From Mucilaginibacter galii (GTDB taxonomy: Bacteria > Bacteroidota > Bacteroidia > Sphingobacteriales > Sphingobacteriaceae): a stretch of 64,000 bases of DNA. Each line of letters starts with the position of its first letter. Within the stretch, counting starts at the first letter, position 1. The stretch lies in NCBI RefSeq assembly GCF_014635825.1, contig NZ_BMDO01000010.1, positions 1-64,000 on the forward strand. The letters run 5' to 3'. Below the pieces are notes generated by a model. The model saw only the letters and a list, made by a program, of their open reading frames with translations. It was not told the origin of the DNA and searched no databases. Of the stretch, positions 1 to 64,000 are shown one piece after another. Made by a program: the position numbers and the translations under genes.

Positions 1-1
1 C

Positions 2-82
2 TATTACAACTGGGAAAGGCCACATCAAGGTATAGGCGGTAAAAAACCTATCGAAATGACCACCCTAAACAACATATCTTAA
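2..82 (+). mobile_element. IS3-type transposase (DDE integrase), C-terminal end only
   Basis: The first 26 codons, up to a TAA at 80-82, read in frame as YYNWERPHQGIGGKKPIEMT and a few further residues. The Y-N-x-x-R-P-H-Q-x-L/I-G-G-K-x-P-x-E signature is the usual C-terminus of IS3-family OrfB transposases, which cut and join the element through an integrase-like DDE core. The catalytic core lies left of the window, so whether the element is intact cannot be judged. An imperfect palindrome follows about 35 bp downstream and may belong to the element's right end. Confidence 0.75.
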
Positions 83-117
83 ATCATCTGTTTGTCCTCG
101 AATTACTAAACCCTTAC

Positions 118-186
118 AATTGCGAGCGTTAGCGTGGTAAACGCTCGTCTTTATACTTGCCACGTCGCTATCGCTAACCGCAATGA
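118..186. repeat. Imperfect inverted repeat after the transposase
   Basis: An inner hairpin has arms CGAGCGTT (123-130) and AACGCTCG (139-146) followed by a T-rich stretch. An outer pair, TTGCG against CGCAA, closes the whole region. It may serve as the transposase terminator, or be an insertion-sequence end or REP-like element. No target duplication can be checked because the other end is outside the window. Confidence 0.4.
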
Positions 187-200
187 GAAAAGGTTCAACA

Positions 201-235
201 AAAAAAGAGACATGTTCATCGCATGTCTCTTTTTT
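201..235. terminator. Bidirectional intrinsic terminator
   Basis: A 14-bp stem (201-214 with 222-235; core GAGACATG/CATGTCTC) is flanked by an A-run on one side and a T-run on the other. It ends 2 bp from the desaturase stop codon, so it is most likely that gene's terminator on the minus strand and may also stop transcription from the left. Confidence 0.85.
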
Positions 236-236
236 A

Positions 237-1301
237 TTATTTGGCTGCTACCAATTTCTTGGTATCTATTACCGTTTTAGCTTCTTTATGCGGATGATAA
301 TAGTTTTGTAAGAATTTCTTCTTAGAATCATGGTATTCGGTTACGCCGCCTAACATGTTTAACAGTTTAATATAACACCAGGCTAAATCTAACTGGTGCG
401 GCAAGAAGCCCGAACGTGCACTTTTTGGGTATAAATGGTGATTGTTATGCCACTCGCCGGCCACAATACCAGGCCATAGTTGATTGATGGACATATCGTC
501 GCGGTTGTAATCAGTACCGTCCTGGCGCATATCTTTACCTTTTCCGTGTCCTTCGTAGTTAAAGGTACGCACACCTACTGCCCAAAAACCGGCAGCGCCA
601 AAAATGGTGCAGGCCAGGGCATGTCCGCCAATCATAAAAAACACGAAGTACCAAAATCCCCAGTTCAATAAAATTCCACCTATAGTACGCACCGGGTTAG
701 CCAGTGTTCCCCATTTTTGGTATTGCGCATACGTGTTGGAAACCTGCCCGGTATGGGCCATGAGTTTTACACAGCGACCGTAGCTGTTTTCATCCATGTT
801 TTGCGCAATGGGCTGGTGGTTAACATCAGCCAGAAAGCAGTATAAGAAACCACCCTGGGCATTATAAGGATCGCCGGGTTGATCAGACTTAGCATGATGC
901 ACGTGGTGCGATATCACGTAAATTTCTTCGGGAATTATCTTAAGGGTAATATTTTGCGTTATAAAACGCCAAACGGGGTTGCGAAACTTATATGCTCTGT
1001 GGGTGCAATACCTGTGGTACCAAACCGTACCGTGCGAACCCATTACCACCATACTATATAAGAAGGCCACAAGCACTAAGCTCCAGCTAAAGTATTTGAA
1101 AATAAAAAAGCCTAAACAAGTGCCCAAAACCACAATCATCATCCAACTGGTAAAAGAAAGCCAGTTTTTGCGGTCGGCAAAAATGTTTAGTCTCTTAAAA
1201 AACTCTTTGAATATAGCGCCGGGCGTCGGCTTAGATAAATCTCCCTCAACAGTTTTCCAGCCATAAGATGGCTCACGTAACACACTATCTATAAATGCCA
1301 T
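237..1301 (-). CDS. Acyl-CoA / fatty-acid delta-9-type desaturase
   Basis: Membrane di-iron desaturase that introduces a cis double bond into saturated acyl chains and so tunes membrane fluidity. The three histidine boxes are visible: HRYCTH (residues 96-101), HHVHH (132-136) and HNNHH (285-289, before LYPKSARSG). Hydrophobic stretches at about 50-90 and 205-245 give the usual two pairs of membrane helices. The 354-residue length fits the stearoyl-CoA-desaturase-like class. It stands alone, with its own terminator. The exact substrate (acyl-CoA, acyl-ACP or lipid-bound) cannot be told from sequence. Confidence 0.92.
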   Translation of the reverse strand: MAFIDSVLREPSYGWKTVEGDLSKPTPGAIFKEFFKRLNIFADRKNWLSFTSWMMIVVLGTCLGFFIFKYFSWSLVLVAFLYSMVVMGSHGTVWYHRYCTHRAYKFRNPVWRFITQNITLKIIPEEIYVISHHVHHAKSDQPGDPYNAQGGFLYCFLADVNHQPIAQNMDENSYGRCVKLMAHTGQVSNTYAQYQKWGTLANPVRTIGGILLNWGFWYFVFFMIGGHALACTIFGAAGFWAVGVRTFNYEGHGKGKDMRQDGTDYNRDDMSINQLWPGIVAGEWHNNHHLYPKSARSGFLPHQLDLAWCYIKLLNMLGGVTEYHDSKKKFLQNYYHPHKEAKTVIDTKKLVAAK

Positions 1302-1411
1302 ATATTAAGTATCAGTCTACAATTAATTAGTGGTGTGTAAGGTAGGCAAATTATTCAGAATATTTCTAAATTAATTAACAACCTTGCCCCCCGTATTATG
1401 TTATACGTATT

Positions 1412-1630
1412 ATGGAAGACTTTGGATTGACCCTGGCCATTAACGGCCAGCAAATAGCATCAACGGTTCACCCTCACATTGAGGGCGAAAGCACATATTA
1501 CGATATTATTACCGACGATTTTACGATTACCATCTACAAAGACACTTTGTACACCTGGACGGCCTTTGTAAATGCTGGTTTCAGCAATGATGAAATTCAA
1601 AGCATCGGCGAGCAGCTGATCGATTATTAA
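1412..1630 (+). CDS. Small conserved-type hypothetical protein (72 aa)
   Basis: Not recognised. A short acidic protein with no signal peptide, membrane segment or Cys motif. It alternates beta-prone stretches (TLAINGQ, YYDIITDD, FTITIYKDT) and ends in a probable helix (NDEIQSIGEQL), suggesting a small cytoplasmic alpha/beta fold. The ATG start, lack of an overlapping competitor and a strong terminator right after the stop argue that it is a real, singly transcribed gene. It diverges from the desaturase across about 110 bp. Confidence 0.7.
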   Translation: MEDFGLTLAINGQQIASTVHPHIEGESTYYDIITDDFTITIYKDTLYTWTAFVNAGFSNDEIQSIGEQLIDY

Positions 1631-1637
1631 ATGCAAA

Positions 1638-1672
1638 AAAGGTCATTCTGAATTTTACAGAATGACCTTTTG
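1638..1672. terminator. Intrinsic terminator, bidirectional
   Basis: Stem AAAGGTCATTCTG pairing with CAGAATGACCTTT, with T's on both exits. It ends the 72-aa gene on the plus strand and the outer-membrane barrel gene on the minus strand. Confidence 0.85.
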
Positions 1673-1689
1673 TTGGCGTTTCAATTGGC

Positions 1690-4503
1690 CTATGGCTCAA
1701 TAAAGCTACCATCTCCCCTCCTGCGCAATTGCCTGCCGTTACGCGATGGCGAACCGGTCCACTTTTGAAGATTGGCACGCACGCTTAACATAAAATAACG
1801 GCTTAACGCATTTGATAAGGTATTGGTAAAACCATTTTCGGTAGTTACCTGGTTTACAAAGTTATTTTGTTTAAGTACATCGAAAACCTGTAAACGTACG
1901 ATTAAGTTACGTTTGGAGAAAAACTCGTTTTCTATATAAGCATTTACCACAAATGGATTGCGGCTTATATTGTTGCTGATACCGGTAATGAAGTTTTTGC
2001 TGGCACTATAACCCACTTGCAAGGTTCTATTCTTCATGAAGAAAAATCTTCCATCAATGGCTAAAGCTGTGGTACGTATATCGGTGTTGGATGCTGGGTT
2101 GGCTTCGAAAAAGTTGCGGGTCACATCGTAAGCAACGTACGGATTCACTTCTATAGACTCGTTAGGATTAATCCTTGGCCCGAAACGCTCGTTCAATCTC
2201 CAGGTATTTCTAAAGTTTTGCACGTTGTTCAGCATGGAAACGGTGCGATTATAACCAACACTTCCAATTAAGGATAAATTATACTTACGATCGGCCAATT
2301 GTTTGGAGATGTTGTAGTTACCATTCACATTGTAACTGCCGTTCAAGTTTACATAACGGGTTTCGTTTTTAAATGCCCCATAAGCATCAGGAATACGCAC
2401 ATTGTTGGTCACAATTTGATTGTTGACTAAAGCCGCCACCACATTGGCAGACAGGTTGAGCCTTGAATTGGAGATGTAGTTATTATACTGCGTGTTAATA
2501 GCATGCCTGAAAGCCGGTTTCAAATCGGGATTACCTACTACCGGGTTTTGCGGGTTTGACACATCGCGCACGGGCTGTATCTGGTTAAAAGACGGTTCGG
2601 ACGGATTACCCTGGTAACTGAGGGTAAACCTTTGCTGCCGCGACCACGCATACTGAAAGCGTGCAATAGGGATTAGGTTAAAATAATTTTGGTCAGTCAT
2701 TATATTTCCCTGACTCACCCGCGTGCCCCGCAAATTGGTTGGCACAGCAGTTAGCCCCAATGAAAAATTATATTTGGTTTTTGTAAGCCGGTAATTTAAC
2801 GCAATGCGGGTTTCGGTAAACGAATAATCGTAAACATTACTTAACGAGTCTATCAAAAACCGCTGCCCGTTGGCTGATATATTGCTGGTGTAAGCCGTGT
2901 TATCGTATCCGCGGTAATTTACCTGCGCATTTAATTCCAGTTGTGATGATAGCGATAACGGCTCCACATAAGTAAAGCTTGTCCGAATGTTTTTGGTCAA
3001 ATTATCACGCTCAATGTAACGATGAACCAGTGAATCTACATTACCGGTAGGTAAATAATATCTGATGGTGTTGTTCTGCTCATTGTCTACCTCCTGGTTT
3101 GAGTTGGTATAGTTGAACTGGAACGACAAGTTACGCCTTGGTTTCTTAAAGATGTGCTGATAAAGAATAAGTCCTCCCCAGTTTGGCGTTTTATTGTAAC
3201 TGTTGTTAGCGCCCAACCTGTCCTGATGCCTTAAACCAGTTTCAAAACGTGATGAGGTATTGGTATTGTCTGACGATGTGAAGTTAATGGTCGGCGTTAT
3301 CTGTAAATAGTTGGCGCTGTCTATCTGGTAATCCAGCTTAAAATCGAGCTTGTGATTGATTCTATTGTTTTGTGAATCGCCATTGTTGGTGAAGAAAATC
3401 GTACTGTCGCCACGATTGGCCGGTATGGTGTTAAAAAACTGCTCGCCATTGCTGTTGGTAATGGCGTGCACTTTGTTAATGCTATAGCCATAACTACCAT
3501 TTACCTGCACCTTCTTACTCAACTGATCGGCGAAGCTTATGGTAGGTGCAATGGTAGTGGTAGTACCACCAGAACCACTGTTGCTGTTGTTATTGTTCCC
3601 TCCCCCGGCCGAACCGCCATTGGTACCTGTAGAAGCTACGCCATTTACGGTATTCCTGAAATCACCAATCACACCTATTTGCTGGTTGCCGTTAATACGC
3701 TGTAAAAATGCCCGGGCCTCATACCTGTCATTGTTACCGGCACCGGCACTTAAGCGTGCAATGTTGCCTACCGATCTATCGGCGCGGGTGGTAATGTTCA
3801 GCACCTTTTCGGGGTCACCGTCCTTAATACCTGTACGGGCGGCCTGATCACCGTAATCATCCACCACCTGAATTTTTTCAACAATATCCGCCGGTAAGTT
3901 TTGAATGGCTTGTGCCAGATTACCGCCCGAATATATCTTGCCGTTCAATTTAGCCCTGGTTACGGCTTGCCCCTGGTGTGTAAGCGAACCATCGGTGCCC
4001 ACTTCCATACCTTCCATTTTCTTCAGCAATTCATCAACCGATGCATTTGGGCGCACTTTATAATCGCTGGCTTTATATTCTACGGTATCAGTTTTATAAG
4101 TGATGCTGGGCGTGCCGTTAACCACCACGGCAGCTAACTGGTTCGACTGGCCGTTTAAGATGATCGGATCCAGCACCAGCCTTGGCACGGCATCGTTGTT
4201 GAGCATTTTTCTCACCACCGGCCTGAAACCTATACTGGTGATACTTAAAACGAAGGTAGCCGATTTTACGTTTTTGAAAACGAAGATACCATCGGCATTG
4301 GTGGTGGTAAGCATGCTATCGGTGCCTGTTTTGAGCTTTACCGTAGCGCCTATGATGGTATTGTCGATACTGTCTTTAATAATACCGCTTACTTCTCTAA
4401 AGGGTAATGGTGGCTTGGCTGCGGCCCCGCTCCTGGCGGGCACCTGGGCATAAACGCCGCACGTGACCGTAATCAAAACGATTAAAAGTATAAGTTTCTT
4501 CAT
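1690..4503 (-). CDS. Outer-membrane beta-barrel protein, TonB-receptor-like with carboxypeptidase-regulatory N-terminus
   Basis: A signal peptide (MKKLILLIVLITVTCGVYAQ) is followed by a CarboxypepD_reg-like beta-sandwich at about residues 38-110 (VSGIIKDSIDNTIIGATVKL). A plug-like domain follows at about 140-245 (SVDELLKKMEGMEV, then NLPADIVEKIQVVDDYG). A long strand-rich barrel fills the rest. A Gly/Asn/Ser-rich low-complexity insert lies near residues 292-315. The layout matches the 'outer membrane beta-barrel family protein' group of Bacteroidota, related to SusC/TonB receptors but without a SusD partner here. It lies 33 bp downstream of a secreted Gly-rich protein on the same strand, so the two are probably co-transcribed. 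The ligand is unknown. Confidence 0.85.
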   Translation of the reverse strand: MKKLILLIVLITVTCGVYAQVPARSGAAAKPPLPFREVSGIIKDSIDNTIIGATVKLKTGTDSMLTTTNADGIFVFKNVKSATFVLSITSIGFRPVVRKMLNNDAVPRLVLDPIILNGQSNQLAAVVVNGTPSITYKTDTVEYKASDYKVRPNASVDELLKKMEGMEVGTDGSLTHQGQAVTRAKLNGKIYSGGNLAQAIQNLPADIVEKIQVVDDYGDQAARTGIKDGDPEKVLNITTRADRSVGNIARLSAGAGNNDRYEARAFLQRINGNQQIGVIGDFRNTVNGVASTGTNGGSAGGGNNNNSNSGSGGTTTTIAPTISFADQLSKKVQVNGSYGYSINKVHAITNSNGEQFFNTIPANRGDSTIFFTNNGDSQNNRINHKLDFKLDYQIDSANYLQITPTINFTSSDNTNTSSRFETGLRHQDRLGANNSYNKTPNWGGLILYQHIFKKPRRNLSFQFNYTNSNQEVDNEQNNTIRYYLPTGNVDSLVHRYIERDNLTKNIRTSFTYVEPLSLSSQLELNAQVNYRGYDNTAYTSNISANGQRFLIDSLSNVYDYSFTETRIALNYRLTKTKYNFSLGLTAVPTNLRGTRVSQGNIMTDQNYFNLIPIARFQYAWSRQQRFTLSYQGNPSEPSFNQIQPVRDVSNPQNPVVGNPDLKPAFRHAINTQYNNYISNSRLNLSANVVAALVNNQIVTNNVRIPDAYGAFKNETRYVNLNGSYNVNGNYNISKQLADRKYNLSLIGSVGYNRTVSMLNNVQNFRNTWRLNERFGPRINPNESIEVNPYVAYDVTRNFFEANPASNTDIRTTALAIDGRFFFMKNRTLQVGYSASKNFITGISNNISRNPFVVNAYIENEFFSKRNLIVRLQVFDVLKQNNFVNQVTTENGFTNTLSNALSRYFMLSVRANLQKWTGSPSRNGRQLRRRGDGSFIEP

Positions 4504-4536
4504 TGTGTAAGGTTATAGTTGAACATAGAGAAGGTT

Positions 4537-5385
4537 TTACGGTTTGGCTAACTTGTACTTTCCCCAAAAATCTGTTGGCGTCATCATTTCCATCAAGGCA
4601 CCACCACCGCCAAAATTACCGCCGCCGCCGTTACCACCACCGCCAAAGCCGCCTCCGCCGCCTTGCCTGTTGCCACCGGCACCGCCCTGGCGCGCCTGGT
4701 CGCGGTTGTTACCGCCAAATTGAATACCGTTTAGTTTAAGATTGTAGGCAAGCTCGGTACTTTTATCTGCACTGAGCCCAATAAGATTTAAAGGGATGGC
4801 CAGTTCGTAAAACATACTGCCCTTGGCATCGAAGCTGATCCCGGTTTTGATACCGTAAGTATTGTAAATAGACACCAGCGTGTCTGTAATGTCTTTGATG
4901 CCGGTAACGCTTAACTCTTTGGCCGCGGTTGCGCTTTGTTTACGTGCAGCTACAATAGCGGCAGTATCGGGTGCGGTGGCGCCTTGTCCGCCACGGTTGC
5001 CGCCCGGTCTGAAACCCCGCATACCGCCACGGCCCGCCATAGGGTATTCTATTACCACTGCATCTTTTTCCTTTTTCTTTCCATCGGTGTTAATGGTAAA
5101 GGTTAAGCCGCCGCCCAATAACTTATTAATATTTGCATCGTCGGTACAAGTTATGGCGAGGTATAGGTTTTTGGCATCGTTGGCCAGGGTATAGCGTAAA
5201 GTAGTACTTTTGTTGTAAGCCGGCAAGTTGCCCCACTCAGTTAATTTACCATCTACTTTAACGGTAGCCGGTGCCTTTACACCGGCAGATATATCTGCAT
5301 TTTGCTGAGCCAATGCCGGGAGGGCCGATAGCATGGCAAAAGAAATCCCTGTAAACGTGGTTAAAATGCTGCTTCGCAACTGCAT
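4537..5385 (-). CDS. Secreted CBM9/DOMON-like protein with Gly-rich tail
   Basis: The start is set at the ATG of MQLRSSILTTFTGISFAMLS, because this gives a clean signal peptide ending in ALAQ; the frame stays open further upstream. The mature part begins with a beta-rich region (ATVKVDGKLTEWGNLPAYNK, then LRYTLANDAKNLYLAITCTD) resembling CBM9-like or DOMON sugar/heme-binding sandwiches. It ends with a flexible RGQ/Gly-rich segment (about residues 230-262) before WGKYKLAKP. The gene precedes the outer-membrane barrel by 33 bp, so a shared envelope role is likely. The binding domain is a fold guess; no catalytic motif is seen. Confidence 0.7.
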   Translation of the reverse strand: MQLRSSILTTFTGISFAMLSALPALAQQNADISAGVKAPATVKVDGKLTEWGNLPAYNKSTTLRYTLANDAKNLYLAITCTDDANINKLLGGGLTFTINTDGKKKEKDAVVIEYPMAGRGGMRGFRPGGNRGGQGATAPDTAAIVAARKQSATAAKELSVTGIKDITDTLVSIYNTYGIKTGISFDAKGSMFYELAIPLNLIGLSADKSTELAYNLKLNGIQFGGNNRDQARQGGAGGNRQGGGGGFGGGGNGGGGNFGGGGALMEMMTPTDFWGKYKLAKP

Positions 5386-5713
5386 AATTGTTGTGTTTGG
5401 TTTAAAGTGAGTAATGATAAAAATCAGCTGGTAAGACTTTAGATTTTTACATTGGTTTATAACCCGATGAACATTTTTACGAATTAGCGCATCGGTTGTT
5501 CTTAACAAACCAAATTTAGCAGCTTAATGCATTTTATATCAACCTGTCAAGTAATAAATTAAATACAATGGATTATGGTGCAAACTTGTTACACAATAAG
5601 TGTAAATGTATTATTAATTAAATTCGGCCATTAAACTATAAAACCGCCGGTCGGTCTAATTTGCAGCAAACATTAACTCATACTTTGCTATTATTGTATT
5701 TTACAAATACCCC
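5386..5713. other. Divergent spacer, 328 bp, no gene seen
   Basis: AT-rich region between two divergently transcribed secreted-protein genes. It holds a dyad TTACAC-n5-GTGTAA (5589-5605), a GC palindrome near 5645-5657 and a degenerate -7-like TCTAATTTGC near 5656. These are plausible operator or promoter parts but none is certain. Confidence 0.5.
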
Positions 5714-6409
5714 GTGAAAAATTTACTTATATGCCTTGGTGTGCTTTTGATAAGCCACAATTGTTTTGCACAGGAAACGGTTGAGCGCAGCCGTAAACTT
5801 ACGCCCGAAGTAACCGAAAAGTACCATGTGCTCAAAAGCGATTATGAAGTTAAACAAGGTATGTATTCTGCCTACCTAAAAAAGGTACTGGTAGCTGCCG
5901 GTAATTATACCAAGAATAAAAAAACCGGTACCTGGACTTTTTTTGACAGTAAAGGCAAAGTGAGCCAACGCTTTAATTATGATAAACTAACGCTCATATA
6001 CGAGGCACCGCAAGATACTACCTCACACATTAGGTATGTGGTAGATGATTCTTTAAAAAACAACCCAGTATTTAGCCGCCCTGTGCGTATTGGCGGCAAC
6101 TACTTTGGTTATCTGCCTTATATAAATGTGATTAAGCTTCCGCAAAACCTTGCTAACTTAAGTAACGAAACAGACCTGGTTTTAATGGAATTATTGATCA
6201 CACCACTTGGCCGCTTAGCCGGGTATAAGTTGAGGATCACACCCATGTGGGCAACCAGGCAATACGAGGATGTGGTGCTCAACATTAATTTGAACTTATT
6301 GGCTGACGAAGACAAAGTTTTTGTTCCGGCTACGCTGAACAATGAACCCACGGCAGTGAGAATAGTTGTGCCCTGCTCTTTTTTCAAATCAGACTTGATC
6401 AGGCTTTAA
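5714..6409 (+). CDS. Secreted hypothetical protein with MORN/YwqK-like segment
   Basis: Begins with GTG; the resulting N-terminus (MKNLLICLGVLLISHNCFAQ) is a convincing signal peptide, which supports this start. Residues about 55-85 (GNYTKNKKTGTWTFFDSKGK) match the G-x-Y-x-x-G-K-x-x-G-x-W-x-F/Y pattern of MORN-type or YwqK-antitoxin-like repeats. The C-terminal half (ELLITPLGRLAGYKLRITPM) resembles the TonB-C-like domain of Bacteroidota envelope proteins, but this is weak. It is probably periplasmic. A perfect terminator follows; no operon partner on this strand. Confidence 0.7.
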   Translation: MKNLLICLGVLLISHNCFAQETVERSRKLTPEVTEKYHVLKSDYEVKQGMYSAYLKKVLVAAGNYTKNKKTGTWTFFDSKGKVSQRFNYDKLTLIYEAPQDTTSHIRYVVDDSLKNNPVFSRPVRIGGNYFGYLPYINVIKLPQNLANLSNETDLVLMELLITPLGRLAGYKLRITPMWATRQYEDVVLNINLNLLADEDKVFVPATLNNEPTAVRIVVPCSFFKSDLIRL

Positions 6410-6425
6410 AGTAGGATACACTATA

Positions 6426-6469
6426 TACAAAAAAGGCTGCCTTGCAATTGCAAGGCAGCCTTTTTTGTA
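6426..6469. terminator. Near-perfect palindromic bidirectional terminator
   Basis: The two halves form a perfect palindrome around GGCTGCCTTGCAA/TTGCAAGGCAGCC, flanked by A's and T's. It separates the convergent MORN-like gene (+) and the FKBP gene (-). Confidence 0.9.
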
Positions 6470-6484
6470 CTTTATAAAAGCCGA

Positions 6485-6985
6485 TTAGTGATCGTGGTGA
6501 CCATCCGGACCATGTGCATGGCCATGAGATAATTCTTCCGGGTTAGCCGGACGCACGTTAATGATACCGCCTTTGAAATGTAATTCCTGACCAGCCATCG
6601 GGTGGTTTAAATCAACAATTACCGAATCTTCAACTACCGATACTACCTGGCCCTGAAAACGGTTGCCCTGGTTGTCTTGTAACGGTAATACAGATCCTAC
6701 TTCAGGCATATCTGTACCATCAAACATTTCTTTAGGCAGGTTGGTTACCGCCTCGTCATTATATTCGCCATAAGCATCTTCAGCGCTTAATTTGAAGTCA
6801 AAGTTATCGCCGGTTGAAAGCGTGCTTAAATGCTCTTCAAACTTTGGCAACATTTGGCCTGCGCCATACAAAAATGTTAATGGCTGCTCCTGGGTTGCAC
6901 TCTCAACCAAAGCTTCTGTGCCGTCTTGCTGGTTAACATACAAATCGTAAGTTAACGATACGACGTGTTGTGGTTCAATCTTCAT
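6485..6985 (-). CDS. FKBP-type peptidyl-prolyl isomerase, SlyD-like
   Basis: Prolyl cis-trans isomerase and chaperone. The N-terminal FKBP half opens with VSLTYDLYV and has PLTFLYGAGQMLPKFEEHL. The insert-in-flap domain lies at about residues 70-125. The second FKBP part has VDLNHPMAGQELHFKG, typical of SlyD. A short His-rich tail (HGHAHGPDGHHDH) is like the metal-binding tail of SlyD, here much shorter than in E. coli. The length of 166 fits. Cytoplasmic, no signal peptide. It lies 23 bp downstream of the DUF255 gene on the same strand, so co-transcription is likely. Confidence 0.9.
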   Translation of the reverse strand: MKIEPQHVVSLTYDLYVNQQDGTEALVESATQEQPLTFLYGAGQMLPKFEEHLSTLSTGDNFDFKLSAEDAYGEYNDEAVTNLPKEMFDGTDMPEVGSVLPLQDNQGNRFQGQVVSVVEDSVIVDLNHPMAGQELHFKGGIINVRPANPEELSHGHAHGPDGHHDH

Positions 6986-7008
6986 TGGATAATTATTTTT
7001 ATTAAAAG

Positions 7009-9027
7009 CTAAGAAAGCGCAATTTGTTTTAAGGCTTCCGTTACCGTGTTAGCGGGTAATCCGCAGGTTTTATCTTTGCAGATAAAGATACGGGTTTGCT
7101 CGGCTACGCGATTTTGCAGTAAAGGTAAATTTTCTTGCGTGCCTCCCAACATTATTTTATTAGGAATATAATTTTCTTCAAACTCTTTTCTCGATTGCTG
7201 AGCATCATTACCGGTAATGGCTATTTCATAAACTCCAAAAACTTCATCAAGTAATAACATAGACCAGTTGGAGTATGATGAACCATATTTTGCCATAAAC
7301 GGCATTACGTTGCGCAGCAATTGCGCAGCTATATCTTCATACTGTCTATTTTCTAACAGCAAACTTAGTTGATGAAGGTTACGTGCCATTACCGAGTTAG
7401 AAGAAGGAATAACGCCATCCATAATTTCGCATTTTCGGGCAATTAATTCTTCATCATCATTGGCGGTGTAAAAGAACATACCATCTTTAGCATCATAAAA
7501 ATGTTCAATGGCAGTATTGGCCAGCCGTTGTGCCAGCGCTAACCAGCTAAATTCAAAGGTAACCTCGTACAAGGCCATAAATGCTTCAATTACATGTGCG
7601 TAATCATCTAAAAAAGCTACCTGGTGATTTTGGTCGGTTACTGCTCCGGGTTTATATATCCTGATAAGCCGGCCGTTTTCTTTAATAAGGTTGCTGGTGA
7701 TGAAGTTAGCATTGTTTAGCGCTAATTGCAGGTATTCTTCCTTGCCGAAGGTACGGTAAGCTTCGCAGAGGCCTTTAAGCATTAACCCGTTCCACGAGGC
7801 CAGTATTTTGTTATCCAAGCCTGGGCGTATGCGGTGGCTTCGCGCTTCAAATATTTTGTGTTTGGCTGCTGCCACTTTACCTCGCAGTTGCTCTACCCCC
7901 ATCCCTAACTGACCGGCCAGTAATTCATCCTCCTCGCGCCGTAAAAATATATTGGTTTGCTCTTCTTCCCAGTTACCTTCTTCGGTTACATGGTAATAAA
8001 TGCAAAACACATCGGCATCATGGCCTAAAATTTCTTCGACCTCCGCTTTGGTGAATGTATAGAATTTACCTTCCACGCCTTCGCTATCAGCATCCAGCGC
8101 AGAATAAAATCCGTGATCGGCCGATGTTAATTCGCGCTGAACAAAGCTGATGGTTTCTTCTACTACGTTTTTATACAGTTCTTCTTTGTTCCAAGTATAA
8201 GCTTCGGCATACAAACCAACCAGTTGTGCATTATCATACAGCATTTTTTCAAAATGCGGTACATGCCACTTACCATCAACCGAGTAACGGGCAAAACCAC
8301 CGCCAATATGATCATAAATACCACCAAAAGCCATTTTGTGCAGCGTTAACTTTACTTGTTGTGCGATGTCGCTATCTTGCATTAAATGTGCATACCGCAT
8401 TAAGAACTGCCAGTTGTTGGGCATAGGGAATTTTGGCGCGCGGGCCATACCTCCCTCCTTTTTATCCAGGTAACGTTTCCAGGCGTTTACAATGGCTTCT
8501 GGGTCTGCCTTGGTATACTCAGGCTGCTCGGTGATCAGGTCTACTGATTCATACTGTTGTATCCCTTCGGTCAACCGTACGGCATATTCAATAGCCTCAT
8601 CCTGACGGTTGGTGTAAAAGTCTGACAGGCTCATCAAAACATTCATCCAGTCGGTTTTTGGGAAATAGGTACCGCCGTAAATGGGCCGCTGGTCGGGCAG
8701 GCAAATACAGTTCAAAGGCCAGCCGCCGCGGTTGGTCATCAATTGTACGGCGCTCATGTAAATTTGGTCTACATCGGGGCGCTCTTCCCTGTCTACCTTA
8801 ATGCAAACAAAGTGCTCGTTCATTAAAGTGGCCACCTGCTCGTCTTCAAAGCTTTCATGCTCCATAACGTGGCACCAGTGGCAGGCCGAATAGCCTATGC
8901 TAACCAGTATGAGTTTATTCTCATCTTTAGCTTTTTTTAGCGCTTCGGCACCCCATGGGTACCAATCGACCGGGTTATTGGCATGCTGCAATAAATATGG
9001 AGATGCTGATTGGGAAAGACGGTTCAT
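7009..9027 (-). CDS. DUF255 thioredoxin-fold / glycosidase-like protein (YyaL/SPATA20 family)
   Basis: The N-terminal 160 residues form a thioredoxin-like DUF255 domain opening with the signature [20 protein letters not shown] and a redox-like CHWC motif at residues 49-52. The rest is an alpha/alpha-toroid resembling N-acylglucosamine 2-epimerases and glycosidases ([42 protein letters not shown]). At 672 residues it is full length for the family. The family's biochemical role is poorly defined; redox activity of CHWC is an inference. It probably shares a transcript with the FKBP gene downstream. Confidence 0.9.
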
Positions 9028-9115
9028 ATATTATATATCGGATTTCGATTGTGGATGTCCTAATTTAATTATAAAAATTTAAGCTAAGCTAAAGCTTATC
9101 TCCTTAAAACTAACA

Positions 9116-9143
9116 ATGCCGTACTGCTTTAAGCAATACGGCA
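9116..9143 (-). terminator. Hairpin downstream of the SDR gene
   Basis: ATGCCGTA pairs with TACGGCAT, extended inside by TGCTT/AAGCA. On the minus strand it is followed by a mixed T-rich stretch, so it is a weak-to-moderate terminator for the SDR gene. Confidence 0.6.
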
Positions 9144-9166
9144 TATGCGCTCATCTAATTAACTGT

Positions 9167-10075
9167 TTAGTCTTCGTGCACATGGCCCTCGTGTGAGGTT
9201 AAATCGCCCTGGCTGTTACCTGTCTTATTATTAATATGTGTGCGTTCTTCGGCCGATGCCTCATGTTCGGTATGTTGTTTACCGCTGGTGCTTTCGGCCG
9301 TTATACCGCCTGTCATGGCAGTAACCACGCTATCGGGCAGCGTATTGTTCATCGCAGTTTGTACCTTGTTGATGATACCGGGCACTACCTTGTCAGTACC
9401 GGCCATTAAACCTTCGTAAGCTGCCTCAGCAATTTCCTCTGGCTTATAAAAGACCAATTTTTTGTAAGCAACAGTATCGGTGGCGTTTGCTTTATGAAAA
9501 AAGTCGGTATCGGTAGCGTTAGGCATTAATGCCGTCAGCGTTACGTTAGTATCTTTTACTTCCTGCACCAAAGCCTCGGTAAAAGATAGTACGAATGCTT
9601 TAGAAGCGGCGTATACGGCCATTAAAGGCGTAGGCGATTTGGCTAAAGACGAAGCAAGGTTTAAGATTCTGCCCTCGTTACGAGCAAGCATATCTTTAAG
9701 GTAATACTTGGTCAAACTCATCAGCGCAATAATGTCTAAATGCACCAAGTCAATATCGCGGTCCAAATCGGTTTCGGCAAAGGCGCCGTATTCTGCCTGG
9801 CCGGCATTGTTCACCAGTACATCAACAGTAATACCCCATTGGGTGGTTTGCTCATAAACTTCTTTTGCTGCGCCGGGCTTAAACAAATCTTTAGCCAAGG
9901 TTTTAACTTGTATGTTGTATTGCTGTTCAAATTGGCGGGCCACGTCATCAAGACGTTCGTCGCTGCGGCTTACAATAATGAGATTGTATCCGTCTTTGGC
10001 AAACAGTTTAGATAGTTCGTAACCTATTCCGCTGGTTCCGCCAGTTATTAATGCGTATTTCTGAGTAGTTGTCAT
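9167..10075 (-). CDS. Short-chain dehydrogenase/reductase with acidic His-rich tail
   Basis: NAD(P)-dependent oxidoreductase. The Rossmann motif ITGGTSGIG lies at about residues 9-17, NNAG at about 90, the catalytic Ser in LNLASSLA, and YAASK as the catalytic Tyr/Lys pair. The ATG giving MTTTQKYALITGG is preferred; a further 10 codons upstream are open but add a non-family extension. The last 50 residues are unlike the SDR core, rich in Glu, His and Asp (EHEASAEERTHIN, HEGHVHED), and could bind metal or be disordered. Substrate unknown. Confidence 0.88.
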   Translation of the reverse strand: MTTTQKYALITGGTSGIGYELSKLFAKDGYNLIIVSRSDERLDDVARQFEQQYNIQVKTLAKDLFKPGAAKEVYEQTTQWGITVDVLVNNAGQAEYGAFAETDLDRDIDLVHLDIIALMSLTKYYLKDMLARNEGRILNLASSLAKSPTPLMAVYAASKAFVLSFTEALVQEVKDTNVTLTALMPNATDTDFFHKANATDTVAYKKLVFYKPEEIAEAAYEGLMAGTDKVVPGIINKVQTAMNNTLPDSVVTAMTGGITAESTSGKQHTEHEASAEERTHINNKTGNSQGDLTSHEGHVHED

Positions 10076-10204
10076 GGCTTGTATATTTACTATAAACAAC
10101 CACAAAATCCATTTTTAGTTTATTAATTTTCTCCGAAAGAAATAATCTTAGAATTATGGATACCTAAGCGCCAAAGGTAGCCTTCATGATTAGTGATCTG
10201 CTTA

Positions 10205-10852
10205 TCAATTTAAAGCGGGCTTTGGCTTACGCCGGGCGAAATAAATTATAGCGCCAATAATATAGATCCACCCTAATAGGCCGGGCAAGATTTGGCTATA
10301 CGGTTTATAATCTCCAAATACCGTTCCGGTAAAAGCAGAAGTAATGGCAATAAACGAACTGGTCATTTTATAAATATGCTCTGATAGCCAGAGCCGCTTG
10401 CGAACTTCAACAGACATAACTGCCCGAAAAACATCATATAAACAAACCACCAATAAGGCACCCAATATAGAGTAGGTAACTACAGGAGCCCAAAACATGC
10501 CGGTACGCTGCAAGTAATATACGTAGCCGCCGGCAATGCCTAACGATACTGAAGGCACTACGTAATCATACCACAATGGCCTCATACCCTTTAACCGCAA
10601 AGTTCTAACACCACTCCAGGCGGTGTACCCGCTTAGTACAGTAACCACCAATAGAAAAATGCTTCTTTTAAAAATAAGTACGCCAAATAAACCCGTTACC
10701 ACCACCACAACCATGGTTCTAACATACCAACGGCCAGTGTTAATGTGCAAGCCTTTGCCTTTAGGCACAATCATGGTAATAAGGCCCAGCAACAAAGCAA
10801 TGCTGCCAAAGCAAATATGAATTATAATATTAAGCCGGTGAGCCCACTCCAT
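10205..10852 (-). CDS. Polytopic membrane protein of unknown function
   Basis: 215 residues with about six hydrophobic helices (IIIHICFGSIALLLGLI, TMVVVVVTGLFGVLIF, IFLLVVTVLSGYTAW, VVTYSILGALLVVCLY and others) and a positively charged cytoplasmic end (FARRKPKPALN). A conserved-looking stretch, KGKGLHINTGRWYVRTM, resembles DUF2306-type membrane proteins, but I am not certain. No catalytic motif is seen. A single gene with no close partner on the strand. Confidence 0.75.
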   Translation of the reverse strand: MEWAHRLNIIIHICFGSIALLLGLITMIVPKGKGLHINTGRWYVRTMVVVVVTGLFGVLIFKRSIFLLVVTVLSGYTAWSGVRTLRLKGMRPLWYDYVVPSVSLGIAGGYVYYLQRTGMFWAPVVTYSILGALLVVCLYDVFRAVMSVEVRKRLWLSEHIYKMTSSFIAITSAFTGTVFGDYKPYSQILPGLLGWIYIIGAIIYFARRKPKPALN

Positions 10853-10909
10853 ATACTGATAAGATTTAGTTAAAAATACGTTTAATACTTAGCGGAACAC
10901 AAACTTTCG

Positions 10910-11004
10910 GACGGATGGCACGGTATGCCCGACGGATGGCGTCACGCAAAATGAATTGAAAGCTTTCGGCTTTATACTTTCGGCTTTCGGCCTAAAACTT
11001 TAAT
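10910..11004. repeat. Short repeats with 7-bp periodicity upstream of the helicase gene
   Basis: GACGGATGGC occurs twice (10910 and 10931), 21 bp apart, which is three heptads. From 10963 the sequence then runs in 7-bp steps CTTTCGG, CTTTATA, CTTTCGG, CTTTCGG, CCTAAAA, CTTTAAT. It occupies the promoter and leader region of the helicase gene. Confidence 0.6.
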
Positions 11005-11033
11005 TTCGCAGTTCAAGAAAAGAGGAAAAAGAT

Positions 11034-13322
11034 TTGGATTACTTAGAGGGATTAAATCCACAGCAGCGCGGTGCCGCCGAACAAATTAACGGCCCTGTAA
11101 TGATCATAGCGGGTGCAGGTTCGGGCAAAACGCGTGTTATTACCTACCGGGTAGCTCACCTTATACATACCGGCGTTGATGCCTTTAATATACTGGTGCT
11201 TACCTTTACCAACAAGGCAGCCAAAGAAATGCGCGAGCGTATTACCAAAGTTGTGGGCCCCGAAGCCAAAAATATTTGGATGGGTACCTTTCACTCCGTA
11301 TTTGCAAAAATACTTCGGGTTGAAGGCACCAAGATAGGTTACCCCAGTAATTTTACCATTTACGATACCGACGACAGCAAGAGTGTACTGCGTGCCGTGT
11401 TGAAGGAAATGAATTTAGACGATAAGCTGTATAGCCCAAACTATGTGTACAACCGTATATCGGCCGCTAAAAATAATTTGGTATCGTGGGCAGAGTATCA
11501 GCAAAACGAGCAGATCCAATCTGATGATCATGCCAACGGTCGCGGGCACCTGGGTAAAGTATATGAAATGTACGCTACCCGCTGTTTCCGTTCGGGCGCT
11601 ATGGATTTTGATGATTTACTTTTTCAAACTAACCGTCTTTTAAAAGAACATACCGACGTACTTTACAAATATCAGAACAAGTTTAAATACTTAATGGTAG
11701 ATGAGTACCAGGATACCAACTTTTCGCAATACCTTATTGTGAAAAAGCTTGCCGCCATAAATGAGAACATTTGTGTGGTGGGCGATGATGCACAAAGTAT
11801 CTATGCTTTCCGCGGGGCTAACATCCAAAACATCCTCAATTTCGAAAAAGATTACCCGGACTTAAAAGTATTTAAGCTGGAACAGAATTATCGTTCTACC
11901 CAAAATATTGTGAACGTTGCCAATAGCATTATTTCCAATAATAAGGAACAGCTTAAGAAAAACGTATTTTCGGAGAAAGACCATGGTGATAAGATCAAGG
12001 TAAACCGTGCGTTTAGCGATAACGAGGAAGGTAAGACCGTGGCCGAGGCTATAATGCAAGAGCGTAGTACCAATGGCCAAAAGTGGAACGACTTTGCTAT
12101 TCTGTATCGTACCAACGCACAGTCGCGCTCTATGGAGGAAGCTTTACGCAAGCTTAATATTCCTTACAAAATTTACGGCGGACTCTCCTTCTACCAGCGT
12201 AAAGAGATCAAAGATCTGATCGCATATTTCAGGCTTACTTTTAACCCTAACGATGAAGAAGCGCTAAAGCGCGTAATTAATTACCCACGCCGGGGCATTG
12301 GCGATACCACGGTAGATCGTATTATCTTATCGGCTGGTCAAAACAACATTACCCTATGGGAGGTGATTGTTGAACCGGGTAAATACCTTGATGGCCGCAG
12401 TGCTTCGAGTGTGGGCGTGTTTTCTACCATGATCCAGAGCTTTATGGTGGTTACCAAAACACTTTCGGCTTATGACGCGGCATTGCATATAGCCCAGCAT
12501 TCAGGTTTGTTAAAAGATCTGTATGAAGATAAATCGGTAGAAGGCTTAAACCGATATGAAAACATCCAGGAGTTGTTGAACGGGATTAAGGAATTTTCGG
12601 AACGAGAAGATATTGAGGAGCGCAGCCTGGATGTATTTATGCAGGATGTAGCATTGCTAACCAATGACGATAACGACAAAAACCCCAATGCCGATACAGT
12701 TTCGTTAATGACCATCCACTCTTCTAAGGGATTGGAGTTTCCGCATGTGTTTGTGGTGGGTTTGGAAGAAAACTTGTTTCCTTCACAAATGTCGCTTAAT
12801 TCGCGCACCGATTTAGAAGAAGAACGTCGCTTGTTTTACGTGGCTGTAACCCGGGCCGAAAATAAATTGACCATCAGTTATGCTACATCGCGCTTTAAAT
12901 TTGGCACACTCATTAATTGCGAGCCAAGCCGCTTTTTAGATGAAATAGATGCGCAATACCTGGAACTTGATTTTAAAGCTAAGCCTCAAACTGGCAATCC
13001 ATTCTTCGACGATGAACGTAAAGCTTGGAGCCGCAATGCCGATACTTTTTCAAAGCCCAAGGCTGCCACTGCCCCACCGGCCGGCAAACCGGTTAAAACC
13101 ACATCCTTGCTGGCCAAAGCACACGTACCATCGCCGGGGTTTGCTCCGTCAGATACTTCGGGCTTGCAAGTAGGGATGGAAGTGGAGCACGAACGTTTCG
13201 GCTTTGGCAAGGTGATTAACCTGGAAGGCAATAAACCTGATATTAAAGCCACTATATTTTTCAAGGAAATTGGTCAAAAACAGTTACTTCTTAAGTTTGC
13301 CAAACTCAGAATTGTGAGTTAA
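11034..13322 (+). CDS. pcrA: ATP-dependent DNA helicase UvrD/PcrA
   Basis: SF1A 3'-5' helicase acting in nucleotide-excision repair, replication restart and clearing of RecA filaments. Motif I is AGAGSGKTR (about residues 26-34); motif II VDEYQDTN lies near 221-228; the motif III area is GDDAQSIYAFRGA; motif IV EQNYRST; motif V TIHSSKGLEF; motif VI RRLFYVAVTRAEN. The C-terminal 50 residues form a Tudor-like domain (GMEVEHERFGFGKVINLEG), as in PcrA/UvrD. The start is a TTG preceded by AGAGGAAAAAG, a good Shine-Dalgarno by Bacteroidota standards; it gives the family N-terminus DYLEGLNPQQ. 762 residues is full length. Confidence 0.95.
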   Translation: MDYLEGLNPQQRGAAEQINGPVMIIAGAGSGKTRVITYRVAHLIHTGVDAFNILVLTFTNKAAKEMRERITKVVGPEAKNIWMGTFHSVFAKILRVEGTKIGYPSNFTIYDTDDSKSVLRAVLKEMNLDDKLYSPNYVYNRISAAKNNLVSWAEYQQNEQIQSDDHANGRGHLGKVYEMYATRCFRSGAMDFDDLLFQTNRLLKEHTDVLYKYQNKFKYLMVDEYQDTNFSQYLIVKKLAAINENICVVGDDAQSIYAFRGANIQNILNFEKDYPDLKVFKLEQNYRSTQNIVNVANSIISNNKEQLKKNVFSEKDHGDKIKVNRAFSDNEEGKTVAEAIMQERSTNGQKWNDFAILYRTNAQSRSMEEALRKLNIPYKIYGGLSFYQRKEIKDLIAYFRLTFNPNDEEALKRVINYPRRGIGDTTVDRIILSAGQNNITLWEVIVEPGKYLDGRSASSVGVFSTMIQSFMVVTKTLSAYDAALHIAQHSGLLKDLYEDKSVEGLNRYENIQELLNGIKEFSEREDIEERSLDVFMQDVALLTNDDNDKNPNADTVSLMTIHSSKGLEFPHVFVVGLEENLFPSQMSLNSRTDLEEERRLFYVAVTRAENKLTISYATSRFKFGTLINCEPSRFLDEIDAQYLELDFKAKPQTGNPFFDDERKAWSRNADTFSKPKAATAPPAGKPVKTTSLLAKAHVPSPGFAPSDTSGLQVGMEVEHERFGFGKVINLEGNKPDIKATIFFKEIGQKQLLLKFAKLRIVS

Positions 13323-13338
13323 TTACTTTTAAACTAAA

Positions 13339-13370
13339 ACAAAAAAGCCGCTAATTAGCGGCTTTTTTGT
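13339..13370. terminator. Intrinsic terminator after the helicase
   Basis: Perfect palindrome AAAAAAGCCGCTAA/TTAGCGGCTTTTTT with the stem ending in a T-run. Confidence 0.9.
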
Positions 13371-13660
13371 TTTATGGATATTTCTTCTGCACAATCGTTA
13401 AACGAAATTTGCTTTAAGCGTCTAACTAAAATCTATTAATACAAAGGAAATCTGTAACAACATTGTTATCGTATGTACCACAATATGAGTAATTCATTAC
13501 TAAAATATTACCCAACAATTGGGGAATTAAATCAACAAGTTTAACTGTAATGAACATAATAATTGATTATTAGTGTAAAAAAGCCCTTTCTGTTTCATGG
13601 CATATGCTTTGAACATTAGGGTATACACCCTTTTCCCTAATAGGTGTTTAAACAAATTTT
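13371..13660. promoter_or_regulatory. 290-bp upstream region of the XRE gene with three dyads
   Basis: No convincing gene (a 21-codon ATG frame at 13374 was rejected). Three short dyads are visible: TAACAACATTGTTA (13455-13468), AGTAATTCATTACT (13488-13501) and GGGTATACACCC (13619-13630). The last, about 30 bp before the XRE start, is a plausible autoregulatory operator; this is inference. Confidence 0.45.
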
Positions 13661-14029
13661 ATGAGTGCCTTAATCAACAACAAAGCAGTAAATTCGGTAG
13701 GTAACAACATTCGTACACTGCGCCATCAGCGTGGCTGGAGCCAGGAGGATGTAGCCAGCCGTTTAGGAATTTCAATACCCGCGTTTTCAAAAATTGAAAC
13801 GGGTATCACGGATGTAAATCTTTCGCGCCTGGAACAAATTGCAAACATCTACGAGATTAGTGTAGTGCAATTATTAGGCTTAGGTTTAACCGAAACCGAA
13901 AAGCAATACTCGAGTATGAGTGCAGCGCAAAAAAAGCTAACCGATCGTGAAGCAGAAATTGCTGATTTACAACGTAAGGTTATTGAACTGTATGAAGAAT
14001 TACATAACAGAAAATCTGTTGCCGTATAA
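13661..14029 (+). CDS. XRE-family HTH regulator with C-terminal coiled coil
   Basis: DNA-binding regulator. Residues about 15-70 form a Cro/CI helix-turn-helix (IRTLRHQRGWSQEDVASRLG, then ISIPAFSKIETGITDVNLSR). A linker of about 20 residues leads to a predicted coiled coil (TDREAEIADLQRKVIELYEE) that probably dimerises it. The C-terminal part matches, almost residue for residue, the end of a second gene cut by the right edge of this window, so this genome has at least two such regulators. No toxin-like partner adjoins it. Targets unknown; self-regulation through upstream dyads is possible. Confidence 0.88.
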   Translation: MSALINNKAVNSVGNNIRTLRHQRGWSQEDVASRLGISIPAFSKIETGITDVNLSRLEQIANIYEISVVQLLGLGLTETEKQYSSMSAAQKKLTDREAEIADLQRKVIELYEELHNRKSVAV

Positions 14030-14100
14030 ATACGTACGCTGTTTGTAATAACTGACACTTATGTTGTATTAAAAAGATACCACTTAAGGTTTTATGGCCC

Positions 14101-14164
14101 ATGCCGCAGCAATTGATTAAACGATAGGTTAATTCCGTTTACTTATAATCAATTATTGCGGCAT
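14101..14164. terminator. Long inverted repeat after the XRE gene
   Basis: Two 19-bp arms (14101-14119 and 14146-14164; ATGCCGCA against TGCGGCAT at the ends) match at 17 positions and enclose a 26-bp loop, followed by a few T's. It could terminate the XRE transcript or be a protein-binding site. Confidence 0.45.
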
Positions 14165-14237
14165 TTTCCATTAAATGAACTTTTTAAATGTTTTTGGAGT
14201 AATAATTGTCGCGGTGTAGTTGTAAAAATTACAGATT

Positions 14238-14540
14238 ATGACAATGAACTATTTGCTTTCAACATCTCCAGATGCAGCAGTAAAGTTAGGTACCATCCAC
14301 GACCCAGATACCAAACTTAAGGTAACAGTAATTGATCTGTTAAAATCTAAATTTAAACCCCGCAAGGGTGAAGTAAGATTCTTTGTTACCGCAGGTAACG
14401 AAACACTTGCATTTGAGACTCAGGGCTATCGCAAGCACCGTAAGTTACTGATTTTAGAAATGGTGGCCTGGTATTGTGTTTATTTAGGCTTGCTAGAAGC
14501 GCAGATACACTCAAGTTTACCTATGCTCAAGTTAGGCTAA
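14238..14540 (+). CDS. Small hypothetical protein (100 aa)
   Basis: Not recognised. A basic protein with no signal peptide. The middle part (DTKLKVTVIDLLKSKFKPRK, GEVRFFVTAGNETLAFETQG) looks like a small beta-alpha fold. The final third is hydrophobic (LLILEMVAWYCVYLGLLEAQ) and could be one amphipathic or membrane helix. An alternative start two codons in (MNYLLS) is equally good. It converges on the TPR receptor gene with only 11 bp between the stops. Real status is likely but unproven. Confidence 0.55.
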   Translation: MTMNYLLSTSPDAAVKLGTIHDPDTKLKVTVIDLLKSKFKPRKGEVRFFVTAGNETLAFETQGYRKHRKLLILEMVAWYCVYLGLLEAQIHSSLPMLKLG

Positions 14541-14551
14541 CATCATTGGTG

Positions 14552-15997
14552 TTAGAAACCGGCACGTTCAGGATTGTGAAGCATATCACTCATATCAATG
14601 ATTTTGTCATCAATTTCCGATACGCACTTGATCATCATCTGTATACATTCTTCCTGACTTACCAGCCCCTCCCTTTCCAGGTTCATGAGTCCTTTTAAAG
14701 TGGCAATTGGTCCGCGTATTTGATGCGACAAATGCGAAGAGTATTCTGAAAGCTTCCTGTTCTTCAACTGAAGATCTTTTGTGCGCTCGTCAATGATCTC
14801 TTCCAGGTGATGATTGATCCGGTCGAGGTTATCTTTTTGGTTAGATACTTCGGCGTTTAAGGCCGTTAACTTTTTATTGGTATCGGCCTTACGTTTTACG
14901 TTGTTAATAAGCAGTACAATTACCAGCACTAAAAATACAGCCAGTACAACTACGGCAATAAATATAATGCGGTCATAATGCTGCCTGAGTAATATTTGTT
15001 CATTCTTTTGCCTCAAAGCTTCCTGACGGTATTTGGCCTGCGACAGGCTGATGGCAGCAGAAGTTCGTGAAGAGTAATTAATACTATCCTGCTGATAAAT
15101 AACCTGCAAGTATTTAAGCGCCTGCTCATAATTCTTGCGTTTAAGTTCCAATTGGTAAGAAGTCAATTGGTAATCATGCAAAACACCCTCATTTTTCACA
15201 AGTGCAGCATAAGCCTTACCCTCTACTAAACTGGCTTCGGCCCTATTATAATCTTGTTCCGACACATAAATTTCGGCCAGTGTAACGTTGATCTGAGCTA
15301 CACGTTGATTCAGATCCAGCTCTTTGGCTTTGTTCAACGCATCAAACAAGTATTTTTTCGCCTTATCTTTTGCCCCGGTTGAGTAGTTTATTACACCCAA
15401 ATTTTGCAGCAAAGTAACCTCCAGTTCAGGATTGCCAATATTATTGATAATGCTGTAGCTCTTTTGGTAACTGTTTAGAGCCTTGGAATAGTTTTTCTGA
15501 AGCTGGTAAATGTTCCCGAAATTGAGGTATAAAGAAGCTAAAAGATTTTGATTAGCAATCTTCCCCGACTTGTAAAGATCCATTGCCGAATTTAAATATT
15601 CAATACATTTATCTGCATCAATGCTCATATATAACGAGCTGATGTTAAGATATATACGAACCTCACCTATAACGCTTTGTATAGATTGATATTTATCCAA
15701 AGCGAGAAGATAACTTTCAATTGCTCTTTCACTATTGCCTAAATAATATTCGCCCAAACCCTTAATACGATATGCGTCTGCAGCACCCTTTGCAAAGTTA
15801 ACTTTGTTGGCCAGCGATAAAGCTTTATCGGCATACTTTACAGTTTGCGAGGCGTCGGTTAAACGCATGTCAAAACCCTTGGCAATTAAGTCTAATACCT
15901 GGGTGGTATCTTGCTTTATACTACTGATACCGGCACGTGCCGATGACGCGCTACTAATAACAATCAATAGAATTATACAAGCAAAAAATCTCTTCAT
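14552..15997 (-). CDS. TPR receptor with histidine-kinase H-box but no ATPase domain
   Basis: A signal peptide (MKRFFACIILLIVISSASSA) is followed by about eight periplasmic TPR-like helical pairs (residues 35-310). One membrane helix comes next (IIFIAVVVLAVFLVLVIVLL), then a cytoplasmic coiled coil with RINHHLEEIIDERTKDLQLK. The end is a DHp-like segment whose H-box reads SSHLSHQIRGPIATLKGL. The protein stops 50 residues later with no N, G1 or G2 box, so it cannot bind ATP as a kinase by itself. It could be phosphorylated in trans, act as a scaffold, or be a natural truncation. It diverges from two small secreted peptides, 168 bp away. Confidence 0.85.
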   Translation of the reverse strand: MKRFFACIILLIVISSASSARAGISSIKQDTTQVLDLIAKGFDMRLTDASQTVKYADKALSLANKVNFAKGAADAYRIKGLGEYYLGNSERAIESYLLALDKYQSIQSVIGEVRIYLNISSLYMSIDADKCIEYLNSAMDLYKSGKIANQNLLASLYLNFGNIYQLQKNYSKALNSYQKSYSIINNIGNPELEVTLLQNLGVINYSTGAKDKAKKYLFDALNKAKELDLNQRVAQINVTLAEIYVSEQDYNRAEASLVEGKAYAALVKNEGVLHDYQLTSYQLELKRKNYEQALKYLQVIYQQDSINYSSRTSAAISLSQAKYRQEALRQKNEQILLRQHYDRIIFIAVVVLAVFLVLVIVLLINNVKRKADTNKKLTALNAEVSNQKDNLDRINHHLEEIIDERTKDLQLKNRKLSEYSSHLSHQIRGPIATLKGLMNLEREGLVSQEECIQMMIKCVSEIDDKIIDMSDMLHNPERAGF

Positions 15998-16085
15998 TTA
16001 GGCCTTATTACGGTATGTCGTATCAAATGTTATAAATATATAAAGAATGGAGATGCAATAGGCCGAAAAATTATTTTTTTATTTT

Positions 16086-16116
16086 TTTGGCGATATTAAA
16101 AACTTCTTTACATTTG
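16086..16116 (+). promoter_or_regulatory. Promoter for the two small peptide genes
   Basis: A -33 element TTTG (16086-16089), 19 bp spacer and -7 box TACATTTG (16109-16116) match the Bacteroidota primary-sigma consensus TTTG...TAnnTTTG. Transcription would start near 16122, leaving a leader of roughly 40 nt before the first ATG. Confidence 0.65.
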
Positions 16117-16164
16117 CAGTGTTACTTTAAATAACACACATAAAACACTATTAAACATATTATT

Positions 16165-16359
16165 ATGAAAAAGATTTTTTTAATCGCAGCTTTCTTTGTT
16201 TCAACCGGAATCATTTCTTCTTGCACTAAAGAAAACAACGTAACTCCTGTTGCCAAGTCATTATCTGCTACTACTGAAGATGAACTTTCAGAATGCCAAA
16301 ATTGCTTAGGTACCGGTGATGGTGGTGTTGATCGTCCTACTCCTCCTAAAAAACCGTGA
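16165..16359 (+). CDS. Small lipoprotein peptide with C-terminal LGTGDGG motif
   Basis: 64 residues with a lipoprotein signal (MKKIFLIAAFFVSTGIISSC, Cys20). The mature part is short, with a CQNC pair (44-47) running straight into LGTGDGG (48-54) and a Pro/Lys tail. The next gene downstream ends in nearly the same motif. It is too small for an enzyme; a secreted signal, a ribosomally made peptide precursor or a structural lipoprotein are all possible. A strong promoter precedes it. Family not recognised. Confidence 0.75.
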   Translation: MKKIFLIAAFFVSTGIISSCTKENNVTPVAKSLSATTEDELSECQNCLGTGDGGVDRPTPPKKP

Positions 16360-16405
16360 TCTGTTAAAGGCCCTGTTTTTTATTAATAATTCATTCTCCG
16401 TTTCT

Positions 16406-16603
16406 ATGAAAAAGCTGATCTTACTTTCTGCATTATTTGTTGGCGCAGGCACCATGTACTCATGGAGCGATGTACAGCAGGGAAAACCCGCAACAACTAC
16501 TACAGTAGCAACCATTAAGTTGGCCGAAGCAAAAGCTTCGCTTAGTAAACAACCTGCCCGAAGTTCAAAAAACGTTTTAGGCACAGCCGACGGAGGAATT
16601 TAA
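16406..16603 (+). CDS. Small secreted peptide ending in LGTADGGI
   Basis: The start is placed at the ATG of MKKLILLSALFVGAGTMYSW, since it gives a signal peptide; the frame is open upstream but those residues are not secretion-like. The mature part is about 45 residues, Thr/Ala/Lys-rich, and ends exactly in LGTADGGI. It lies 46 bp after the first peptide gene and is probably on the same transcript. It has no lipobox Cys, so it may be released, unlike its neighbour. Function unknown; the shared terminal motif suggests a common recognition or processing signal. Confidence 0.7.
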   Translation: MKKLILLSALFVGAGTMYSWSDVQQGKPATTTTVATIKLAEAKASLSKQPARSSKNVLGTADGGI

Positions 16604-16913
16604 TTAATCAGTTGATTTCATATCAATTTTTGCAAGGCTTTATAATATAACAGTTTTAGCTTATTATAGGCTATACAAATATATACATATAGCCTTGAAG
16701 TTAAGGGTAGTTTAATTATTGCGAAATGATTTTAAACTTATTGTGAATAAGCATTGTAAAGATTTCTCTGTAAAATAATACCTTAACAAGCAGCAAAATA
16801 GCTTTCATAAGTTATTAGTTACCTTTTGAAAAGCAATATAATGTTGGTAAATAATTCCCGGTGTGGATTAATTTACTTTACGGCGATATTTTTTGATGAT
16901 GCTTATATACCTG
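16604..16913. other. AT-rich spacer, no gene seen
   Basis: Holds one hairpin, AGGCTATA (16668-16675) with TATAGCCT (16688-16695), which lacks a T-run and may still end the peptide transcript. A 38-codon ATG frame at 16840 overlaps the next promoter and is not credible. Confidence 0.5.
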
Positions 16914-16940
16914 TTTGGGTATTTATAAATTATATCTTTG
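16914..16940 (+). promoter_or_regulatory. Promoter for the M20 dipeptidase
   Basis: TTTG at 16914-16917 and the -7 box TATCTTTG at 16933-16940, 15 bp apart (slightly short). The ATG used for the dipeptidase lies 19 bp after the -7 box. This supports the downstream start rather than the longer open frame. Confidence 0.5.
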
Positions 16941-16959
16941 TTGCCTTAGCAATTTAGAT

Positions 16960-18330
16960 ATGCAAATTATTAAACAGTACATCGAAGAAAATAAGCAGCG
17001 TTTGCTCGACGAGTTGTTTGACTTGTTGCGTTTCCCATCGGTTAGCGCCGATCCGAAGTACAAAGAAGCTGTTTTGAATACAGCGGATTATACAGCGGAA
17101 AAATTACGCGCAGCAGGCGCAGATAATGTTGAGGTTTGCCAAACAGCAGGTTACCCTATTGTTTACGGCGAAAAAATAATTGACAGTACCAAGCCTACTG
17201 TATTGGTGTACGGCCACTACGATGTGCAGCCGCCCGATCCTTTGGAGCTTTGGGAAACACCACCGTTTGAACCTACGGTTCGCGATGGTAAGATTTATGC
17301 CCGTGGTGCTTGTGATGATAAAGGCCAGTTTTACATGCATGTAAAGGCCTTTGAACTCATGATGCAAACCAACACATTGCCTTGTAATATCAAATTCATG
17401 ATAGAAGGCGAGGAAGAAGTTGGGTCAAACAACCTGGGCATATTTGTAAAAGAGAATAAAGAGCGGTTAAAAGCTGATGTGGTATTGATCTCCGACACCT
17501 CTATGATCAGCATGGAAACCCCTTCACTGGAAACCGGCCTGCGCGGCTTGTCGTACCTGGAAGTTGAAGTGTTTGGCCCAAATCGCGATTTACACTCCGG
17601 TGTTTATGGCGGAGCGGTAGCTAACCCGGCTACCATACTGGCTAAAATGATTGCGTCGTTGCACGATGAAAACAATCACATTGCCATACCGGGTTTTTAC
17701 GATGATGTAGTGGAACTAACCGATGAAGAACGTAAAGCGTTAAACTCGGCTCCCTACAACGAAGAAGAATACAAAAAAGATTTAGATATAGCCGAAGTTT
17801 GGGGCGAGGCAGGTTACTCAACCATGGAGCGTACCGGTACCCGCCCAACCTTAGAGGTTAACGGCATATGGGGTGGTTACATTGGCGAAGGCGCCAAAAC
17901 CGTGCTACCATCAAAAGCCAACGCAAAAATTTCGATGCGTTTGGTACCTAATCAAACTTCAGAAAAAATTACGCAACTGTTTACCGAGCACTTTATACGT
18001 ATTGCCCCGCCTTATGTAAAAGTGAAGGTTACCCCTCATCACGGTGGAGAACCGGTGGTAACGCCTACCGATAGCGTGGCTTACCAGGCTGCTCAAAAAG
18101 CAATTACCGAAGCATTTGGCGTAGAACCCATACCCACACGCGGTGGCGGCAGCATACCTATTGTTGCTCTATTTGAAGCCGAATTAGGCATTAAAACCGT
18201 ACTCATGGGTTTTGGTTTAGACAGTGATGCATTGCATTCTCCTAACGAGAAGTACGATATATTTAATTACTACAAAGGCATTGAAACTATTCCGCTGTTT
18301 TACAAGCACTATGCGGAGTTGAGTAAGTAA
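16960..18330 (+). CDS. M20-family dipeptidase / peptidase
   Basis: Zinc metallopeptidase that cleaves dipeptides or short peptides in the cytoplasm. Metal ligands are visible in order: GHYDVQPPD, ARGACDDKGQ, the catalytic EGEEEVGS, LISDTSM, and ALHSPNE near the C-terminus. The dimerisation (lid) domain lies between about residues 190 and 330. The ATG giving MQIIKQYIEENKQRLLDELF is chosen: it starts the family-typical N-terminus and follows the promoter. 456 residues is normal. No signal peptide. Confidence 0.93.
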   Translation: MQIIKQYIEENKQRLLDELFDLLRFPSVSADPKYKEAVLNTADYTAEKLRAAGADNVEVCQTAGYPIVYGEKIIDSTKPTVLVYGHYDVQPPDPLELWETPPFEPTVRDGKIYARGACDDKGQFYMHVKAFELMMQTNTLPCNIKFMIEGEEEVGSNNLGIFVKENKERLKADVVLISDTSMISMETPSLETGLRGLSYLEVEVFGPNRDLHSGVYGGAVANPATILAKMIASLHDENNHIAIPGFYDDVVELTDEERKALNSAPYNEEEYKKDLDIAEVWGEAGYSTMERTGTRPTLEVNGIWGGYIGEGAKTVLPSKANAKISMRLVPNQTSEKITQLFTEHFIRIAPPYVKVKVTPHHGGEPVVTPTDSVAYQAAQKAITEAFGVEPIPTRGGGSIPIVALFEAELGIKTVLMGFGLDSDALHSPNEKYDIFNYYKGIETIPLFYKHYAELSK

Positions 18331-18349
18331 GCTTTTCATATAATAAATA

Positions 18350-18390
18350 AACAAACAAACCGGCAAGCATTACTTGCCGGCTTGTTTGTT
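18350..18390 (+). terminator. Intrinsic terminator after the dipeptidase
   Basis: Two 18-bp arms with one mismatch (core CCGGCAAG/CTTGCCGG) enclose a 5-base loop; the 3' arm ends in a T-rich run. Confidence 0.8.
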
Positions 18391-18441
18391 ATAAGACTTG
18401 CTACATTCACATTCAAATATTCCTTGTAAATTGCAGCACTT

Positions 18442-19791
18442 ATGATGCAATGGGAAAAACTGATCTCGGCAAAACGCTGGGGTGTTCAAGGCGATAGCAA
18501 GGCCGACCATGATTACGACCGCTCGCAATTTCAAAAAGATTATGACCGTTTAATTTTCTCTTCGCCATTTCGCCGGTTGCAAAATAAAACCCAGGTTTTC
18601 CCTTTGCCTGGCAGTGTGTTTGTGCATAACCGACTTACGCACAGTTTGGAGGTAGCCAGCGTGGGCCGCTCATTAGGAACCATCTTCTACAACAACCTTA
18701 AAAAGCAGGAAGCAGACATTGACATCCGCCTCCCGCTCATTAGTGAGGTAGGAAATATTGTGGCAGCCGCTTGTTTAGCTCACGATATGGGCAATCCAGC
18801 TTTCGGCCATTCGGGCGAATCGGCTATGTCGAGATATTTTACCGACGGAGACGGTATTAAATACAAGGAACATTTAACGGACGAACAGTGGCAGGATGTG
18901 ATCCATTTTGAAGGCAACGCTAATGCTTTTCGCATTCTGACACATCCTTTTACAGGTAAAGGGAATGGTGCTTTTGCGTTAACCTACACTACACTGGCTT
19001 CCATCGTAAAATACCCATGCGCTGCCATTGCTGGGCATGTAAAGGGCAATATCCATCAAAAAAAATATGGTTTTTTCCAATCTGAACAGGCAGCATTTCA
19101 GTCAGTAGCCAACGAGTTGGGTTTAATTAAGGAGGCCGAACATCCGCTCATTTACAAACGTCATCCATTGGTTTACCTGGTAGAAGCCGCCGACGACATT
19201 TGTTACAGTATTATTGACTTAGAGGATGCGCACCGCTTAAAAATACTTTCCTATGAAAAAATAAAGGAGCTACTGATGCCCATATGCAATAGCATACGCA
19301 TGGGTAGCTGGTTAGAAACCGAATTTGAAGACGAGGATGCCAAAGTAAGTATTATGCGCGCCAAGGCAATTAACAACCTGGTTACGGCCTGTTCACAGAT
19401 TTTTTTAGACAATCAGGAAGCTATACTAAACGGCACGTTCAACCAAGGACTTACCGATGCATTAGACGAGCCTTTCCTTACACCATGGATGAACATCAGC
19501 AAAATATCTGTAGAAAAAATCTACAACTACCAATCAGTTGTGCAAATTGAGGTAGCCGGTTATAAAGTTATGGGCGGTTTACTCGAAGAGTTTATACCGG
19601 CGCTCATCAACAACAATTCTAAGTACGATGCCAAGTTAGTTGCGCTTATTCCAAAGCAATTTATTACCCGCAACACCGATGTATACTCGAAAATTCAAAG
19701 CGTACTCGATTTTGTTTCAGGGATGACAGACCTGTATGCTGTGGAACTGTACCGGAATATTAAAGGCATCTCTTTCCCTGCCATTCATTAA
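18442..19791 (+). CDS. dgt: Deoxyguanosinetriphosphate triphosphohydrolase (dGTPase)
   Basis: HD-domain enzyme hydrolysing dGTP to deoxyguanosine and triphosphate, a check on dNTP pools. Family signatures: SPFRRLQNKTQVFPLPGS, the first HD ligand in NRLTHSLEVASVGR, then the HD pair in CLAHDMGNPAFGHSGE, and later LVEAADDICYSIIDLEDA. 449 residues fits the longer Gram-negative class. Two adjacent ATGs (MMQ) make the start uncertain by one codon. It is preceded by a degenerate -7-like TAAATTGC about 20 bp upstream. Confidence 0.93.
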   Translation: MMQWEKLISAKRWGVQGDSKADHDYDRSQFQKDYDRLIFSSPFRRLQNKTQVFPLPGSVFVHNRLTHSLEVASVGRSLGTIFYNNLKKQEADIDIRLPLISEVGNIVAAACLAHDMGNPAFGHSGESAMSRYFTDGDGIKYKEHLTDEQWQDVIHFEGNANAFRILTHPFTGKGNGAFALTYTTLASIVKYPCAAIAGHVKGNIHQKKYGFFQSEQAAFQSVANELGLIKEAEHPLIYKRHPLVYLVEAADDICYSIIDLEDAHRLKILSYEKIKELLMPICNSIRMGSWLETEFEDEDAKVSIMRAKAINNLVTACSQIFLDNQEAILNGTFNQGLTDALDEPFLTPWMNISKISVEKIYNYQSVVQIEVAGYKVMGGLLEEFIPALINNNSKYDAKLVALIPKQFITRNTDVYSKIQSVLDFVSGMTDLYAVELYRNIKGISFPAIH

Positions 19792-19818
19792 GCAATATAC
19801 TTCAGTAAAAATCAACAA

Positions 19819-20154
19819 CTATTTACTGCTAAATAGCACGGCAATCAGAAAGAACAAACCAATGGCCCCCACAATATAAGCCCAGTATTGCATTTTAATA
19901 AAAAACAGGGAATGATCGGGCTTTATTAAAAACTCTTGTCCGGTCGCTTTATCAATCATTACCCTATCCTTAGCTGGCGAATTAAAGTGGTTTCCTGCAT
20001 ACCAAATAGCTACTGCGGCTGCCAATACCCCAATGCATACATCGTAAGGTTGTTTGGGGTGAAAAATGGCGCTAAGCAAGAGCGTAGTTATAGCAACCAC
20101 TGCAGCAGCAATAAACGGAACTAAGAAACCATAGCCTTTCCAAATAAATATCAT
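19819..20154 (-). CDS. Small two-helix membrane protein
   Basis: Two hydrophobic stretches at the N-terminus (FLVPFIAAAVVAITTLLLSA and VCIGVLAAAVAIWYAG), then a soluble loop (KDRVMIDKATGQEFLIKPDH) and a C-terminal helix (YWAYIVGAIGLFFLIAVLF). The ATG start is preferred over an in-frame TTG ten codons upstream. Not recognised beyond a generic bacterial membrane protein. Converges with dgt. Confidence 0.7.
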   Translation of the reverse strand: MIFIWKGYGFLVPFIAAAVVAITTLLLSAIFHPKQPYDVCIGVLAAAVAIWYAGNHFNSPAKDRVMIDKATGQEFLIKPDHSLFFIKMQYWAYIVGAIGLFFLIAVLFSSK

Positions 20155-20252
20155 ATTGTCTTCAGATAAATAGTTAATAATCAAGCTTGCTTGCGTTATA
20201 AGTGTTAGCTAAGATATTTGTTTGCAGCAAAATAGCTTTGAACTAAAATTAC

Positions 20253-21362
20253 CTAAACTCGCCAATGCTCGCACTTATCTAAAAATTCAGGATCGGCATC
20301 GGCACCAATACCCGGGGTATCGTTAATATGAAGATGATAGCCGTTATGGGTTACCCCATCCACACAAGGGTCTTCCAGGTGACCCAGCATACAGGTATCC
20401 ATATCAAAAAACTTAATATTGGGACAACTGTAAACCAAATGCAGTTTGGCACTCAGGGCAATGCGGCTTTCCAGCATTCCACCCATCATACAGGGTACCT
20501 GATGTTCGGCAGCCAAATCATGAATTTTCAGAGCTTCCAATATACCACCTGATTTAGCCAGTTTGATATTGATATAATGGCAAGAGCCAGATTCTATTTG
20601 CTGACGAGCATCATGATGGCTGTAAACACTTTCATCGGCCATAATTTTAACTGGCGATAGCTGCATGAGTTGGGGCAGGCGGCTATTGTACCAGGTACGC
20701 ATAGGCTGTTCGCAAAACTCCACACCCAAATCGCCCATGGCCTGCAAGGCATACACGGCATCATCGAAGCTCCAACCCTGGTTGGCATCAATCCTGATAA
20801 GCATTTGCGGGCCTATAGCCTGCCTAATCTTTTTCATACGCTCAACATCCTGCTGTGCATCTTTACCTAACTTTACTTTAAGTATGGTAGCTCCGCCTTC
20901 TTTAAATTTTATTGCTTTTTGAGCCATTGCCTCGGGGTCGGCAATACCTATGGTGATGTCGGTTTCCACCTCGCGCTTTTGTCCACCTAAAAACTTATAT
21001 AAAGGCAGTCCCGCATTTTTAGCGGCAATATCATACAGCGCCATGTCAAAGGCACTTTTAATGGTATAGTTACCGGCGGTAAAATCATGCAATTGCTGCA
21101 TACGTGCCGGGATATCGAGCGCATCCTGACTGTCCCACAGTTTGGCAAAATCGCGGGCCATGGCCAGGCAGGTATCCTGTGTTTCACCAACAATCATGGG
21201 GAAGGCCGAGCACTCACCCACCCCGTAGAAGCCTGCATCTGTATGAATACGAATGAGCACATTTTGGGCATACCGCATAGTACCGGTAGCAATGGTAAAG
21301 GGTTCCATTGCAATGCTAAAGCGGTAAATATCTATGTGTTTAATATAAATGTGCTGTTGCAT
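20253..21362 (-). CDS. Dipeptide epimerase, enolase superfamily (L-Ala-D/L-Glu-type)
   Basis: Mg-dependent racemase of the muconate-lactonising subgroup that epimerises dipeptides such as L-Ala-D-Glu released from peptidoglycan. Visible: the N-terminal capping domain; the KxK acid/base pair in ILKVKLGKD; metal ligands in RIDANQGW, CEQPM and MADES; the second catalytic Lys in INIKLAKSGG; and MLES near the barrel end. 369 residues fits. Exact dipeptide specificity is not readable by eye. It could feed recycled peptides to the M20 dipeptidase 2 kb away, but they are not co-transcribed. Confidence 0.88.
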   Translation of the reverse strand: MQQHIYIKHIDIYRFSIAMEPFTIATGTMRYAQNVLIRIHTDAGFYGVGECSAFPMIVGETQDTCLAMARDFAKLWDSQDALDIPARMQQLHDFTAGNYTIKSAFDMALYDIAAKNAGLPLYKFLGGQKREVETDITIGIADPEAMAQKAIKFKEGGATILKVKLGKDAQQDVERMKKIRQAIGPQMLIRIDANQGWSFDDAVYALQAMGDLGVEFCEQPMRTWYNSRLPQLMQLSPVKIMADESVYSHHDARQQIESGSCHYINIKLAKSGGILEALKIHDLAAEHQVPCMMGGMLESRIALSAKLHLVYSCPNIKFFDMDTCMLGHLEDPCVDGVTHNGYHLHINDTPGIGADADPEFLDKCEHWRV

Positions 21363-21463
21363 ATAATTGTTGAATAATACTATAACCTTTAAAATGACCG
21401 GCTGTTGTAAAATATTTTACAAAATTGTGTGCATAATTGTAGCTGCACCCACACAATTTAGTT

Positions 21464-21490
21464 TATATTTGCGTTACTCAGATATATTTG
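21464..21490 (+). promoter_or_regulatory. Two -7 boxes upstream of the DUF4290 gene
   Basis: TATATTTG appears twice (21464-21471 and 21483-21490), both matching TAnnTTTG. Start sites would leave leaders of roughly 75-95 nt. Confidence 0.5.
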
Positions 21491-21573
21491 TAACTTATCA
21501 AATCTTATAGCCCGCTTGTTTACCTCTTTTTTAAGGTAGCGGGACTGACTAAAACCCTTACTTAACTAAATAC

Positions 21574-22317
21574 ATGGCTCAAAAAGTAACGCCTGCTGAT
21601 TTTGATTATAATTCCACCCGTAGCAAGCTTTTATTAACCGAATATGGCCGCAATGTGCAAAACATGGTCAAATACATTGTTGCACTGCCTACCAAAGAAG
21701 AACGTAACCGTTATGCTAACGTAGTAATTGACTTAATGGGCTTCTTAAACCCGCATTTGCGCGATGTGGCCGATTTTAAACACAAGCTTTGGGATCACCT
21801 GCACATTATATCTGATTATAAGATAGATGTAGATTCGCCTTACCCATTACCATCGCCTGAGGCTATACACATCAAGCCCGAACCATTAGGTTACCCAAAT
21901 AAACGCATCAGGTACAAGCATTATGGCAAAACCATTGAGCTGATGATAGCTAAGGCCAAAGCTATTGACGAACCTGCCCGCAAGCAACACATGGTGCAGG
22001 CCATTGCCAACTTCATGAAAATGGCTTATGTGCAATGGAACAAAGATTCGGTGACCGACGAAAGTATTTTAGCCGATTTGCGCGAACTTTCAAACGGTGA
22101 ATTGAAGCTGGAAGATAATGTGAACTTGGCCCGCGTTGAATACCGCACACCGGTACAAAATACGCGCACCAATAATCAGAGCCGTAGTAATAATCAAAAC
22201 CGCGGCACAAGCGGCGGACAACAAAACCGCACAGGCGGGCAGCAAAACCGTCCCGGCGGACAACAAAACCGCAGCAACAACCAAAACCGCAGCAACGGCG
22301 GCTCAAGAAAATACTAA
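21574..22317 (+). CDS. DUF4290 protein with Gln/Asn/Arg-rich tail
   Basis: The first 185 residues match the Bacteroidota-specific DUF4290 family (LLLTEYGRNVQNMVKYIVAL, FLNPHLRDVADFKHKLWDHL), a helical cytoplasmic protein of unknown role. The last 50 residues are low complexity, built on repeated QNRxxGGQ and NNQNR units. Such RG/NQ-rich tails often bind nucleic acid or are disordered; here that is inference. Its stop is followed by an inverted heptad-periodic repeat before murA. Confidence 0.88.
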   Translation: MAQKVTPADFDYNSTRSKLLLTEYGRNVQNMVKYIVALPTKEERNRYANVVIDLMGFLNPHLRDVADFKHKLWDHLHIISDYKIDVDSPYPLPSPEAIHIKPEPLGYPNKRIRYKHYGKTIELMIAKAKAIDEPARKQHMVQAIANFMKMAYVQWNKDSVTDESILADLRELSNGELKLEDNVNLARVEYRTPVQNTRTNNQSRSNNQNRGTSGGQQNRTGGQQNRPGGQQNRSNNQNRSNGGSRKY

Positions 22318-22327
22318 GAAAAAGAGA

Positions 22328-22445
22328 CAAGAAACAAGAGCCAGGAACCAAGATTTTTCATTTGCTTGAGAAATTTTGTTTCCTGGCTTTATATTTATTT
22401 CAATATTTTAGGTCTTGTTTCTTGATTCTTAGCTCTTGTTTCTTT
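22328..22445. repeat. Inverted repeat with CAAGAnn heptad periodicity
   Basis: The left arm (22328-22355) steps by 7 as CAAGAAA, CAAGAGC, CAGGAAC, CAAGATT. The right arm (22411-22445) on the other strand steps as AAAGAAA, CAAGAGC, TAAGAAT, CAAGAAA, CAAGACC. A shorter inner hairpin pairs AGCCAGGAA with TTCCTGGCT (22380-22388). Confidence 0.7.
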
Positions 22446-22508
22446 TTTTTAAACATCTTTGCAGAAACAAATACAGTCATAGTGTCTGTTAAACACTATT
22501 TGGAATAT

Positions 22509-23816
22509 ATGAAAAATGCATTTGTAATTAATGGTGGTAAACCGCTAAAAGGCGAAATTATACCGCAGGGCGCTAAAAACGAGGCTTTGCAAATACTTTC
22601 TGCCGTATTATTAACCAGCGAGAAGATCACCATCAGCAATATACCCGATATCAAGGACGTAAATAAACTCATTGAGCTTTTGGGCGATATGGGCGTAACC
22701 GTTGAGCGTTTGGATGCCGATACTTATACTTTTGAAGCAGCCAATATTGATCTTGAGTTCTTTCACTCTGAGGAATTCAAGTCTAAAGGTGGCAGTTTGC
22801 GTGGCTCTATCATGATCGTTGGTCCGTTGTTGGCCCGTTTTGGTAAAGCCTCTATCCCTAAACCGGGTGGCGATAAAATTGGCCGCCGCCGTTTAGATAC
22901 ACACTTTTTAGGTTTCGAAAAATTAGGTGCCCGTTTTGATTATAACCCCGAGGACGGTTTCTTTAAAGTAGATGCCTCTGACTTAAAAGGCACTTACATT
23001 TTGTTGGATGAGGCCTCGGTTACGGGTACTGCAAACATTGTAATGGCTGCCGTATTAGCCAAAGGTATTACTACTATTTATAATGCCGCCTGCGAGCCTT
23101 ATTTGCAACAGCTTTGCAAAATGCTGAACCGCATGGGTGCTAAAATTACCGGCATTGGTTCAAACCTGTTAACTATTGAGGGTGTAACCGAATTGCATGG
23201 CACTGAGCACCGCATGCTGCCCGATATGATCGAGATAGGCTCTTTCATAGGTCTGGCTGCCATGACTGGCTCAGAAATTACTATTAAAAACGTACAGTAT
23301 AAAGAACTGGGCATTATCCCCGATACTTTCAGGAGATTAGGCATCAAGCTGGAACTGCGTGGCGATGACATTTTCATACCTGCACAAGAACATTACGAAA
23401 TTGAAAGTTTTATCGATGGTTCTATCATGACCATTGCCGATTCTCCTTGGCCAGGCTTTACGCCAGATTTGATCAGCATTGTATTGGTGGTGGCTACACA
23501 AGCTAAGGGCTCGGTGTTAATTCACCAAAAGATGTTTGAAAGCCGCCTGTTCTTTGTAGACAAATTGCTGGATATGGGTGCACAAATTGTGTTATGCGAT
23601 CCGCACCGTGCTACCGTAATGGGTTTAGATAAGCAGGTACAACTGCGCGGAATCTCGATGACCTCTCCCGATATTCGTGCCGGGGTGTCATTATTAATTG
23701 CCGCACTATCTGCCCAAGGACAATCTACAATTTATAATATTGAGCAAATTGAACGCGGCTATCAGCACATAGACGAACGACTTAAAGCATTAGGTGCCGA
23801 CATTACCCGTATCTGA
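22509..23816 (+). CDS. murA: UDP-N-acetylglucosamine 1-carboxyvinyltransferase (MurA), Cys-to-Asp type
   Basis: First committed step of peptidoglycan synthesis: transfers enolpyruvate from PEP to UDP-GlcNAc. The N-terminus FVINGGKPLKGEIIPQGAKN carries the conserved Lys-Asn pair. The catalytic loop reads PKPGGDKIGRRRLDTH: the position equal to E. coli Cys115, the fosfomycin target, is Asp122 (codon 22872-22874). The C-terminal DIRAGVSLLIAAL is typical. The ATG giving MKNAFVINGG is chosen over a longer open frame of 49 codons, which is hydrophobic and runs through the repeat. 435 residues is normal length. Confidence 0.95.
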   Translation: MKNAFVINGGKPLKGEIIPQGAKNEALQILSAVLLTSEKITISNIPDIKDVNKLIELLGDMGVTVERLDADTYTFEAANIDLEFFHSEEFKSKGGSLRGSIMIVGPLLARFGKASIPKPGGDKIGRRRLDTHFLGFEKLGARFDYNPEDGFFKVDASDLKGTYILLDEASVTGTANIVMAAVLAKGITTIYNAACEPYLQQLCKMLNRMGAKITGIGSNLLTIEGVTELHGTEHRMLPDMIEIGSFIGLAAMTGSEITIKNVQYKELGIIPDTFRRLGIKLELRGDDIFIPAQEHYEIESFIDGSIMTIADSPWPGFTPDLISIVLVVATQAKGSVLIHQKMFESRLFFVDKLLDMGAQIVLCDPHRATVMGLDKQVQLRGISMTSPDIRAGVSLLIAALSAQGQSTIYNIEQIERGYQHIDERLKALGADITRI

Positions 23817-23840
23817 TATTCATAAAGATACCAATGTTAT

Positions 23841-23873
23841 AAAACCACTGCTTTAAACAAGCAGTGGTTTTTT
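23841..23873 (+). terminator. Intrinsic terminator after murA
   Basis: Stem AAAACCACTGCTT with AAGCAGTGGTTTT, followed by a long T-run. Confidence 0.88.
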
Positions 23874-24014
23874 TGTTTTAATATGTATTTGATATTATTA
23901 TGCTGAACCTGTGGAAAACTTGCCGCTTCGTAAGTATCCAACAAGCTCATACTGACTAATTGCCAACTTAAGATCAACAACTAATACAGATTCTATACAT
24001 TACCTTTACTACTC

Positions 24015-25265
24015 ATGTTAGCCTATACGTTACAATTGTACAAAAATGCCTACTCAGGCTTATCGCGTAACAGCTGGTACTTGTCGGTGGTTATGCTGGT
24101 AAACCGCGCAGGCACCATGGTGTTGCCTTTCATGTCAATTTATTGCACACAGCAACTGCATTTCACCATTGCACAAGCGGGTATAGTATTGTCGATGTTT
24201 GGATTTGGCTCCTTAGCGGGTGCTTTTTTGGGTGGACGGATCACTGATAAATATGGATTCTATTACGTTCAGTTAGGCGCTTTGATAAGCGGAGGTATAT
24301 TATTCCTGGTGTTGGGATTTCAGCAAAGCTTTTGGTCGGTTTGCATTACCACTTTTATTTTAAGCGTTTGTAACGATGCTTTCAGGCCGGCAAACTCCAC
24401 CGCCGTGGCGCATTACAGCACGCCCGAAAACCGTACCCGTTCTTACTCGCTTAACCGGCTGGCCATAAATTTGGGCTGGGCAGTTGGCGGCGCATTGGGT
24501 GGTTTTTTAGCATCGGTAAATTATCACTTACTGTTTTGGGTAGATGGTTGCACTAACATCCTATCAGCCATGCTTCTTTATAAATTAATGCCACGCGGAG
24601 CAGCGGTTAAAAAAGTGATAGGTCAAAGTAAAAATACAATTGCTGTATTATCGGCTTATAAAGACAAAGTTTACTTGTTCTTTTTGCTATGTACCGTTTT
24701 ATTCGCCGCCTGCTTTTTCCAGCTGTTTACCATGCAACCTGTATTTTACAAAACCCAGTGGCATTTTAACGAAACTTTTATCGGCGTACTCATGTCGGCC
24801 AACGGCCTGCTCATTATAGCTGTAGAAATGGTGTTGATACACAAGCTTGAAGGCAGGCGCCATCCTTTGGTATACGTGGCTTTTGGCATTATCATGATGG
24901 CTTTAGGCTTTGCGCTTACTAACATGCTACCGGTGGCAGGGTGGTCGGCCTTTATTATTATCCTATTCATCACCTTTGGCGAGATCATGAGCATCCCGTT
25001 TATGAACACATTTTGGCTGGCGCGTGCCAATCCAAACAACATGGGTCAGTATGCAGCTCTTTACTCCATGGCCTGGTCGGTTGCCCAAATAGTTGCCCCG
25101 TTGCTGGGCGGCGAGGCTATTGCGCGCAGTGGTTACCCGTTATTGTGGTGGCTGCTGGTGATCATATGTGGTATAGCAGCCTTGGGCTTTTTAAGTTTGT
25201 ACCGGGTAAAAGAGCGACACATTGCTGTATCTACGAGCGCTAAAGTTACCTCAGAGTTAACTTAA
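24015..25265 (+). CDS. Major facilitator superfamily transporter
   Basis: Inner-membrane secondary transporter with about 12 hydrophobic helices over 416 residues. The loop after helix 2 carries the MFS motif A-like GGRITDKYGF (about residues 74-83). The central cytoplasmic loop is KLMPRGAAVKKVIGQSKNT. It looks closest to the drug-efflux (DHA1-like) group, but the substrate cannot be deduced. It stands between murA and a HAD gene; the 60-bp spacing to the latter could allow read-through. Confidence 0.85.
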   Translation: MLAYTLQLYKNAYSGLSRNSWYLSVVMLVNRAGTMVLPFMSIYCTQQLHFTIAQAGIVLSMFGFGSLAGAFLGGRITDKYGFYYVQLGALISGGILFLVLGFQQSFWSVCITTFILSVCNDAFRPANSTAVAHYSTPENRTRSYSLNRLAINLGWAVGGALGGFLASVNYHLLFWVDGCTNILSAMLLYKLMPRGAAVKKVIGQSKNTIAVLSAYKDKVYLFFLLCTVLFAACFFQLFTMQPVFYKTQWHFNETFIGVLMSANGLLIIAVEMVLIHKLEGRRHPLVYVAFGIIMMALGFALTNMLPVAGWSAFIIILFITFGEIMSIPFMNTFWLARANPNNMGQYAALYSMAWSVAQIVAPLLGGEAIARSGYPLLWWLLVIICGIAALGFLSLYRVKERHIAVSTSAKVTSELT

Positions 25266-25325
25266 TATATTTAAATTAAAACCCACAGGTTTTTTGTGTG
25301 TTAGAAAAATCCAAACATACCGCTT

Positions 25326-25964
25326 ATGATCAGTGCATTAATATTAGATATGGACAACACCGTTTTTCCAACAAGCTCCATCACCGACGAATTATTTGAG
25401 CCCATTTACCAACTACTGGAAAAGCATAAAGATAAAGTAGGCGAAGAAAACATTCAGGAGATCAGGAAACTGATGAGCAAAAAAGCATGGCAAAAAATTG
25501 CTGAGGAATACAATTTTAACGAAGAACTGACCAAAGAAGGAGCCGATATACTGCGTGAAACTACTTATAATAAACCAATAACACTATTTGACGATTACGC
25601 TCTCGTTAAAGAGCTTGCTATTGGTAAACATTTGGTTACCATGGGCTTTACCAAGATGCAGTGGAGCAAGATAAAAATGCTGAATATAGAAACCGACTAC
25701 CAGGAAATTGTAGTGAACGACCCCGAGACAACAGAAGATACCAAAAAAGAAGTATTTGAGCGCATTATAAAAAAATACAACCTTAATCCACAAGAAGTTT
25801 TAGTTATTGGCGATGATCCGGAATCGGAAATTAAAGCAGGCAACGATTTAAAAATGCCCACTGTATTGTATGACCGTATGAACGAGTATGAAGACAAACA
25901 TGCTACACACCACATTCATCATTATAGCGAACTAAAGGCTATTATAGAAAGGTATCAGGATTAG
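25326..25964 (+). CDS. HAD-family hydrolase
   Basis: Haloacid-dehalogenase-fold phosphatase. Motif I is DMDNTVF (DxDxT nucleophile, residues 7-13). Motif II is probably the Thr in LVTMGFTK. Motifs III and IV are in a late Lys region and VIGDDPESEIKAGNDL. A helical cap lies between about residues 18 and 85. 212 residues suits the small phosphoglycolate-phosphatase-like class. Cytoplasmic. Substrate unknown. Confidence 0.88.
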   Translation: MISALILDMDNTVFPTSSITDELFEPIYQLLEKHKDKVGEENIQEIRKLMSKKAWQKIAEEYNFNEELTKEGADILRETTYNKPITLFDDYALVKELAIGKHLVTMGFTKMQWSKIKMLNIETDYQEIVVNDPETTEDTKKEVFERIIKKYNLNPQEVLVIGDDPESEIKAGNDLKMPTVLYDRMNEYEDKHATHHIHHYSELKAIIERYQD

Positions 25965-25989
25965 CTCAATCAATTTTATGGGCAAGTTT

Positions 25990-26053
25990 TGTCAATCTGA
26001 GCTTGTCGAAGACTTGTACGCCTTGCGAAGTCTTCTATAAGTTCAGACTGACA
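25990..26053. repeat. Dispersed palindromic repeat, copy 1 of 3
   Basis: A 64-bp imperfect hairpin beginning TGTCAATCTGAGCTTGTCGA and ending CAGACTGACA. It shares the CTGAGCTTGTCGAAGAC arm with copies at 51537 and 63041. Intergenic, after the HAD stop. The right arm is partly degenerate. Confidence 0.85.
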
Positions 26054-26143
26054 TGGCATTATTATATCTTAAGCGTTTTGCAATCGTAGGCCTACAAAGC
26101 TAATACTCGTTCAATTGTAAGCTAATTCTTAAAAACAAATATT

Positions 26144-26659
26144 TTATCCCTCATGCGTTAACACCTTCACCGTAACCAGCAACTGCCCCAAATGCCTCAT
26201 GGTATGTTCGGCCGAATGCGTATATAAGCCTATAACGGTAGATGAAACTTGTGCCCTGCCTACTCCCCTAACCTGAGTTAGTGTTTGTTCATTGGTTTGA
26301 TGCAATTGGGCTAAAGCAAGATCTACCTGTCTGTTAAAATACTGCACTAAATCTTCGCTGGTAAAATCATTAACCGGTGGCTTGCCTTCATTAGCCAAAT
26401 AATTCAATTGCTCTTCGTTCAAACTTTCGGCACGGGCATAAGTGAATAGCCGTTCTAATACACCGCTTAAATGCTGAAGATGAAATCCGGGCGACGCAAG
26501 GCCTGCAGGCTTTTTCCAAAGTAGTTTATCAGGAAAGCGGGCCATGAGTTCGTTCAACTCTTCGCGCGCCTGCAGTAGAGCATGAGCAACCGGTTGCAAC
26601 AGAACCGGCATTTTGGGCAGTGGCCCGCGCAGCCATACTTCGGGTAGTTTATTTGCCAT
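26144..26659 (-). CDS. DinB-like four-helix metal protein
   Basis: Resembles the DinB/YfiT superfamily of four-helix bundles that hold a divalent metal with three His; many act as thiol-dependent transferases. Candidate ligands are in GFHLQHLSGVLERL and YTHSAEHTMRHLGQLL. ATG at 26659 (MANKLPEVW) is preferred to a TTG two codons earlier. 171 residues is normal. Cytoplasmic, single gene. The reaction is unknown. Confidence 0.8.
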   Translation of the reverse strand: MANKLPEVWLRGPLPKMPVLLQPVAHALLQAREELNELMARFPDKLLWKKPAGLASPGFHLQHLSGVLERLFTYARAESLNEEQLNYLANEGKPPVNDFTSEDLVQYFNRQVDLALAQLHQTNEQTLTQVRGVGRAQVSSTVIGLYTHSAEHTMRHLGQLLVTVKVLTHEG

Positions 26660-26859
26660 ATACAAATTTAGTGTTACACCAATAATAACCTATTAGCGCC
26701 TAGCTTAAAGTATAAGAAAATTGATTTGAAGATGAGAATAAAATATCAACTATTTAATAATGTCAATTAAATATAACAATACAATCAGCTATATATCAAT
26801 ATCTTAACTACAATTCATCTTAACAAGCAAACATATGGTACAGTCATTGCTTATAGTGG

Positions 26860-28422
26860 ATGATAAATTATCTCATCCCTATGATACGAAACAATACTTT
26901 CCGAAAAGCTAAATGGCTTATGCCCGTTTTGGCAATATGCACCCTGCTCATAACCTTTGAGAGCTGTAAGAATACCAAACGGTCAGATATGGCTCAAACC
27001 ATTTACAAGGTAAATAAAAACAAAGCATTTAATAAAGTTACCCCCGAAGGCTTTGAGCCGGTGTTTACAAAGGTATTGGCCGAGAAGAAAAAATTGCTTC
27101 AAAACCCGGTACAAATTACTACCTTTTACGAGCAAAACGGTCATGATCCTGTGTTGGTTTTGGACCACATGGCCGGTGAAGACTTAAAGACTCTGGCCAG
27201 TTACCTTAAACGCTCTGGCGAACATGGCTTAGATCCAAAAATGTTCCAAGCCGATCAGGTTAATAACCTGGTAAACAAGTTTTACAGCAAAGACGCCATC
27301 AAAACTACTGAAGAAGCCTACCAAACTATGGCTGAGTTAGAAGTGATGCTGGCAAACTCATTGATTAATTATACCAACGCGCTGCAATATGGTGTAATTA
27401 GTCCCCGTAAAATATACGCCCGTTATTACACTGCTACCAAACGCCCCGATAGTGCATCTATGAGCAAGGTGTTTAGCATCAGCAACATTAAAAGCTTTTT
27501 AGATAGTGTGCAGCCGAAAAGCCCACAATACTTAGCTCTGCAGAAAGCGTTAAAAGAAAACGTACAGGTACCGGGAAAAACTGCCGAAGAAACTGACCGT
27601 ATTTTGAAAGTAAACCTGGAGCGTTTACGTTGGAAAAACAAGCCATCAGAAAACAAATATGTATTGGTAAACATACCTGATTTCCGTTTGGATGTTGTTG
27701 AAAATGGTAAATCGACTATGAACATGAAAGTTTGTGTAGGCGAAGGCCGTAATATTGACCGTGCAGATAACTTGGTGGAGTATGATGAAAGCGACAAAAA
27801 AGACCGTCCTTTTTCACGCGAGACACCACAGTTGAACAGCATGATTTACCAGGTACAGGTTAACCCGGTTTGGAACATTCCAGAAAGCATTGCCAGCAAA
27901 GAGATCATGGTACAGGCAGCACAAGATCCTTACTATTTATCCAACAAAAATATTGATGTATACCAAGGTGGCAAACTAGTTGATAACCCTGAAACTATTG
28001 ATTGGGCGTCGGCTAATAAGGCTGATTACTCTTTTAAACAACGCCCGGGTGATGATAATGCCTTAGGTAAGATCAAATTTTTGTTTAAAAACAATAGCAG
28101 CGTTTACCTGCACGACACCCCTGCCAAATTAGCTTTCGATAAGCCCATGCGTGCCGTAAGTCATGGTTGCGTACGTGTAGAACGTCCGCTTGATTTGGCT
28201 CATGCTTTGTTTGGCGATGGCAATCAATACGATAAAATTGCGCAGTATATGAGCATGGATAAACCAGATCCATCGGATATTCAGTTACCTAAAAAGACAG
28301 CTGTATACTTAACTTATGTTACCTGCTGGGCCGATGATAGTGGTACGCTACAATTTAGATCGGATGTTTACGGTTTAGATATTGTACTGTATGCCCACTT
28401 AAATAAATTCTTAACTGCCTAA
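26860..28422 (+). CDS. Murein L,D-transpeptidase (YcbB-like), lipoprotein
   Basis: Cross-links peptidoglycan (3-3 bonds) or anchors proteins to it. The N-terminus has a lipoprotein-like signal (WLMPVLAICTLLITFESC). A helical scaffold region spans about residues 60-250. The YkuD catalytic domain is at about 265-450 and includes the His of HDTPAKLAF and the nucleophile motif SHGCVR (Cys437). A second ATG at 26881 (MIRNNTF) is an equally possible start. 520 residues fits the YcbB class. It lies 17 bp before a Nudix gene on the same strand. Confidence 0.92.
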   Translation: MINYLIPMIRNNTFRKAKWLMPVLAICTLLITFESCKNTKRSDMAQTIYKVNKNKAFNKVTPEGFEPVFTKVLAEKKKLLQNPVQITTFYEQNGHDPVLVLDHMAGEDLKTLASYLKRSGEHGLDPKMFQADQVNNLVNKFYSKDAIKTTEEAYQTMAELEVMLANSLINYTNALQYGVISPRKIYARYYTATKRPDSASMSKVFSISNIKSFLDSVQPKSPQYLALQKALKENVQVPGKTAEETDRILKVNLERLRWKNKPSENKYVLVNIPDFRLDVVENGKSTMNMKVCVGEGRNIDRADNLVEYDESDKKDRPFSRETPQLNSMIYQVQVNPVWNIPESIASKEIMVQAAQDPYYLSNKNIDVYQGGKLVDNPETIDWASANKADYSFKQRPGDDNALGKIKFLFKNNSSVYLHDTPAKLAFDKPMRAVSHGCVRVERPLDLAHALFGDGNQYDKIAQYMSMDKPDPSDIQLPKKTAVYLTYVTCWADDSGTLQFRSDVYGLDIVLYAHLNKFLTA

Positions 28423-28439
28423 TAAACACAGGTTAACTT

Positions 28440-28904
28440 ATGCCTAAACAAAGTGCAGGAATACTATTATACCGAAAACCTTCAGCATTGCTGGAGGTTT
28501 TTCTCGTTCATCCCGGGGGGCCCTACTATGTAAAAAAAGATTTGGGTGTTTGGAGTATACCTAAAGGAGAATTTGAACACGACGAAGACCCTTTAGAGGC
28601 GGCCAAACGTGAGTTTGAAGAAGAGACAGGTCAAATTGTAAACGGTAAATTTATACCACTGCAAAGCATTAAATACAAGAATGGAAAGCTGGTACATGCC
28701 TGGGCTGTAGAAGGTGATATAGACGTAGATAAAATAACGAGTAACACCTTTGAAATAGAACATCCTTACAAGTCGGGTAAATGGATTACCATACCTGAAG
28801 TTGACCGGGGAGGCTGGTTTGATATAGCTACCGCTAAAACTAAATTGATCCCGGCACAAATAGCATTGGTTGAAGAGTTAGCAAATACTCTTCAACCAAG
28901 CTAA
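28440..28904 (+). CDS. Nudix hydrolase
   Basis: Mg-dependent pyrophosphohydrolase of nucleoside diphosphate-X compounds. The full Nudix box is GEFEHDEDPLEAAKREFEEE followed by TGQ, at about residues 43-65. The opening QSAGILLYRKPSALLEVFLV, with HPGGPYYVKKDLGVWSIPKG, resembles the diadenosine-polyphosphate/NTP-pyrophosphohydrolase subgroup. 154 residues. It follows the L,D-transpeptidase by 17 bp, so co-transcription is likely though a functional link is unclear. Confidence 0.92.
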   Translation: MPKQSAGILLYRKPSALLEVFLVHPGGPYYVKKDLGVWSIPKGEFEHDEDPLEAAKREFEEETGQIVNGKFIPLQSIKYKNGKLVHAWAVEGDIDVDKITSNTFEIEHPYKSGKWITIPEVDRGGWFDIATAKTKLIPAQIALVEELANTLQPS

Positions 28905-28914
28905 TTGTAAAACA

Positions 28915-29409
28915 TTACTGTTGTGCTGGCGGTGTAGCCGGCTGTTGGGCAGGTGGCGGGCCTTGTGGGCGTGGGCCACGGCGCATAGGTTCAGGTGCTT
29001 TAACTTCTGGATGCGCACCCCCTTTATGACACATGTTGCAGTTTACGCCCATTTCCATCACCATACCTATAGAGTCTTTACCTGCTTTAAAATATTTTTT
29101 GTTAATATTTGAGGTCATGCGGTACATCTGGCGTGCCATTTCCTTTTCGGGCTTGGCATCGAGTGCCCAATCCATTTTCTTGGTTTCTTCGTTACGCGAA
29201 TGGCAAAAGCCGCACTGCACTCCTAATGAAAGCTTCCAAGTGTCCATTACCGCATCAAGTTGCTTTTCGGTAATGTTCTTTGGAAGAACTTTTAGGTTTT
29301 TAAATTTCTTTTCTTCTTCAGGTTTGTTCTGTTTTATTGATGTGGCAGACACCAATACCACGGCCGAAAGCAGGCCTATAGTTACCATGATTTTTTTTCC
29401 GTGCAGCAT
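28915..29409 (-). CDS. Secreted diheme c-type cytochrome, reaction-centre-cytochrome-like
   Basis: The N-terminal signal or anchor (IMVTIGLLSAVVLVSATS) is followed by a helical domain with two CxxCH haem sites, CGFCH (about residue 67) and CNMCH (about 125). The spacing and flanking text (LKVLPKNITEKQLDAVMDTW; LGVQCGFCHSR) fit the photosynthetic reaction-centre cytochrome c subunit family, seen in many non-phototrophic Bacteroidota. Met residues between them (RQMYRM, VMEMG) may be axial ligands. A Pro/Gln/Arg tail (about the last 25 residues) is probably disordered. Periplasmic electron carrier; partner unknown. Confidence 0.82.
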   Translation of the reverse strand: MLHGKKIMVTIGLLSAVVLVSATSIKQNKPEEEKKFKNLKVLPKNITEKQLDAVMDTWKLSLGVQCGFCHSRNEETKKMDWALDAKPEKEMARQMYRMTSNINKKYFKAGKDSIGMVMEMGVNCNMCHKGGAHPEVKAPEPMRRGPRPQGPPPAQQPATPPAQQ

Positions 29410-29573
29410 ATATTTAGTCAGTGTTTAGATTGAGCTAAATATAGCACTTCTAACCTGCATGACATAACTATGACACAATTAATGTTGTAACATTATAGTG
29501 ATAAACATACAAACAATAGACAATGTAAATCATTACAACAGAACGAATAGCTTAGCAGTTATTAAGAAAAAAA

Positions 29574-30422
29574 TCAAGTTAAGAACGGAGCAACTAATTG
29601 CTCGCTTATTTGCCATAGTTTGTTACGAGCTGATGCATTTTGAGCAGCTAAAGTTGTTTTAGCTACCTGGCTTTTTTTGAAGTATTGCCCGTTTAACTTA
29701 GGACTTAATTTAATTTGGCCTGCCAGGTAAATCGAAGTTTGGGCACCTTCACGCGGGGTAATCATAAAAGGCGACGCTAAAATTTTAAGGATAGCGTTCA
29801 AGCCGCCCATACCGCTCCAAAAGTCAGACTTTACCACGCCAGGGTGAAGCGCATAGGCTGTAATACCACTTTGGGCATACTTTTCGGCCAATGCTTTTGC
29901 AAAATATATATTAGATAGTTTAGCAAGACCATAAGCCTTCCAGGAGGAATAGTCTTGTTTAAATTGCACATCGTTCAACAATTGTGGCCTTGCCATTTTA
30001 TGTGCTTCCGAACTTACGTTAATTACGCGTGCCTGTCCCTTTTGCAGCAACGGTAACAAGCTCATGGTTAGTAAAAAATGCCCCAAATGATTCATGGCAA
30101 AGGTAAGCTCTATACCGTCCTTACTTTCATGTCGACTTGGGTTAATACCACCTGCATTATTAATGAGCACATTGATGGCTATTAATTTACCTTTCAACTC
30201 ATCGGCAGCCTGCTTAACCGTTTGCATATCTGCCAAATCGCAATGAATCACAAAGACGCTACGATTGCCCGACTGTTCTATAATTTCCTTCTTTAGTTCC
30301 TCGCCTTTAGCAACATTACGTACCAACAAATATAAGGCATGATCTTTTTTGGCCAAAGCTAAAGCGGTTTCTTTACCTATACCCGAGGTTGCACCTGTAA
30401 TAACTGTTGTTCTGAAAGGCAT
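29574..30422 (-). CDS. SDR oxidoreductase, retinol-dehydrogenase-like
   Basis: Classical SDR with ITGATSGIGKETALAL (residues 7-22), CDLADMQ, NVLINNAGG, catalytic Ser in VINVSSEAHK and YGLAKLSN as the Tyr/Lys motif. The long acceptor loop and AYALHPGVVKSDFW resemble retinol/WW-domain oxidoreductase-like SDRs. 282 residues. Substrate unknown. Its start codon adjoins an inverted heptad-periodic repeat. Confidence 0.88.
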   Translation of the reverse strand: MPFRTTVITGATSGIGKETALALAKKDHALYLLVRNVAKGEELKKEIIEQSGNRSVFVIHCDLADMQTVKQAADELKGKLIAINVLINNAGGINPSRHESKDGIELTFAMNHLGHFLLTMSLLPLLQKGQARVINVSSEAHKMARPQLLNDVQFKQDYSSWKAYGLAKLSNIYFAKALAEKYAQSGITAYALHPGVVKSDFWSGMGGLNAILKILASPFMITPREGAQTSIYLAGQIKLSPKLNGQYFKKSQVAKTTLAAQNASARNKLWQISEQLVAPFLT

Positions 30423-30426
30423 CTTG

Positions 30427-30537
30427 GTGAGTAGTTAAGTAGTGAGTTGTTGATCAATTATCAATTGCTAAATTAAAGACTTAAAGCTTTCGATTTGTTT
30501 GCCTTTAGTAAAATCGCACAATCACTCACCACTTAAC
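30427..30537. repeat. Inverted repeat with partial 7-bp periodicity
   Basis: The left arm steps as GTGAGTA, GTTAAGT, AGTGAGT, TGTTGAT, CAATTAT, CAATTGC (30427-30468). The right arm at 30519-30537 is complementary to 30434-30452 at 16 of 19 positions. It fills the spacer between the SDR start and the Hint-protein stop, so it may also form a hairpin ending the Hint transcript's upstream region. Confidence 0.55.
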
Positions 30538-30544
30538 AAAGTGA

Positions 30545-31540
30545 CTATTTCTGCATTACCATAACGCCATTCATTAGGAACGTGGTGCCGCCATCGGCTA
30601 CCATATTGTAAACCTTTTGTATGCCACCTGCCTTTTCGGTTTTTTGCAGCACAGTGTAAGCCTCATACTTACCCGTTTTTTCGTTCAGGCATAAAACTTC
30701 CTGTCCTTCGGTCACCTCTCCTATTTTGCAGTTACCTTCTTTGGTCATCATGGGGTGATTGGGCGTGGCTTGCAGCAACTTACCGGTCAGCCTTACTTCC
30801 ATACCGAAGGCCGTATTAATGGTCTTCGCCGATACCAGGGTAAGATGCGTTATAGCATAGTTCTTAGCTTCATGCGTAGTCAACTCTTTAACCTTTACAA
30901 TATTTGATTGATGGGTAGCCGGATCTACAGTAAGTACCTCGTCACCCGCCTTTACTTCCTTTAAAAGCTTTTTGGCTCCGTTAGCCATTTGTACTACCTC
31001 ATTACCCGGGAAGCAGATGTCGTTACCATAAGTAGCACCCTCTTCCTTCATTTCCTTACCTCCATTCAGCACTTTGTACTGCTGAAAGCTCATTTCTTTG
31101 GATAAAATGTAGGATAACTTCAAGATGAAGTTCTTTTCCTCTTTGTTGATGTTATCAATATCCTGAAAATACTTTTCCCATATTTTGCCATCGGCTGTAA
31201 AATCGGGCACCAGGGCTTTGTATACTTTACCTTTTTCGTTGGTATAGAATACCATCAGGCCAATTTCCTGCATGCCTTCTTTAGCAATGAGTTTGTACAG
31301 GTCAATTCGTTTTTTAAGGCCATCATCTCCGGTGATGAAGTAGGGTTTGCGGGCTTCGTAACGGTCAAGGATGTAAATATTTTCAAATTTCACATAGCTA
31401 TCCTTATCCAAATCGGCTATAGCAAAGGTTTTAGCTTTATCATACTCGGCCATGGTAAGTGGACGAGGGTTCACCTTGGTTTGAGCCTGTACTAAATAGA
31501 ATGAAGAGGCCAGTAGAAAAGTAAGTGTAGTTTTACGCAT
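30545..31540 (-). CDS. Secreted Hint-domain protein (autoprocessing fold)
   Basis: A signal peptide (MRKTTLTFLLASSFYLVQAQ) is followed by a 150-residue N-terminal domain of unknown type. A Hint (hedgehog/intein) domain follows from Cys176 (CFPGNEVVQMANGAKKLLKE, then VKAGDEVLT). Block-B-like TPNHPM (259-264) supplies the usual Thr and His. The end is KVYNMVADGGTTFLMNGVMV, the Hint last-strand pattern. The terminal HN pair of splicing inteins is missing and no C-extein follows, so splicing is not expected. N-terminal cleavage at Asp175-Cys176 is possible. Function unknown. Confidence 0.82.
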   Translation of the reverse strand: MRKTTLTFLLASSFYLVQAQTKVNPRPLTMAEYDKAKTFAIADLDKDSYVKFENIYILDRYEARKPYFITGDDGLKKRIDLYKLIAKEGMQEIGLMVFYTNEKGKVYKALVPDFTADGKIWEKYFQDIDNINKEEKNFILKLSYILSKEMSFQQYKVLNGGKEMKEEGATYGNDICFPGNEVVQMANGAKKLLKEVKAGDEVLTVDPATHQSNIVKVKELTTHEAKNYAITHLTLVSAKTINTAFGMEVRLTGKLLQATPNHPMMTKEGNCKIGEVTEGQEVLCLNEKTGKYEAYTVLQKTEKAGGIQKVYNMVADGGTTFLMNGVMVMQK

Positions 31541-31619
31541 TATAATTCAATAAAATGTAAAACTCGCCATTGCTATAAATACAATGGCGAGTTGGGTATA
31601 TATTAAGGTCAGTTAATAT

Positions 31620-32792
31620 TTAAGATAGTTGTTTAAAGGCATCGGCGAAGGCTTGCATTTCGTCCATACGGCCAATACTTACGCGACACCAGTCTTTGTT
31701 GTTAAATTTCCAGTTCCTGATGCTTACCCCACGGTTGTTCATCTCCTGCGAAAACTTAGCGCCATCCATATTGATGGGAAACATCACAAAATTGGCTGAT
31801 GATGGAATATAAGTGTACCCCTCTTTTTTAAGCACCGAATACAAGAATTCTTTAGAAGCCATGGTCTTCTTTAAAGCATCCTGTAAAAATTCTTTTTCCT
31901 GATAGGCAGCGGCAGCGGCAGCTACCGTAGTGGCCGATAAACTCATCATACCGGTTGCATAGCTCGACAGAATCTTAACCACTTCAGGCTGGGCTACTAT
32001 GTAGCCGCAACGCAAGCCGGCAAAGCCGTATAGTTTTGAAAAGGTGCGGGCAACAATTATGTTCTGCCCGGCTTTAACAGCATTCATCATGCTCGATGCT
32101 TGTGGGTCGGGCAGGTAATCAATATAAGCTTCATCCACAAACACCACCGCTTTTTTGCTTACGCGCTCACAAAAGCCTTTCAATTTATTTGTATCAACAA
32201 TAGTGGCTGTTGGATTATTAGGGTTACAGATGTATACCAAGCCGGTGTTAGGGCCTACTTTGGCTTCCATAGCGTCCAGGTCAAGCTTATAATCTGCAGT
32301 TAAGGGCACCTTGATCACTTTACTGCCCAGTTCGGCAGCGGTCGATGGTAAATCGTTGTAAGACGGATCACCGGTAATGATTTCAGCTCCATTTTTTCCG
32401 TAGTACATAGCAGCGGCATGTAACAACGGACTGGAACCGGCATCCATCAAAATGTTGCTTTGTTTCACACCTTCGAATTCGGCAATTTTCCCTATCAGTT
32501 CGCGGCTTTTCATGAAAGGATACTGATAGCTGGTTTCCATGGCATCCATCAAAGCCTTTTTAGCAGCGCGCGACGGACCAAACGGATTTTCGTTGGCCGA
32601 GAGCCTGGCTTTCATTACCGGTGCGCCCTGTAACAGATTTTGCTCAATAACGCGGTCGGAACCAAAAAAAGCAGATTTAACCTTCACCGGCATTGCCGAA
32701 AGTTTACTGAGCGCGCCTGAAAAAAAAGTGACGCTACCGGCCATAAAGGCGCTTGTTTTGATCCAGTTTCTGCGGTTAATTGAGTTTGCCAT
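31620..32792 (-). CDS. Tat-exported PLP aminotransferase, histidinol-phosphate-aminotransferase-like
   Basis: Fold-type I aminotransferase. The N-terminus has a twin-arginine signal (NRRNWIKTSAFMAGSVTFFS). The core shows ARLSANENPFGPS, AGSSPLLHA, YICNPNNPT, FVDEAYIDY and the PLP lysine in VARTFSKLYGFAGLRCGY; RRVSIGR-like WCRVSIGRMDE lies near the C-terminus. This resembles HisC, but export and the lack of his genes nearby argue against histidine synthesis. It lies 30 bp downstream of a Tat-exported amine oxidase, so the two probably act on amino acids in the periplasm. Confidence 0.87.
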   Translation of the reverse strand: MANSINRRNWIKTSAFMAGSVTFFSGALSKLSAMPVKVKSAFFGSDRVIEQNLLQGAPVMKARLSANENPFGPSRAAKKALMDAMETSYQYPFMKSRELIGKIAEFEGVKQSNILMDAGSSPLLHAAAMYYGKNGAEIITGDPSYNDLPSTAAELGSKVIKVPLTADYKLDLDAMEAKVGPNTGLVYICNPNNPTATIVDTNKLKGFCERVSKKAVVFVDEAYIDYLPDPQASSMMNAVKAGQNIIVARTFSKLYGFAGLRCGYIVAQPEVVKILSSYATGMMSLSATTVAAAAAAYQEKEFLQDALKKTMASKEFLYSVLKKEGYTYIPSSANFVMFPINMDGAKFSQEMNNRGVSIRNWKFNNKDWCRVSIGRMDEMQAFADAFKQLS

Positions 32793-32822
32793 GGTTGTAT
32801 TGTTTGTTGAATTGTGCTGATT

Positions 32823-34415
32823 CTATCCTTTGACGTTAGTATCGGGGTAAGCCACTCTTGCCTCGGTAACACGTCCATGCAGTGATGCTACCACACTCCT
32901 GGCTGATTCAAATGCCCCGGCCATCCAGGCGTTTAAATATGTTAAGTGCTCGCCTGCGAAATACACATTTTTATCGGGCTTTAACAGCGCCGGATAATAG
33001 TCTTTGCGGGTGGTATTACTGTAAACCGCCCAGCCACCCTGGTTATACTTGGTTTTGTGCCAGCTTACCGAAAACGAGCGTTCAAACTCCTGGTCGTATT
33101 GCGGGTGTATAAGTCGGCCTTTTTGCAAAGCCAGCTTTTCGCGGTCGGTAAAGCTCAATTCGCCCACACGTTCGGCCTTCTCGTTAAAATTATAGTAGCC
33201 AATTAAGATTCCTTTTTTGCTCAGGTAATCATAAGACGGGTAAAATATCTGAGTCAAATCGTTATTGGTATGCGTAATACCCCCATAAATATTTTCATCT
33301 TCTTCCCAAAAACGTCGTTTAAACTGCAAGCCTATTTTGCCAGTTTGGTTATAGCTAATAAAATCAATAGCCTTACTTACCTCGGGCGAAAAGTTGTTGT
33401 TCACATTACTCAGCACAGGCAGCGGTAGCGTGCAAATGCACATATCGCCATTGATCACTTGCTCGCCCTTAGCGTCTTTGTAAGTAATTTTCACACCTTC
33501 GGGCAAATTGGTGATGGCAGTTACCTCGGCGCTCATCTTGAGCATTGGAGCCACTTTCTTTTCCAACGCCTTAGCTATCTGATCCATACCGCCTAAGGCT
33601 TGAAACATGGTCATTTGCAGCTCATAGGTATACTCGGCCACGTTATAAAAATCGGGGTCCATCAGGCCGGAGTGTATCAAATCGGCCAGTTTGTTAGGGT
33701 CAGCTATCTTGCCCGGGCGATTACCAGCGCCCGGTGATTCCAGGTAACCGCGCCGGGCCGAAGCTTTATACAATTTATCTATGTCGAGGCCGCCTTCGGC
33801 CATCAGGTATTCAATTACTTTTTCAGCATCTTCTTTAGTCAATCCCGCATCAAGGTTTCCATGATCCATGGTTTTAGCCATCATTTCGGTCATATAGCCA
33901 CGAATGTCGTTATGAACCTCGCGGTTACGGATCTTCTTATTAGAAAGCGGGCCTTTACCCTCTGCATAATAATAGGCGCTTTCGTTCACGTTATTATATA
34001 CCTGAATAGGCACACCCAGTTCCTTACAATAATGCAGCGTTAACTGGTGATGGTGCGGTATACGCGACGGGCCTGCATTAAAATATAAGCCTTCATCAAA
34101 ACTGGCAGTAACTGCGGGCTTGTCTAACTCACCATGTTTACTGCCATTTCGAATGCTCCAGCATCGGCCACCGGTCCGTTCTCGGGCTTCTAAAACGGTG
34201 CAGTTATAGCCTAATTTGGTTAACTCGTAAGCACAGGTCATACCCGCTAAACCGGCTCCAAGTATAATAACTCTTTTGCCGTTACCCTTACCTTCTAAAT
34301 TGTAAGCGTGAGCGGGTGCCGCTTTTAGCATCCCTAAAGCCATCATGGCCGGGTACGCAGCGCCAGTTAACATAGCTCCCCGGCCTAAAAAATCACGTCT
34401 TGAGATAGATTTCAA
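32823..34415 (-). CDS. Tat-exported flavin monoamine / L-amino-acid oxidase
   Basis: FAD enzyme oxidising amines or amino acids. The start is TTG; the next in-frame ATG (codon 15) would remove the twin-arginine motif SRRDFLGRG, so TTG is preferred. The signal ends near AAPAHA. The dinucleotide fold is VIILGAGLAGMTCAYEL, followed by EARERTGGRCWS. The C-terminal FAD motif is YFAGEHLTYLNAWMAGAFES. 530 residues fits the L-amino-acid-oxidase/tryptophan-monooxygenase class. First gene of a two-gene unit with the exported aminotransferase. Substrate not readable. Confidence 0.88.
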   Translation of the reverse strand: MKSISRRDFLGRGAMLTGAAYPAMMALGMLKAAPAHAYNLEGKGNGKRVIILGAGLAGMTCAYELTKLGYNCTVLEARERTGGRCWSIRNGSKHGELDKPAVTASFDEGLYFNAGPSRIPHHHQLTLHYCKELGVPIQVYNNVNESAYYYAEGKGPLSNKKIRNREVHNDIRGYMTEMMAKTMDHGNLDAGLTKEDAEKVIEYLMAEGGLDIDKLYKASARRGYLESPGAGNRPGKIADPNKLADLIHSGLMDPDFYNVAEYTYELQMTMFQALGGMDQIAKALEKKVAPMLKMSAEVTAITNLPEGVKITYKDAKGEQVINGDMCICTLPLPVLSNVNNNFSPEVSKAIDFISYNQTGKIGLQFKRRFWEEDENIYGGITHTNNDLTQIFYPSYDYLSKKGILIGYYNFNEKAERVGELSFTDREKLALQKGRLIHPQYDQEFERSFSVSWHKTKYNQGGWAVYSNTTRKDYYPALLKPDKNVYFAGEHLTYLNAWMAGAFESARSVVASLHGRVTEARVAYPDTNVKG

Positions 34416-34686
34416 AACTTTCGCTTGATTATGTAAAATATTACGTCATAAATATAAGTTATTTTAATCATTTTATATAAAACACTTAAATTATTCATCA
34501 GTATTAATAAATAAACATACAAAATCATAAAAAAAGCAAAAATTAAAAACGATTTTCTTATAAAATAGACTTTTTTATGACTTAAAGTAAATCTTGCTTG
34601 ATTTTTAATATATCATCTTTTGTACGAAAGGTTTGATGGGGTTAGCCATTGTAGTTTTGAAATATTTTAACAATCTATTTGTTATT
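34416..34686. promoter_or_regulatory. AT-rich divergent control region
   Basis: No gene seen. It separates the amine-oxidase unit from blaI. TTTTG (34655-34659) and a shortened -7 box TATTTG (34676-34681) could be the blaI promoter. A TACGAAAGGTTTG half-site near 34623 resembles the downstream operators. Confidence 0.45.
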
Positions 34687-34720
34687 TACGAAAGTTTCGT
34701 AGATTTACGAAGTTATCGTA
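34687..34720. promoter_or_regulatory. Tandem BlaI-type operators
   Basis: TACGAAAGTTTCGTA (34687-34701) is a perfect 15-bp palindrome around a central G. TACGAAGTTATCGTA (34706-34720) repeats the outer TACGA/TCGTA arms. Centres are 19 bp apart, and the second ends 3 bp before the blaI ATG. Placement and symmetry fit autorepression by a BlaI dimer. Confidence 0.75.
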
Positions 34721-34723
34721 GAA

Positions 34724-35086
34724 ATGGAAAAATTATCACAACAGGAAGAGGATGTCATGCAAGTAGTATGGCAAATGGGCGAAGGTTTTATTAAAGACTT
34801 TTTAGACCAAATGGCAGAGCCTAAGCCCCCCTATACTACCCTTGCTTCTACAATAAAAAACCTGGAACGTAAAGAATTTTTACGGGGGGATAAATTAGGC
34901 AACAGTTACAAGTACTCAGCCTTAATTAAAGAGGAAGATTACAAGAAGCGGTTTATGAACGGCTTTGTAAACAACTACTTTCAAAACTCTTACAAAGAAC
35001 TGGTTACGTTTTTTGCTCAAAACAAAAAAATAAGCACTGATGAATTACAAGAGATCATCAAAATGATTGAAAACCCTAAAAAGTAA
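34724..35086 (+). CDS. BlaI/MecI/CopY-family transcriptional repressor
   Basis: Winged-helix repressor (EEDVMQVVWQMGEGFIKDFL; PYTTLASTIKNLERKEFLRG) with a C-terminal helical dimer region (KRFMNGFVNNYFQNSYKELV) that membrane peptidases of the BlaR1 type trigger to be cut. 120 residues is normal. It is followed after 5 bp by a BlaR1-like gene and preceded by two operators, the classic BlaI-BlaR arrangement. No beta-lactamase gene is nearby, so the regulon is unknown. Confidence 0.92.
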   Translation: MEKLSQQEEDVMQVVWQMGEGFIKDFLDQMAEPKPPYTTLASTIKNLERKEFLRGDKLGNSYKYSALIKEEDYKKRFMNGFVNNYFQNSYKELVTFFAQNKKISTDELQEIIKMIENPKK

Positions 35087-35091
35087 CCGTT

Positions 35092-37038
35092 ATGCCTGCT
35101 ATACTCATGTACCTGTTAAAAGTAAATATAGCCTTGTTGCTGTTCTGCCTTTGCTATTATACGGTTTTAAGGCGCTTAACCTTTTACACGCTTAACCGGG
35201 TGTACCTAATTACGGCTATACTATTCTCGTCGTTATACCCGCTAATTGACTTTACCGCTATAATGCAACGGAACGAAAAATTAGTAGAGCCCATACAGGT
35301 GGCCGTTATAAATTTCAACATACGTGCAGCCAATTTTGCTCAACCTGTTGCCCAAACTAACTATTGGGAATGGCTGGTTATCGTTTTTTGGACAGGTGTT
35401 ATTTTTATGGCTTTGCGATTAGCCCTGCAGTTTATATCGCTGTTGCAAATTTACCGCCGTTCTAAACCCGCTACTATAGACAATTATAAGGTTAGAGTAA
35501 TAAGTGACGAGGCTAACCCTTTTTCTTTTTGGCAAAGCATCTATATAAACCCACACCATCATGGTGCCGAAGAATTGAGCTCTATCATAGCGCATGAACA
35601 GGTACATGTAAGTCAGTGGCACACCTTAGATATTTTACTGGCCGAAATTAGCCTGGTGTTTTACTGGTTTAACCCAGGCGTTTGGCTTATGAAAAAAGCG
35701 GTGGCCGAAAACCTCGAATTTATAACCGACCGCAAAATACTGCAACAGGGTATTGATGCTAAAAGCTATCAGTACAGCTTATTGTATGCCAGCTTTAATA
35801 CATCGCCCAATGCCATGGTAAATCATTTCAATATATCTACCATAAAAAAACGAATTATAATGATGAACTCAAAAAGATCTTCGGCTTATAATTTAAGCCG
35901 CTACGGCCTTATTGCCCCGGCCGTTTTGGCTTTGGTTTTAGTCTTTGGCACCACTAAAGCCGAATTATTAAAAAAAGGAGCTCGCGAAGTAAAAAAGGCA
36001 ACAGAAAAAGCAATTACTGCGGTCAGTTTAACATTGAACCACATCCCGGATAATACGGAGGGATTGGCTTCAGCAGACAAAGTAAAAGACGGTGCAACAA
36101 ATCTTACTGCTGCCGCTGGTAAAAAAAGCAAGATAGACACCACTATTAAATTGGCTGGAATAAGTTTTACAGCCGATACACCTAAATACAAACCTGCCGC
36201 AAAAATGCATTTTACTGGTCCAGACAGCGGATTTTACGTTATTGACGGTAAACCTGTTAACGCCAGCGAAATGACCAATATAAACCCTAATGATATTGTA
36301 AGCATAAACATATTTAGCGAATTAAACTCAAGTAAGATATTTGGTAAAGGCGCCAATAAAGGTGGAGTATTGATCATAACAAAAGCCGGTGAAAACTCAG
36401 AAGTTGTTAAAAGTCTATTAAAGCAAATTAGTGACCTTAAAGGTACTGCCTCTGCTAAAGAGGCCGGCATTTACAATATAACTCCGCCTAAAGGTTCATT
36501 AAATTCTATTACGATAATGAATACCAAGGATAGTTCTAAGTTAGGAGGATCGGTTACGGTAACGGGTAGTGCCAGCTATAGCGAAAATGGCAAAGCAAAT
36601 AAATACGTAGGGCAAGTAAATATAGCGTCTGTTGAATATTCGAAACACTATCCAAAATCATTTATGGACAGCGTGAATGGAAGCAAAAGACCGATTGTTG
36701 CTATTAGCACAAAGCATGGTATTACAGCTAACGATATAACAAGGGATTGGAGCCTTAAACATGACATTACCGCAAAGAATATCTTGGATGAGCAGCCAGG
36801 TATTATAATAAAAGGAATATCGGGTGTTAACGACCCTCTTTACATTATTGATGGAAAACCTGCGGAAGTAACCGTAATCAAAAGCTTAAAAGCATCGGCT
36901 ATTGAACGCATTGATGTTTTAAAAGATGCATCTGCTACCTTAATATACGGCGAAAAAGGAAAAAACGGTGTAGTAATCGTAACCACAAAAGAAGCCGCAA
37001 AGGCAAACTCCTTAAGACCGGCAGGAAGTAAAAATTAA
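35092..37038 (+). CDS. BlaR1-like M56 membrane peptidase with two TonB-plug-like segments
   Basis: The N-terminus has four or so membrane helices (ILMYLLKVNIALLLFCLCYY; LVIVFWTGVIFMALRLALQF). The M56 zinc site HEQVH is at residues 168-172, with a later ENLEFITD acidic ligand. A membrane helix at about 275-292 leads out of the cytoplasm. Instead of the penicillin-binding domain of BlaR1, the external part carries two copies of the SusC/TonB plug signature: YVIDGKPVN...GKGANKGGVLIITK (about 380-431) and YIIDGKPAE...DVLKDASATLIYGEKGKNG (about 583-636). It probably cleaves BlaI on sensing an envelope signal. Ligand unknown. Confidence 0.88.
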   Translation: MPAILMYLLKVNIALLLFCLCYYTVLRRLTFYTLNRVYLITAILFSSLYPLIDFTAIMQRNEKLVEPIQVAVINFNIRAANFAQPVAQTNYWEWLVIVFWTGVIFMALRLALQFISLLQIYRRSKPATIDNYKVRVISDEANPFSFWQSIYINPHHHGAEELSSIIAHEQVHVSQWHTLDILLAEISLVFYWFNPGVWLMKKAVAENLEFITDRKILQQGIDAKSYQYSLLYASFNTSPNAMVNHFNISTIKKRIIMMNSKRSSAYNLSRYGLIAPAVLALVLVFGTTKAELLKKGAREVKKATEKAITAVSLTLNHIPDNTEGLASADKVKDGATNLTAAAGKKSKIDTTIKLAGISFTADTPKYKPAAKMHFTGPDSGFYVIDGKPVNASEMTNINPNDIVSINIFSELNSSKIFGKGANKGGVLIITKAGENSEVVKSLLKQISDLKGTASAKEAGIYNITPPKGSLNSITIMNTKDSSKLGGSVTVTGSASYSENGKANKYVGQVNIASVEYSKHYPKSFMDSVNGSKRPIVAISTKHGITANDITRDWSLKHDITAKNILDEQPGIIIKGISGVNDPLYIIDGKPAEVTVIKSLKASAIERIDVLKDASATLIYGEKGKNGVVIVTTKEAAKANSLRPAGSKN

Positions 37039-37040
37039 GA

Positions 37041-38126
37041 CTAGCTAGCTTCGGCCAGCTTTTCTTTTTCTAAAATTTCGAGCAGCGCTTTTTCGGCAGT
37101 GTTCAGTTCTGAGGCCCTTACATCTTTGTCTTCATCCAGTTCCTTAATATATTTAAACAACGTACCTTCTTCGTAACTTTTAATAACTGTTGGATGCACG
37201 TAGTACTTTTTACATACTGTACGGGTGTTTCCTAAAGTGATGGCTACCTCATCAAGCACGCTGATAATATTCTTTTTACATTGCGTTTGATTTTCGTACT
37301 CGCCGGCCTCTTTAAAGGCATATAAAGAACTTACGCTACCCGCCCAGGTACGAAAATCTTTGGCCGTAAAGTCTTCCCCTGTTATTTGTTTCAAGTAAGC
37401 ATTTACATCGCCCGAATCAATGGTGCAGCGCTGGCCTTCATCATTGTAATACTGAAATAATTCTTTACCCGGAATATCACGACATTGTTTAACCAAACGG
37501 GCCAGCTTTTTACTTTGCAGGTCTATTTTATGGTAAACACCTTTTTTGCCTTTAAATTCAAAGTTGATTTTGGTACCCTCTATCTTCACATGCTTGTCTT
37601 GCATGGTGGTTAAGCCATAAGAGCCATAAAGTTTCTTATACGATTCGTTACCCACACGAATACTGGTTAATTCCATTAAGCGCACCACTAATGCTAATAC
37701 CTTATCATGATCAAGTTTGGGCCGGCTCAGATCGGCATCTACCTGCTGCCGTATAGCCGGCAAATGCGTAGCAAACGATTGCAGGCGATGATATTTGGAT
37801 TGGTTACGCAATCTATTCCAATCGGCATGGTAACGGTATTGCTTTCTTCCTGCGGCATCGGTACCTGTAAATTGCAGGTGACTGTTCTCATAAGGCGAGA
37901 TCCAAACATTGGTATAAGCCGGTGGAACAACCAGCTTGTTGAACCGCTGAATCAACTCTTTATCTTTAACCGCAGCACCATCCTTATCTAAATAGGTATA
38001 GCCTTTACCTGATGCCTTGCGCGTGTAGCCGGGCGATGTATCAGATACGTATCTTAATCCGGCGGCTTTGGCGGTGATCTTAGGGTCGCGGCCTATTTTT
38101 TCGAGTTTTTGGAGGAGGCGGTTCAT
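37041..38126 (-). CDS. DNA topoisomerase IB (poxvirus/bacterial type)
   Basis: Relaxes supercoils through a 3'-phosphotyrosyl link. The N-terminal DNA-binding part holds the signature RYHADWNRLRNQSKYHR. The catalytic domain shows TSIRVGNESY (Arg157), KDFRTWAGS (Arg259) and LGNTRTVCKKYYVHP, where Tyr309 is the likely nucleophile. 361 residues fits the bacterial class. It converges with the BlaR1-like gene with 2 bp between stops, leaving no room for a terminator. A heptamer array lies 38 bp upstream of its start. Confidence 0.92.
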   Translation of the reverse strand: MNRLLQKLEKIGRDPKITAKAAGLRYVSDTSPGYTRKASGKGYTYLDKDGAAVKDKELIQRFNKLVVPPAYTNVWISPYENSHLQFTGTDAAGRKQYRYHADWNRLRNQSKYHRLQSFATHLPAIRQQVDADLSRPKLDHDKVLALVVRLMELTSIRVGNESYKKLYGSYGLTTMQDKHVKIEGTKINFEFKGKKGVYHKIDLQSKKLARLVKQCRDIPGKELFQYYNDEGQRCTIDSGDVNAYLKQITGEDFTAKDFRTWAGSVSSLYAFKEAGEYENQTQCKKNIISVLDEVAITLGNTRTVCKKYYVHPTVIKSYEEGTLFKYIKELDEDKDVRASELNTAEKALLEILEKEKLAEAS

Positions 38127-38163
38127 ATGATATAAAGAACAGCACAGTTGTATTTAAGTTTTG

Positions 38164-38231
<68 letters not shown>

Positions 38232-38293
38232 GTGAAGTTATCGTATCGCTGCTTGTTTCAGCCATTTTGAAACATCGTTTATAGTCTATCGAC

Positions 38294-39307
38294 TCATAGG
38301 CTCTTAAAAACACTTACCGCATATTCTATTTGCTCAGGATGTATATCCAAATGTGTCACCAAACGAATGCGTTTGGTATCGGTATATCCGGCCTTAATAC
38401 CTTTTTCCAATAACTTGGCTACCACCACATCGGCCGGGCCTTCGGTGTCAAACAAAACAATATTGGTCTCGGTTGGCATTACGCTGGTTACCCATGCACA
38501 TTGGGCTAACTCGTCGGCTAGTATCTGGGCATGTTTGTGGTCAATTTTTAACCTTTCTACATGATGATCGAGTGCATAAGTTGCTGCCGCAGCCAGGAAG
38601 CCGGCCTGGCGCATGCCCCCACCAAATACCTTGCGCAAGCGGCGGGCATATTTAATGGTTGCCTTATTGCCCAATAAAACCGAACCTACAGGTGCACCCA
38701 ATCCTTTAGACAAGCACACTGATATACCATCGAAGTGCTGACCATAATCAACAGCATTGTCGCCGGTATGAGCCAGTGCATTGAATATTCGCGCACCATC
38801 AAGATGCAATTTAAGTCCCCGGGCTTTACATAACTGTGCTATGGGTGCAATTTGCTCGAGCGAGTAGCACTTCCCCCCGCCTTTGTTAACCGTGTTTTCC
38901 AGCACCACCAAGCTGGTATGTGGGTAATGAATATTTTCTGCGTTAATTTCCGGTTCAATCATTTCGGCAGTTAGTATGCCACGCTCACCGTTGAGTAAAC
39001 GGGCAGATACGGCCGAATTAAAAGCAATGCCCCCACCCTCGTAACGATATACATGGGCGGTTTGATCGGCAATAAGTTCGTCCAGCGGTTGAGTGAAGCA
39101 CTTAATGGCAATTTGATTTGTCATGGTACCCGACGGGCAAAATATACCTGCCTCCATGCCAAACATGGCGGCCGCTTTAGCTTCCAGTTCGTTTATACTT
39201 TCGTCCTCCCCAAAAACATCATCACCTACCTTGGCGCTCCACATGGCTTCGAGCATGCCAGGGGTTGGTTTGGTTACCGTATCGCTGCGAAAATCAACAG
39301 TCATCAT
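38294..39307 (-). CDS. ltaE: Low-specificity L-threonine aldolase
   Basis: PLP enzyme splitting threonine/allo-threonine to glycine and acetaldehyde. The N-terminus VDFRSDTVTKPTPGMLEAM and GDDVFGEDESINELEA are diagnostic. The substrate/PLP region has LHLDGARIFNALAH and the PLP lysine in SVCLSKGLGAPVGS; RRLRKVFGGGMRQAG follows. 337 residues fits. Two adjacent ATGs make the start uncertain by one codon. Confidence 0.94.
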   Translation of the reverse strand: MMTVDFRSDTVTKPTPGMLEAMWSAKVGDDVFGEDESINELEAKAAAMFGMEAGIFCPSGTMTNQIAIKCFTQPLDELIADQTAHVYRYEGGGIAFNSAVSARLLNGERGILTAEMIEPEINAENIHYPHTSLVVLENTVNKGGGKCYSLEQIAPIAQLCKARGLKLHLDGARIFNALAHTGDNAVDYGQHFDGISVCLSKGLGAPVGSVLLGNKATIKYARRLRKVFGGGMRQAGFLAAAATYALDHHVERLKIDHKHAQILADELAQCAWVTSVMPTETNIVLFDTEGPADVVVAKLLEKGIKAGYTDTKRIRLVTHLDIHPEQIEYAVSVFKSL

Positions 39308-39350
39308 TACTTATTCTTTTTATATTTAGCTTTTCAAATATCTAAATCTT

Positions 39351-39971
39351 ATGCGTACAATTTTACTTTTAGTGTGTATTTTGAGTGTTACATTTTCGGC
39401 AAAAGCACAAATGTTTGGTCGTGATTGGGTGGAAGGCCGTGTTTATGATCTAAATAACAAAAAGTTCAATGGCTTTATAGCATGGACACCTCCCGAGCCT
39501 ACATGGGCAAGTAAGTTAGATGACCACTTATATTTTAAAGACGATAAGAAGAAGAAAAATGAAATAGAAGTACGATCATCAAAAATAAAAGGCTTTGTAA
39601 TGGGTGCAGACAGTTTTGTAGTATCTCATGATATTCAAGTTGCCACAGCACCGTTTATAGCAGTTATTTTGAACAATCCAATCAAGCTGTTTGCATCTTA
39701 CGCCACCAGATCAGCTCCGGCCGGAGGTATTGGACCTTTACCTATTGGTTTTTCATTCAGGAGAAGCAAAAAAGTTTTTTATTACGGCGTTGATCATGAC
39801 TTATTAACCAAATTGGAAAAGAGCAACTTCATTGAAATCATGAGTGCTATCATGAGCAATAAACCCGATGTAGTTGCTAAGATAAAAGACAAAACATATA
39901 AGTATGGCGACATTCAAGACTTATTAGACTATTACTGGTTAAATCAGCCGCCGACGCAAACCAGCAATTAA
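39351..39971 (+). CDS. Secreted hypothetical protein, first of a tandem paralog pair
   Basis: A signal peptide (MRTILLLVCILSVTFSAKAQ) leads a 186-residue mature protein with no known domain. The pattern W-x-x-G-x-x-Y-D-x-x-x-x-x-x-x-G-x-I, IKGFVMGADSFVVSHD and SNFIEIMSAIMSNKPDVVAK recurs in the next gene in the same order, so they are duplicates. No catalytic motif. Probably periplasmic or surface. 54 bp separates the two genes, which suggests one transcript. Confidence 0.75.
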   Translation: MRTILLLVCILSVTFSAKAQMFGRDWVEGRVYDLNNKKFNGFIAWTPPEPTWASKLDDHLYFKDDKKKKNEIEVRSSKIKGFVMGADSFVVSHDIQVATAPFIAVILNNPIKLFASYATRSAPAGGIGPLPIGFSFRRSKKVFYYGVDHDLLTKLEKSNFIEIMSAIMSNKPDVVAKIKDKTYKYGDIQDLLDYYWLNQPPTQTSN

Positions 39972-40025
39972 TACGTATACACTATCTCCTTTGGCTCAAC
40001 GTTATATTCAATATTATAATTCCCG

Positions 40026-40706
40026 ATGAAGTACTCGCTTATTATCTGCTTTATAACCCTTACATCAGCAGCCTTTGCCCAAAAATGGCAGCCGGGCTAT
40101 TTTTACGATATTAAAGGCAACCAAGTACCGGGGCTTATACAACATAATCCGGGTGGCAAAGGCCCCATCAAAAATGAAGGCTTTATTATCTATAAAGACA
40201 ACCCAAAGGCAAACGAAATTAAACTAAGTGCCAGCGATATCAAATATTATGTAATTGGCAAAGACAGCTTCATCGTAGCCCACCCACCTTCGTATGAAGT
40301 TTGGCCAAAAGGCGACCTTGACTTTGTTAAGGTAGAACTGGACGAGCCCCTGAAGCTTTATACTTACGGTAGCAGTAGCGGCGGAGGTGGTGGTTTTAGG
40401 GTATCACCCAGTTTTTCAGGAGGTTTTGGTACCGGCGGATACGGTGGTGCAGGTGTAGGCATTAACCTGGGCAGCGGAGGCGGTGGCGGTGGCAGATCGA
40501 GCCGTGTTACCTATTATTTTGGCACCGGTGTTGGCGATATGAGCCAAGTTACGCCCATGAATTTTATTGATGTAATGACCGATATCATGGCAGATGAACC
40601 CCAAGCTGTTGAAGCCATTCAACAAGGCAAGTTTAACATCACTAAAATGCTGGGGCTTGTTAACTATTATAAGCAATTAAAAACCAGTCGCAAAAAATCT
40701 GAGTAA
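40026..40706 (+). CDS. Secreted hypothetical protein, second paralog, with Gly-rich insert
   Basis: A signal peptide (MKYSLIICFITLTSAAFAQ) is followed by the same order of blocks as the gene before it (GYFYDIKGNQVPGLI; IKYYVIGKDSFIVAHPP; MNFIDVMTDIMADEPQAVEA). A Gly/Ser-rich stretch of about 45 residues near 120-162 replaces a shorter segment in the first paralog. It is flexible and may cross or coat the surface. The stop abuts, with no gap, the stop of the convergent membrane-protein gene. Function unknown. Confidence 0.75.
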   Translation: MKYSLIICFITLTSAAFAQKWQPGYFYDIKGNQVPGLIQHNPGGKGPIKNEGFIIYKDNPKANEIKLSASDIKYYVIGKDSFIVAHPPSYEVWPKGDLDFVKVELDEPLKLYTYGSSSGGGGGFRVSPSFSGGFGTGGYGGAGVGINLGSGGGGGGRSSRVTYYFGTGVGDMSQVTPMNFIDVMTDIMADEPQAVEAIQQGKFNITKMLGLVNYYKQLKTSRKKSE

Positions 40707-41915
40707 TTAAACTTCGACACCCGGTTTAGCATCTGTCAAATTCGTGCCCGCTTGGTCAGTTACTTTTGGCATGTGTAAATGCTCAAAATTTTTGACTAAC
40801 AATTCATAAGTGATCATGAGCCAAACGGCAATACATGGCCAGGCTTTCATGACATACTTATTGATAAACGCATGCCTGATGTACCTTGGAAAGGCATCTG
40901 TAGGGCCCAGTCCGGTAATCAATACCAGCAATACAAGCAGCACAATATTTTTGCGGCTAAACGGATCTTCCTGCATAAATATCCAGATCATGGCTCCAGC
41001 CACTGCAATGATATAGGTAGGATGCTCAGATCCGGTACTAAATAAAACAATAAGCATTAAAGCCGAAGCTAAAACCTGGTACCTGAACCGTGCATATTTA
41101 TACTGACCAAAGCGCAACAAAGGCAATCCGAAAGCTACTACACCAAACAACAAGAAAGGCCAGTTGGGTACCGTGGCATCGCGCAACAAATGGCGAACGC
41201 TTCCCATAACCGAAATATCTTGCGAACTGGTTAAATCGGCATTTAGCATATTCTTTTCATGTAACGATGTGTACCAGTCGGCGTAACATTGCAATACAAA
41301 ATGCGGACTTGAAATCAACATCGGCAGGCATATTAATATCGCCAGCCAGAAAAATCCCCATAATATAAATGCTATCTTGTTTTTAGAAAACAGGAAAAAA
41401 GTAAGGCCTACTATAGGGTATAGCTTTACAAGCATACCTATAACAATAAACAATGTACCAAAAGCCTCGCATTTCTGCTCAATCATCAAGAAGCTGAGAA
41501 TAATAATAGCAGCAATAATAGCATTGAACTGTATATAATGCGCCGAATTTCCAAATTCGACGATGCTGAACAGCAGGATAAACATCTTATGCTTGTTGGG
41601 CAGGGGCAGCAAATGCACCGCCCAAACAAATACACCAGCATTAAACAAGGTAAAAAGCAGGAACCCGGCGCCATCGGGAAGTAATGAGAAAGGCGCTACA
41701 ATTAAGCTAAATAATACTCCGTAATGATTACTATCATAATATTCTTTAGGATAGTAATCATACAAATTGGTTTGCGCTACCGTATGGTAGTACACGTATT
41801 TAAATATAGAGTAATTGTTATACCGATTATTAAAAAACTTAAATACCCAGATAACAGTGGCAACCAAAAAGTATAGTATACCTACAAGGTTGTAATTGGT
41901 TAATTTCTTAGTCAT
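40707..41915 (-). CDS. GT87-like polytopic glycosyltransferase (DUF2029 type)
   Basis: 402 residues with about ten membrane helices. The first large loop (KYVYYHTVAQTNLYDYYPKE, followed by YYDSNHYG) is where C-type polyprenyl-phosphate mannosyltransferases carry a catalytic Asp. It resembles DUF2029/GT87 proteins that move a sugar from a polyprenyl carrier outside the membrane. The identity is moderate, and a generic multi-span glycosyltransferase is the alternative. It is isolated on the strand from other glycan genes. Confidence 0.68.
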   Translation of the reverse strand: MTKKLTNYNLVGILYFLVATVIWVFKFFNNRYNNYSIFKYVYYHTVAQTNLYDYYPKEYYDSNHYGVLFSLIVAPFSLLPDGAGFLLFTLFNAGVFVWAVHLLPLPNKHKMFILLFSIVEFGNSAHYIQFNAIIAAIIILSFLMIEQKCEAFGTLFIVIGMLVKLYPIVGLTFFLFSKNKIAFILWGFFWLAILICLPMLISSPHFVLQCYADWYTSLHEKNMLNADLTSSQDISVMGSVRHLLRDATVPNWPFLLFGVVAFGLPLLRFGQYKYARFRYQVLASALMLIVLFSTGSEHPTYIIAVAGAMIWIFMQEDPFSRKNIVLLVLLVLITGLGPTDAFPRYIRHAFINKYVMKAWPCIAVWLMITYELLVKNFEHLHMPKVTDQAGTNLTDAKPGVEV

Positions 41916-41976
41916 TTGTAACAGCAGGATTACAAAGATATACTTACCTTAAGTACTGAGCAACTTATAAATTATA

Positions 41977-43191
41977 CTACAAGTTTTGCGCTATTACAAA
42001 ACCGGCAGCCCAGGCCCATTGAAAATTGTATCCTCCCAGCCAGCCGGTCACGTCAACGCACTCGCCGCCAAAATATAAGCCGGGCACTTTTTTGGCTTCC
42101 AATGTTTTTGACGATAGCTCGGCAGTGTGTACACCACCGCGCATAACCTCGGCCTTATCGTAACCTTTATCGCCTGCTGGCTTCACTTTAAAGTGATGGA
42201 TTGTTTGTTCTATAAGTTCCAGATCTGCCTTACTTAACGATGCCAGATTTTTTTGCACCGGTAACTGGCTACTCAAAGCATCGGCAAACTTACGGGTATA
42301 TAAACCGGCCAATAAGTTAAGTAAGGCTTTTTTAGGGTTTGCCTGCCGCTCACTCAAAATTAGTCTTGCAATATTTTGGTTCGGCAACATATCCATATAA
42401 AACTCTTCGCCGGCCTGCCAGTAAGACGATAACTGCAAAACGGCCGGGCCGCTTAAACCCCAATGAGTAAATAAAATATTTTCTTCAAAGCTGATCCTAT
42501 CGTTCCATACCCTGCAAAAAATACTATTTCCAGAAAGCTGCTCGTACCATGCTTGGTCTTTACCGGTAATAGTCAACGGCACCAGCGCCGGCATGGGCTT
42601 AATAACATTTAACCCAAATTGCCGGGCTACACGCAAACCAAAATCGGTAGCACCTAATTTATTTACCGGTAAGCCGCCGGTGGCTATTACCACTTTAGGG
42701 GCATGAAGTGTATTTACCTTGCCCTGCCGCTCAAAAGTAACTGCAAAACCATACTGATGCTGCTGTATTGATTTTACATCAGTTTCCAGCCATATTTGCT
42801 GTTCTAAATCGGCACATAAGTTGGTGAATACCTCTGCAATATCTTTAGCCTTGTTGGTGGTTGGAAAAAGCTGGCCCAGCGTTTTTTCCTGCCCGGTAAT
42901 ACCATAGGTTTCAAAAAAACTGATGGTATCATCTACCGTCCACTGCCCCAGGGCCGATTTACAGAAATGTTCATTTTCAGAAATGAACTGCTGCGCCGTG
43001 GTATGCAGATTGGTATAGTTGCACCTGCCGCCACCACTTATTAAAATTTTAGCACCGGCACGGTTATTTTTTTCGAGCACCAAAGTGCGCTTTCCTAAAA
43101 AACCGGCTTGCACGGCACACATTAAACCGCAGGCACCAGCGCCAATTATTATGGCATCAAAGTTTGATAGATTTGTTAAATTTGCACACAT
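41977..43191 (-). CDS. BaiN/HI0933-family FAD flavoprotein
   Basis: NAD(P)/FAD-dependent oxidoreductase, an uncharacterised group that includes BaiN and YhiN. The FAD fold is AIIIGAGACGLMCAVQAG; the signature AGAKILISGGGRCNYTNLH and the C-terminal PGLYFGGECVDVTGWLGGYN are diagnostic. The ATG giving [19 protein letters not shown] is chosen; 39 upstream codons are open but lie inside nuoA on the other strand. That start codon overlaps the nuoA start codon by two bases (CATG). Confidence 0.88.
   Translation of the reverse strand: MCANLTNLSNFDAIIIGAGACGLMCAVQAGFLGKRTLVLEKNNRAGAKILISGGGRCNYTNLHTTAQQFISENEHFCKSALGQWTVDDTISFFETYGITGQEKTLGQLFPTTNKAKDIAEVFTNLCADLEQQIWLETDVKSIQQHQYGFAVTFERQGKVNTLHAPKVVIATGGLPVNKLGATDFGLRVARQFGLNVIKPMPALVPLTITGKDQAWYEQLSGNSIFCRVWNDRISFEENILFTHWGLSGPAVLQLSSYWQAGEEFYMDMLPNQNIARLILSERQANPKKALLNLLAGLYTRKFADALSSQLPVQKNLASLSKADLELIEQTIHHFKVKPAGDKGYDKAEVMRGGVHTAELSSKTLEAKKVPGLYFGGECVDVTGWLGGYNFQWAWAAGFVIAQNL
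43168..43184 (+). promoter_or_regulatory. Two -7 boxes immediately before nuoA
   Basis: TAGATTTG (43168-43175) and TAAATTTG (43177-43184) both match TAnnTTTG. The second ends 5 bp before the ATG. Either would give a leader under 10 nt or none, and both lie inside the coding region of the divergent flavoprotein gene. Confidence 0.5.
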
Positions 43192-43801
43192 GAACGAAGT
43201 TTCGCAAATATCGGAATTTGGCAAGATATTTATCTTTTTGATAACAGGCTTTGTTTTAGTAGGTATGACCTTGTTTTTAAGCAAGTTACTTTCACCTAAC
43301 AAGCCCAACCCCGAAAAACTGGCCTCCTACGAGTGCGGCGAAGAGCCAACAGGCACCGCATGGATACCCTTTAATACCCGCTTTTATGTTATTGCCTTAA
43401 TATTCTTATTATTTGATGTGGAAATGGTTTTTATATTTCCATGGGCAACGGTATACGCTAACGCCAGCCTTATTGCTGCAGATAACCGGTGGGGCTTATT
43501 TACACTGATAGAAATGTTCACATTTGCCGGCATACTCATCTTAGGCCTGGTTTATGTTTGGCGCAAAGGCGATCTGGACTGGATCAAAGCCAAACCCGTT
43601 ATTCCTACCACTAACTCCCCTATTCCATTATCATTATATGAAGAGTTAAATATTAAACAAGCAGCATTTAAAAAAATATTAATTACCGAGCAAAGTACAG
43701 CAACACCTCACCATGAAGTACCGCCGAAGCCCGTTGTTGTAAATAAACCTATGTTTAAACCATCATTTAAGAAAGCATCAAATGAACCAGGGAATGAATG
43801 A
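43190..43801 (+). CDS. nuoA: NADH-quinone oxidoreductase subunit A with long C-terminal tail
   Basis: Membrane subunit of complex I. Three helices ([60 protein letters not shown]) flank the conserved loop [12 protein letters not shown]. The usual protein ends soon after the third helix. This one continues for about 80 residues with a Pro/Lys-rich tail ([20 protein letters not shown]), which is unusual. The ATG at 43190 gives the family N-terminus. Overlaps nuoB by 20 bp, so they are translationally coupled. Confidence 0.92.
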
Positions 43802-44261
43802 AGAAGGTGGCATAGTAGTTACCAAATTGAACGATTTGATGAACTGGGCGCGCTTATCGTCTATATGGCCTTTAAGTTTTGGCATTGCCTGCTGTGCTAT
43901 AGAAATGATGGGCATGTATGCTTCTACTTATGATGTTGACAGGCTGGGCGTATTTCCACGTCCATCTGCCCGCCAGGCCGATGTGATCATAATTGCCGGC
44001 ACGGTAACCTTTAAAATGGCCGAACGCATTAAACGGTTGTACGAGCAAATGCCCGAGCCACGTTATGTTATATCTATGGGGTCTTGCTCTAACTGCGGCG
44101 GCCCTTACTGGCAACACGGCTACCACGTGGTAAAAGGGGTTGACCGAATTATACCGGTTGATGTGTATGTTCAAGGCTGCCCCCCACGACCTGAAGCTTT
44201 AATCGGAGCTATCATCGAACTTAAGAAAAAAATCGAGGGCGAAACGTTAATAAAAGTCTAA
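43782..44261 (+). CDS. nuoB: NADH-quinone oxidoreductase subunit B
   Basis: Carries iron-sulphur cluster N2, next to the quinone site. Cluster ligands are in [10 protein letters not shown] (two adjacent Cys), [13 protein letters not shown] and [33 protein letters not shown] is typical. 159 residues is full length. A second ATG four codons in (MNEEGG) is possible. The next nuo genes (C, D) are 4.3 kb away rather than adjacent. Confidence 0.95.
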
Positions 44262-44402
44262 AACGCGTTCTGTAATGTTAATTTAAAATTAACATTATAA
44301 GTTACAACAAAAACAAACCAAATATTATATAGATTTGTAAACTATTTAATATTTAATGTAACTATTTGTTATCCAATAGCGTAAAAGAACAAAAAAACGA
44401 AT

Positions 44403-45170
44403 ATGAAAATTAATTACAATGCTCCATTGATTTGCTGTGTGTTGCTGGGAGCCGTAACAATTTTAAGCAGCGGTTGTAAAAGCTATAATGATGTTGCCGG
44501 ACGTTACACGTCAAAGCACATTAAGGCGAACACAAACCAAGTTACTGCACAAATTCCGGAAACAGACGAATTAGGTTACATTTTATTTGCTTTAACAGAT
44601 GTTGGTCAGGCCGACAATTCAATCTTAAATAAGGAAACTCCATATTACAAAGAAGTAATGAATAGCTTTGCCGGTTTTAAAAACCACAAGGCAGTTAAGT
44701 TGCTTAATGCAGATCTATTAAATGATGCAAAAAGTTTCAATCACTTCCGTAACGGCCTTTATGCTTTTACATTTAATGAGCGTAACCAACTGGCACTAAA
44801 AACGGATTATCGCATTGATTTAAACCGTGTAGATTTTAGACGTTATGCGCCATTAATACATGACTTCGCTGTAAAATCGAAGTTCCGTAAGTTTTACAAA
44901 GAGCACTCTGACGTTTATACTCAAATTATACAAAACCAAAGCGTGCAATTAGATATGAATTCTGCCTGGGCAAGTATGGGCAAAACTTATACAGAGCCTT
45001 TTCAAAGCTATAAAGTAATTTTATCGCCATTGATGAAAGGTTACTCAAGCTCATTGGCCATTAGCAGCCATGGTTTCCGCGAGTGTTTAATATTTTCAGA
45101 ATCTGCCAGTAAAGCAATGTTGTACTCTGCTACCGTTCAACCTGTAAAAGGCAGCAATTACAACGATTAA
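44403..45170 (+). CDS. Lipoprotein of unknown function
   Basis: The signal has a lipobox (APLICCVLLGAVTILSSGC). The mature protein is basic, about 230 residues, mostly helical in appearance (KSFNHFRNGLYAFTFNERNQ; YAPLIHDFAVKSKFRKFYKE), with no HExxH or other catalytic motif. I do not recognise the family. It stands alone between nuoB and purK, with a strong terminator behind it, and interrupts the expected nuo operon. Confidence 0.75.
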   Translation: MKINYNAPLICCVLLGAVTILSSGCKSYNDVAGRYTSKHIKANTNQVTAQIPETDELGYILFALTDVGQADNSILNKETPYYKEVMNSFAGFKNHKAVKLLNADLLNDAKSFNHFRNGLYAFTFNERNQLALKTDYRIDLNRVDFRRYAPLIHDFAVKSKFRKFYKEHSDVYTQIIQNQSVQLDMNSAWASMGKTYTEPFQSYKVILSPLMKGYSSSLAISSHGFRECLIFSESASKAMLYSATVQPVKGSNYND

Positions 45171-45188
45171 TTACTAAATAATATTTTT

Positions 45189-45223
45189 AAAGCCCGGCTC
45201 ATTTACTTGAGCCGGGCTTTTTT
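45189..45223 (+). terminator. Intrinsic terminator
   Basis: AAAGCCCGGCTCA pairs with TGAGCCGGGCTTT, followed by T's. Confidence 0.9.
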
Positions 45224-45347
45224 GTGTTACCTGTTTTGAAGAGAAAGGTTCAATAAACTGATATTCGCCCATATAGCAGATGGATTCAATTGCTTAAATT
45301 TGGTGTAGGGTTTTTGAAAGATTTGGGTTAAAATTGCAAATCGAATT

Positions 45348-46487
45348 ATGAAAGCATTTTATGGCGATTTAAGGCTGGGAATTTTAGGCGGCGGACAGTT
45401 AGGCCGCATGCTTATTCAACAAGCTGTAAATTATAACGTAACGGTTAAAATCTTAGATCCCGACCGCGAGGCGCCTTGTCGTAAATTATGCGATGAGTTT
45501 ATAGTGGGCTCACTTAACGATTATGAAACCGTATATAACTTTGGCAAAAAAGTTGACCTGCTTACCATTGAAATAGAAAAAGTAAATGTTGATGCCTTAG
45601 AGCAACTTGAAAAAGAAGGTGTACTGGTATATCCGCAGCCGCGCGTGATCAGACTGATACAGGATAAAGGATTACAAAAGCAGTTTTTTAAAGAAAACGA
45701 TATTCCAACAGCCGAGTTTCAGGTCATTTCTTCTCCCGAACAGCTTAAAGACAGCACAATTCCTTTTCCATACATTCAAAAGTTACGACGCGATGGATAT
45801 GATGGCAAAGGAGTTTACAAGGTTGTTGATGAATCGTACCTCGAAAAAGCCTTTACCGAGCCCAGCCTCATTGAGCGTTGGATAGATTTTGAAAAGGAGA
45901 TTGCGGTTATTGTAGCCCGCAACGAAAATGGCGACATCGAAACCTTCCCTATGGTGGAGATGGAGTTTAATCCGGAAGCTAACTTGGTAGAGTTTTTAAT
46001 ATCACCATCTACCCTGCCCTTTGCCGTGCAGCAGGAAGCGGCTGACATTGCTAAAAAAATTGCAGAAAGCTTGAAGATTGTAGGCTTGCTGGCGGTAGAG
46101 ATGTTTTTAGATAAACAAGGCAAAATACTGGTTAACGAGCTGGCGCCACGTCCGCATAACAGCGGCCATCAAACTATTGAAGGTAATGTGGTATCGCAAT
46201 TTGAGCAGCACTTACGCGCTATTTTCGATCAGCCGTTGGGCAATACCGATAGCCTGAGCAATGCTATTATGATCAATGTTTTGGGCGAACAGGGTTACGA
46301 AGGACCGGCCATTTACCAAGGCATTGAGAAGGTTATGAAATGTGCGGGTGTATATATTCACCTATATGGCAAAGCTTTAACAAAACCTTTCCGCAAAATG
46401 GGGCACGTAACCATCGTAAATACTGACCGCGAAAAAGCTATTGAAACTGCACGTTACGTTCAGGAAACGCTTAAAGTAATTAGCTAA
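45348..46487 (+). CDS. purK: 5-(carboxyamino)imidazole ribonucleotide synthase
   Basis: ATP-grasp enzyme: AIR + bicarbonate + ATP to N5-CAIR in de novo purine synthesis. The N-terminus RLGILGGGQLGRMLIQQAV is diagnostic; the ATP-grasp region has PYIQKLRRDGYDGKGVYKV, RWIDFEKEIAVIVAR and VNELAPRPHNSGHQTIE. 379 residues is normal. It is followed by purE, the next enzyme, across a 76-bp spacer filled by a repeat. Confidence 0.95.
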   Translation: MKAFYGDLRLGILGGGQLGRMLIQQAVNYNVTVKILDPDREAPCRKLCDEFIVGSLNDYETVYNFGKKVDLLTIEIEKVNVDALEQLEKEGVLVYPQPRVIRLIQDKGLQKQFFKENDIPTAEFQVISSPEQLKDSTIPFPYIQKLRRDGYDGKGVYKVVDESYLEKAFTEPSLIERWIDFEKEIAVIVARNENGDIETFPMVEMEFNPEANLVEFLISPSTLPFAVQQEAADIAKKIAESLKIVGLLAVEMFLDKQGKILVNELAPRPHNSGHQTIEGNVVSQFEQHLRAIFDQPLGNTDSLSNAIMINVLGEQGYEGPAIYQGIEKVMKCAGVYIHLYGKALTKPFRKMGHVTIVNTDREKAIETARYVQETLKVIS

Positions 46488-46493
46488 TAATTA

Positions 46494-46568
46494 ATGGTTC
46501 ATGGCTGGTAGTTCATAGCAGTTGTAGAACTTTTTATTTACTATGAACCATCAACCACAAATCATGAA
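46494..46568. repeat. Inverted heptad-periodic repeat between purK and purE
   Basis: The left arm steps by 7 as ATGGTTC, ATGGCTG, GTAGTTC, ATAGCAG (46494-46521). The right arm steps as CTATGAA, CCATCAA, CCACAAA, TCATGAA, CCAATC (46541-46573) and is its approximate reverse complement with one extra heptad. The right arm contains both candidate purE start codons. Confidence 0.7.
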
Positions 46569-47082
46569 CCAATCTATAAAAGTAGGCATCATCATGGGCA
46601 GTACATCTGATTTGCCCATTATGCAGGATGCTGCAGATATACTTACCCAATTAGGTGTTGACTATGAAATTACCGTAGTATCGGCACACCGCACACCCGA
46701 CCGGTTATTCGATTATGCAAAAACGGCTGCCGGCCGCGGTTTAAAAGTTGTTATTGCTGGTGCCGGTGGTGCGGCGCACTTGCCAGGTATGGTAGCATCG
46801 CTTACGCATTTGCCCGTTATTGGCGTGCCTGTAAAATCAAGCAATTCTATTGACGGCTGGGATTCGGTTCTATCCATCTTACAAATGCCTAATGGCATTC
46901 CGGTGGCTACGGTGGCATTAAATGCTGCTAAAAATGCCGGTTTACTGGCAGCTCAAATACTTTCTACAGCCGACGAGCAACTCACACAAGCATTAATTGA
47001 CTACAAAAACGACTTAGCCAAAAAGGTTATAGACTCTGCTTCGGACATGAAAGCAAAAGGCCACCCCTCAAAATACGAGTAA
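46564..47082 (+). CDS. purE: N5-carboxyaminoimidazole ribonucleotide mutase
   Basis: Converts N5-CAIR to CAIR, the step after PurK. The phosphate/base loop VGIIMGSTSDLPIMQDA and the catalytic-His segment VVSAHRTPDRLF are clear; GAGGAAHLPGMVAS and PVKSSNSIDGWDSVLSI follow. ATG at 46564 is chosen because the upstream ATG (46543) would add residues encoded by a repeat arm; both are in frame. The stop overlaps the first unit of a heptamer array. Together with purK it forms a probable two-gene purine unit. Confidence 0.94.
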   Translation: MNQSIKVGIIMGSTSDLPIMQDAADILTQLGVDYEITVVSAHRTPDRLFDYAKTAAGRGLKVVIAGAGGAAHLPGMVASLTHLPVIGVPVKSSNSIDGWDSVLSILQMPNGIPVATVALNAAKNAGLLAAQILSTADEQLTQALIDYKNDLAKKVIDSASDMKAKGHPSKYE

Positions 47083-47155
47083 GGGTTAAGAGTTAAGGGT
47101 TAAGGGTTAAGGGTTAAGGGTTAAGGGTTAAGGGTTAAGGGTTAAGGGTTAAGGG
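47081..47155. repeat. Tandem heptamer array AAGGGTT, about 10.7 copies
   Basis: Ten head-to-tail copies of AAGGGTT (the second is AAGAGTT) and a partial eleventh. The array begins on the last two bases of the purE stop codon. The unit is not TTAGGG or TTTAGGG, so it is not a known telomere repeat. Confidence 0.95.
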
Positions 47156-47198
47156 GAAATTCTTGACTTGATGAATGTTTCCCAAACTTAAATATACA

Positions 47199-47238
47199 TA
47201 CAAAAAGCCATTGTCTAATTAGACAACGGCTTTTTGTA
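47199..47238. terminator. Bidirectional terminator between purE and yqgE
   Basis: TACAAAAAGCC and TTGTCTAA pair with TTAGACAA and GGCTTTTTGTA, with one A/C mismatch in the stem. Confidence 0.85.
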
Positions 47239-47266
47239 TTTGACTTTCATCTCAATCACCTGCAAT

Positions 47267-47830
47267 TTAATTCAATGCAGGATTTTCGGGGAAATTAGCG
47301 ATGTGCGCATAACGTTGACCAAGGCTAATCACTACTTCGCGCCAAAGATTTTGCTCATCGTGCATAAATAATATCTCCGGATTAAATTTGTTAGCCACTA
47401 TCCATGTATCTTCCGCAATTTCATTATCCAATTGTCCTGGTGTCCAGCCGGAATATCCTGCAAAAAATTTAATTTCATCTTCATTGATCTGATAGGCAGA
47501 AATCAATTCTTTAACTTTTTCAAAACTACCTCCCCAATATATACCGTCCCATATTTCTACGCCACCTTCAATTTTATCGGGGCAACGGTGTATAAAGTGC
47601 AGGGTATTGTTAGCTACCGGTCCGCCAATGTATACCGGCATTTCTGAATAAGAGATATCAGGTAAAATATCGCTTAAATTATATTCACTCAGGTGATTAA
47701 GTACATATCCAAGTGTACCTTCTTCCGAATGTTCAGCCAATAAAATGACCGACCTCTTAAAATTAGGGTCCATCATAAAAGGTTCAGATATAAGTAAACG
47801 GCCCGAAGCCGGAGTAATTGAACTTAGCAT
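47267..47830 (-). CDS. YqgE/AlgH family protein
   Basis: Matches UPF0301: GRLLISEPFMMDPNFKRSVI, LLAEHSEEGTLGYVLN, VYIGGPVANNTLHFIHR, and FFAGYSGWTPGQLDNEIAED are all family hallmarks. 187 residues. Cytoplasmic; the molecular role is not established, although AlgH was linked to alginate regulation in Pseudomonas. It diverges from pdxH across 98 bp. Confidence 0.93.
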   Translation of the reverse strand: MLSSITPASGRLLISEPFMMDPNFKRSVILLAEHSEEGTLGYVLNHLSEYNLSDILPDISYSEMPVYIGGPVANNTLHFIHRCPDKIEGGVEIWDGIYWGGSFEKVKELISAYQINEDEIKFFAGYSGWTPGQLDNEIAEDTWIVANKFNPEILFMHDEQNLWREVVISLGQRYAHIANFPENPALN

Positions 47831-47915
47831 GCGTTAATTATTTTATTAACATAACGTGAACTGTCGAAATATGTTCATTTTAACCATTTGCCCGCTAAAA
47901 GATAATCTCAATTAG

Positions 47916-47923
47916 TAAGTTTG
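47916..47923 (+). promoter_or_regulatory. -7 box before pdxH
   Basis: TAAGTTTG fits TAnnTTTG and ends 5 bp before the pdxH ATG. The best upstream TTTG (47887) is 25 bp away, a long spacer. Confidence 0.4.
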
Positions 47924-47928
47924 CAATA

Positions 47929-48576
47929 ATGGATCAAAAAGACATACAAAACCTCCGGCAAGATTACAGGGTTAGTACACTGCTCGAATCGGCTGTTAGC
48001 CCAAACCCTATAAAATTGTTCGATACATGGTTTAACGACGCCGTTAAAGCCGATATACACGAGCCAAACGCCATGACCCTGGCCACGTCAACACATAACG
48101 GCAGACCATCGGCCCGTATTGTTCTGCTCAAGGGTTTCGACCAAAACGGGTTCGTTTTTTACACTAACTACTTAAGCCGTAAGGGTAAAGAGATTGCTAA
48201 AAATCCACATGCAGCCATGGTGTTTTTTTGGGGACCTTTAGAACGCCAAATACGTATTGAAGGCACCATCGAAAAATTGAGTAAAGAGCGCTCAGAACAT
48301 TATTTCCATTCGCGCCCTGTTGGTAGCCAGATAGGTGCCATTGTTTCGCCACAAAGCCAGGAAATTGACGGTCGTGAAGTGTTGGAAACCAAATGGACGC
48401 AACTGGAAGCCGAGTACGAAGGCAAGGAGATACCTAAACCGGCTTATTGGGGTGGATATATTTTGAAGCCAGAATTGATCGAGTTTTGGCAGGGCAGATC
48501 GAGCCGTTTGCACGACCGTATCTTGTATAAGAAAGCTGATAAGAATACCTGGAAAATTGTTAGACTGGCACCATGA
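47929..48576 (+). CDS. pdxH: Pyridoxamine 5'-phosphate oxidase
   Basis: FMN enzyme making pyridoxal phosphate from PNP/PMP. Signature stretches: EPNAMTLATSTHNGRPSARI, FDQNGFVFYTNYLSRKGKE, AMVFFWGPLERQIRIEGTIE and the C-terminal WQGRSSRLHDRILY. 215 residues is full length. The last four bases overlap the nuoC start (ATGA), so nuoC translation is coupled to it. The product feeds the PLP enzymes in this window, but only in a general way. Confidence 0.95.
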   Translation: MDQKDIQNLRQDYRVSTLLESAVSPNPIKLFDTWFNDAVKADIHEPNAMTLATSTHNGRPSARIVLLKGFDQNGFVFYTNYLSRKGKEIAKNPHAAMVFFWGPLERQIRIEGTIEKLSKERSEHYFHSRPVGSQIGAIVSPQSQEIDGREVLETKWTQLEAEYEGKEIPKPAYWGGYILKPELIEFWQGRSSRLHDRILYKKADKNTWKIVRLAP

Positions 48577-49070
48577 TTTTTGAAGACGTTAAACAATTGA
48601 TCATCGAACGCCTGGGTAACGATGTAGTAATAGGCGAAGAAACAGGCGGTATGCAGCCAGCACTATTGATAGCGCCCGAACGCATTGCCGATGTTTGCCT
48701 CGAACTACGCAATAATCCGGCCACTTACTTCGATTTTTTAGCCTGCCTTTCGGGGGTAGACTATGGTACTGATGCAAGTAAGTTTGGTGTAGTATATCAT
48801 TTAACGTCTATCCCCTATCAAACGCAGCTTACGCTTAAGATAAGCAAAACACAAGACCGCTTCTTTGACGATTTGCCGTCTTTTCCAAGCATATCATCAG
48901 TCTACCGCACGGCCGAATGGCATGAGCGCGAAGCTTACGACCTGGTAGGCGTATTTTTTGAAAACCACCCCGATCTTCGAAGAATATTATTGCCTGATGA
49001 TTGGGAGGGATTTCCATTGAGAAAAGATTACGTTACTGCCGAGTATTATAAAGGAATAAAAATAGATTAG
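48573..49070 (+). CDS. nuoC: NADH-quinone oxidoreductase subunit C
   Basis: 30-kDa peripheral-arm subunit of complex I. The C-terminal signature reads YRTAEWHEREAYDLVGVFFE then NHPDLRRILLPDDWEGFPLR and KDY. 165 residues is the short, unfused form. It overlaps pdxH by 4 bp and precedes nuoD by 30 bp. Confidence 0.94.
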   Translation: MIFEDVKQLIIERLGNDVVIGEETGGMQPALLIAPERIADVCLELRNNPATYFDFLACLSGVDYGTDASKFGVVYHLTSIPYQTQLTLKISKTQDRFFDDLPSFPSISSVYRTAEWHEREAYDLVGVFFENHPDLRRILLPDDWEGFPLRKDYVTAEYYKGIKID

Positions 49071-49100
49071 GGCTTTAATCTCCAAGTGGGGAGTGTTATA

Positions 49101-50285
49101 ATGACTAACAACGCGTTACAAAAATATCATGAAAAGATAGCCGCTGCCGCAACGCAGGATATGGTGCTGAACATGGGTCCGCAGCATCCGTCGACGCATG
49201 GCGTATTGCGGCTGGAACTGATCACTGACGGTGAGATCATCAAGGAAGTGATTCCGCACATTGGTTACCTGCACCGTTGTTTCGAAAAACATGCCGAATC
49301 GCTTACCTACCAGCAAACCATACCTTTCACTGACAGGCTCGATTACCTGGCATCTATGAACAATAGCCACATTTGGGTAATGGGCGTAGAACGGATGCTG
49401 GGCATTGATAAAGAAATCCCCAAACGCATTGAGTATATTAGGGTACTGGTATGCGAGTTAAACCGCATTGGCTCACATTTGATTGCCATTGGTACTTATG
49501 GTATTGATATTGGCGCCTTCACTCCTTTCTTATGGTGTTTTCGCGACAGAGAACACATTATGGGCCTTTTAGAGTGGGCTTCTGGCTCGCGTATGCTTTA
49601 TAATTACATTTGGGTTGGCGGCTTATTTTTTGATTTACCTGTAGGATTTGAAGAGCGTTGCCGCGAGTTTGTGGACTATTTTAAACCTAAAATGGTGGAG
49701 CTAAATAACCTCCTTACCGACAACCAAATCTTTATTAGCCGTACGGCAAATGTAGGCGTATTGCCCTTAGATGTAGCCATTAACTACGGTTGCACTGGGC
49801 CGATGTTACGCGGATCAGGCTTAAAGTGGGATTTGCGACGGGTAGATAATTATTCGGTATACCCTGAAATTGATTTCGATATCCCGGCCGGAACGGGTTT
49901 AATGGGTACTAAAGGCGATTGTTGGGACCGCTATAAGGTGCGGGTCGACGAGATCGAGCAATCACTAAAAATAATTGAGCAATGCTTAGACCGCCTGCAA
50001 TCCGACCTAAAACGTACCCCTGATTTTGACCCGCGAGCCAAACTGCCCCGTAAAATTATACCTAAGGCACAGGATTATTATATGCGTGGAGAGGGTGCTA
50101 AAGGCGAATTAGGCTTCTACTTTGTCACCGACGGCAAATCGGAAGTACCCTACCGGGTTAAGGCACGAGGACCAAGTTTCAATAACTTATCTGTGATCTC
50201 CGAAATATCTAAAGGCGTAATGATAGCCGATTTAATAGCTATTATTGGTTCAATAGATTTCGTATTGGGCGAGGTGGACAGGTAA
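49101..50285 (+). CDS. nuoD: NADH-quinone oxidoreductase subunit D
   Basis: 49-kDa subunit that helps form the quinone pocket. [47 protein letters not shown] and the closing [18 protein letters not shown] are diagnostic. ATG (MTNNALQKY) is preferred over an in-frame GTG five codons upstream, since GTGGGGAG then serves as the ribosome site. 394 residues. No nuoE follows: a terminator and convergent genes end the block. Confidence 0.95.
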
Positions 50286-50337
50286 CATTTGTATATGACA
50301 ATTTACTTGAAAAGGTAAAAATTAAAAAATCCTTAAA

Positions 50338-50378
50338 ACTAAAAAGCCTCTGATACCATATATCAGAGGCTTTTTAGT
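50338..50378. terminator. Bidirectional terminator after nuoD
   Basis: AAAAAGCCTCTGATA pairs with TATCAGAGGCTTTTT around a 5-base loop. It also serves the convergent protease gene. Confidence 0.9.
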
Positions 50379-50395
50379 TTCATACAAATTGATAA

Positions 50396-51499
50396 TTAAT
50401 TATAAACCTTTACTAAAAATACATAATTCTTCACTTTTTCAAACTGCTGGGCTTTGCTCAGGCTCATTAAAGTGTTTTTGCTGTTCAGGCTAATTTTACT
50501 ATTTGTCGAATCTTTGGTGAGCTGTTGGGCAACTTTAAAAAGGTATCTCGATTTTACGGCAAAGGCAGCACCTTCGGTTTGTGTTTGCTTACTGCTGATC
50601 ATACCAATCAAGTTGCCTTTGGTATCTAACAACGGACCACCGCTGTTACCCGGGTTAACCGGCAATGAAACCTGGTAAGCAACCGTATCGCCGTTGTAAC
50701 CGTTAGCAGAGCTTAAATACCCCCTGCCGTATACAATGGAATCACTTGGGAAACCCGCAGTGTATACATCCTCTCCTACGCTGCTTGCACCTTTGCGGAA
50801 ATTGTAAGGAATGTTAGGCAAACCGGCAAATGAAACATCGTCTATCTTTAATATGGCAATATCATAAGCAGGTTCGGTATAAACTACTTTAGCACGATAA
50901 GAGTCGCCCGAGGCATTTTGAACGTATAATGAGTCAGAGCCTTTAATTACATGATAGTTGGTGGCAATGTAACCGTTAGATGTTAACGCAAAGCCCGAAC
51001 CCCCAAACTTGCTTGGTGCCAATATTCGTTTGCCCGATTTAATATCGTGCAGCAGGGCATTGGTAGAGCGGTTAAGGTTTTCGGTAGTGCGGCGGTAGCT
51101 GTCTACCTCGCGTCTTAAAGCAATAACGTTGCTGCTGGTTTTATTGAAGTAACCGCTAACATACAGGGTTGCCAAAACTGCAAATATGGCAATAGAGGCG
51201 GCAACCGATATTTTAGAATGATGGTTACGCCACAGCTTTACCACCCAGCCTGGGTGCACGGTTAACTCCTCGGTTAAGGCATGAACATCAATTTCCTGGT
51301 GTATGGCGTTCAGGCGCTTTTCCAACTCTACGCGCTCACCGTATTGCTTAATTAGCCCGGTAAAATGTGCATGATCGGTAATGCGGTTATCAATCGTCGC
51401 GTTTTCGCGGCGCAGGGCTTCAAAGCGTTCCCGCTCCTCGCTGCTCAACTCGCCGTTAAGGTAACGCTCAATTAATTCTGTTAGTTGTAACTCACTCAT
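50396..51499 (-). CDS. Anti-sigma-like membrane protein fused to a trypsin-like protease
   Basis: The cytoplasmic N-terminus (residues 1-95: LTELIERYLNGELSSEERER, FEALR) looks like the helical anti-sigma domain of Bacteroidota FecR-type proteins. A membrane helix at 97-117 (ISVAASIAIFAVLATLYVSG) and a coiled coil follow. A periplasmic S1/HtrA-type protease follows: His183 (TNYHVIKG), Asp213 (AYDIAILK), Ser286 (GNSGGPL), so the triad looks complete. There is no PDZ domain. It lies downstream of an ECF sigma factor on the same strand, with a palindromic repeat between. Probably holds the sigma factor and senses envelope stress. Confidence 0.85.
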   Translation of the reverse strand: MSELQLTELIERYLNGELSSEERERFEALRRENATIDNRITDHAHFTGLIKQYGERVELEKRLNAIHQEIDVHALTEELTVHPGWVVKLWRNHHSKISVAASIAIFAVLATLYVSGYFNKTSSNVIALRREVDSYRRTTENLNRSTNALLHDIKSGKRILAPSKFGGSGFALTSNGYIATNYHVIKGSDSLYVQNASGDSYRAKVVYTEPAYDIAILKIDDVSFAGLPNIPYNFRKGASSVGEDVYTAGFPSDSIVYGRGYLSSANGYNGDTVAYQVSLPVNPGNSGGPLLDTKGNLIGMISSKQTQTEGAAFAVKSRYLFKVAQQLTKDSTNSKISLNSKNTLMSLSKAQQFEKVKNYVFLVKVYN

Positions 51500-51536
51500 C
51501 GTTGTACTTTTAAACGCTGTTCTTATTGTTAACCCT

Positions 51537-51600
51537 TGTCAGTCTGAGCTTGTCGAAGACCTCACCAAGCGGCAAATGCTTCGACAGGCTCAGCATGACA
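51537..51600. repeat. Dispersed palindromic repeat, copy 2 of 3
   Basis: A 64-bp imperfect hairpin with CTGAGCTTGTCGAAGAC on the left and CTTCGACAGGCTCAG on the right. It lies between the ECF sigma gene and its anti-sigma partner and could weaken read-through. Confidence 0.88.
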
Positions 51601-51632
51601 ATTGTCATTAACTAATATTTTTAAACAGTCTC

Positions 51633-52202
51633 TTATACTTGCTGAAAAAACAATTTTTTCAACCTTTGCAGGCACTTGTATTTTTGAGTTTTAGCATTAT
51701 CAGCATTAGTATATCCAAACCGCTCGCATATATCCTGCATGGAGTGGTTGTGGATATAAAAGTCTTCAATTATGGTTTTGCAAGGCTCGCCTAAAAGCTG
51801 CAATGCTCCTTCCATTTTCGTAAACTGCAAATCTCGTTCGGTATGCAGGTCACTTTCATCTTCCATGGGCACATGATCCTGAAAGTCTTTGATATCGCCA
51901 CCGTAGCGGCTCATCTGGCTCAATCTCTTTAACCAAAGCTTACGGCAAACCGCGTAAATAAACGTTTTCAGTTTACTGCTTAGCTCAAAGTTTCCACCTT
52001 TAACCTTATTATAAAGAACAATGATAGCCTCCTGGTAAATATCCTTAGCATCATCGGCTGTGCCATTATTATTGATGATGAGTTGTAACACCATCGGGAA
52101 ATAGGCCACGTACACCCTTTTAAGGATGTTTTCCGAATTGTTTAGTATGCCAAAAACAACCTCGCTATCTGTTGGTGCTGAACTATTTAACACTTTACTC
52201 AC
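51633..52202 (-). CDS. ECF-type RNA polymerase sigma factor
   Basis: Region 2 is about residues 20-95 (YVAYFPMVLQLIINNNGTAD, DAKDIYQEAIIVLYNKV, KLKTFIYAVCRKLWLKRL). Region 4 is about 130-185 (EPCKTIIEDFYIHNHSMQDI, CERFGYTNADNAKTQKYKCL). 189 residues. The start is GTG; an in-frame stop lies just upstream, and no ATG is available before region 2. It is followed by the anti-sigma/protease gene. Its target promoter is unknown. Confidence 0.88.
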   Translation of the reverse strand: MSKVLNSSAPTDSEVVFGILNNSENILKRVYVAYFPMVLQLIINNNGTADDAKDIYQEAIIVLYNKVKGGNFELSSKLKTFIYAVCRKLWLKRLSQMSRYGGDIKDFQDHVPMEDESDLHTERDLQFTKMEGALQLLGEPCKTIIEDFYIHNHSMQDICERFGYTNADNAKTQKYKCLQRLKKLFFQQV

Positions 52203-52397
52203 TATTTAATACTATTTATACGAAATTGTAACCCATTGTTTCTAAAAAAATTAAATTCAAATTTAAGTTGGGTTACTTTTTTCTGTTGGGGGCATTAATA
52301 TAAAAACGCAGATACCCTATCAACAACGGTTGATACTGCGAAAACTGATACAACAAAATAATAAATAAAAGCCGACAACTTCTAAAAACAAAACATT

Positions 52398-52664
52398 ATG
52401 AAAAACTTATTAAAATCTGCCCTCATTTTAGCTGCTGCTTCAAGCATGCTGGTAGCCTGCGACCCTGCTCCAAAAGGATCTGATGCTAACGCAACCGATT
52501 CTACCTCGGTTCAAACCAGTGCCGATAGTACCATTACTGTTGATACTGCTAAAACTGCCGACACCACCATGCTGGGCGATACCGCTGCCAAAGCTGGCGA
52601 CACCATTACCAAGACCGTTAAAAAAACCACCGTTGTTAAAAAATCGGTAACTAAAAACGACTAA
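52398..52664 (+). CDS. Small Thr/Asp-rich lipoprotein
   Basis: The lipobox signal (MKNLLKSALILAAASSMLVAC) is followed by a 68-residue low-complexity chain of TDSTS, ADSTIT, VDTAKTADTT and a Lys/Val/Thr end (TVKKTTVVKKSVTK). It is likely disordered and tethered to the outer or inner membrane. Two neighbours and the N-terminus of the esterase have the same style. No function can be assigned. It diverges from the ECF sigma gene. Confidence 0.75.
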   Translation: MKNLLKSALILAAASSMLVACDPAPKGSDANATDSTSVQTSADSTITVDTAKTADTTMLGDTAAKAGDTITKTVKKTTVVKKSVTKND

Positions 52665-52784
52665 TTATCAAACCGTTAACAGCGGTTAAAACTTTTTTTA
52701 AAAATAATTCAAAATAGCGGGTTACCTTTTGAGGTTACCGGTATTAATAAGAAAACTATTAATCACTTATTAAAAGAAATTAAC

Positions 52785-52988
52785 ATGAAAAACGCATTTA
52801 AAATTGGCTTTTTTGCTTTAGCAATCTCTGTATCTATGGTAGCTTGTAAAGGTTCTGGTTCTGGTTCAACTGCTGATTCAGCTGCTGACACTACTGTAGC
52901 TGTTGATACTGCTGCTAAAATGGATACTACTATGGCTCCAGCTACTGCTGATACTACAGTTGCTGTTGATACTACTAAAAAAATGTAA
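52785..52988 (+). CDS. Small Thr/Asp/Ala-rich lipoprotein
   Basis: 67 residues: the signal (MKNAFKIGFFALAISVSMVA, Cys21), then GSGSGST and repeats of ADTTVAVDT with Met-Asp-Thr-Thr between. Closely similar in design to the gene 120 bp upstream and almost certainly a relative by duplication or convergence. A strong terminator follows. Structural or spacer lipoprotein is the best guess. Confidence 0.75.
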   Translation: MKNAFKIGFFALAISVSMVACKGSGSGSTADSAADTTVAVDTAAKMDTTMAPATADTTVAVDTTKKM

Positions 52989-53007
52989 TATCTGCTTCAA
53001 GCAAATA

Positions 53008-53044
53008 AAAAAGCCTTCCGGATATTTTCTGGAAGGCTTTTTTA
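53008..53044 (+). terminator. Intrinsic terminator
   Basis: AAAAAAGCCTTCC pairs with GGAAGGCTTTTTT. Confidence 0.9.
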
Positions 53045-53177
53045 TTGGGTAAATATTTCATAAAACATAATTACTAAGTACTAGGCAATACCTGCCTAAA
53101 TGGAAACGATCGCTCGCCCTTTGCAGCAATGGCTGCTTATTTAGTAAATGCTTGCTAAAAAATAAACTGTCTTAACT

Positions 53178-53495
53178 TTACTTTTTAGTGGTATCTTTTT
53201 TCGCAGTATCGGCGACGGCTACAGGTGTAGGCGTGGCCGCTATGATTGGCGCATCCATATTCGTACGGGCTGTTGGTTTACCTTTAGGCGTTTTAACACC
53301 GCCCGAACCCGAATAATCAAGCAGCGTGGCTCCACCGGTAGTGGTCATGGTTTTAGAAGTATCTTTGTTAGATACATCATAATTTGTAACCTCCCTTACC
53401 GAGTCAACACCATCTTTACTGGCACTTCCGCTATTGCAGGCCGTCATTACCGAAACACCGGCACCCAGCAAAATCATTAAAATTACTTTTTTCAT
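53178..53495 (-). CDS. Small lipoprotein of unknown function
   Basis: 105 residues with a lipobox signal (KKVILMILLGAGVSVMTAC). The mature part is low complexity with VSNKDTSKTMTTTGGATLLD, a Gly/Pro/Lys stretch and a tail VADTAKKDTTKK that echoes the two lipoproteins on the other strand. No domain recognised. Confidence 0.7.
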   Translation of the reverse strand: MKKVILMILLGAGVSVMTACNSGSASKDGVDSVREVTNYDVSNKDTSKTMTTTGGATLLDYSGSGGVKTPKGKPTARTNMDAPIIAATPTPVAVADTAKKDTTKK

Positions 53496-53596
53496 TAATA
53501 TACTTGTTGATGATATTTAAACAGCTAAAAGCTGCTATTGTATTTTTTTGCCAATATACAAAATAGCCTTAGTTTGCACCCAATTTATAGATAACT

Positions 53597-53629
53597 AAAA
53601 AGCATGCCGGGGTAACCAGCATGCTTTTT
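53597..53629. terminator. Hairpin terminator
   Basis: AAAAAGCATGC pairs with GCATGCTTTTT around an 11-base loop; flanked by T-rich sequence on either strand. Confidence 0.75.
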
Positions 53630-53688
53630 AAGTTTCAGATTATTGATACAGTAAGCTAAATCATGAGAAATTCAACTTACATGCTCAA

Positions 53689-54147
53689 CTATGACTCTTG
53701 TCTTTCGGCATCGCGCAGGGCTTTCACCTTGTCGTGTGCTGCTTTTAAAGTTACTTCCTGCTCGGTAAGTATATCTTTAATGTAAGCCGGTACGCCCTCA
53801 TCCTCAATAGCCGATTTATAGGCTTTTTGGGTGGCATCTTCGCCAAACTCACATTCTTCTAAAACGCTTTTAGGAGTATGGCCGCTAAAAAAAGCTTTCA
53901 CGTTTAACCAGGTACGGTGAATATCGCCGCTGCTTGAGGTGGTGTTCTCAATGTCTTTATGAAAAGTTTGCACCTCGGTTGCTAAAGCCAGTTTAAATTT
54001 ATGGCTATCTCCTATAAAGCTTGTAAATAATTGTTTCAGGTCGGCATCTTCAACCTCAACGGTTGCGCGCTCATAACCTTGTATACGATCGTTATGAATC
54101 TTGATCAGATCGTTTAATACTTCTACTGATTTTTCAGAATTGTTCAT
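53689..54147 (-). CDS. PA2169-type four-helix-bundle protein (DUF2383)
   Basis: 152 residues, helical and acidic, no signal peptide. The opening SVEVLNDLIKIHNDRIQGYE and LKQLFTSFIGDSHKFKLALA fit the DUF2383/PA2169 ferritin-like bundle family, often found with stress proteins. The inner helices carry several Glu and His that could hold metal, but full di-iron ligation is not clear by eye. It is followed by a hairpin terminator. Confidence 0.82.
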   Translation of the reverse strand: MNNSEKSVEVLNDLIKIHNDRIQGYERATVEVEDADLKQLFTSFIGDSHKFKLALATEVQTFHKDIENTTSSSGDIHRTWLNVKAFFSGHTPKSVLEECEFGEDATQKAYKSAIEDEGVPAYIKDILTEQEVTLKAAHDKVKALRDAERQES

Positions 54148-54208
54148 GATATTGTTTTTATAGATAAGTGTAACTTGAAGAGTTTACAGTAAAGTTATAT
54201 TTCTATAA

Positions 54209-54376
54209 CTATGATCTGCCTCTGAACAATGAAAGGATCCATAATATTAATCCTATTACAATAACTACGCCTATAATGGCAGTAACGGCACCAGCCTTAA
54301 ATATACCGGCAATAAGATCGCAACTGCTCAGGGTCATAACCAGAACGGTGAGTGTTAATAAACTTAATTTTTTCAT
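54209..54376 (-). CDS. Very small membrane lipoprotein (55 aa)
   Basis: Reading the minus strand from ATG gives MKKLSLLTLTVLVMTLSSCD: a lipobox signal with Cys19. A Gly/Ile-rich hydrophobic helix (VTAIIGVVIVIGLILWILSL) and a basic FRGRS end follow. This layout, lipid anchor plus one helix, recurs among tiny Bacteroidota envelope proteins. It may share a transcript with the PA2169-type gene 61 bp downstream. Function unknown. Confidence 0.78.
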   Translation of the reverse strand: MKKLSLLTLTVLVMTLSSCDLIAGIFKAGAVTAIIGVVIVIGLILWILSLFRGRS

Positions 54377-54413
54377 GAGGTAGATGTTTTAAATGTATAG
54401 ATGCTTTATAAAG

Positions 54414-54446
54414 AGAAAACCTGCAAAAATTGTTTTGCAGGTTTTC
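54414..54446 (-). terminator. Hairpin after the esterase
   Basis: GAAAACCTGCAAAA pairs with TTTTGCAGGTTTTC with a 4-base loop and T-rich exit; it lies between the esterase stop and the small lipoprotein start on the minus strand. Confidence 0.75.
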
Positions 54447-54496
54447 TAAAAAGTTGGTCCTAAATTCTTATCATTAAGAGCAATGTGGCAAACGCA

Positions 54497-54549
54497 AAAC
54501 TATTGGCTTCCTTACGGTTGCTGCATCGGCTTCGCTCCTCGCAATAACA
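54497..54549 (-). repeat. Possible dispersed 'ATTGCGAGGAGCGAAGC' repeat
   Basis: On the minus strand this stretch reads ATTGCGAGGAGCGAAGC, a word I know as part of a common intergenic repeat in Bacteroidota. Only one copy is in this window, so this rests on recollection. Confidence 0.35.
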
Positions 54550-54554
54550 TGGCC

Positions 54555-55721
54555 TTACTTACCAAAAGCGCTTTTCAACTGGCTTACTGCATACCCTTCG
54601 GCTTCTTTAGCCTGTGGCACTAATGCTCCCATTCCAAAAAACTCGTGGGTTACACCATTATACACCTTACGGTCTACACTAACCCCGGCAGCTTTTAGCT
54701 TACCGGCCAGGGCTTCGCCGTCGCTCAATAGCGGGTCAAGTTCGGCATTAATAATGGTAAATGGCGGTAGCCCTTTTAAGTTGGCAGCAACTAGGTTAAG
54801 GCGCGGGTCTTTAGCCTCGGCAGCGTTGTTGGTGTATTTATCTGTAAACCACATCATCATGGCTTTATCTAAAGGCTTAGCTTCGATGTATTTATTGTAT
54901 GATGTGCTGAACATATTTGCACTGGCAATAGGGTAAACGCTAACTACCTGTACCGGTGCCTGCACTTTTTTATCGCGTGCCATAATGGCCACGTTAGTAG
55001 CCAGGTTACCCCCTGCACTTTCGCCCACTACGGCAATCATTTTAGGGTCGCCGTTCATGGAAGCCGCGTTTTTAACTACCCATTGGTAAGCTTCGAAAGA
55101 ATCGTTGTGTGCAGTTGGAAATTTGTGCTCGGGCGCTAAGCGGTAAGCTACCGATACCACTACGGCGCCAACCTGGTCGGCCAGGGTTTTAGCCGAGGCG
55201 TCATACACATCAATATTGGCAATTACAAAACCGCCGCCATGGTAATAAACAATTACAGGTAAAGCACCGGTAGCGCCCTGCGGAGTGTAAACACGCAGAT
55301 GTATGTTGCCTCCGGTAACCGGGATATCTTTACCCATGGTATCAACCTTCATCACTGGCATTGGAATCTTGTAATCCTTCATTACATCCATCACGGCATC
55401 AGTAGCGGTGTGATTTTGACGCGCTTCGGCAGCAGTTAGCTGAGGAATTGGCTTATCGTGATAGCTGGCCAGTTTTTCAAGTACAGCCTGCATTTGCGGA
55501 TTAATATCAGGCGCCCAAACCGGTTTTGGTCCTTTAGGTTTAACACTGTCTGGTGTACCGCCCTTTACAGTGTCAATGGTTTTTGTAATAGTAGTAGTAC
55601 TGTCTGTAGCCGTATCGGTACTTTTAGAGGGGCCATTACAGGCAGCAACTACCGATGCAAGTGCCAGCATGGCCAGGCAGCTTTTTACAGGAGCTTTAAT
55701 AAATTGAAGCGATGTTTTCAT
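54555..55721 (-). CDS. Lipoprotein alpha/beta-hydrolase (HSL-type esterase)
   Basis: The lipobox signal (SCLAMLALASVVAAC) is followed by a Thr/Asp/Ser-rich linker. The hydrolase proper has an oxyanion-hole HGGGF, preceded by PVIVYYHG, nucleophile motif GESAGGN, an Asp in NAELDPLLSDGE and a His in GVTHEFFGM. These place it in the hormone-sensitive-lipase/carboxylesterase group (family IV). 388 residues. Likely anchored to the periplasmic or outer leaflet. Substrate not known; it may act on short acyl esters. Confidence 0.9.
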   Translation of the reverse strand: MKTSLQFIKAPVKSCLAMLALASVVAACNGPSKSTDTATDSTTTITKTIDTVKGGTPDSVKPKGPKPVWAPDINPQMQAVLEKLASYHDKPIPQLTAAEARQNHTATDAVMDVMKDYKIPMPVMKVDTMGKDIPVTGGNIHLRVYTPQGATGALPVIVYYHGGGFVIANIDVYDASAKTLADQVGAVVVSVAYRLAPEHKFPTAHNDSFEAYQWVVKNAASMNGDPKMIAVVGESAGGNLATNVAIMARDKKVQAPVQVVSVYPIASANMFSTSYNKYIEAKPLDKAMMMWFTDKYTNNAAEAKDPRLNLVAANLKGLPPFTIINAELDPLLSDGEALAGKLKAAGVSVDRKVYNGVTHEFFGMGALVPQAKEAEGYAVSQLKSAFGK

Positions 55722-55818
55722 AGGTGTAGTTCGTATTATTTAATATCACCTACTTAACCCCAGCGCTTACTATTTGTTGATATTATTCGTTATATGTTTA
55801 TGAAAGCACTTTGAGCAG

Positions 55819-56304
55819 CTATTTAAGGGCTAATTTCTTTTTAAGCTTACCTGCATAAGCAGATTTTGATTTAGGCTCCAGCAATTTGGTCACCGCAGCC
55901 GACACAACACCACCGGCTAAATAATATAATACCGACAGTAACTGCGTTTGCCTTGTATAGTTACTATGCTTTGGGTTTAAGCCCATTGGCTTGGGTAATA
56001 ATACAGCGCCAATACCTGCAGCCAGGCCCAAACCCGGCCCTTTGAGCCAGGTTTTCTTTTTTCCTATACCGGTTAGGCTGTAGTAAAAGGTATTGCTCAA
56101 TATATCGCCCGCCATGGTAATGTAGTATAATTTATCATCGGCAGGTGGCTTTATACCTACCTTGTTAAGCGCTTTAGTTAACGATTCCATGCCCAGCAAA
56201 TCCATGCGGGGAGCCTCGTTATCTTTACTTTTTATGATCTGGTGTAAAACGGTAATGGCACATGCACCGGCCAGTCCTCCTAATAGCGCGTTCACTGCTT
56301 TCAT
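55819..56304 (-). CDS. Hypothetical membrane-associated protein
   Basis: 161 residues. A hydrophobic N-terminal helix (ALLGGLAGACAITVLHQIIK), a middle segment with SLTGIGKKKTWLKGPGLGLA, and a last helix (LSVLYYLAGGVVSAAVTKLL) before a Lys-rich end. It resembles small inner-membrane proteins but no family is recognised. It is 97 bp from the esterase and diverges from the ABC protein. Confidence 0.7.
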   Translation of the reverse strand: MKAVNALLGGLAGACAITVLHQIIKSKDNEAPRMDLLGMESLTKALNKVGIKPPADDKLYYITMAGDILSNTFYYSLTGIGKKKTWLKGPGLGLAAGIGAVLLPKPMGLNPKHSNYTRQTQLLSVLYYLAGGVVSAAVTKLLEPKSKSAYAGKLKKKLALK

Positions 56305-56406
56305 ACATCCTTAATTTAAGGTTAAAGGTTTGAAGCGGGTGTTTTGTTCGTTGCCTATATAACTTTAATATTGCAGCGCGCTACACTTTTACCGCGTTTG
56401 AATGCT

Positions 56407-57891
56407 ATGCCCGTTTTAAAACTTGAAAATATTTGTGTAAAAAGTCAGCAGCAAACCTTGCTGAATAATATTAATCTTACCGTGCAAAACGGAGAGCATT
56501 GGTTAATTACAGGTGCCGCAGGCGCAGGCAAAACAGTTTTATTAAATACCATTGCCGGTAGGTTGAGGCCATTTTCGGGCAATATAGAAACAGCGTATAA
56601 GACCAACCAGCAGCCATCGGTTTTATGGAACCCGGTTAGCCTGGTGACCTCCAAACATCATTTTAAGGATATTACCAATACCAGCAACCTGTATTATCAG
56701 CAGCGCTATAACTCGTCGGATTCAGACCAGGCATTGACCGTTATACAATACCTGCAAAACAGCATTATACACGAGCATGATAACAACAACTGGACGGTAG
56801 AAAAAGTAGTTAGCCTGCTACAGCTTCAACATTTATTGGATAAAGAAATTATCAAGCTTTCTAACGGCGAAACCAAAAGGTTGCGCATTGCATCGGCTTT
56901 ACTGCACCAGCCCAGGCTGCTACTGCTCGACGATCCGCTTTCAGGACTGGACTATGATACGCAACAGCGCTTCGGTGATATTTTAGCAGAGATCATTGCA
57001 GCAGGAGCTACTATCATGATGTCGGGTAGCGGGCACGAAATACCGGCACCCATTACGCATGTAGCTATTATGAAAGATGGGACCATTGTTGAAACCATGC
57101 CTGTTGCCGAGTACCGGCCCGAAACCGAAACGCATTTACCCCCAATAGACAGGCAACAGATAGCGCAATTAACAAGTGGTGTTAAATCATCTACTTACAA
57201 CGACATCGTAAAAATGGCAGATGTTACGGTGAAATACGATGAGCTTACCATTTTGAATCAAATTAACTGGCTGATTAAACCGGGCGACCATTGGGCGCTG
57301 TTTGGGCATAACGGTGCCGGTAAATCAACCTTGTTAAGTTTGATCAACGGTGATAATCCGCAAGCTTATGCCAATGATATTGTATTGTTCGATAAAAAGC
57401 GCGGAACAGGCGAAAGCATTTGGGATATTAAAAGCAAAATAGGTTTCGTTTCACCCGAGTTGTACCAGTACTTCCCTACCGATCAGTCGGGCTTACAAGT
57501 TATTGAATCGGGTTATTACGACACACAAGGCTTATTTAGGCCAAGCAATACTGCCCGTGCAGCCAAGGCTCTGGAATGGATGAAGACCCTGCACATAGAT
57601 ACCTATGCCCGCAAACCGCTTAAAGCCATGCCGGCCAGCACCCAGCGGCTCTGCCTGCTGGCCCGGGCGCTAGTCAAAAACCCACCTCTGCTTATTTTGG
57701 ATGAACCCTGCCAGGGCTTGGACAAATTACAACGCCAGCACTTCAATGCTTTGATCGACAGTATAGCTGCAGCTACCAATTTAACCCTGATCTACGTAAC
57801 GCATTATGCCAGTGAAATGCCCGCTTGTATAGATAAGGTATTGAGGTTAGAAAAAGGTAGTGTGACAGCCACAAGCGCTACTATCAGATGA
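56407..57891 (+). CDS. Twin-domain ABC ATPase, ModF/PhrA-like
   Basis: Cytoplasmic protein with two ABC domains and no membrane part. Domain 1: Walker A GAAGAGKTVLLN, signature LSNGETKRLRIASAL, Walker B LLLLDDPLSGLD. Domain 2: Walker A GHNGAGKSTLLS, degenerate signature MPASTQRLCLLARAL, Walker B LLILDEPCQGLD. It resembles E. coli ModF (photorepair-related). ATG giving MPVLKLENICV is preferred to an upstream in-frame start. Domain 2 lacks the LSGG-type Ser-Gly-Gly, so only one composite site may be fully active. Role unknown. Confidence 0.85.
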   Translation: MPVLKLENICVKSQQQTLLNNINLTVQNGEHWLITGAAGAGKTVLLNTIAGRLRPFSGNIETAYKTNQQPSVLWNPVSLVTSKHHFKDITNTSNLYYQQRYNSSDSDQALTVIQYLQNSIIHEHDNNNWTVEKVVSLLQLQHLLDKEIIKLSNGETKRLRIASALLHQPRLLLLDDPLSGLDYDTQQRFGDILAEIIAAGATIMMSGSGHEIPAPITHVAIMKDGTIVETMPVAEYRPETETHLPPIDRQQIAQLTSGVKSSTYNDIVKMADVTVKYDELTILNQINWLIKPGDHWALFGHNGAGKSTLLSLINGDNPQAYANDIVLFDKKRGTGESIWDIKSKIGFVSPELYQYFPTDQSGLQVIESGYYDTQGLFRPSNTARAAKALEWMKTLHIDTYARKPLKAMPASTQRLCLLARALVKNPPLLILDEPCQGLDKLQRQHFNALIDSIAAATNLTLIYVTHYASEMPACIDKVLRLEKGSVTATSATIR

Positions 57892-57945
57892 CTATCATAT
57901 TCCCTGTAAAGCATAGCAGGAATTGGCTTTCTCGGGTGTAGCGTT

Positions 57946-57953
57946 TATCTTTG
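57946..57953 (+). promoter_or_regulatory. -7 box before mqnC
   Basis: TATCTTTG ends 3 bp before the mqnC ATG; TTGG at 57924 sits 19 bp upstream as a -33 element. Transcription would begin at about the start codon. Confidence 0.5.
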
Positions 57954-57956
57954 TAT

Positions 57957-59081
57957 ATGAATACTGCCGATCTGCTTCAGCGCGCACTTCAGTTCGATTT
58001 TTTGAGCTTGGAGGAAGGCGTTTTCCTTTACCATAATGCTACCACGCCTGAATTAATGTATGTAGCTAATGAGCTGCGTAAAATTCAGGTTCCGCATGGC
58101 AAGGTTACCTGGCAAATAGACCGCAATGTGAACACCACTAACGTTTGTATTGCCAACTGCAAGTTTTGCAACTTTTTTCGCCGTCCGGGCCATGAGGACA
58201 GTTACATTACAGATATTGAAACTTACAAGCAAAAGATAGAAGAAACCTTCCGCTTGGGCGGCGACCAGCTTTTATTGCAAGGCGGCCACCACCCCGATTT
58301 AGGCTTATCTTTTTATACCGATCTTTTTAAACAGCTTAAAGAATTATATCCTACGCTTAAACTGCACTCTTTAGGTCCGCCCGAAATTGCGCACGTAAGC
58401 AAGCTGGAAGGCATGAGCCACATTGATGTGCTTACCGCCATGAAAGCTGCAGGTTTGGATTCGCTCCCCGGCGCAGGCGCCGAAATTTTGAACGACCGTG
58501 TTCGCCGCTTAATTTCCAAAGGTAAATGTGGCGGTAAAGAATGGCTGGATGTAATGCGTGCAGCACACAAAATTAACCTACCTACTTCGGCCACCATGAT
58601 GTTTGGCCACGTGGAAACCATTGAGGAGCGTTTTGAGCACTTGGTTTGGATACGTGAAGTACAATCAGAAAAACCAGAAGGACATTACGGTTTTACAGCT
58701 TTCATCCCATGGCCATTTCAGGATGATGGCACTTTATTGCGTAAAGTGCGCGGCATCACTAACAACATAACCGGCGACGAATATATCCGCATGATTGCAT
58801 TGAGCCGTATTATGTTGCCTAATGTTAAAAACATACAAGCCTCGTGGTTAACCGTGGGTAAACAGGTTGCACAACTTTGCCTGCACGCCGGCGCTAATGA
58901 TTTTGGCTCAATTATGATCGAAGAAAACGTGGTATCGGCAGCCGGAGCGCCACACAGGTTTACTGCAAAAGGCATTCAAAATTCTATTGCCGAAGCAGGG
59001 TTTGAGCCTCAGTTACGTAATCAGCGTTACGAATGGAGAGATTTGCCCGAACAATTGGAAGAGCAAGTAATTAATTATTAA
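57957..59081 (+). CDS. mqnC: Cyclic dehypoxanthinyl futalosine synthase (radical SAM)
   Basis: Radical-SAM enzyme of the futalosine route to menaquinone. The 4Fe-4S motif CIANCKFC (Cys64, 68, 71) follows DRNVNTTNV; LGGDQLLLQGGHHPDLGLSF and TSATMMFGHVETIEERFEHL, with GFTAFIPWPFQDDGTLLRKV, distinguish it from MqnE. 374 residues. ATG is used rather than a TTG two codons upstream. No other mqn genes are nearby, so the pathway is scattered. Confidence 0.9.
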   Translation: MNTADLLQRALQFDFLSLEEGVFLYHNATTPELMYVANELRKIQVPHGKVTWQIDRNVNTTNVCIANCKFCNFFRRPGHEDSYITDIETYKQKIEETFRLGGDQLLLQGGHHPDLGLSFYTDLFKQLKELYPTLKLHSLGPPEIAHVSKLEGMSHIDVLTAMKAAGLDSLPGAGAEILNDRVRRLISKGKCGGKEWLDVMRAAHKINLPTSATMMFGHVETIEERFEHLVWIREVQSEKPEGHYGFTAFIPWPFQDDGTLLRKVRGITNNITGDEYIRMIALSRIMLPNVKNIQASWLTVGKQVAQLCLHAGANDFGSIMIEENVVSAAGAPHRFTAKGIQNSIAEAGFEPQLRNQRYEWRDLPEQLEEQVINY

Positions 59082-59100
59082 TCTTAAAAATACAGCATAA

Positions 59101-59134
59101 AAAAAAGCAGCACTTAAAAAAGTGCTGCTTTTTT
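59101..59134. terminator. Bidirectional terminator
   Basis: AAAAAAGCAGCACTT pairs with AAGTGCTGCTTTTTT; separates mqnC (+) from a ferritin-like gene (-). Confidence 0.9.
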
Positions 59135-59153
59135 GTTGGAAAGCAATTGCTTA

Positions 59154-60071
59154 TTACGAAGTTTTTAAGAAGTTGCTTAAAATGTTGTTTACAACATCAG
59201 CACTTGTTAAAGGCTCGTCAAAAGCTTCTGTTGCAGCTTTTTGGCCAGCAATTGAAGTTAAGTTAACGTTTGCCTGGGTTACGTTAGCTTCGCCAGCGTA
59301 AATTGGGTTAGTTGCAGCAGTTGCAGCAGTTGTAACGGTAATACCGCTTGCAGTGGTGGTATCGCCTGTTACCCATGGTCTGAAATCAGCAGGAACAGTT
59401 GATGGTGCACGTAATAAACGTAAACGACGCAGGTAAGAAGCGTGACGTGCTTCTACCGAGTGAATGCTTAACGCAGCGGTTAACACGGTTTTGTTACCTT
59501 TTAAGAAACCAGCCTGACCTTTGTAAGCTCTTACGCCGGTATCTTCAAATGCCTGGGCTACTGCCAGGAAGATAGGGTAGCTTGCAAATACATCTACAAA
59601 CGGACCTGCACCCGGTACAGTACCTTTAGCACCACCCGAAAAATCGAACCAGGTGTTAAAGTTACCTGCAGTAATAGCTGCGGTACTACGGGCTTTGTTG
59701 GCCGCCGATTCGTTAGCACCTAATACGCTGCGTATGAAAGCAACGTGGTTATTTTCATCTGTACGGATAAGACCGATAGCAGCAGCGTCAGCAGAGTTAA
59801 TTAAGCCAGCTCTTGCGAATGCAGTATTGTAAAAAGAAGCCTCGGTTAACTCGGCAGTTAAGGCAAAGTTCAACACATCATTTACAGATGGCGTTGCAGT
59901 TTGGCCGTAAGCTTTTTTGAATAATGTACTAAAAGCAAATGGTAAAGCTGCAACCGCTACTTTTGAACCAAAGCTGGTAATATTCTTGATAGCTGCACGG
60001 CGCGGACTAATTCTGTCGGCAAATTCCGGATCAGCTGTTTGTATATCGTTGATTAAATTTAATAAATCCAT
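59154..60071 (-). CDS. Exported ferritin-like domain protein, second of a pair
   Basis: 305 residues: a Tat-like segment with SPRRAAIKNITSF then a hydrophobic run (VAVAALPFAFSTLFKKAYGQ), then a four-helix ferritin-like domain. Candidate metal ligands are in ALTAELTEASFYNTA, TDENNHVAFIRSV, AQAFEDTGVRAY and SVEARHASYLRRL. The Glu/His pattern matches the Pcc13-62/desiccation-related class. It has an about 80-residue C-terminal extension rich in Ala/Thr. It follows the other ferritin-like gene by 27 bp. Confidence 0.85.
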   Translation of the reverse strand: MDLLNLINDIQTADPEFADRISPRRAAIKNITSFGSKVAVAALPFAFSTLFKKAYGQTATPSVNDVLNFALTAELTEASFYNTAFARAGLINSADAAAIGLIRTDENNHVAFIRSVLGANESAANKARSTAAITAGNFNTWFDFSGGAKGTVPGAGPFVDVFASYPIFLAVAQAFEDTGVRAYKGQAGFLKGNKTVLTAALSIHSVEARHASYLRRLRLLRAPSTVPADFRPWVTGDTTTASGITVTTAATAATNPIYAGEANVTQANVNLTSIAGQKAATEAFDEPLTSADVVNNILSNFLKTS

Positions 60072-60098
60072 TTTCTGTGTTTTTTATAAGATGATAAA

Positions 60099-60791
60099 TT
60101 AAGCACCTAACGCCGGAGCAGCTAAAGGTTTACCTGATACGTATTTGTTAGCGATAGCTAAAACTTCGGCTGGGGTTTTAGATCTCTCTAAACCGTTGCT
60201 AGGGTCTAAAATGCTATCATCGGCTAGGTTTTGACCTAACAGGTTACGAATCAAAGCTGCGTGACGTGCTTCTACAGAAACGATTTTACCAGCTAATTCC
60301 AGGTAAGCAGTGGTTTGAATTAAATAACCGGCACCATTGTATGCAGATACGCCCAGATCTTCAAAAGCTTTTGCAGTACCTAAAACCGAAGCTTTATCGG
60401 TAAAGGTGATAGAAGAAAAGTTGGGAGTTAAAGCAGGGATAGCATTACCGGCTAAAGCTGTTTTGAAAAATTCACGGTGAATAATTTCGTGATCTCTGAT
60501 CTCGGTAAGCAATGCTCTTTCTTCGGTAGTAATACCAGTGTAAGGAGTGGCGATTACCTGAGTATAAAATGCAGCTTCTAACTGCTCTAAAGCGTAAGCA
60601 TAATTTAATACAGCTACATCGCCTGTACCTAAATCTATCACCTGAGGGTCGCTAACTACGCCACCATGCTTTTGGCAAGATGCTGCAGTAGCTAATACTC
60701 CTGCTGCAACGGCACCAGCTCCGGCAAATTTAAGGAACGACCGCCTGGCCATGCCCTTTTCAACAAGGGTTTCTTGTGTTGTTGTTTTCAT
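60099..60791 (-). CDS. Exported ferritin-like domain protein, first of a pair
   Basis: ATG giving MKTTTQETLVEKGMARRSFL is chosen because the Tat motif ARRSFLKFAGAGAVAAGVLA and a lipobox Cys follow; the frame is open upstream without signal features. Ferritin-like helices carry YALEQLEAAFYTQV, EIRDHEIIHREFFK, AKAFEDLGVSAYNG and SVEARHAALIRNLL, the same four-block pattern as its partner. 230 residues. Role in iron or oxidative-stress protection is inferred, not shown. Confidence 0.85.
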   Translation of the reverse strand: MKTTTQETLVEKGMARRSFLKFAGAGAVAAGVLATAASCQKHGGVVSDPQVIDLGTGDVAVLNYAYALEQLEAAFYTQVIATPYTGITTEERALLTEIRDHEIIHREFFKTALAGNAIPALTPNFSSITFTDKASVLGTAKAFEDLGVSAYNGAGYLIQTTAYLELAGKIVSVEARHAALIRNLLGQNLADDSILDPSNGLERSKTPAEVLAIANKYVSGKPLAAPALGA

Positions 60792-60876
60792 AAGTAATAC
60801 GTTAATTATTAGATTAGTTATACTACAACATACGTGACAATTAGTTTTGCGGTTTTTACAACATGTGGTTTTGTCA

Positions 60877-60884
60877 TATATTTG
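60877..60884 (+). promoter_or_regulatory. -7 box before scpB
   Basis: TATATTTG fits TAnnTTTG and ends 3 bp before the GTG start, so a transcript would be leaderless or start inside the coding region. Confidence 0.4.
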
Positions 60885-60887
60885 TAA

Positions 60888-61448
60888 GTGGCAAAGCTTG
60901 AACAAGAGATAGAAGCACTCATTTTCGCATCAGATCAGGGCATACGGGTGGAGGAGATATTATATTGCCTTCAGGCCGTCTCAGAGGCCGATTTTAGTAC
61001 AAATGAAGCACTTTCTACCATTGAAAAAATACAGCATAAATACCAGGACGAAGCTTTCGCCATTGAGCTGGTAAAACTCAATAATGGCTATCAATTTTTA
61101 ACAAAAAAAATTTATCACCACGTTATAGGGCAGTTACAGTTGCAACGCTCTAAGAAAAAACTAAGCCAGGCGGCGCTTGAAACGTTGGCCATAATTGCCT
61201 ACCGCCAACCGGTAACCAAACTTGAAGTGGAGCAAATACGTGGCGTAAACTGCGACTATTCTATCCAAAAACTTTTAGAAAAAGAGCTTATTACTATAGC
61301 TGGCAAAGCCGATACCGTAGGCCGCCCTTTACTTTATACCACCAGCAACCAGTTTGCCGATTACATGGGGATTAATAATATTAGCGAGCTACCGGCCATG
61401 GCCGAACTTAGCAGCACGGCCAATAGTATTGGAAATGAGCAGGAATAA
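60888..61448 (+). CDS. scpB: Segregation and condensation protein B
   Basis: Kleisin-associated winged-helix subunit of the SMC-ScpA-ScpB condensin. The start GTG gives VAKLEQEIEALIFASDQGIR, the usual N-terminus. Two winged-helix domains follow; SQAALETLAIIAYRQPVTKL and EVEQIRGVNCDYSIQKLLEK are diagnostic. 186 residues. scpA is not adjacent, as is common in Bacteroidota. It diverges from the ferritin-like pair. Confidence 0.93.
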   Translation: MAKLEQEIEALIFASDQGIRVEEILYCLQAVSEADFSTNEALSTIEKIQHKYQDEAFAIELVKLNNGYQFLTKKIYHHVIGQLQLQRSKKKLSQAALETLAIIAYRQPVTKLEVEQIRGVNCDYSIQKLLEKELITIAGKADTVGRPLLYTTSNQFADYMGINNISELPAMAELSSTANSIGNEQE

Positions 61449-61566
61449 ATTTTTTATACATTTTTACTAAAAACGTTTTTTAGTTATTTTTGGAATAAGA
61501 ACAAACGAAACAAACACTACATTTAAACTATCTAAACACGAAACATTAAACTTAAAAATATTCACC

Positions 61567-61758
61567 ATGCAAACGCCCAAAAAAACTGCAAGCAATAGTG
61601 CCGCTAATCAAAGTGCATCTAACAACGCAGCCGACAATCCGGCTGAGCAAAAGAAGTTTAACGACGATGACTTTGATGAGGATTTTGACGCTGAACCGTT
61701 AGTCGATCTTGATTACGACGGCGTTAGCCGTTACGACGACGAAGACGACGATTTCTAA
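61567..61758 (+). CDS. Small acidic protein of unknown function
   Basis: 63 residues: an Asn/Ser/Ala-rich first half (TASNSAANQSASNNAADNPA) and a highly acidic second half (FNDDDFDEDFDAEPLVDLDY, ending DDEDDDF). No signal peptide. Likely disordered and could bind metal or basic partners. Reality is supported by its own ATG and a terminator right after it; similar proteins are, from memory, common in Sphingobacteriaceae. Confidence 0.65.
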   Translation: MQTPKKTASNSAANQSASNNAADNPAEQKKFNDDDFDEDFDAEPLVDLDYDGVSRYDDEDDDF

Positions 61759-61780
61759 AAATCAATCACATTAAATGTAT

Positions 61781-61810
61781 AGCATCCGGTTTTGCCTGAT
61801 GCTTTTTTTT
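61781..61810 (+). terminator. Intrinsic terminator
   Basis: AGCATCCGG pairs with CCTGATGCT (one mismatch) and leads into an eight-T run. Confidence 0.8.
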
Positions 61811-61890
61811 TAACGTACTTTTAAAGAAAATCAATTTTAGTATGACGTTGCAAACCACGGCGTACCATAATTTAGCAGGCTAAACAGTAG

Positions 61891-63012
61891 ATGACCGTTA
61901 CCGAAGTTAACAACCACCAAAGCCGTAAAGCATTTTTAGATGCGGCACGGCTAATTTATAAGGATGACAAAAACTTCATTTGTCCGCTTGATAATGATAT
62001 TGAAGCCGTATTCGATCCAGAAAAGAACATATTCTTTAAGTTTGGTAAGGCCCAGCGATGGATACTTACAGATGATAAGGGGCAGCTTATAGGACGGGTT
62101 GCTGCATTTATTAATGAAAAAAAAGCGTACAACTATGCGCAGCCAACAGGCGGCATGGGCTTTTTTGAGTGTATAGATAACCAGGATGCCGCCTTTTTAA
62201 TTTTTGATACAGCTCAAAACTGGCTTAAGCAACATGGCATGCAAGCAATGGACGGCCCTATAAACTTTGGGGAGAACGATATGTTTTGGGGCTTATTGAT
62301 AGATGGATTTATGCCGCAATCTTACGGAATGAACTACCATCACCCCTACTATAAAAAGTTTTTTGAAGATTACGGCTTCGTTACCTTGTACGAGCAGATC
62401 ACTAATCATATTGACGCCCATAAACCGTTCCCTGAGCGCTTTACTAAAATTGCCAACTGGGTTATCCAAAAGCCGGGCTATAGGTTTGAACATTTGAAGG
62501 CTTCGCAGATAGATAAGTTTGCATCGGATTTCATGGAAATTTATAACGATGCCTGGAAAGATTTTGAAAACTTTGTCCCCATACAAAGGGCTACCATTTT
62601 AGAAACATTCAGAAAAATGAAAATGATCATGGACGAAAACCTTATCTGGTTTGCTTATGTAGACAACGAACCGGCAGCATTTATGGTAGTACTGCCCGAT
62701 GCCAACCAAATGATCAAAACTTTTAACGGAAAGCTTACCCTCATTAACAAGCTTAAGTTTTTATACAACAAGTGGAAAGGCGTAAACCGCATGCGCGCCG
62801 TAGTAATGGGTACCAAAACCAAATATCAGAAACATGGGCTCGAATCGGCCATGTTTATCAAGTTAAAGGAATATGTGCTGCCTTTAAAGCAATATGACGA
62901 AATGGAGTTATCCTGGGTGGGCGATTTTAACGACAAAATGCTGGCCTTACACCAAGCCATGGGCGGCGTATTCGGGAAAAAGCACGCTACGCTGCGGTAT
63001 ATTTTTAAATAA
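61891..63012 (+). CDS. GNAT-like acetyltransferase-fold protein
   Basis: 373 residues, no signal or membrane part. The first half (FICPLDNDIEAVFDPEKNIF; RWILTDDKGQLIGRVAAFIN) and the second half (EMELSWVGDFNDKMLALHQA, then MGGVFGKKHATLRYIFK) look like the two lobes of a duplicated GNAT domain in the 'hypothetical N-acetyltransferase' family of Bacteroidota. FGENDMFWGLL is a striking conserved-looking block. Substrate unknown. Confidence 0.75.
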   Translation: MTVTEVNNHQSRKAFLDAARLIYKDDKNFICPLDNDIEAVFDPEKNIFFKFGKAQRWILTDDKGQLIGRVAAFINEKKAYNYAQPTGGMGFFECIDNQDAAFLIFDTAQNWLKQHGMQAMDGPINFGENDMFWGLLIDGFMPQSYGMNYHHPYYKKFFEDYGFVTLYEQITNHIDAHKPFPERFTKIANWVIQKPGYRFEHLKASQIDKFASDFMEIYNDAWKDFENFVPIQRATILETFRKMKMIMDENLIWFAYVDNEPAAFMVVLPDANQMIKTFNGKLTLINKLKFLYNKWKGVNRMRAVVMGTKTKYQKHGLESAMFIKLKEYVLPLKQYDEMELSWVGDFNDKMLALHQAMGGVFGKKHATLRYIFK

Positions 63013-63040
63013 ATCTCCGTATTGATATGGTGGAATATAA

Positions 63041-63098
63041 GTCTGAGCTTGTCGAAGACTTGAACGCTTGCCAAGTCTTCGACAAGCTCAGACTGACA
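63041..63098. repeat. Dispersed palindromic repeat, copy 3 of 3
   Basis: Two perfect 22-bp arms (63041-63062 and 63072-63093, starting GTCTGAGCTTGTCGAAG) around a 9-base loop. The best-preserved copy in the window, placed between convergent genes. Confidence 0.93.
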
Positions 63099-63121
63099 AA
63101 TGATACCGTTAAGTAATAGCC

Positions 63122-63937
63122 TTACCGGTAAAATGCCCGGAAACGGCGTTCAAAGGTTTCAGAACTACCATAGCTGCCAGCGAGGGCTGTAAATGAGCTA
63201 TCGCCTTTATTAAGCGATGCCAAAATTTGCTTGATGTATTCGGGATGCGTTTTGATGATAAAAAAAATTATACCGTAGCCTACATTATACTTAAACTCAA
63301 CATCCTGTTTGTTGGCCCATGAACTCATTTCGGGCCCGAAGTACTTTTTCAGGTCAAGTTCACCTTTGCCAATATATTCTTTCAGTTTGCGCAAGCGGGG
63401 CGTTTGCTGGTCAATGTATACAGCGTTCTTATCGTTAACGTAAAGGCCTTCAAAAAACTCGGCCAAGCCTTCATTTATCCAGTTGGGCACACCATAATAA
63501 TTGTGGTATTGCATAAACAGATGGCTAACCTCGTGTACTATTACATTGGTATAATCATCTCCCTCGTAAATATAGCACTGCTTGGTACGGCCCGAATAGA
63601 AACCTGTTTTAGTAATGGAGGCACTCTCAGCATCCCTTACGGCTTCAAACTTTTTACGGCTTTTGTATAAATTTATAATTACAGGCAGGCTATCAGGAAT
63701 CTGCTTTTCAAACAGCCCGTTATAAACGTAAGCCTCATATTTAACGAGGCGAGTAAGCATAGCGGTATCTTGCGCATTGATCTTACCATCAACCGCGTTG
63801 TAGATTAGTTTTTGTGCATGCGTGTTGAACTGAAAAGCACACAGAAAAAAAACAGCCAGTAAAAAGGGTTTCTTTTTACTGGCTGATGCAACTTTATGCG
63901 GTTGCTTTGCTTTGTCTAAGTTCTTCAAACAACTCAA
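63122..63937 (-). CDS. Secreted HExxH peptidase-like protein (DUF1570/gluzincin type)
   Basis: The mature domain has VIVHEVSHLFMQYH, a zinc-binding HExxH, and a downstream GLAEFFEGLY with the third-ligand Glu, the MA-clan layout. There is no ATG before the signal-like KKKPFLLAVFFLCAFQ. The only in-frame starts are TTGs (63937 or 63928), which lie inside the 3' end of an XRE gene. The signal peptide codons coincide with that gene's terminator hairpin (63845-63885). 271 residues from the first TTG. Start uncertain, frame sound. Confidence 0.78.
   Translation of the reverse strand: MSCLKNLDKAKQPHKVASASKKKPFLLAVFFLCAFQFNTHAQKLIYNAVDGKINAQDTAMLTRLVKYEAYVYNGLFEKQIPDSLPVIINLYKSRKKFEAVRDAESASITKTGFYSGRTKQCYIYEGDDYTNVIVHEVSHLFMQYHNYYGVPNWINEGLAEFFEGLYVNDKNAVYIDQQTPRLRKLKEYIGKGELDLKKYFGPEMSSWANKQDVEFKYNVGYGIIFFIIKTHPEYIKQILASLNKGDSSFTALAGSYGSSETFERRFRAFYR
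63845..63885 (-). terminator. Strong intrinsic terminator inside a coding region
   Basis: On the minus strand a perfect 13-bp stem (CAGCCAGTAAAAA with TTTTTACTGGCTG, loop of 7) leads straight into eight T's. It begins 9 bp after the XRE stop codon but also encodes the signal peptide of the downstream peptidase. Confidence 0.85.
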
Positions 63938-64000
63938 TTACTTTTTTCTGAAGGTCAATAACTTCCGTTTCCCTATCCATTAACTTTTTATTGACATTCT
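63894..64000 (-). CDS. XRE-type regulator, C-terminal end only
   Basis: The minus strand from the right edge reads NVNKKLMDRETEVIDLQKKV then IELFEELRQSKATA and a TAA. This aligns with the C-terminal coiled coil of the XRE regulator at 13661-14029 (KKLTDREAEIADLQRKVIEL), so it is a paralog's tail. The helix-turn-helix lies outside the window. Confidence 0.8.
   Translation of the reverse strand, partial: NVNKKLMDRETEVIDLQKKVIELFEELRQSKATA

Follow-up and report, generated by a model that had tools for sequence, protein, structure and literature searches.

A BlaI–M56 pair with a half-plug ectodomain in Mucilaginibacter galii and the GLPGLI operon as a probable target in its relatives

What might a BlaR1-type protease sense when its periplasmic part resembles a piece of an outer-membrane receptor? 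The question is raised by a blaI–M56 locus of Mucilaginibacter galii, located in a stretch of 64,000 nucleotides of contig NZ_BMDO01000010.1 (hereafter the window). An earlier note on this DNA had described a BlaI repressor, two operators and an M56 peptidase, and all three were confirmed by Pfam matches, intact catalytic motifs and the positions of the operators (Table 1). As in the BlaI/BlaR1 and MecI/MecR1 systems of S. aureus (MEROPS M56), a BlaI-type repressor and palindromic operators adjoin the gene of a polytopic M56 protein, which starts 5 bp past the blaI stop. BlaI aligned over its full length with the structures of S. aureus BlaI and MecI (1sd4, 1sd6, 1okr). Two further features of the window were recorded: a Hint-module protein (PF01079, E 2e-8; 30548-31540, strand -), which is unexplained in such a setting, and a short tandem repeat, (GLWTMDY)n, lying in an open frame at about 38130-38260 with two genes flanking it.

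Table 1. Features of the blaI–M56 locus, with positions in the window. Domain assignments rest on profile matches and predicted models.
Feature	Position	Strand	Basis
BlaI operator 1, TACGAAAGTTTCGTA, class A (TACGAN5TCGTA)	34687..34701	.	Pattern match; kept upstream of blaI in relatives
BlaI operator 2, TACGAAGTTATCGTA, class A	34706..34720	.	Start-to-start spacing to operator 1 of 19 bp
blaI, 120-aa BlaI/MecI-type repressor	34724..35086	+	PF03965, E 2.3e-29
M56 sensory protease, BlaR1-type, with half-plug ectodomain, 648 aa	35092..37038	+	PF05569, E 9.6e-12
Membrane and M56 protease part, residues 1-291	35092..35964	+	Predicted helices including 2-29, 32-51, 89-123 and 266-290
Half-plug copy 1, residues 370-434	36199..36393	+	Profile match to copy 2; own model; Foldseek
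Variable inter-copy linker, residues 436-568	36397..36795	+	pLDDT <50 at residues 470-568
Half-plug copy 2, residues 574-640	36811..37011	+	Plug, TIGR04057, SusC/RagA structures

Judged by its motifs and predicted fold, the M56 protein is an intact BlaR1-type membrane protease. The zinc motif HEQVH (residues 168-172) and the motif ENLEFITD (residues 206-213) were retained in all 44 aligned sequences, the window protein among them. In the predicted model, residues 1-252 shared the fold of S. aureus BlaR1 (8exs_A; VIA-align Z 15.7, 223 aligned residues, 3.2 A). The full-length model had a mean pLDDT of 63 and a pTM of 0.39. The NCBIfam BlaR1/MecR1 matches of the window protein fell on the protease part. 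Unlike BlaR1 and MecR1 of S. aureus, the window protein carries two half-plugs, and neither Pfam nor NCBIfam detected a transpeptidase or penicillin-binding domain in it; such a domain was also absent from the families matched by the 44 aligned sequences. A second difference from the S. aureus systems lies in the surroundings and targets. A scan of 10 neighbouring genes (28.9-41.9 kb of the window) found no beta-lactamase, which bears out what had been noted from the letters alone, and the likely targets in relatives are GLPGLI genes.

By sequence and predicted fold, the two periplasmic segments are the C-terminal half of SusC-type plugs. Copy 2 (residues 567-627) matched Plug (PF07715) with an E-value of 7.5e-11, aligning to profile positions 44-107 of 107 only, and the SusC signature TIGR04057 with an E-value of 9.1e-14 (51 bits, cut-off 46.2). 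It also matched SusC/RagA structures in both phmmer and profile searches, with 44-49% identity to SusC plugs across 63-70 residues. Copy 1 was weaker: a second Plug stretch passed an E-value of 5 when the ectodomain was scanned alone. The family profiles of the two copies nevertheless aligned with each other (98.7% probability, E 3e-16). In the full-length model both copies were predicted as strand-strand-helix-strand-helix-strand units, with pLDDT values of about 80 and 90, respectively, and SusC/RagA proteins ranked directly behind BlaR1 in Foldseek. Modelled alone, copy 1 reached a pLDDT of 80, and most of its best Foldseek rows were receptor plugs, at weak E-values of 0.017 and up. Comparison of predicted structures with receptor plugs, proposed beforehand as a check, thus returned plug-like folds by Foldseek and structure alignment. 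Across the 44 aligned sequences, the occupancy was 0.93 for each copy versus 0.48 for the middle stretch; the linkers of the ectodomain were mostly predicted to be disordered and varied between species. The resemblance to SusC/RagA receptors (TIGR04056/TIGR04057, PF07715) is limited to this module. Each copy holds the C-terminal half alone and not the whole profile (1-107), the protein stops 21 residues past the Plug match and has no barrel, TIGR04056 scored 94 bits against a cut-off of 368, and the module sits on an inner-membrane protease. The proposal of the earlier note that two plug copies replace the penicillin-sensing domain therefore stands for the number of copies and the missing penicillin domain, and has to be amended in that each copy is a half and not a whole plug.

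The fusion is not restricted to one genome. A genome search of the family gave matches in 198 of 201 genomes, and many of those from the same genus aligned over long stretches; a survey of M56-plug fusions, also suggested earlier, found the arrangement in many genomes. Neither of the two outcomes named beforehand as refuting the observation, an unrelated fold of the segments or a fusion absent from every other genome, was observed. The named survey comprised 80 loci, chiefly from Mucilaginibacter and Pedobacter; the alignment was made of 44 of the 81 sequences (80 loci plus the window), from which segment sets of 38 and 37 were later drawn. At E 0.01, Plug was matched by 23 of the aligned sequences, TIGR04056 by 22 and TIGR04057 by 20, and the simple motif GV.I.T was present in the tail of 39. 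The fusion recurs across Mucilaginibacter. A shorter tail, from which the SusC loop has been lost, is present in Pedobacter and a second family (the family of G247). Profiles of these shorter tails still aligned with copy 2 (97.5% and 98.3% probability, respectively), versus 1.3% for four TonB_C-like control tails. By profile they are the same module without the SusC loop, so that 'plug-like' describes only one end of a range. As far as the sequences can tell, the constant element across relatives is a small IDGK...TK module.

Several variants of the architecture were observed. One Mucilaginibacter locus (L074:2671-3546) encodes a protein of 291 aa that consists of an ectodomain only, with two stretches resembling half-plugs and no Pfam match; its gene has its own operator pair in front and a blaI–M56 pair just downstream, and a second Mucilaginibacter locus (L073) shows the same operator arrangement. 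We suggest that the L074 protein is either a decoy or the remnant of a tandem copy. Another Mucilaginibacter genome carries tandem M56 genes with half-plug tails (L031:1-1467 and 1501-3264). One aligned relative matched SLBB (E 2.4e-6), a sequence match which hints at further ectodomain swaps.

The operators were used to ask which genes the repressor may control. The exact operator pair with 19-bp spacing was found in 48 of the 80 related loci; 30 had exact sites without a 19-bp pair, and two had no exact site. In Pedobacter, the blaI–M56 pair lies next to a convergent operon in which a GLPGLI-family gene is joined by one for an outer-membrane barrel. The barrel gene begins with CarboxypepD_reg and shows a weak Plug match under the cut-off. 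The GLPGLI protein has a start that resembles that of a secreted protein, and its Pfam entry (PF09697) gives the function as unknown. The 20 Pedobacter loci (185 kb) held 41 exact TACGAN5TCGTA sites against a Markov expectation of 0.05, and a chance occurrence of the motif was rejected. Genome-wide, exact class-A sites were few (0-6 per genome in 19 genomes). Twenty of these sites precede blaI and 20 precede GLPGLI genes (in 17 stretches). The remaining one (L161) lies before a GLPGLI-like gene of 315 aa, with its start 27 bases away; it was counted apart since this gene lacks the literal motif and fails the corresponding filter. The L145 promoter was left out because its GLPGLI frame runs off the end of the stretch, and in one of the 20 loci the stretch read contained no GLPGLI gene. 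Two Pedobacter promoters (L123 and L132) displayed a series of three sites spaced by 19 bp, in which each of the two flanking sites had a single mismatch.

In the Mucilaginibacter genomes examined, the GLPGLI operons are located away from blaI–M56. The promoter sample consisted of stretches from 20 genomes with GLPGLI frames of about 320 aa, plus locus L048 and the window's own genome. Thirteen Mucilaginibacter genomes had a GLPGLI-type gene of this length; its promoter carried a class-A site in six, a class-B site (AACTAN6TAGTT) in 10 and at least one of the two classes in 12. Exact class-A sites that stood beside a class-B site lay 19 bp from it. None of 14 'GLPGVI' paralogue frames had an exact operator site. 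Of 20 loci in the family of G247, 16 have a GLPGLI gene beside blaI–M56: directly after M56 in 13, after small ORFs in one and before blaI in two, with none in the other four. Within the stretches read, no GLPGLI gene was found near the paralogous M56 genes without half-plug tail of this family (0 of nine loci). The compared genomes are related, and the locus counts are therefore not independent events. Taken together, the sequences indicate that the usual targets of BlaI in the half-plug M56 relatives are probably blaI–M56 itself and the GLPGLI/barrel operon.

The genome of the window differs in its wiring. Exact class-A sites occurred three times in 4.86 Mb: the two operators of the blaI promoter and a third within a 608-residue open frame. 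The exact sites of the window BlaI are thus its own promoter plus one in a coding frame only. The GLPGLI gene of this genome (L224:4500-5480; TIGR01200, E 1.2e-48, 165.9 bits, cut-off 50) is preceded by two class-B sites, and class A was absent there even when one mismatch was tolerated. Since the GLPGLI operon carries the other operator class, the exact-site regulon of the window pair is its own operon. A shorter GLPGLI-like gene of this genome (L140, about 260 aa) was likewise free of class-A sites when up to one mismatch was allowed. A large class-A regulon was unsupported, as one-mismatch sites numbered 98 versus 215 for the reversed control pattern, with no enrichment. The genome encodes four BlaI–M56 pairs with three operator classes. 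The paralogous blaI on contig C3 has class B upstream (two exact and three one-mismatch sites), the one on C12 has a single class-B site with a mismatch, and the pair on C11 has the operator AACTGN6CAGTT. The M56 protein of the C12 pair (L003:1072-2775) carries a TonB C-terminal domain (PF03544, E 2.5e-14); by eye, a half-plug-like stretch was seen beyond it. The ectodomain of the C11 M56 protein (L001:1039-2340) is weakly LptA/LptD_N-like, at an E-value of 0.17 and below the cut-off.

From these data we consider it rather probable that the pair forms a BlaR1-type circuit which does not sense beta-lactams and most likely monitors some feature of a GLPGLI/barrel system, because the usual targets in relatives include GLPGLI and barrel genes. 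By analogy with S. aureus BlaI/BlaR1, a periplasmic event at the half-plugs would trigger the signal and the last helix would transmit it to the cytoplasmic protease. As in that precedent, the activated M56 protein would cleave BlaI, and cleavage would derepress the targets. The monitored feature could be the GLPGLI protein, a free plug, cargo or the assembly state. Candidate ligands of the half-plugs are the GLPGLI protein, free plugs and an assembly factor, with TonB the least supported. A relationship of the half-plugs with the plug of the target barrel itself was not supported: profile comparison of the sensor half-plugs with that region of the putative barrel gave an hhalign probability of 0.2-0.3. 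A broader and clearly more tentative proposal, taken as a whole, is that of a widespread Bacteroidota signalling family, with half-plug, TonB_C and other ectodomains and operators at steps of about 19-20 bp. In this family the half-plug would act as a periplasmic mimic, the state of the GLPGLI/barrel system would be sensed through an unassembled plug, the GLPGLI protein or cargo, and paralogous pairs would converge on one operon.

Three other explanations deserve consideration. The half-plugs may serve as decoys to a protein that normally binds unassembled plugs, be it a chaperone, the GLPGLI protein or an assembly factor, so that the protease would fire when plugs build up in the periplasm, as a Bacteroidota counterpart of DegS/sigma-E. 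A periplasmic sensor with plug fold agrees with such a role, as does a target operon made of a barrel and a protein with secreted-like start on which the operator classes of paralogous BlaI proteins converge. This envelope-assembly sensor, with its hypothetical binding partner, is nevertheless rather unlikely, as the plug regions of sensor and target were unmatched by profile. Slightly less probable still is a docking of TonB or of a SusC-type receptor on the half-plugs, by which BlaI would be informed of transport activity. The closeness of copy 2 to SusC plugs speaks for it, together with the TonB C-terminal domain on the M56 paralogue of the same genome and on M56 proteins in another family (one by Pfam, several by eye). 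In receptors, the N-terminal half of the plug comes after the TonB box. This half is missing in the M56 protein, which leaves TonB contact unsupported, and the loss of the SusC loop in Pedobacter and the second family, where the tail persists, speaks against a surface conserved for the docking of TonB or SusC. It had been supposed in the earlier note that the sensor reports on receptor or TonB state rather than on beta-lactam; the link to an outer-membrane system is strengthened by the GLPGLI operators of relatives and the neighbourhood in the second family, while contact with TonB is unsupported.

Finally, BlaI and M56 parts of the BlaR1 kind would be expected if the protein sensed beta-lactams or the cell wall in the ordinary way and the half-plugs were an unrelated decoration. 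We regard this reading as highly improbable and rejected beta-lactam sensing, given that the sensor domain is absent by Pfam and NCBIfam; the lack of a beta-lactamase in the neighbourhood and the GLPGLI genes as targets in relatives point the same way.

The GLPGLI/barrel-monitoring circuit that we favour has partial parallels in known systems. Like the Bacteroidota M56 proteins with TonB_C (L003 and L221 by Pfam; L216, L219 and L222 by eye), it combines a BlaI–M56 pair with an ectodomain module known from the TonB/receptor machinery, here a half-plug and not TonB_C. Cell-surface signalling, as outlined in a review (PMC7593790), consists of an outer-membrane receptor, an anti-sigma factor and an ECF sigma factor. 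It likewise brings matters of an outer-membrane receptor to transcription via an inner-membrane protein and regulated proteolysis; there the signalling domain is on the receptor and the anti-sigma factor is cut, whereas here the protease of the repressor bears the plug-like domain. In other studies, BlaI and an M56 gene of P. gingivalis appear in tables on hemin methylation (PMC10470040), and GLPGLI appears in expression tables and brief remarks (PMC9603813, PMC8757827); the M56 hits in a further paper (PMC12578637) proved to be catalogue numbers. Within the open-licence literature searched, no publication was found to deal with M56-plug fusions or to connect BlaI with GLPGLI. What is new here, from sequence comparison, is the GLPGLI operon as a probable target of half-plug BlaI–M56 pairs in relatives.

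Research on BlaR1-type proteases has dealt with them as antibiotic sensors. In the present locus this chassis carries part of an outer-membrane receptor, and in relatives it is probably wired to GLPGLI genes. GLPGLI proteins would thereby gain a regulatory context, and the Bacteroidota a candidate route for envelope sensing. With operators, repressor, protease and target all defined, the circuit is directly testable.
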